DNA of 20,822 nt from Ginkgo biloba (lineage: Eukaryota > Streptophyta > Ginkgoopsida > Ginkgoales > Ginkgoaceae), in NCBI GenBank assembly GCA_024626585.1, contig JANKJI010000005.1:122796809-122817630 (forward strand), written 5' to 3'. The translations under genes were made by a program, and so were the position numbers. Shown piece by piece: positions 1 through 20,822 of this stretch. The notes under the pieces were generated by a model. It saw nothing but the letters and a program-made list of their open reading frames with translations, did not search any database and had not been told where the DNA came from. Position 1 is the stretch's first letter. The number at the start of each line of letters is the position of its first letter.

Positions 1-660
1 CCAATGGGTGATGCTTAAACAATCCTATATATTAAAGAAATTAACATTTTTATTATGAAGTTTGATGGGGTAAAATATGAGACTAGTGCAGGCAATGGGA
101 TCATTTTGGAAGAACCCAACAGAAAGGCTCATCCATCACTACACCCCTTGTAGTTCAAATGTGATGACAACATAGTCAAGTATGAAACTTCGACGCTTAG
201 ACTATAACAAGCCAAAAACCTTGGGGTTAAATAGTTAAAGGTATTGGGAGATTCAAAGTTTATTGTCAACCAAGTTTAGGACACTTTTCCTATCAAAGAC
301 TAAAGGTGAGATTAATATCGCCACCAGATATGGTCACTTATAGAAGATTTTGAGGCCTTTGATGTCTTAATTATTCCTAAAGAATAAAACTGACTTGATA
401 ATTCATTGGTGATGTCATATTTTTTATTTTCCACTCATCCCTCTTTTTCTCAAGAGAAACTTATAGTCGAAGCTATGGATAGACCCTTAGTGCCAAACAA
501 TGTTGAGCATTATCAAGTCTTTGAAGAAGGTGACTAGATTCTTTTACTCTTAAAGGATGAGGATGACCTAACAAAGTGTCATTCTAAAGAGTTGGGATTA
601 TCATTGGTCTATGAGGATGACATAAAAAATATATTTGTTAATTATGTTAATAAAAGTTTC
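1..660 (+). pseudogene. Decayed Ty3/gypsy polyprotein remnant (RNase H region)
   Basis: Reading from about 55, one frame gives MKFDGVKYETSAGNGIIL, then a stop, FKCDDNIVKYETSTLRL, a stop, QAKNLGVK, a stop, LKVLGDSKFIVNQV. This follows the plant Ty3/gypsy RNase H pattern in order (FDG, GaGi.L, a block corresponding to the usual T-N-N-x-A-E-Y-E-A-L motif, then the GDS..vvnQ block), including the catalytic-site aspartates of FDG and GDS. Further on, LIEDFEAFDVLIIPKE matches the end of this domain. RPLVPNNVEHYQVFEEGD near 480-535 matches the linker that follows RNase H in these elements. At least five in-frame stops and one or more frame changes show it is dead. Integrase is not recognisable downstream and the 5' part lies outside the window. 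The family is secure; the boundaries are approximate. Confidence 0.8.
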
Positions 661-1822
661 TATGAACTTCTACAATAGTCATAGAAGAAGTAGGAGATAC
701 TTTAATTTTTTAGGATTATCAAGATAAAAATAAATCAAATTTTAACTATGGAATATTAAAGAAAGAGTTAGAGATAAGAGACCAAGCGCGATCAAGAAAA
801 AAGGTGAAAGATATACTAAGAGAAGATTGTAATCTCAATTCACTAGGGCCATGTGAAATCAGTAGTAATTTATATAAATGGCCACATAAATATGCATTAT
901 CTATTTTAGTAATGGACAATACATGAAATATTTATATTCATTAAATAAAAATAAAAATAAAAAAAATATTGTACGTATAGTAGATTCTATCATTCATTTT
1001 TAAGGTAGCAATAATCTAGGTACACAAAAGTTTATCAACATCATGAAAATATTTTTCATAGATCAAAATTGCATGGTGAAATAAAAGATTATGGAGTTTG
1101 CATACCTGTAGGGGGGTATTCTTCCCTAGGAAGGCCACCTTGTTAACCCATAAATGAGGCCACCCTTAGAGAATGAGTTTATCACAACAACATGAAGATC
1201 ACATTGCGTAATTGGGGGTTTTATTTGTTCAAAGTTATAAATTCATCATCCTTTATCGCAGCTAATTACCTTCTCTGATTATTGTAGGTTGAATGGGTAA
1301 GATGTGTTGCAAGGTCGAGGATTAACTATTTTTGGCTTTCTGTTGGAACTAGCCAATATCTTCATCAATCTAGAAGGAAATTGAGAGTGAGAAGTTATAT
1401 TCGAGAGTAAATCTAAAGGAAGAAAGCATAAACTTCAATGCAATATCCCTGGTGATCCTGGGGATATTCCTCAAAATTGCTACCATCATCTTATTCTAGT
1501 TTTGAACTATAATCAGGTATGGGGTGAGCTATTAGAGATCAGGCTCTCAGAGTTGTTGAGCGCAATATTCCTCAAGGTTGTCGTCATTTTAATTCCTGGG
1601 AATCTCAAAAATCCCTAAAATTCCATTTGAATCACACTTAGGTCCATTAAATTAGAGGTTTAAAAAAGGTGTTGGGTGTATTCACTTTGAAATCCCTAAT
1701 CTCTGATCTCCTAAATTTTGTATTCATCCTTTTAATTTTGTAATATTTCCAAGTTACAGAACTCAAAATGTTCTGAAGCTATATTGAATGAAGTTATGGG
1801 TCTACGAGGTTGTATGAGGCAC
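661..1822. other. No recognised gene; decayed intergenic DNA
   Basis: AT-rich sequence with stops in all frames. A short inverted repeat (AATATCCC at 1442-1449, GGGATATT at 1461-1468) could form an 8-bp stem. The motif ATATTCCTCAA occurs at about 1464 and again at about 1568, in a similar local context, suggesting a small old duplication. I see no coding region, tRNA or other RNA gene. It is probably further decay of the neighbouring retrotransposon, but that is inference. Confidence 0.4.
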
Positions 1823-2320
1823 ACTTTCGCTTCAGTCGGTAAGAGGTTTTTTTCCTCGATGCCCGATAGTCCAAAGAATGATAACCTGAAATGAAATTAT
1901 GCACCCCCCTTTTAATCTCATATTAAATCAGATGATAGGGAAATCAAAGTTTGGGAGTTGGCACATGGGATTGTGAAAGATGGTTTAAAAACCCTGACTC
2001 TATAGACTCGATAAAATATAAGTTATGTTTAATCAATTATCACGCTTTCGTAAGGGAAGCTTGCACTTTCCACCAGGGTTCCCCAAATCCCCAAAGAAAT
2101 AAAGTCACCTTGAAGTTGTAGACTCTATAGAAATAAACACTTCTATTAAATCTTAGAAAATCAAATTTTAGAGTTAGAGCATGGAATGGTAAAAATTGGT
2201 CTATGACCCGAACCCTACAGACCCCAAAAATAATAAATTATATCTAATTGGGTGTCAAATATTTGCAAATAAAGTCTTCACTTCAGCCAGGTTTTTTTTT
2301 GAATTGTCGACAAAGCGAAG
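1823..2320. repeat. Diverged tandem duplication, about 0.24 kb period
   Basis: Two consecutive blocks, about 1823-2060 and 2062-2295, align by eye along their length. Shared landmarks in order are a CTTTCG/CTTTCC start, CCAAAGAA, a GAAAATCAAA/GGAAATCAAA stretch, GTTGGCACATGGGATTGT against GTTAGAGCATGGAATGGT, an ACCCTGACTCTATAGACTC/AACCCTACAGACCCC block, and an ATAA(A)TTATNTNTAAT-type end. A third unit seems to begin at about 2277 (CACTTCAGCCAGG followed by a T-run, compared with CGCTTCAGTCGG then a T-run at 1828). The period is therefore roughly 215-245 bp. Divergence is high, so this is old. No open frame runs across it. Confidence 0.6.
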
Positions 2321-2504
2321 ACACATGTTAGGGTGTAATTAAAGGTCATCTTAGCCAATCACAGGCTCGCGTGTCCTAGTATGATTGTGAAGGCACTACG
2401 ATACATCTCATGTGAATTTAATACACATGGTGGTAGAGTGGACGTAAAATATAATGGCCCATTAATTATTCACTCATTTTTATACCTTTTAAGAAGTTGA
2501 TTCT

Positions 2505-3010
2505 CCTTCATGGATAACAGGAAGAATGGTTAGACAAAGAGGGATTACAATTAAAGCCATACAAATAGTGGAGGTCTTATCTAATTTAGACAACGTCCAT
2601 CCTAGAAGTGATTAAGTGACATCAGATAATATAATGGAGAAACTTTTGATCTGAATCAGTTGAACCAATCGTTGAAGGACAAGTGTAAATGCAATGAAGA
2701 GATTAAGTTCATACTGAGGTAAGATAGGGAAGAGGCGACTTCAATAGAAATAAACTTTATAAATATTTATTTAAAAAATAAATATTTCATTACTATTAAA
2801 AGGAGGGATATTCAGGAGAGGTTGTGGCATCTAAAAGAATTAGAGGCCAAGAAAGCAAAGGCAGTTACTAAAAAATCTCAAGGTAGTTAGTTACTGAACT
2901 TTGCTAAATGTCCCAATTGTTTCAATCGTCGCATTAGAATAAGGAGGTTAGCGAGTTATAGAAAAAGAAAGGAAGGCAAAAGACAAAAGGGTTCCACAAT
3001 TTCTAATACT
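2505..3010 (+). pseudogene. Coding-like remnant of unknown origin
   Basis: Short stretches look like former protein: RQRGITIKAIQIVEVLSNLD near 2535-2590 and DIQERLWHLKELEAKKAKAV near 2805-2865. The second is charged and coiled-coil-like. They are separated by stops and an AT-only insertion carrying a perfect 12-bp inverted repeat (2761-2772 and 2776-2787, 3-nt loop). I cannot assign the family. Because the segment lies between a gypsy remnant and repeat A, a retrotransposon gag or accessory ORF is possible, but this is weak. Confidence 0.25.
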
Positions 3011-3109
3011 CGGTGAGGAAATCCCCGTCTTGTGTTTGTTTTCTTCCTTGTGTTCTTCTTCCCTTATTTGTGTTCATAACACTAGTGTCATCATCTTGCA
3101 AATTTTTGA

Positions 3110-4110
3110 ACCAACGTCCATGTCTAGAGCTTGTGTACACCCTTCTGGGTCATTTTCATTGTTTGTATAGGATACTCTGAGATTATTTTAATTAAAGAGT
3201 TTAATTCTCCTATGTAATTATCAAGATCTAATTTTAACCTAGATAATTATTTAAATGAAATATACATGCTTTCATATGGTTCCAATGCTAATGTGATTGG
3301 GCATTGTCGGTTGTGTTGGTAGTGTTACTAATGAAATAAATTTGACTTTAAGCATCGAGTGTTGTTGGTGTTTAACAGTGAATGCTTTTATGGTATGAAC
3401 AATAGGATTTATTTTCAATGTTGGTGTCGAGCACTGATGGCACTTGTCTTAGGAATGATTCCTTATTTATAAGTCTAAATTGTACTATTGTGTTTTCCCT
3501 TTTTTTTATTCTATATCCTAAGGAATTGATCTAAAATCCATTAAACCATTTACTACTTTAGACGATTCGTAAGGAATCTGCTTTGAGTGTTGTTGGAGCA
3601 AAACCTTGGAGGTTCATTATTGTAGTGTGAATATATTTATCCAAATCTTCTCTCGATCACTACTGGAGGAAGATAAAGACTGATCAATTAAAAATCTTAT
3701 CATCCAGAGGGATCGAACACTATTTCCTCTATATTTCAAGCTATCTAAGCTAATACTTACAAATGAGGGTCCTCCTTTATATCACTGAGAGGTATCCCTA
3801 AGAGGGTTCTCAAGAATCATGTTATGTTATTCTTCCTTTTCCTCACCAACTTTAAACCTTACTCCATTATATAAGACAAGTAGCAGATTATTTTAGTTTG
3901 TTCTTGCATTTTTCATTACTTATGCAAACAACATTGGTTTACATGTACAGTGTAGATACTCTTATGAATATTTCCCAATACTTTTCACCTTTTGTATATT
4001 TGTAAATAATTGAGGGATTCTCCCCTAATAATCTTATGTCTATCCTATTTTTGTATTATCCTCACCTTGGGCATTCGAGTCAAATCTTTGTAGTTCCTAC
4101 GGTACACAAA
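3110..4110 (+). repeat. Repeat A, copy 1 (LTR-like)
   Basis: This block resembles 8965-10075 (A2). Shared landmarks in order are GTNTACACCCTT, the CATTGAGCATTGTTGGTG / CATCGAGTGTTGTTGGTG segment, the TTTGAGTGTTGTTGG / TTTGAGTGCTACTAG segment, ACTGGAG.ATGA/GATAAAG, GTCCTCCTTTATATCACTGAGAG against GACCTCCTTTATATTAATGAGAG, CTAAGAGGGTTCTCA, TGTACAGTGTNGATA.T, and a GTAAATA(A/T)TT..GGGA end. The length (~1 kb), lack of coding potential and multiple dispersed copies suit an LTR or a non-autonomous element, but I could not find clean TG...CA ends or a target-site duplication. Edges are approximate. Confidence 0.55.
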
Positions 4111-4128
4111 ATATGGTCAATAGGTATC

Positions 4129-5760
4129 TAATAAATTTTCCCTTCAAATATAAGGCAAGACATGTTGTTAATGTTATAACTCATCTAATTAGGTCAAATA
4201 TTATTTTGAATTAAATTAGCATGGACCTTTGATTTTAAAATTATAATTAACACTCTAAGAATTACATTACATTGAAAATATACCTAATGTGTTAAAAAAT
4301 ATATTTATGTACCAAAGTTGGGGTCAAAATTAATTATGGTTACATATTCATATTTATGCCAATTTATAGTGACCCATTTACTCAAAATTACCTTAAATTA
4401 ATAATTTAATCCATAAAATATAATAGTATACATGTGAATAAAGCATTGCATAATGAAGATACTATGATACAAAATAAAAAAATCACAACGTAGGCTCACA
4501 GTATCAGAAGCGACTCACCTAAGTCCAAAACACCATAAACAAGCAAATTCTCTATAAAAGATTCAATATCATATGTTAATATTTTAAATGAGGCTTAATT
4601 GACCTTATATACTAAGAACAAACATCCTTGGCCTACCTTTACTTTGGAAATAATTGTTAATACCATTAAAAATATGGGCTTTCCATTTATCTCTAAATAA
4701 TTATTGTAATCAATAATTGTTATATATATAACTTTGGGGATATAACATGCCTTACCCTTGAAGAATGTATCTTCATTATTTATGTGATATTTATTCTTTG
4801 ATAGTTAATGAGGTGATGTTTTGAAGATATTATGTATGCTCATTGTTCATTCTTTGTGCTTATTCTGAATGTTGATATTACACCTTCTCATGATCTTTTC
4901 CTTTAGCCTCCTTTTAATATGATATGATATGTATCCTTGGTTCATTTTTTATTAAAGGTCTTGCCATAATAAGAACACTAAGAGAAATCCATCCTATTAT
5001 GCATGAGCTTCTAAATTGTCTATCAATAGTCTCATCTTTGATAATATCACTTTGTTTCCAAGTGATTCATCTTTATTATCTCCTTTTACTTCTTTCTATC
5101 GTTTATATTCTACGGGTATAATATTGGCTTCATCATGATATTCTTTTTCTTATTCATCATCATTCTCATCCTTTTCTTTTTTATCATTATTATGTACTTA
5201 TTTTTCTCCTTTATATTCTACACATACAATATTTACTTCATCATCATCACCTTATTATTTTTGTTCTTTCTCTTCTTCCTTTTCTTTTGCTTCTTATTTT
5301 CTTTCTTTACGAAAGTCTTCGTTTAATTTATATACCACTTGTATTGCTTAGGTACATTTATTTTGTAAGCCTTTAAATATTTTATATATAGATTGTTCAA
5401 ATTCCTTAAACATATTGTATATTGTTTTCTTTCTCTATTTTTCCAATATATTAAAAAAATTATTTATTATTTCCATAGATATCATTATTGCTAGGCTAAA
5501 ACATTGTATTACTAAATTTTCTCTTATAAGCTTAGCTTAAAGGTCTATCTTCTAGCAATTATTATGGAGTCACTACATGAAAATTTTTTATTTATTTATA
5601 TACAAAACTATGAAAATAATATGATCAAATTAAATATTAAAAAATATATTACAATTTATTTTTACTACAACCACATTTTCATCTATTTTAGCTTAACCCT
5701 AAAATTAAGCCTTAAATAATAACCCAACTTGATTACGGTGTTATAAGAGCTTGTGTAATT
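4129..5760 (+). repeat. Repeat B, copy 1
   Basis: This block aligns with 7227-8580 (B2) in the same orientation. Shared landmarks are TAATAAATTTTCCC, CTAATTAGGTCAAA, ATACCTAATGTGTTAAA, CTAAGTC(C/T)AAAACACCA, CATCCTTGGCCTA, the CAT(G)GGCTT.CCA block, a pyrimidine-rich CTT/TCA tract, TAGCAATTATTATGGAGTCA and AAGCCTTAAATA. The pyrimidine-rich part (about 5135-5325 here) contains long stop-free runs rich in Phe, Leu and Ile. These are composition artefacts, not genes. B follows A directly here and again at 10095, so A and B travel together. Confidence 0.65.
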
Positions 5761-7226
5761 TAATATAGATCAATTTCTTTTTTAATTTTGAATATATTAA
5801 ATTAACTTCTAACTGTACAAAAAAACTCAAAACAATAAAATCCAAAGAGGGTAAATTACCTCTATTTTGATCACACAATAGTAGAAATCATAAATTCATC
5901 TTTAAATATTACATTGTCTTTTAGGAGAAACTTTGGGGTCATAAAATAACCATTTTTAAGGATTCTTACATGGATTATGGGTAGGAGAATTTGAAATTTT
6001 TTAATTTACAAAAAATATATATAAATTCAAGATTTTGGTGCTAGAAATTTTGTAATTATAGTCACCTCCTTAAAAATAGCCTCAATTTCCTAGCTAAAGT
6101 TGTGTTAAGATTTTGGGGTATATATAGAACCCAAATTGGATTAAATCATTTTTAAGTTATATTCTTTGATGTTTACTTTCAAAATAACTAAATAACATCT
6201 ATATATTATTTTAGATTTTCCATTGAAACTTTTACATTTTTGTGAAACCCCTTTAAAATAACTTTTTTTAAAACTATCCTTTAGGCTAATTGTAAATGTT
6301 CTTTTTGTGAGTTTCTAGAATCACAACCAATAATTTATCTTATACTTATCATATATAACTAATACTCTAGTAAAATGAAGATGAAGATAGACAAATAAGA
6401 TATAATCTTTCAAAAAATATATACACAACATTAAAAACTATGATAATTAATAAATCAAAGATAGTCGATACATCCTCACATTTCTAGTTATAAGTCAAGG
6501 CATATAATCACCACTTAACACTTACCTAAAACAAAAATATTTGATGGAATTATTATCTACCCCTAGAGTTCTGTAATTATTTTCTTACCAGTACAAATAT
6601 GGCATATATAATTTAACTCTTATATAGTTTTAGTGTATATTTTGAATTCTATATTTTACTCTATATTATTTACAAGTTGTAACTATTATTTTAAATTTAA
6701 ACTAGTTTGTCTAAAATTGAATAGTATGCACAACTTGATCCTCCTTTATAAATTTAAATCTTTGATCAAATGAAATATTCTTTACCATCAATAAGATATA
6801 TAATTTTATCAAATCTAAAACACATTTCCAATCCATAGTGTGCATTTTGCATTTGATAATATATATGTGATCCTTTCAAAGTTCAAATTACAACATGAAT
6901 AATTAAAGGCATAAGTGGGCATTATATGATGTATTCTTTGGCTTCATAACATGATAATGTTCATTTATAAAGAAAAACCACCATAAAAATTTTGTAATGG
7001 TGATTATTATTATGAAAATTTACCAATGCCAAGTATTTATCATTGTTACCTATCAATTTTAGTAAAAAGGATCTAAAATCATATGATATTGGCGAAGCAT
7101 CAAACTTTCACATAGGTAATTACTATGTGGATTTTATGCCTAATAATATATATGCATTCCAAGTGTTATATTTGAAGATTTTAATGATCTTAAAATTTCT
7201 CTTTATCTAATTAATTATAAAGGGGC
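5761..7226. other. AT-rich spacer, no recognised feature
   Basis: About 1.5 kb of strongly AT-rich DNA between repeat B copies 1 and 2. No open frame of note, no recognisable transposon protein and no similarity to repeat A that I can see by eye. If the A/B array grew by tandem duplication, this is where a lost or replaced A copy would be expected. Confidence 0.4.
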
Positions 7227-8580
7227 TTTAATAAATTTTCCCTTTAAATATAGGGAAAGGCTGTTATAACTTGTCTAATTAGGTCAAACATTATTTTTAA
7301 TAATTATCATGGAACTTTGATTTCAAATTGATAATTAACACTCTTCTAATTACTTTTTATTGAAAAAATACCTAATGTGTTAAACATTATAATTATGTAT
7401 CAAAGTTAGGATCACAATTAATTATAGTTATATATATTCATATATACTCAAAATGACCTTAAATTGATAAGTTTTACAAAATATAATAGCATAGATGTGA
7501 ATCATACACCATATACTAAATATGTCATACTATAAAAGATAAATAGATCACAATATAAACTCATAATATCGTAAGTGAATCACTTAAGTCTAAAACACCA
7601 CAAATAAGTAGATCATCTATAAAATTCTAAATCAAAAGTTTATATCATAAATGAGGTTGGATTGACCTCTTATACTCCAAATAAGCATCCTTGGCCTAAA
7701 TCGTATCCTACCTCTACTTAGCACATTTTTGTTACTGCCCTTAAAAACATGGGCTTGCCACTTCTCTCTGTATAATTATTATAACCAAACATTATCATAT
7801 ACATTATCTTAGGGATTTCTTTCATATTATATGAAGTACATTTATAAAGATCTTTCTCATTCTTGATTTTTATATTTTATGTTTACTTTGAGTGCCAACA
7901 TTGCATCCTATCACGATCTTCATATTTGATCTTATTTTGATGTGATGGGACATGCATCCTTAGTTCATTTATTATTGAAAACCCAGATGTAATAAGAATT
8001 TAAAGAGAATTCCATCCCATCATACACTAACTTCTAAATATGGATCAATAGTATTTTATTTTATCATTTCTATGTGGACCATCTTTATATTCTTCATAAT
8101 ATGCTTGTAAATTTTCTTCTTCTTTATATTTTTTACATACAATATTTACTTTATAGTCATCATCCTCTCTATTTTCTTCTTTTTCTCATTACTTTTCTTT
8201 TTCTTCTTCTTCTTCTCTTTCTTTGTGAAAGTATTCTTTTAATCCATGTCTTCTTTTGGGTGTATTTCCTTTACATGTATTTAAATATTCCCTTTCTAGA
8301 TTATTCCAATTCCTTGTTCATAATGTTCACCCTTTCTCTAAACTCAAATGTGCCCTTACCACACTTTCTCTTCTAAGCTAGGTTAAATGCCTATCCTCTA
8401 GCAATTATTATGGAGTCATTGTGTAGAAAATTTTAAAAGTTATTTATGAGTAGAAAAATATGTTGGAAATTTTACTTGCTTTATCCATAATTTTATTTAT
8501 TTTAATTTATCCCAAAAATAAGGCCTTAAATAGCAATCCAACATTATTATATTACCATAAGAGATTTTCATATTTATTTT
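7227..8580 (+). repeat. Repeat B, copy 2
   Basis: Direct-orientation relative of 4129-5760, about 280 bp shorter. The CATCCTTGGCCTA landmark (about 7688), the pyrimidine-rich tract (about 8110-8240) and TAGCAATTATTATGGAGTCA (about 8399) occur in the same order. The 100-codon open frame starting near 8074 is the translated pyrimidine tract and flanks. It is Leu/Phe-rich, resembles no family and is not a gene. Confidence 0.65.
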
Positions 8581-8964
8581 ATGATTGAGCTCATATTAAG
8601 AGAAGAATTCTCAATTAGGGAAGGTGGTTATTATGGCTTACATGATGCCATAGGTACATGTTCAAAAAGACCTAATATGGTTTACTTTTAGTTACATCTT
8701 ATTTTTGGTTATATGGTTTAGTATGCTAGAGATAGTGATGGGCTATTTGGCTACTGATGACATTATGATTTGTTAAGTCATACAACTATATCATAATGCT
8801 TAGTGGTCTAAATTTTGATTTAGTTCTTGCATAGTGAAATTAGTACCTGTGTATCTTAGAGTTAAAAAGTAAATTATGAGAGTAGAGTAGTGGAGAAAGG
8901 TTCTCCATATCTCACCTTGTTCCCCTCTATTTTAGGGGTCATCCTTCACAAATTATTGATCCAG
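8581..8964. other. Spacer between repeat B copy 2 and repeat A copy 2
   Basis: About 0.4 kb with no recognisable gene. It is less AT-rich than the DNA to its left and could contain the true left end of repeat A, because the boundary of A2 cannot be fixed by eye. Confidence 0.35.
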
Positions 8965-10075
8965 AGCAGTCATCCAGACTATTTGTATACACCCTTATGG
9001 TTAAGTCTCAACTTTTGTTTTTTCCCAAGTTTTGAGTGTAGTAATAAAATGATTACGGCCATGTCCTTATAAATGTTGAGGTTCATATACTTGTAATCTA
9101 GAATTTTATTAAATAAAGGTGAATATGGTTGTCACCTCTCTAAGTGTTTAGCAAATTGATATGTGTATTAATGAATCGTACGTTATTGGTTCATGAATTC
9201 TTTGGTGTATTGAATGAGATTAAGGTTTGTTTTTTTATCATTGAGCATTGTTGGTGATCATTTGCAAAACTATATCACATGTTCATATTTAGTTAATTTA
9301 TTTTAAGTCACGTGTTGAATGCTATTGGTACTTGATTAGAACAGATTTATCATTCTTATGAGCATGAAGTGCATTCATGTGTGTTTCTTTTGTTTCTTAT
9401 GTTGAATCATTATTCTGAAGAATTAATTCAAGTGGGACATAAAGTAATTAGATAGAAGTAGAATGATCTTTCGAGTTCCTACTTTGAGTGCTACTAGAAT
9501 TTGTCACTTGTGAGGATTATTATTTATTTACAAATATAGTCTTACCTTTACATTCCTTCGAGCGATACTGGAGTATGACAAAGGCAAGATTGAAAAATTC
9601 CACTTCATTGAAGAGATCTAGCGCTATTGTCTCTTCCATTCAAGAGTAATATTCACCCAAAATCCTTAGATACGTTAAGGACCTCCTTTATATTAATGAG
9701 AGAAATCCTTAAGAGGGTATTCAGAATTGATAAGTCTCCTTTGTATTTTTTACTCATTGTTATCATTTAATCTTGATTTGTTATAATTTGCTTGTAATCA
9801 CTCATAGTAGATTCTTTTATCCCTCACCTTCACTTCTCCTATTTTAGAAGGATCCTTTTTCTACTAATCAAATCAAATCCCTATGTACAGTGTGAATAAT
9901 TATCATAAATATTACCCATTTTTTTTCTTTTGCAAGTTTGTAAATATTTTAGGGAGCTTACCCTCATTATAGTGGAGGAAGTGTATCTTCCCTCTTGTTT
10001 CATTTTTTATGATACCATTGTCCTTAGGAATTTTGATTCAAATTATTTTCTTTTACTATTACACAAAATCTAAGC
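8965..10075 (+). repeat. Repeat A, copy 2
   Basis: Diverged relative of 3110-4110. Its last ~280 bp (about 9795-10075) match 10769-11045 much more closely: TAGTAGATTCTTTTATCCCT, CCTTTTTCTACTAATCAAAT, ATGTA(C/T)AGTGTGAAT and ACACAAAATCTAAGCAA / ACATAAAATCTAAGCAA are nearly identical. A2 and A3 are therefore a younger pair than A1 and A2. The 60-codon frame at 8890-9072 lies partly within it and is not supported as a gene. Confidence 0.6.
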
Positions 10076-10094
10076 AATAATACAAAATACCAAA

Positions 10095-10345
10095 AGGACT
10101 CATATAAGTCTAACTAATGCAAATGAGAAAATACCCCACAAAATATTCCAATTTCAAAAGTTAATTTTTATAATAAATAAGTTTTGAAGTCCCTTATATT
10201 GTGAAAATGGTCCTCCTTAGATTAAACCCTATCCAAAATTTTCTTAGCACCAATTATGGATACCCTCATAAATACGGTTCCACCACTTATCTCTTATAAT
10301 ATTAATATAATTGACGATAATTATGGATTTTATTTTGAGAACATT
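10095..10345 (+). repeat. Repeat B, partial copy 3
   Basis: Partial relative of about 4500-4735 in B1. Shared landmarks are a TAAGTC/TAA.. block, a TTAATTTT.ATAATAAAT-like segment, (T)AGCACCAATTATGGATACC.TCATAAATACGG at the place of B1's AATTGTTAATACCATTAAAAATATGG, CCA(C/T)TTATCTCT, and AATTGACGATAATTATGGAT at the place of AATCAATAATTGTTATAT. It follows A2 directly, as B1 follows A1. Divergence is high and the call rests on conserved order more than on identity. Confidence 0.4.
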
Positions 10346-10658
10346 ATAATATACATATCACCTTATATTATAGAATACTTCCCTACCCTCAACATATCAC
10401 CAAATAAATGACCTAGTAATTTGAATTAACTAATTATATTCTTTATAAAAAGGCAACCAAAAAAATGAGTAGTATATATGATCAACAACCAAGACATTAG
10501 TAGATATTTAACATTATTTAGGGAGACTTGGTGGTCTAAGATTCTACTTAGATATCTTCTTATCCATTATATACCACTACATCTCACTCAATAAGAGTTG
10601 CAAACCAAAATGGATTCTTAAAACTTGAAACAAAAATCCATAATAACCCACGACTAGT
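10346..10658. other. AT-rich sequence before the assembly gap
   Basis: About 0.3 kb with no recognisable gene or repeat. It ends at the run of Ns. Confidence 0.4.
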
Positions 10659-10758
10659 NNNNNNNNNNNNNNNNNNNNNNNNNNNNNNNNNNNNNNNNNN
10701 NNNNNNNNNNNNNNNNNNNNNNNNNNNNNNNNNNNNNNNNNNNNNNNNNNNNNNNNNN
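10659..10758. other. Assembly gap (100 Ns)
   Basis: Exactly 100 N bases. A round number usually means a scaffold gap of unknown true size. It lies between repeat B copy 3 and repeat A copy 3, where near-identical repeats would make assembly break. Confidence 0.95.
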
Positions 10759-10768
10759 CTTCTAATTA

Positions 10769-11045
10769 GTGATAGTAGATTCTTTTATCCCTCACCTTCA
10801 TTCTTCCTATTCCGTAAAGTTCCTTTTTCTACTAATCAAATGAAACCACTATGTATAGTGTGAATCATTATTGTAAATATTACCCATTTGTTTTCTTTTG
10901 TAATTTTAAAAAGATTTCAGGGAGTTGCCCCTTAGAATAGTAAAGGAAGCTTATCTTCCCTCCTATTACATTTTTTGTGATACCCTTGTCCTTGGGAATT
11001 TTAGTCAAAATTATTGTTTTACTTTTACTAGTACATAAAATCTAA
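10769..11045 (+). repeat. Repeat A, partial copy 3
   Basis: Strong match to the last ~280 bp of repeat A copy 2 (9795-10075), in direct orientation. Both end with the ATAAAATCTAAGCAA / ACAAAATCTAAGCAA sequence. The left part is lost in the assembly gap. Confidence 0.75.
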
Positions 11046-13069
11046 GCAACATATATCCATTTAGCAAATATTTTTAATGTATATAATATAGAATGTACAT
11101 GTTGAAGGTGAAAGTTACAAAAGCATAGATATTTTTCCTTCAAAATGTGTGAAATCTGGCTAATATAATAAGACTTTTTTAATATATCTTAGAAAATGTG
11201 GCAGAATTTTTGGTGCAAAATGTTTCATCAATAAATTTATTTTTTGAAAATTTGATCAAAATATAGCAATTGGGCTATAAATAGGCTATAAAGCTTTCCT
11301 TGTCTGGGAAATAGATTTTTTGGATAATATATCAAAGAGTGATCTGCATGATGGTATGGGATGATTATCTCATCACTAAATCTCCTCTTTAGAACATTTG
11401 TCGATATAGTGCATTTGCTCAATTCGTCCTTTCTGTGCCCTATCACCACCTCCTTACATTCATCTAAAACCATCATTCATATTCCTCCATATTTGGATTG
11501 GGATTATACTACCAAGAAACTCTAGTCCAACATGCATTCTTTTTAATTTTAATAACTTTCCATCACATTCCATTCCACTCATTTTAATAATAAACTAGAT
11601 CTACGACTCTAGAATCTCCATGTATCAATTGCTCATAAACTTTGTCGTCGCATGCACTCTCTATTCTTCTTATGTATTATTTCTTCCTCATCCAAATCAA
11701 TATTTAGATCATAACAATGTTTGTAATAAACCAAGGTTCAACCCTCTTTGAGCTACTCATTAGCGAAGATTAGGTCATTGTTGATGTGAAATAATCAATT
11801 AATTTAAACAATTTTGAGATATAGAAGATGGAATATAAAAGGTTTTAAGGGTTATAAGAAAAAGGGATATAAATAGACATCCCTTAAAAAAAATACAAGA
11901 TTAAAAGATTCTAATGACTATTATATACTCTATAATCTTGTTTAAGCATAGTAATACATCAAAAAAGAATACCACGAATTAAGAATTAATCAAAATTAAT
12001 AATTTAATATGATTAATTGGGTGCACAATAATTTTTTTCTTATTTCTAATAGTGTTTAAAGAGGAAAATTACTGTTAATATTTCATTTGACCTTTTATTA
12101 TAGAAAAAAATTTCACACTGAGAGAAGACATTGACCATAAAATTTAATCGTTGCCTCTTAAACAACCAAGACAACTAGCCTATGTAAAGTGGGGAAACTT
12201 AAATATGGAGTCTTCCTTGAACATATGAGTTTATTCATTCATCAACTCGTTTATAAATGTTCATTGGGCTTTATGCTTATACCTCTAAGTTGAAATTTGC
12301 TGGTGGAATTGTTGCAATTCCACTTAATGAAATTGCAACAAAAATTTAAGCTTTCCCTAGTGAGTTTTGAATCCTAAACTTACACTACCCCAACATCGTG
12401 ACTTACCATCATGTCTCCATCTATTATTATAAGAACATTTGTCCTTGAATTTTTCTTAGCACCGATAGGGCGCTTCTTTACATTTCTGAGGTGGGGGGAG
12501 ATTGGGGGCAAATTGTCATTACAGTGGGATAAAGGTCGCATTTTTTCGTTCATGGTATCTTTTATGAGTAATTAACCAAACTTAAACTATGGTTAACCGA
12601 ATTAGACTTCAAAGACTTCGTGTTTGTAACATTTCGTCAACACTTTGCCTTCCTCGAGTAGAACGTTTCAATGTTAGATTCGATGTCAAAAATATTTAAT
12701 TTCAACAATATCCAAAACGAATAAATGTAAGATTGTGTTACATTTTATGATATTATTTTGTATTTGCAAATGAAATTTGATAGTGGAAACAACTCATCCA
12801 AACTGTGACAATGGAGGAAGCTAACATAACAAACGTTACTATTGCACAAACATTTGTGTTGCAAAACAAAATATGCTAGGACGGTTTTGGATTTTATGTT
12901 GTTGGGTAACTTAAATTATATATGTTTTATACATAAATTTGTATGTTTGAATTTCTTTTATTAACTCTTTTTGAAAATTCTACATTATTCATGCACGTTG
13001 GATCATGACATTTGGTCCATCGATTCAAAAGTCTTACAATTTACACAATGCTATTGCTCGCTCCACAAC
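11046..13069. other. AT-rich intergenic DNA, no convincing gene
   Basis: About 2 kb without a recognisable gene. A 79-codon open frame on the minus strand (11476 down to 11237) is not AT-tract junk, but I recognise no family and it has no supported exon partners. Within 12304-12339 two overlapping inverted repeats share one arm. A G-rich island lies at 12490-12508 (runs of two, six and five Gs), resembling a polypurine tract. These suggest an eroded LTR element, unproven. Confidence 0.4.
12304..12339. repeat. Two overlapping inverted repeats (alternative hairpins)
   Basis: TGGAATTG (12304-12311) and CAATTCCA (12315-12322) form a perfect 8-bp stem with a 3-nt loop. GTTGCAATT (12311-12319) and AATTGCAAC (12331-12339) form a perfect 9-bp stem with an 11-nt loop. 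The two share bases, so only one can form at a time. No function is known. Confidence 0.6.
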
Positions 13070-13070
13070 T

Positions 13071-13103
13071 CAATTAATTAATTAATTAAAATTTAATTAA
13101 TTT
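13071..13103. repeat. ATTA-type simple repeat
   Basis: A run of AATT/ATTA units (CAATTAATTAATTAATTAAA followed by TTTAATTAATTT), self-complementary over much of its length. It sits near the transition from AT-rich DNA to the more GC-rich gene region. Confidence 0.8.
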
Positions 13104-13145
13104 CTATGTATAGACGGATGACAGGTTGGACAGAACATGCTTATG

Positions 13146-13192
13146 GGCACATATCAACGCCATTTTGGTCGGTTCGGCGCATATCAATGCCA
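13146..13192 (+). promoter_or_regulatory. Pair of 17-bp near-identical direct repeats upstream of the gene
   Basis: GGCACATATCAACGCCA (13146-13162) and GGCGCATATCAATGCCA (13176-13192) differ at 2 of 17 positions and start 30 bp apart, about three helical turns. They lie about 360-400 bp upstream of the predicted start codon, in a locally GC-richer stretch. Duplicated transcription-factor sites are one explanation; chance or an old small duplication is another. The two short opposing open frames over this stretch have no supporting evidence. Confidence 0.35.
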
Positions 13193-13375
13193 AGAAAAGG
13201 CGTTGTACTATATTGTATTTCGACTCAACATTGAGAGTTCCACCTGTAATTTTTACCCTAATGATTTGACCACAAAATCCAACGAACATATAAGTGTGAA
13301 TTTCCAATCAAGTAAGATATAACGTCATCATCTTGGTCATCAAGCTCACGATAAATTAATTATATCGAGTTATCC

Positions 13376-13390
13376 TTTTCGCGCGGGAAT
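13376..13390. promoter_or_regulatory. Double-sided E2F/DP-type binding site
   Basis: TTTTCGCGCGGGAAT matches the E2F consensus (WTTSSCSS) on both strands: TTTCGCGC on the plus strand and ATTCCCGC on the minus strand. It lies about 160 bp upstream of the predicted start codon, in otherwise AT-rich surroundings, and a weak TATA-like stretch (13351-13366) precedes it. In plants such sites drive S-phase and DNA-damage genes through E2F/DP. The match is exact; its use in vivo is inferred. Confidence 0.5.
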
Positions 13391-13509
13391 CTTTTATGGC
13401 AGTGCACTAAATTATTTCTCAAACCATGATTTATTTATTCATTGTTATTGTTGCTGCATTGCGAAACCATTCTCACTGCGCGACTATTTTCAATGCCGAG
13501 CCGTTTCCC

Positions 13510-13521
13510 ATGAGCTATTGA
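13510..13521 (+). CDS. Possible upstream mini-ORF (Met-Ser-Tyr)
   Basis: ATG AGC TAT TGA ends 28 nt before the first in-frame ATG of the main gene. If the transcript starts upstream, ribosomes would meet this start first, which could lower or modulate translation. It matters only if this part is in the mature 5' UTR, which cannot be told from the sequence. Confidence 0.2.
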   Translation: MSY

Positions 13522-13549
13522 GACTGCAAGGCGGTCAGCATTGTTGGAG

Positions 13550-16500
13550 ATGTTTTTGCACAGGTTGGAAAAGGGTATGGAATTCCATCTAATCAAGTGG
13601 GATGAAGAATTAATTCTCTCTTTTCACGAAAAAGCCACAAGCGATGGCTATCGATTAGCAACTGTAGAAGAAGCAGCCGAAAATGTTGAGAAGATCCGCG
13701 AAATGTTTAAGGGAACCAAATGGGATGATCCGCCTGAAAACACACGTCTCTTAGACGGTTGGATGAGTCGTAGCAAAAAGCCCACTAATGGCTACAAGCA
13801 ATTTCTCTGGGATTGGATGCTTGTCGTTAAAATTGTCACAGGAGGTATTAGTATACTCTATATTTTTTTCCCTGGGATAGAGAAATTGTGCTTTATTTAC
13901 AAATTAAAATGTTCTGGTATTCTTATAATTGCGATTGCTGCACCTACAGAAAAATATTCGTCCATCGACGACGTATATTCAACTCTATTCAAGAAGGCTG
14001 GGTTGCAGAAGCACGCCACAAAAGAGATGGAAGAAGCGCTCTTGTTTTTCACTCGAGACGGTTACACAGAGTTAGTTATGTGGCTCCTCAAGTCAACCAT
14101 GGTAGATCCTCTGCCATTATTAACCCACGATGAAAAGACGATCTTACACCTGGCAGTTGCAGCAGGCAAAGCAGAGATCGTGGAAGTCATTTCACAGTAC
14201 TGTGTGGCGCAAAACATGAGAAAATATTTCATAGGGAAAGCAGATGCTGTGGGCGTGACCGCTCTGCTGGAGGCAGTAAAACGAGAGCAACAAGAGATCG
14301 TGAAGATACTGTTAGCCAGCGGAGCCCAACCCCTGGATGAACGCGACGTTGATGGCAGAACTGCATTACACTACGCTGCACAGCTCAAAAACCAAAAAAC
14401 TGCAATCCGGTTCTTAAAATTGCTTTTGGATGATTGCTATTCGGCGAAATGCAAAGCTCTTGTGTCGTCGGATACATGCATTTGCAGACCTCTTTTGCTC
14501 TGTGCCAAAGCGAGAGGAATCGGCACTGCTGAGGATAGTGCAAAATCACGGGGTGCTGAAAAAATTTATAATTTTTTGTTGCAAAAAAGGAGGGAATTGC
14601 CCAAAGGAAACCTGCTGCAGATGGCCGCACGTCTGGACAGCAAAGTCATGATACGGGAGCTTCTCAACAGAGGCTTCCTCAATGCAAAAACGTCACATTT
14701 TCTGCAAGAGGAAATGGAACGCGTGGAACAAGGTACGGTCTGATTTTTTCGTTGATTTGAATTATCAGAAAAGGAAAATAATTATCATAGAATTAGGAAT
14801 AGAACTATCCATGTTTTTAGATCAATAAATAATTCAGATCATATGATATCACAATGTGAACTCTGGATGAAGGATTAATTTGAAGAGATTCATAAAACTT
14901 GTGTGCCTCGCAGTTCGGAAGCAAATCGATTCTATTAGCAGAAGTGCAGCTGATACTCCAGCAGCCGACGACAGCCTGGGTAATAGCTTTCGTTGTTTCG
15001 TATGCGCGTTTCGTATTGGAAATAATTGAATTTTCGTAAGAATTAAAGCAAAAATATCTAATTGCAATCGTTGTTTGAAATAGGAAGAATCGACTTCGCG
15101 AAAGGATTAGCTGCACTTTTCCTAAATCCATTCATTGCGTCTCCAATCGTCGTGGGAATTTTAGGCGAATGGGGTACTGGAAAATCTAGCCTGATGATTC
15201 AGGTGAACTTTCTCTTTTAATTTGAACATAAAAATGATTTTATATAAATATATACTGTTCTTCTTCCCACATAGAAAAGTAAAATCATAAAACAGTATCT
15301 ATCCCATTAACACACACATAAATCCTCTATTGCATAAAACAGTATAGATCTAATTGTATAAATATCTATGCTCGAGAAGGAAGTACTCCTCTATTGCAGT
15401 TACACATAAATCTATCAGTAGAAGTACTTGACATTTCAGAACCAAAAAAAGCATTTCAGTACTCTTGGTTGTGATCCGATCTCATACGCCAACGTTGGGA
15501 CCCGAGGCTGCTGGACCGTCCATCCTTTCACAAAAGTTTCCATGGAATTTATGAGAATTTCTATAGAGATACACCTGATCTGATCTATCTGTCTGCGAAC
15601 ATGTTTGATATGAACTATTTGAAAAGATATGCATATTAGATATAGTCTAAGAATGATTTGTTTGCTCTTCAATACATCAATTACATCATTTAGTGCAAAT
15701 TACCTCTCCTACCGATAAGTTCAGCCAATAGGGACTCCGTTCTGAAGGCCATTTGTGAACTGTATGCCTAGGTGGAGCATAATCTATTACAAATGGCAGC
15801 CGCGCTAGCATTCACAAACTTGTCTCAGGGAGAGAAAGTAGAGACAAATTTATTGTCTCCTGAAGGACAAAAGGTATACAATAGCATCAACGAAATGGCT
15901 GCACCGTTGTTCAGGAAAGATCTGCTGAAAGTCGAAAAGGTAGAAACTGCACAAAGTAGTGAACGAAATTAACCTAATTTCTCCAACTTGTTAACAGAAT
16001 CCAGCCCTCACCGAATCTAATTTTGTTAATTGGCAGAGGAATAAGGATCCCGTTTTACGTTTTCTTGCGGAATATCGAGATGATTTTAAGAATGAATTTA
16101 AATCATTAGCGGTCATGGACCGCAGCCAGATGGTGAGAAGTCTAACTTTTAGCTTCTGATTGGCAACTTTCGTTGACATATATGCTTTAACCATTTTTAT
16201 TCGCTTCTCATGCTGATTTCTCTTCTGCCTCGAAGATCCAAAGCACCTCCACTCAAAACAATGGCTTATTGACAGTGGAAACGGAACATCAACCATTGCG
16301 TACTCCTCCAGGTGTACTGACTGTTCGTTACAATGCATGGAGGTATCGCAAAGAGTCTGAAGCCTGGGCGGGGCTTGCAGTGGAAATAACCAAGGCAATC
16401 GAGGCAAGAATGACCAGGGCCCAGCTGCTGGCTACCCGGTGGAGATACTCTTGGAGGAAAAAGAGCTCCAGTATATGGCTAGACCTCATCTTCCCATTGC

Positions 16501-18478
16501 TGTTGGTGCTGATTCTTACCCCGTGGATGGCCTGGTTGGCATGGGTTTTGATCAGTAAATCAAACAACAAGGCACTTGAAAGCGGCTTCAAATATGGAGG
16601 CATACCTGTTACTGCTCTAGTAATTGGATGGACTGCAATCTCCAAGATCATGTCTATACTGAAGCCTATCAGTGAACAAATAGCAGGATACATTTTCCAA
16701 TCACCAGACCATTCAGACAAGCTGGGTTACCAGGAGAACGTTATTGAAGACATTATGTTTCTCAAGGAAGAGATTGGGAAAAAACCCTCAAAAATCTGCT
16801 TACTTTTGGCAATGTGTTGGAACCGATTGAGTTTTTATAAAACGCCTTATACGACTGGTATGAGAGCCGGTCTACAAATCAGTCCAGCTGCTAATTGTCA
16901 GCTTCGGTTAATTGTGTTTGTGGATGATCTCGACCGGTGTCCAGAGAATGTCATCTTAGAGGTAAGCTGTCAATACTCGTCCTATTCAATTGATCAAGAG
17001 TCGATGTCGATTCATTACATGTATGTGCATGTTCTCTGGTATAAAATAATTATGTGGATTGGAGTATAGGTATTATCGGCCATCAATCTCGTTTTAGCCG
17101 TGTGTGAAATCAACGTTGTTTTGGGTATGGACAAGACGATGATTGAAAGAGCAATCAATTCAAAGTTTGCAGATGAAAGTTGCAAGGAAAGAGAGTTGGA
17201 AGAGCAGGCTGACAAGTATTTGCGGAAGATAATTCAGTTGCCTTTAGATTTACCAGATCCGAGCGATAAAAATTTGGACAAATTTTTGGATACGCAACTA
17301 GGTGTAGAAGAAGAGAAGGAATCCTCAGAAAATCCTGACGAAGGCAGATCTAACGATAAAGACGAATCCTCGGGACTAATTCACTTCTCAGCAAACGTTC
17401 AAGGCCTTAGCCGGGCAACCTCTTCTTCAGGAAACGATGGAGGGTCTATTCAGCTGCCACAACATCCTGACATTCCATCTTCATCAGGTGATCAAAACAG
17501 GATAAATATTTCTTCTCTGGTTATACCCATGCTGAGCTCTATGCAATTGGGTTCTGGCCGCCGCTGTGGAAACACGGCAAGCTCTCACATGAATCACCCT
17601 GTATTATTGAACATATCTACTGACCCCCTGCAAGGCAAAGAAGGAGAAATAAGCGGTAGATCGCATCATGAAGATGAAAATTACCCAATTTCTATAACAG
17701 ACGAGATGCTAATACCCGAGTACAGCAGCAGTGAGCGGAAGGCTTTTCGTAAGCTGAGTAGATCGGTGACATACAGAGGAAAGAATCCGCGTGATTGGAA
17801 GCGTTTCCTGAATTACCACAGGCTCTCATGGAACATACTTTCCCAAAGGGCGGAAGTGACGGCATTGACAGGATGGCAGTTGCAGCTTGTCATGTGGATT
17901 TTTGTGTGCTGGCGATGGAGGGATCAAATGGATATTCTTATAAAGGTATATTGTAATATGCATTCATAATTCATAATTTTTTCAGATTTGGAATAAATAA
18001 TTCTTCGCCATAATCATGACTTGCTATGCAGAAATGGCCACGCTATATGGATGATCGCGTCTGTTCACTTGGAGAGATTGTTCAAAACTGTATCTCTTAC
18101 AGGAAAAGGAAGGAGGAAGCGAGGCTGCAACATCGACGAGCGACACATTACAACGCAGGCCGGACAACCCTTGATGAATTAGACGTAGAGAAGGAGCTGC
18201 ACCACGTACACATACAGACGGAAAAGGAGAAGCAAGGGTTTTCAAAAGAAGAAACAGAGCAACGAAAAATACAGAAGGAAAAGGAAAAGAGAAGGCGACA
18301 CGATGACGAGGAGTTGATTAGATTTGGAGAAATTTTGAGCGACAAATACGATGTATCCAAGGAAGCTATTAGACTGTTCCAGGTCTTTAGATTTCACTGT
18401 AAGCCGAGACACCTCTCTATTCCCTTGACAGAAGAAGAAAAGAAATGGAAGGAGATGGATCGTTTGATTCATCTGTGA
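13550..18478 (+). CDS. Ankyrin-repeat KAP-family P-loop NTPase (Kidins220/ARMS-like layout)
   Basis: Reconstructed exons: 13550-13844, 13950-14732, 14914-14979, 15084-15202, 15772-15939, 15998-16132, 16236-16961, 17070-17945, 18032-18478. All introns are GT-AG and the joins keep one frame, giving about 1204 aa. Residues 1-98 are of unknown type. Ankyrin-type repeats span about 124-345 (TILHLAV, TALLEAV, TALHYAA, NLLQMAA). The KAP NTPase follows: DDSLGRIDFAKGLA, Walker A GEWGTGKS (409-416), YNAW (554-557), hydrophobic segments about 602-628 and 643-664, Walker B VFVDDLDRC ending at 757, LGMD (782-785), YLRKIIQLP, an acidic/Ser-rich linker (about 827-970), NPRDWKRFLN (1003-1012) and a charged tail. 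KAP proteins are membrane-associated NTPases; the family includes Kidins220/ARMS and bacterial PifA. The presumed role is signalling or defence at a membrane, but the substrate is unknown. ATG 13577 is an alternative start, and CACAG before 13564 could be a splice acceptor for an unseen upstream exon. Exons are more GC-rich than the flanks. No stop or frameshift breaks the model, so it looks functional. Confidence 0.85.
13845..13949 (+). other. Candidate 105-nt in-frame intron (could be retained)
   Basis: Donor GAG|GTATTAGTAT and acceptor CACCTACAG|AAAAA delimit 105 nt, a multiple of three without an in-frame stop. It is much more AT-rich than the flanking exon. Splicing joins ...IVTG to EKYSSIDD. 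Retention adds 35 mostly hydrophobic residues (including ILYIFFPGIEKL and GILIIAIAAPT). I favour splicing because of composition and good splice sites, but both products are in frame. Confidence 0.55.
14024..14689 (+). other. Ankyrin-repeat region of the KAP gene
   Basis: About six helix-turn-helix repeats. The clearest are repeat 2 (residues about 158-190, KTILHLAVAAGKAEIVEVI), repeat 3 (about 198-229, GVTALLEAVKREQQEIVKIL) and repeat 4 (about 231-262, DGRTALHYAAQ). Flanking repeats at about 124-157, 275-312 and 318-345 are degenerate: they keep the LL...G or NLLQMAA part but lack the full TPLHxAA motif. Ankyrin repeats bind protein partners. In Kidins220/ARMS a longer array sits in the same position, N-terminal to the NTPase. 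Confidence 0.85.
15203..15771 (+). other. Longest intron of the KAP gene
   Basis: 569 nt between the Walker A exon and the next exon, many times the other introns (58-181 nt). It contains an exact 13-bp direct repeat (CATAAAACAGTAT at 15286 and 15333) and two nearby copies of CCTCTATTGCA-like sequence, suggesting a small local duplication. The open frame on the other strand here is not supported. A short extra exon inside it cannot be excluded. Confidence 0.6.
15940..15997 (+). other. Very short intron (58 nt)
   Basis: Donor AAAAG|GTAGAAAC and acceptor TTAACAG|AATCC. At 58 nt it is below the usual minimum of about 70 nt for plant introns, but read-through meets a stop (ERN then TAA), so removal is needed to keep the frame. 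TTAAC or CTAAT-like sequence could be the branch point. Confidence 0.6.
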
Positions 18479-18595
18479 TTTTGTTTTTGGTTTTTGTTTT
18501 TTTTTTCAGTTGCGCTGATAGGCGCACAACCATTGAAGGAAATCTGTCCAAATGATTAAAATTTTGATTATCTACATTCTAGATCGATTAGCAAG
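18479..18595 (+). other. Probable 3' UTR region of the KAP gene
   Basis: A T-rich stretch (runs of T around 18480-18508) follows the stop codon, then mixed sequence. No canonical AATAAA is seen here; plant poly(A) signals are often degenerate. The copia LTR begins about 120 nt beyond the stop, so transcript ends may lie in it. Confidence 0.3.
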
Positions 18596-18894
18596 TGTAT
18601 AATGATGATTAAAGAGTGTATAACGTTGATTGAATCGATAAATTGATAAACGTTATGTTCAAAATTGACCCTGCATATGCACAGCAAATTTGTGACAGAA
18701 TTGGTGGTTATTATTCGAATGGCTACAATACTGATTACATGAAACAAAGGTCTAAATCACTTTATATGGAAAAAGAAAATTCAAACGGAAGAAAGAGAAT
18801 TCCTCTAATCATGTCACATATTGGGGCAAAATTGATTGAAATAGAACTAAATTAATCTACCTAATACAAGTGATGGCCGCTAATTAATTTAACA
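18596..18894 (-). repeat. Probable 3' LTR of a Ty1/copia element
   Basis: On the minus strand, the RNase H remnant is followed by AAAGCGGGAG (18904-18895), a typical polypurine tract, and then TGTTAAATTAATTAG, a typical LTR start. The far end is uncertain. TGTATAA at 18596 or at 18618 on the plus strand would give a terminus ending in CA, making the LTR about 280-300 nt. The 70-codon open frame on the plus strand here (about 18643-18855) lies in the LTR and is not supported as a gene. Confidence 0.5.
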
Positions 18895-18904
18895 CTCCCG
18901 CTTT

Positions 18905-19490
18905 AACCAACATCTACTAGTTGTTAGTTTTTCGCAATTCAAGTGTTCTCAATGCACAATTCATGTTTGAGTTTTGGTAAACATGTCAACATACATGCTT
19001 TCGATGCCACAAAACTTCAAGACCATTTTTTCATCTTTGATTTTGTCGCGAACAAAGTGGTGTTGGATTTCTATATATTTTGTTCTTGCATGGAACTTGG
19101 AATTTCTCGTCAAAGCTATGCAACACTGATTATCACAGTATATGATAGTAGGATGTTGTTGTTCATATCCCAAATCTTTGAGTAATTGTCTCAACCAAAC
19201 TGCTTCCTTCATTGCTTGCGTTGTTGCCATATATTTAGCCTATGTGCTAGACAAATCAATCGTTGGTTGCCTCTTGCTTCTTTAACTGACTGAGTCATTT
19301 CCAATCTAAAAATAATAAACTGTCGTCGATCTTCTACTATCAACATTACCCGTCCAATAAACATCGCAATACCCCATCGCTTGTACAGGCAACAACTTTG
19401 TTTCCTCAAAAACAAATTCCATGAAACGTTGTCCCTTTCAAATACTTGAAGATTCTTTCAAATACCATCAATACACAACATGCAGATTTT
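18905..19490 (-). pseudogene. Ty1/copia polyprotein 3' end (RT end and RNase H), decayed
   Basis: Minus-strand frames give, in order, RIFKYLKGTT, GYCDVYWTGNVDSRRSTT, SKRQPTIDLSST, KYMATTQAMKEAVWLRQLL, YCDNQCCIALTRNSKFHART and VDMFTKT. These are the hallmark blocks of copia RNase H, including the Asp of GYCDVYW and of CDNQ. In-frame stops occur (for example after VYYF and before AKYMATT). TKYIEI replaces the usual TKHIEI. The last 89 codons remain open. Only the C-terminal part is present; at about 19490 the element gives way to LINE sequence on the other strand. Confidence 0.88.
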
Positions 19491-19496
19491 AAAAAA

Positions 19497-20105
19497 TAGC
19501 TTGAGGGCAATACTGCCTTGCTAGATGCTCAGATAATAAACCAAAAACTTGTGTTGGAAAAACAAGCACTATTAGAGAAGCAGATCACAGAGCAGCAATC
19601 CTGGGTGACGATAATTAAAGGGAAAAAACCTCTCCCCATTGTTGAGTTTGCATTCTAGGCTAAATTTGATGAAGAAAAACTTCGGCAGCAAAAAAGCCTT
19701 AGCCTTAAGGTGAGAGGTCTTTCCAAGAAAGACAATGCTTTAGAACAAGGAAAATATTTTTTATCTTCTACTCTCAAGATAGAAAATATCATCCTTGATT
19801 CTGCCTAGTACTCTTGGGACTCCTCCTTAATCTTGAAATTCAAAACATTGGAGGAAAGGCTTAATGTTCTATGAGCCAAAAGAATCTTTCACTCTTCAGC
19901 AGTCTATCTTGATGAGGATTTAACACACATCCAATATGAAGAACTTAAGAGGGTAAGGAAACAGGTAGTGGAAGCTAAGAAAATAATAAATGGTATGTAG
20001 TTCATAATGGCCATGCATGGATACGAGACTCTCCTCTAGTATGCTCGACAGATAGATGGTCAGGTTATGATTGATGCTAGGATGGCTCCTCCTCCCAAGT
20101 ACTAG
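19497..20105 (+). pseudogene. LINE ORF1 C-terminal remnant
   Basis: One frame runs through the region, broken by about six stops. It opens with a charged coiled-coil segment (LVLEKQALLEKQITEQQSW), then SLSLKVRGLSKKDNALEQG, SLILKFKTLEERLNVL, a stop, and AKRIFHSSAVYLDEDLTHIQ. The block 'LkvRGL... LilkF.t.eeR..vl.akr...s.vyLdeDLT..Q' is characteristic of the L1 ORF1 RNA-binding/C-terminal region. The final stop is at 20103-20105. Confidence 0.75.
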
Positions 20106-20822
20106 AGTTGCAGGTTGGCACTATAATGGCATGATTTGGTCTTCCCCTGGTACAATACATGATGTCATCAATGCTCATGACATTATCTTCTTTACTGAGA
20201 CACATGAAAGTCCTTAGCGTCCTCTACCTTTGTTTTCAGGTTTTGCTTGGTTCTCAGTGCACTGGAATTCTTGCCGAATTGGGAGTGTGAGAGGTTTACA
20301 TGGAGTGGCTTGTTTAGTATGACAAAAATACTTGGATAGGATGTCTCTTATCAGTACAGATGAGCATGCTTGATTCTTATGGATGAAACTCTCTAAAAGT
20401 GCAAATGTACAAGATGTGCACTTTGTAGTATGTTATATCCTACCATTAGGATCTGACTACTCTATCATGATGGATGGTGACCCCTACCTAGATTTATATC
20501 CAGATATCTCTATATTCTCACTGTTGGGTGAGGTGATTATGATTGGAGATTTTAATGCATGTACATGTACAATACAAGTTCCTATCCATGACTTGTTAGA
20601 GGATACTCTTCTTGCAACCACTATAGACCCAGAAGATTTTGGCATGTCTCGAGCCTCTTTGGATGAAGCGCACGTCACCTCCTATGGCAGATTCTTGATT
20701 GGCATGGGTGAGTCTTGCCAACTCTTTATTTTGAATGGTTTATCTTGCTTCCCAGATTCACATGGGCTTACTTGTTTCAACCACAAAGGAGGAGCTAGTG
20801 TAGTTGATTATCTCTTGACATC
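20106..20822 (+). pseudogene. LINE ORF2 endonuclease domain (partial, decayed)
   Basis: A single frame, +1 relative to ORF1, gives GWHYNGMIWSS (the W-N-x-N-G position of the exonuclease-endonuclease-phosphatase fold), HDIIFFTETHESP (catalytic-site Glu of TETH), VIMIGDFNA (Asp/Asn of GDFNA, 20539-20559), GRFLIGMGESCQLFILNG and ASVVDYLLTS at the window end. Three in-frame stops (after HESP, after ACLV, after DEHA) inactivate it. Reverse transcriptase would follow outside the window. Confidence 0.85.

Follow-up and report, generated by a model that had tools for sequence, protein, structure and literature searches.

Does the gene at positions 13550 to 18478 of the window (the whole 20,822-nucleotide stretch of DNA analyzed here), which couples ankyrin repeats to a KAP-type NTPase, share its history with the animal protein Kidins220/ARMS, or did it arise in another way? 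At the time of Aravind et al. 2004, KAP NTPases in eukaryotes were reportedly known only from animals. A KAP-type domain was later mentioned in an NLR-like gene of a green alga (PMC7145615) and is likened to the present one by its description, not by sequence. With a large bacterial-type KAP family in gymnosperms, land plants would gain a further class of P-loop NTPase, plants would provide an example of the domestication of a prokaryotic conflict NTPase, and trees would have a candidate set of receptor-like genes open to testing.

Gene model and domain organization

The first-pass annotation had described nine exons with intact coding, and this was borne out. The spliced frame (13550–18478, + strand) was open over 1204 codons with no stop, and all eight introns had GT-AG boundaries. 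The start codon more likely lies at 13577 than at 13550, because 9 of 22 relatives begin exactly with MEF, which matches the tenth codon of the gene model; starting there, as the homologues suggest, gives 1195 codons. Intron 1 (13845–13949, 105 nt) is itself open in frame, and it is supported as an intron because Ginkgo protein P0001 is without those 35 residues. That the locus is an artefact (contaminating bacterial DNA, motifs arisen by chance or a dead gene) is extremely improbable: it has eight introns, an open frame and close relatives in Ginkgo, it lies more than 122 Mb into its contig, and a plant retroelement fragment adjoins it (by our own reading of the sequence).

All exons lie on the + strand. 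Exon 1 (13550–13844), with the likely start codon, encodes an N-terminal domain with the motif GYRLATVEEA...RLLDGW, and exon 2 (13950–14732) carries the ankyrin repeat region at about residues 105–345 (13967–14689), as placed by Pfam and by the fold of the Ginkgo relative P0001. After a linker (exon 3, 14914–14979), the KAP domain starts in exon 4 (15084–15202), where Walker A, GEWGTGKS, falls at 15164–15187 (residue 409; its lysine is residue 415, numbering from 13550). Exon 5 (15772–15939) and exon 6 (15998–16132) contribute to the insert that separates Walker A from YNAW (residues 433–545) and is 36% identical to P0001. Exon 7 (16236–16961) contains YNAWRY (16329–16346, residue 554), the predicted membrane segments and Walker B, VFVDDLDRC (16914–16940, residue 749); both Walker motifs are intact. 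The remaining NTPase core, a low-complexity linker, NPRDWKRFL (17784–17810, residue 1003) and a conserved helical part follow in exon 8 (17070–17945), and exon 9 (18032–18478) encodes a charged tail and the stop codon.

Pfam matched KAP_NTPase (PF07693) at 115.1 bits (E 5e-33, cut-off 20) and Ank_2 at 64.1 bits (E 1.8e-17), with the ankyrin repeats N-terminal to KAP. Together with the motif positions, this confirmed the earlier description of ankyrins followed by a P-loop NTPase with KAP hallmarks. A check for another NTPase family with a better Pfam score left KAP standing, as no other matched the window protein at E ≤ 0.1; neither NB-ARC nor LRR, the domains of plant NLRs, matched at that threshold. 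The hydrophobic segments that had been claimed between Walker A and Walker B were recovered in part. A simple hydropathy cut passed one segment, residues 598–630 (about 16461–16559), whereas a second, at about residues 642–668 (16593–16673), fell below the cut and was placed by alignment to P0001, whose structure model has two long helices at the hydrophobic segments (pLDDT about 50–80 there). KAP proteins of eukaryotes, and some of those of bacteria, have membrane helices inserted between the two Walker motifs. The window protein is probably a membrane-anchored, energy-using switch.

The N-terminal domain is tentatively described as C-type-lectin/APT-like. Pfam gave no match to the window's own domain, and a PDB profile search gave two matches at the level of chance (E 0.67 and 0.95). 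Pfam on this domain in 10 members returned three families, each in one member (best E 0.08), and PHROGs likewise returned three, again from a single member apiece (best E 0.005). Ankyrin proteins took up the results of fold searches with whole models, which were little test of the other parts.

A multigene family in gymnosperms

The window gene belongs to a large multigene plant family and is not peculiar to a single genome. Three protein searches, each limited to about 8000 candidates, listed at least 81 members among their matches, comprising 23 Ginkgo, 43 Cryptomeria and 10 Taxus entries, one Wollemia transcript, three unlabelled contigs and one transcript of an unlabelled eukaryote (P0137). 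No angiosperm- or animal-labelled member was among these matches. Relatives were present in Ginkgo, Cryptomeria, Taxus and Wollemia, where the first-pass annotation had asked for conserved orthologues in related species. The ankyrin-KAP proteins of the first three (e.g., Gb_38713) share the domain order of the window protein and resemble it from end to end, at 50% identity over 98%; many relatives have more ankyrin repeats and some have none. Across the 68 members in which Walker A could be detected, ankyrin-motif counts ranged from 0 to 25. Locus numbers in the Cryptomeria, Ginkgo and Taxus names adjoin or cluster, as read from names, not map positions. No publication on gymnosperm KAP proteins appeared among the best-ranked matches of a literature search, and the family is apparently undescribed.

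Identity to P0001 followed a sensor-like pattern, at 54% in the ankyrin part, 79% in the Walker A region, 72% from YNAW through the membrane segments, 65% at Walker B and 79% in the helical part. In two recent Ginkgo pairs, by contrast, the ankyrin part was not faster than the core: it was 77% identical versus 77–88% in core regions for P0001–P0002, and 94% versus 92–94% for P0003–P0004. The genome carrying the window has at least two copies of the gene, and because the best matches of these two copies are different Ginkgo genes, the gene is old. Plastid contig C17 carries reading frames that we read as ndhC, ndhK, ndhJ, atpB (cut off where the contig ends) and rps4, a set that speaks against pines and gnetophytes as the host. 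The identity of the two copies at codon positions 1, 2 and 3 was 61.9, 70.8 and 44.4% (998 aligned codons, some aligned across introns). The long residence proposed earlier is therefore upheld by relatives in Ginkgo and conifers, by the differing best matches of the copies and by the greatest divergence at third codon positions.

Bacterial kinship and origin of the KAP domain

Sequence comparison assigns the KAP part to the bacterial type. Its best non-plant match was bacterial P0090 (E 1.4e-40), which is 27% identical across 99% of the KAP core. A plant-only profile gave 200–239 bits for the nine nearest bacterial-type KAPs, from rows pre-selected by similarity. The bacterial-type KAP NTPases closest to the plant family include P0090 (a Longimicrobium MAG), P0097 (Solirubrobacter), P0135 (a Sporichthyaceae MAG), P0091, P0093–P0096 and P0136. 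These proteins are colinear with the plant KAP through Walker A, FNAW...WAGLA, the hydrophobic stretches, GYQ..VI.D, Walker B and NPRE.KR, and motifs common to both are still evident after Walker B, in NPRE.KR and in the helical part. They differ from the plant proteins in their N-terminal region and in a shorter insert after Walker A, and no ankyrins were found in the five nearest that were scanned. Insert length between Walker A and FNAW was considered as a shared mark and rejected, as it is 84–98 residues in P0090, P0091 and P0093–P0097 but about 31 (nearly absent) in P0135.

Trees, as proposed at the outset, placed the plants as one clade among bacterial KAPs, with support of 100/98 in a 72-row tree and 100/99 in a 51-row tree. 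A scan of bacterial genomes gave at least 80 loci; among the best 80, the top one was the gene of P0135 itself and the remaining 79 were 22–31% identical. A viral route was rejected; a scan of viral contigs gave 19 loci with weak KAP matches (best segments 24–35% identical).

The layout had been called Kidins220/ARMS-like, and the two do share an order in which KAP, with its inserted membrane helices, comes after the ankyrins. This order, along with the same layout in the unlabelled-eukaryote transcript P0137, would fit a vertically inherited membrane scaffold like Kidins220/ARMS, lost in most plants, that tethers signalling proteins and in which the NTPase is minor. We consider such a scaffold quite unlikely. 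Kidins220 is described as a four-pass protein with 11 ankyrin repeats and animal C-terminal binding motifs (PMC4789535), whereas two segments are predicted in the plant protein. No animal KAP was among the matches listed by the three protein searches. A Kidins220 fragment scored just 32 bits against the plant-only profile, ranking 111 of 112 non-plant rows, a value whose comparison with the 200–239 bits above is limited by the fragment, which is no database sequence and lacks the stretch before Walker A. Orthology with Kidins220 was rejected as the best reading on these grounds, and a special kinship was not supported, as the KAP part, within the limits of that comparison, resembles the bacterial subfamily far more than it does the Kidins220 fragment. 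Given this bacterial-type KAP, the Kidins220-like layout is most likely convergent.

Among the three origins offered earlier (an ancient gene lost in many lineages, a transferred gene, or an independent fusion), the best fit is transfer from bacteria and then fusion within plants. The KAP part would have passed from bacteria to a gymnosperm ancestor or to an older plant; the acquired gene would then have gained introns and become joined to ankyrin repeats, with many copies arising in some lineages. A history in which early eukaryotes or early green plants already had a bacterial-type KAP and almost all lineages later lost it, with no late transfer, seems rather improbable to us. It is favoured by the alternative topology joining plants with other bacteria, which was not rejected (p-AU 0.385), and by P0137 carrying the family in an unlabelled eukaryote, but it needs many losses, and no other named eukaryote group was among the KAP matches listed.

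Putative role of the ankyrin-KAP proteins

As a whole, the explanation we favour, with about even confidence, is a bacterial-derived plant ankyrin-KAP family that acts as an NLR-like membrane sensor switch, probably in defence. The helix pair would anchor the protein in the membrane and leave every domain facing the cytosol. A ligand would be recognised by the ankyrin repeats and N-terminal domain, and ATP bound by the KAP domain would drive the assembly of an oligomer that relays a signal or disturbs the membrane. What suggests the NLR-like sensor switch is the number of copies, the clustering of locus numbers and the variation in ankyrin count, and the family may act like immune sensors. The likeness to plant NLR receptors is one of working principle only (an NTPase switch, variable repeats and many copies), as those carry NB-ARC and LRR in contrast to the KAP, ankyrin and predicted membrane anchor of the window protein.

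The same features, with the conflict-type bacterial relatives, weigh against a bacterial-type membrane NTPase whose work lies outside defence, in ordinary signalling, in development or in the remodelling of membranes, a possibility that we take seriously while ranking it as the less probable. In its favour, the defence link of the window gene is one that we infer, the core motifs are conserved, and the ankyrins are not faster than the core in the recent Ginkgo pairs. Plant ankyrin membrane proteins also have diverse roles. More speculative, and in our view somewhat unlikely, is the broader proposal that a bacterial conflict-system NTPase, captured by the ancestor of gymnosperms or of a wider plant group, was combined with ankyrin and lectin-like sensors into a second, NB-ARC-independent, membrane-anchored immune receptor repertoire in gymnosperms.

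A link to conflict systems is supported by four of nine bacterial-type relatives scanned. P0154 carried TIR and NB-ARC above the cut-off, P0172 carried NB-ARC above it and TIR just below, P0145 had a caspase domain and P0165 a phosphoesterase. Against such a link, no effector domains were found in the other five, which are the nearest, and the neighbourhood read around one bacterial locus (L035) held no recognisable defence genes. Counter-invader systems can carry KAP in place of STAND NTPases (PMC8195603). PMC13279940 suggests 7- or 8-mers for QatA, a KAP protein, and reports that defence against some phages persists upon its loss. PADLOC models of the phage-defence KAP proteins QatA and PifA matched Ginkgo P0001 (E 2.2e-18 and 9.3e-17, respectively), with the match limited to the NTPase stretches; the window gene differs from both in being a spliced plant gene, outside any operon, with ankyrins that PifA and QatA do not have.

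Gene model and a second copy in the same genome

The window gene (13550–18478, + strand) is composed of nine exons that, joined at GT-AG sites, give 1204 stop-free codons, and its reading frame is genuine. Pfam identified a KAP_NTPase domain (115.1 bits) and ankyrin repeats in the encoded protein and listed no rival NTPase family at E ≤ 0.1, which bears out the intact ankyrin-KAP gene of nine exons proposed in the first-pass annotation. Translation probably starts at 13577 rather than 13550, because 9 of 22 relatives examined begin with MEF. Intron 1 is in frame and stop-free; the residues it would encode are absent from P0001, a Ginkgo relative. The 1-kb blocks holding the gene have a GC content of 36–44%, vs. 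23–36% in the preceding blocks. By eye, a frame adjoining the gene (18961–19239, − strand) resembled a copia-type polyprotein fragment, and an open frame at 20374–20820 (+ strand) resembled a LINE-type endonuclease (GDFN...SVVDYLL) and continued past the window end. A 100-N assembly gap occupies 10659–10758.

The assembly containing the window (1.87 Gb, 31 contigs; window at C5:122796809–122817630) was searched with the window protein. At least 14 exon matches (such counts are lower bounds) were found in two places only, the window and contig C4, where they run from 89880539 as far as 89884453 or beyond. The C4 copy (L014, C4:89878500–89888400) has the same exon order, with offset frames around L014 2855–2890, in exon 2, and altered Walker motifs (GASGSGKS and VDNLDKC) instead of the canonical ones. 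VDNLDKC is also present in the Ginkgo protein P0087 (Gb_01062), which may point to a conserved class whose catalytic site has changed. The exon 7 and 8 pieces of the C4 copy were 68% and 71% identical to P0087 (203 and 259 aligned residues), and those of the window gene best matched Gb_38713 (63% and 50%). Because each copy best matches a different Ginkgo gene, the two probably diverged before the Ginkgo and window-genome lineages parted. Identity between them by codon position was 61.9, 70.8 and 44.4% over 998 codons, rough figures since some codons were aligned across introns, and this pattern suggests selection on the protein. Two small contigs, C17 and C14 (L029 and L032), were read as plastid (ndhC, ndhK, ndhJ, atpB, rps4) and mitochondrial (cox1) pieces. 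From its closeness to Ginkgo, the genome may be that of a gymnosperm, at a guess a cycad.

A plant branch of the KAP family

The window gene belongs to a conserved branch of KAP proteins in plants that has apparently not been described before. Three protein searches were carried out, with ~8000 candidates scored in each. The first listed 49 proteins, of which 35 were from plants; the second (KAP core as query) and third (profile A1) contributed the best 120 of 152 and of 267 matches, respectively. Among the matches listed, at least 81 entries belonged to the plant family by name and motif: 23 from Ginkgo, 43 from Cryptomeria (90%-identity clusters from two annotations, not loci), 10 from Taxus, one from Wollemia (named as a transcript), three on unlabelled contigs (P0051, P0068, P0076) and P0137, a transcript from an unlabelled eukaryote. 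No KAP entry among these matches was labelled angiosperm, fern, moss or animal, some rows being unlabelled. P0137 has the N-terminal motif, ankyrins and KAP domain of the plant family and falls next to the gymnosperm rows, with a long branch; the family may thus reach outside the gymnosperms.

Canonical Walker A and B occurred together in 58 of 82 sequences (the window's included), the remainder being partial or altered. A simple motif count gave 0 to 25 ankyrin motifs in 68 members. Several sets bore closely spaced locus numbers (e.g., SUGI_0704230/260/290 and Gb_16795/16796), which are names rather than map positions. As listed, four conifer members among P0028, P0061, P0066, P0077, P0013 and P0022 had KAP without ankyrin domains; the gene models of Taxus P0013 and Cryptomeria P0022 also include retroelement or ALOG domains and may be annotation fusions.

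Bacterial relatives and origin

The best non-plant KAP matches in the KAP-core search (best 120 of 152) were bacterial or unlabelled. Named bacterial relatives were P0090 (Longimicrobium MAG), P0097 (Solirubrobacter) and, from the profile A1 search, P0135 (Sporichthyaceae MAG), whose gene was also recovered from the DNA of a bacterial genome bin; P0091, P0093–P0096, P0098 and P0136 were taken as bacterial from their likeness to these three. Plant and bacterial KAPs aligned as a single domain, colinear from Walker A and an insert that varies, through (Y/F)NAW...WAGLA, a pair of hydrophobic stretches, GYQ..VI.D and Walker B, to NPRE.KR and then a helical part. Walker A to FNAW spanned 72–222 residues in plants vs. 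27–45 in the distant KAPs read off, and 84–98 in seven close bacterial-type KAPs. Insert length was rejected as a shared plant-bacterial mark because the close relative P0135 has ~31 residues.

A plant-only profile, built from 16 sequences, scored the nine closest bacterial-type rows at 200–239 bits; P0098 followed with 165, and the rows after it stayed at ≤128. The likeness of layout to animal Kidins220/ARMS noted in the first-pass annotation holds. A Kidins220 fragment, which reached 196 bits with the Pfam KAP model, scored 32 bits (rank 111 of 112 non-plant rows), a comparison that is indicative, as the other rows were picked by similarity and the fragment is not a database sequence. The window gene and Kidins220 do not appear to share common descent.

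For trees, 192 profile-matching rows less 27 of low coverage left 165, from which 72 and then 51 were chosen. In the 72-row tree, P0137 grouped with the plants in a single clade (100/98), and the long-branched P0098 adjoined it (90/82). In the 51-row tree, from which P0137, P0098 and other long rows were removed, plants formed one clade (100/99), P0090 came next (88/81), and plants plus close bacteria were supported at 93/94. An alternative tree joining plants with other bacteria gave p-AU 0.385 and hence was not rejected.

Possible links to defence

Our best guess, unproven, is that the plant ankyrin-KAP protein is a sensor switch in defence. Window and P0001 ankyrins were 54% identical and their cores 65–79%; the core was not the more conserved part in the Ginkgo pairs P0001–P0002 and P0003–P0004, so faster sensor change is unsupported. 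The PADLOC models for QatA and PifA matched the NTPase of P0001. Published excerpts state that KAP can replace STAND NTPases within counter-invader systems (PMC8195603), that KAP NTPases are among the targets of diversity-generating retroelements (PMC10907252), and that QatA binds DNA, with 7- or 8-mers suggested, and defence against some phages persists after its loss (PMC13279940). Domains were scanned in nine bacterial-type relatives; in five, those nearest to plants, non-KAP domains gave sub-threshold matches only. TIR and NB-ARC domains were found in P0154, a caspase domain in P0145 and a phosphoesterase in P0165, all unnamed metagenome proteins, and the relative P0172 contained NB-ARC with a TIR match just under the cut-off.
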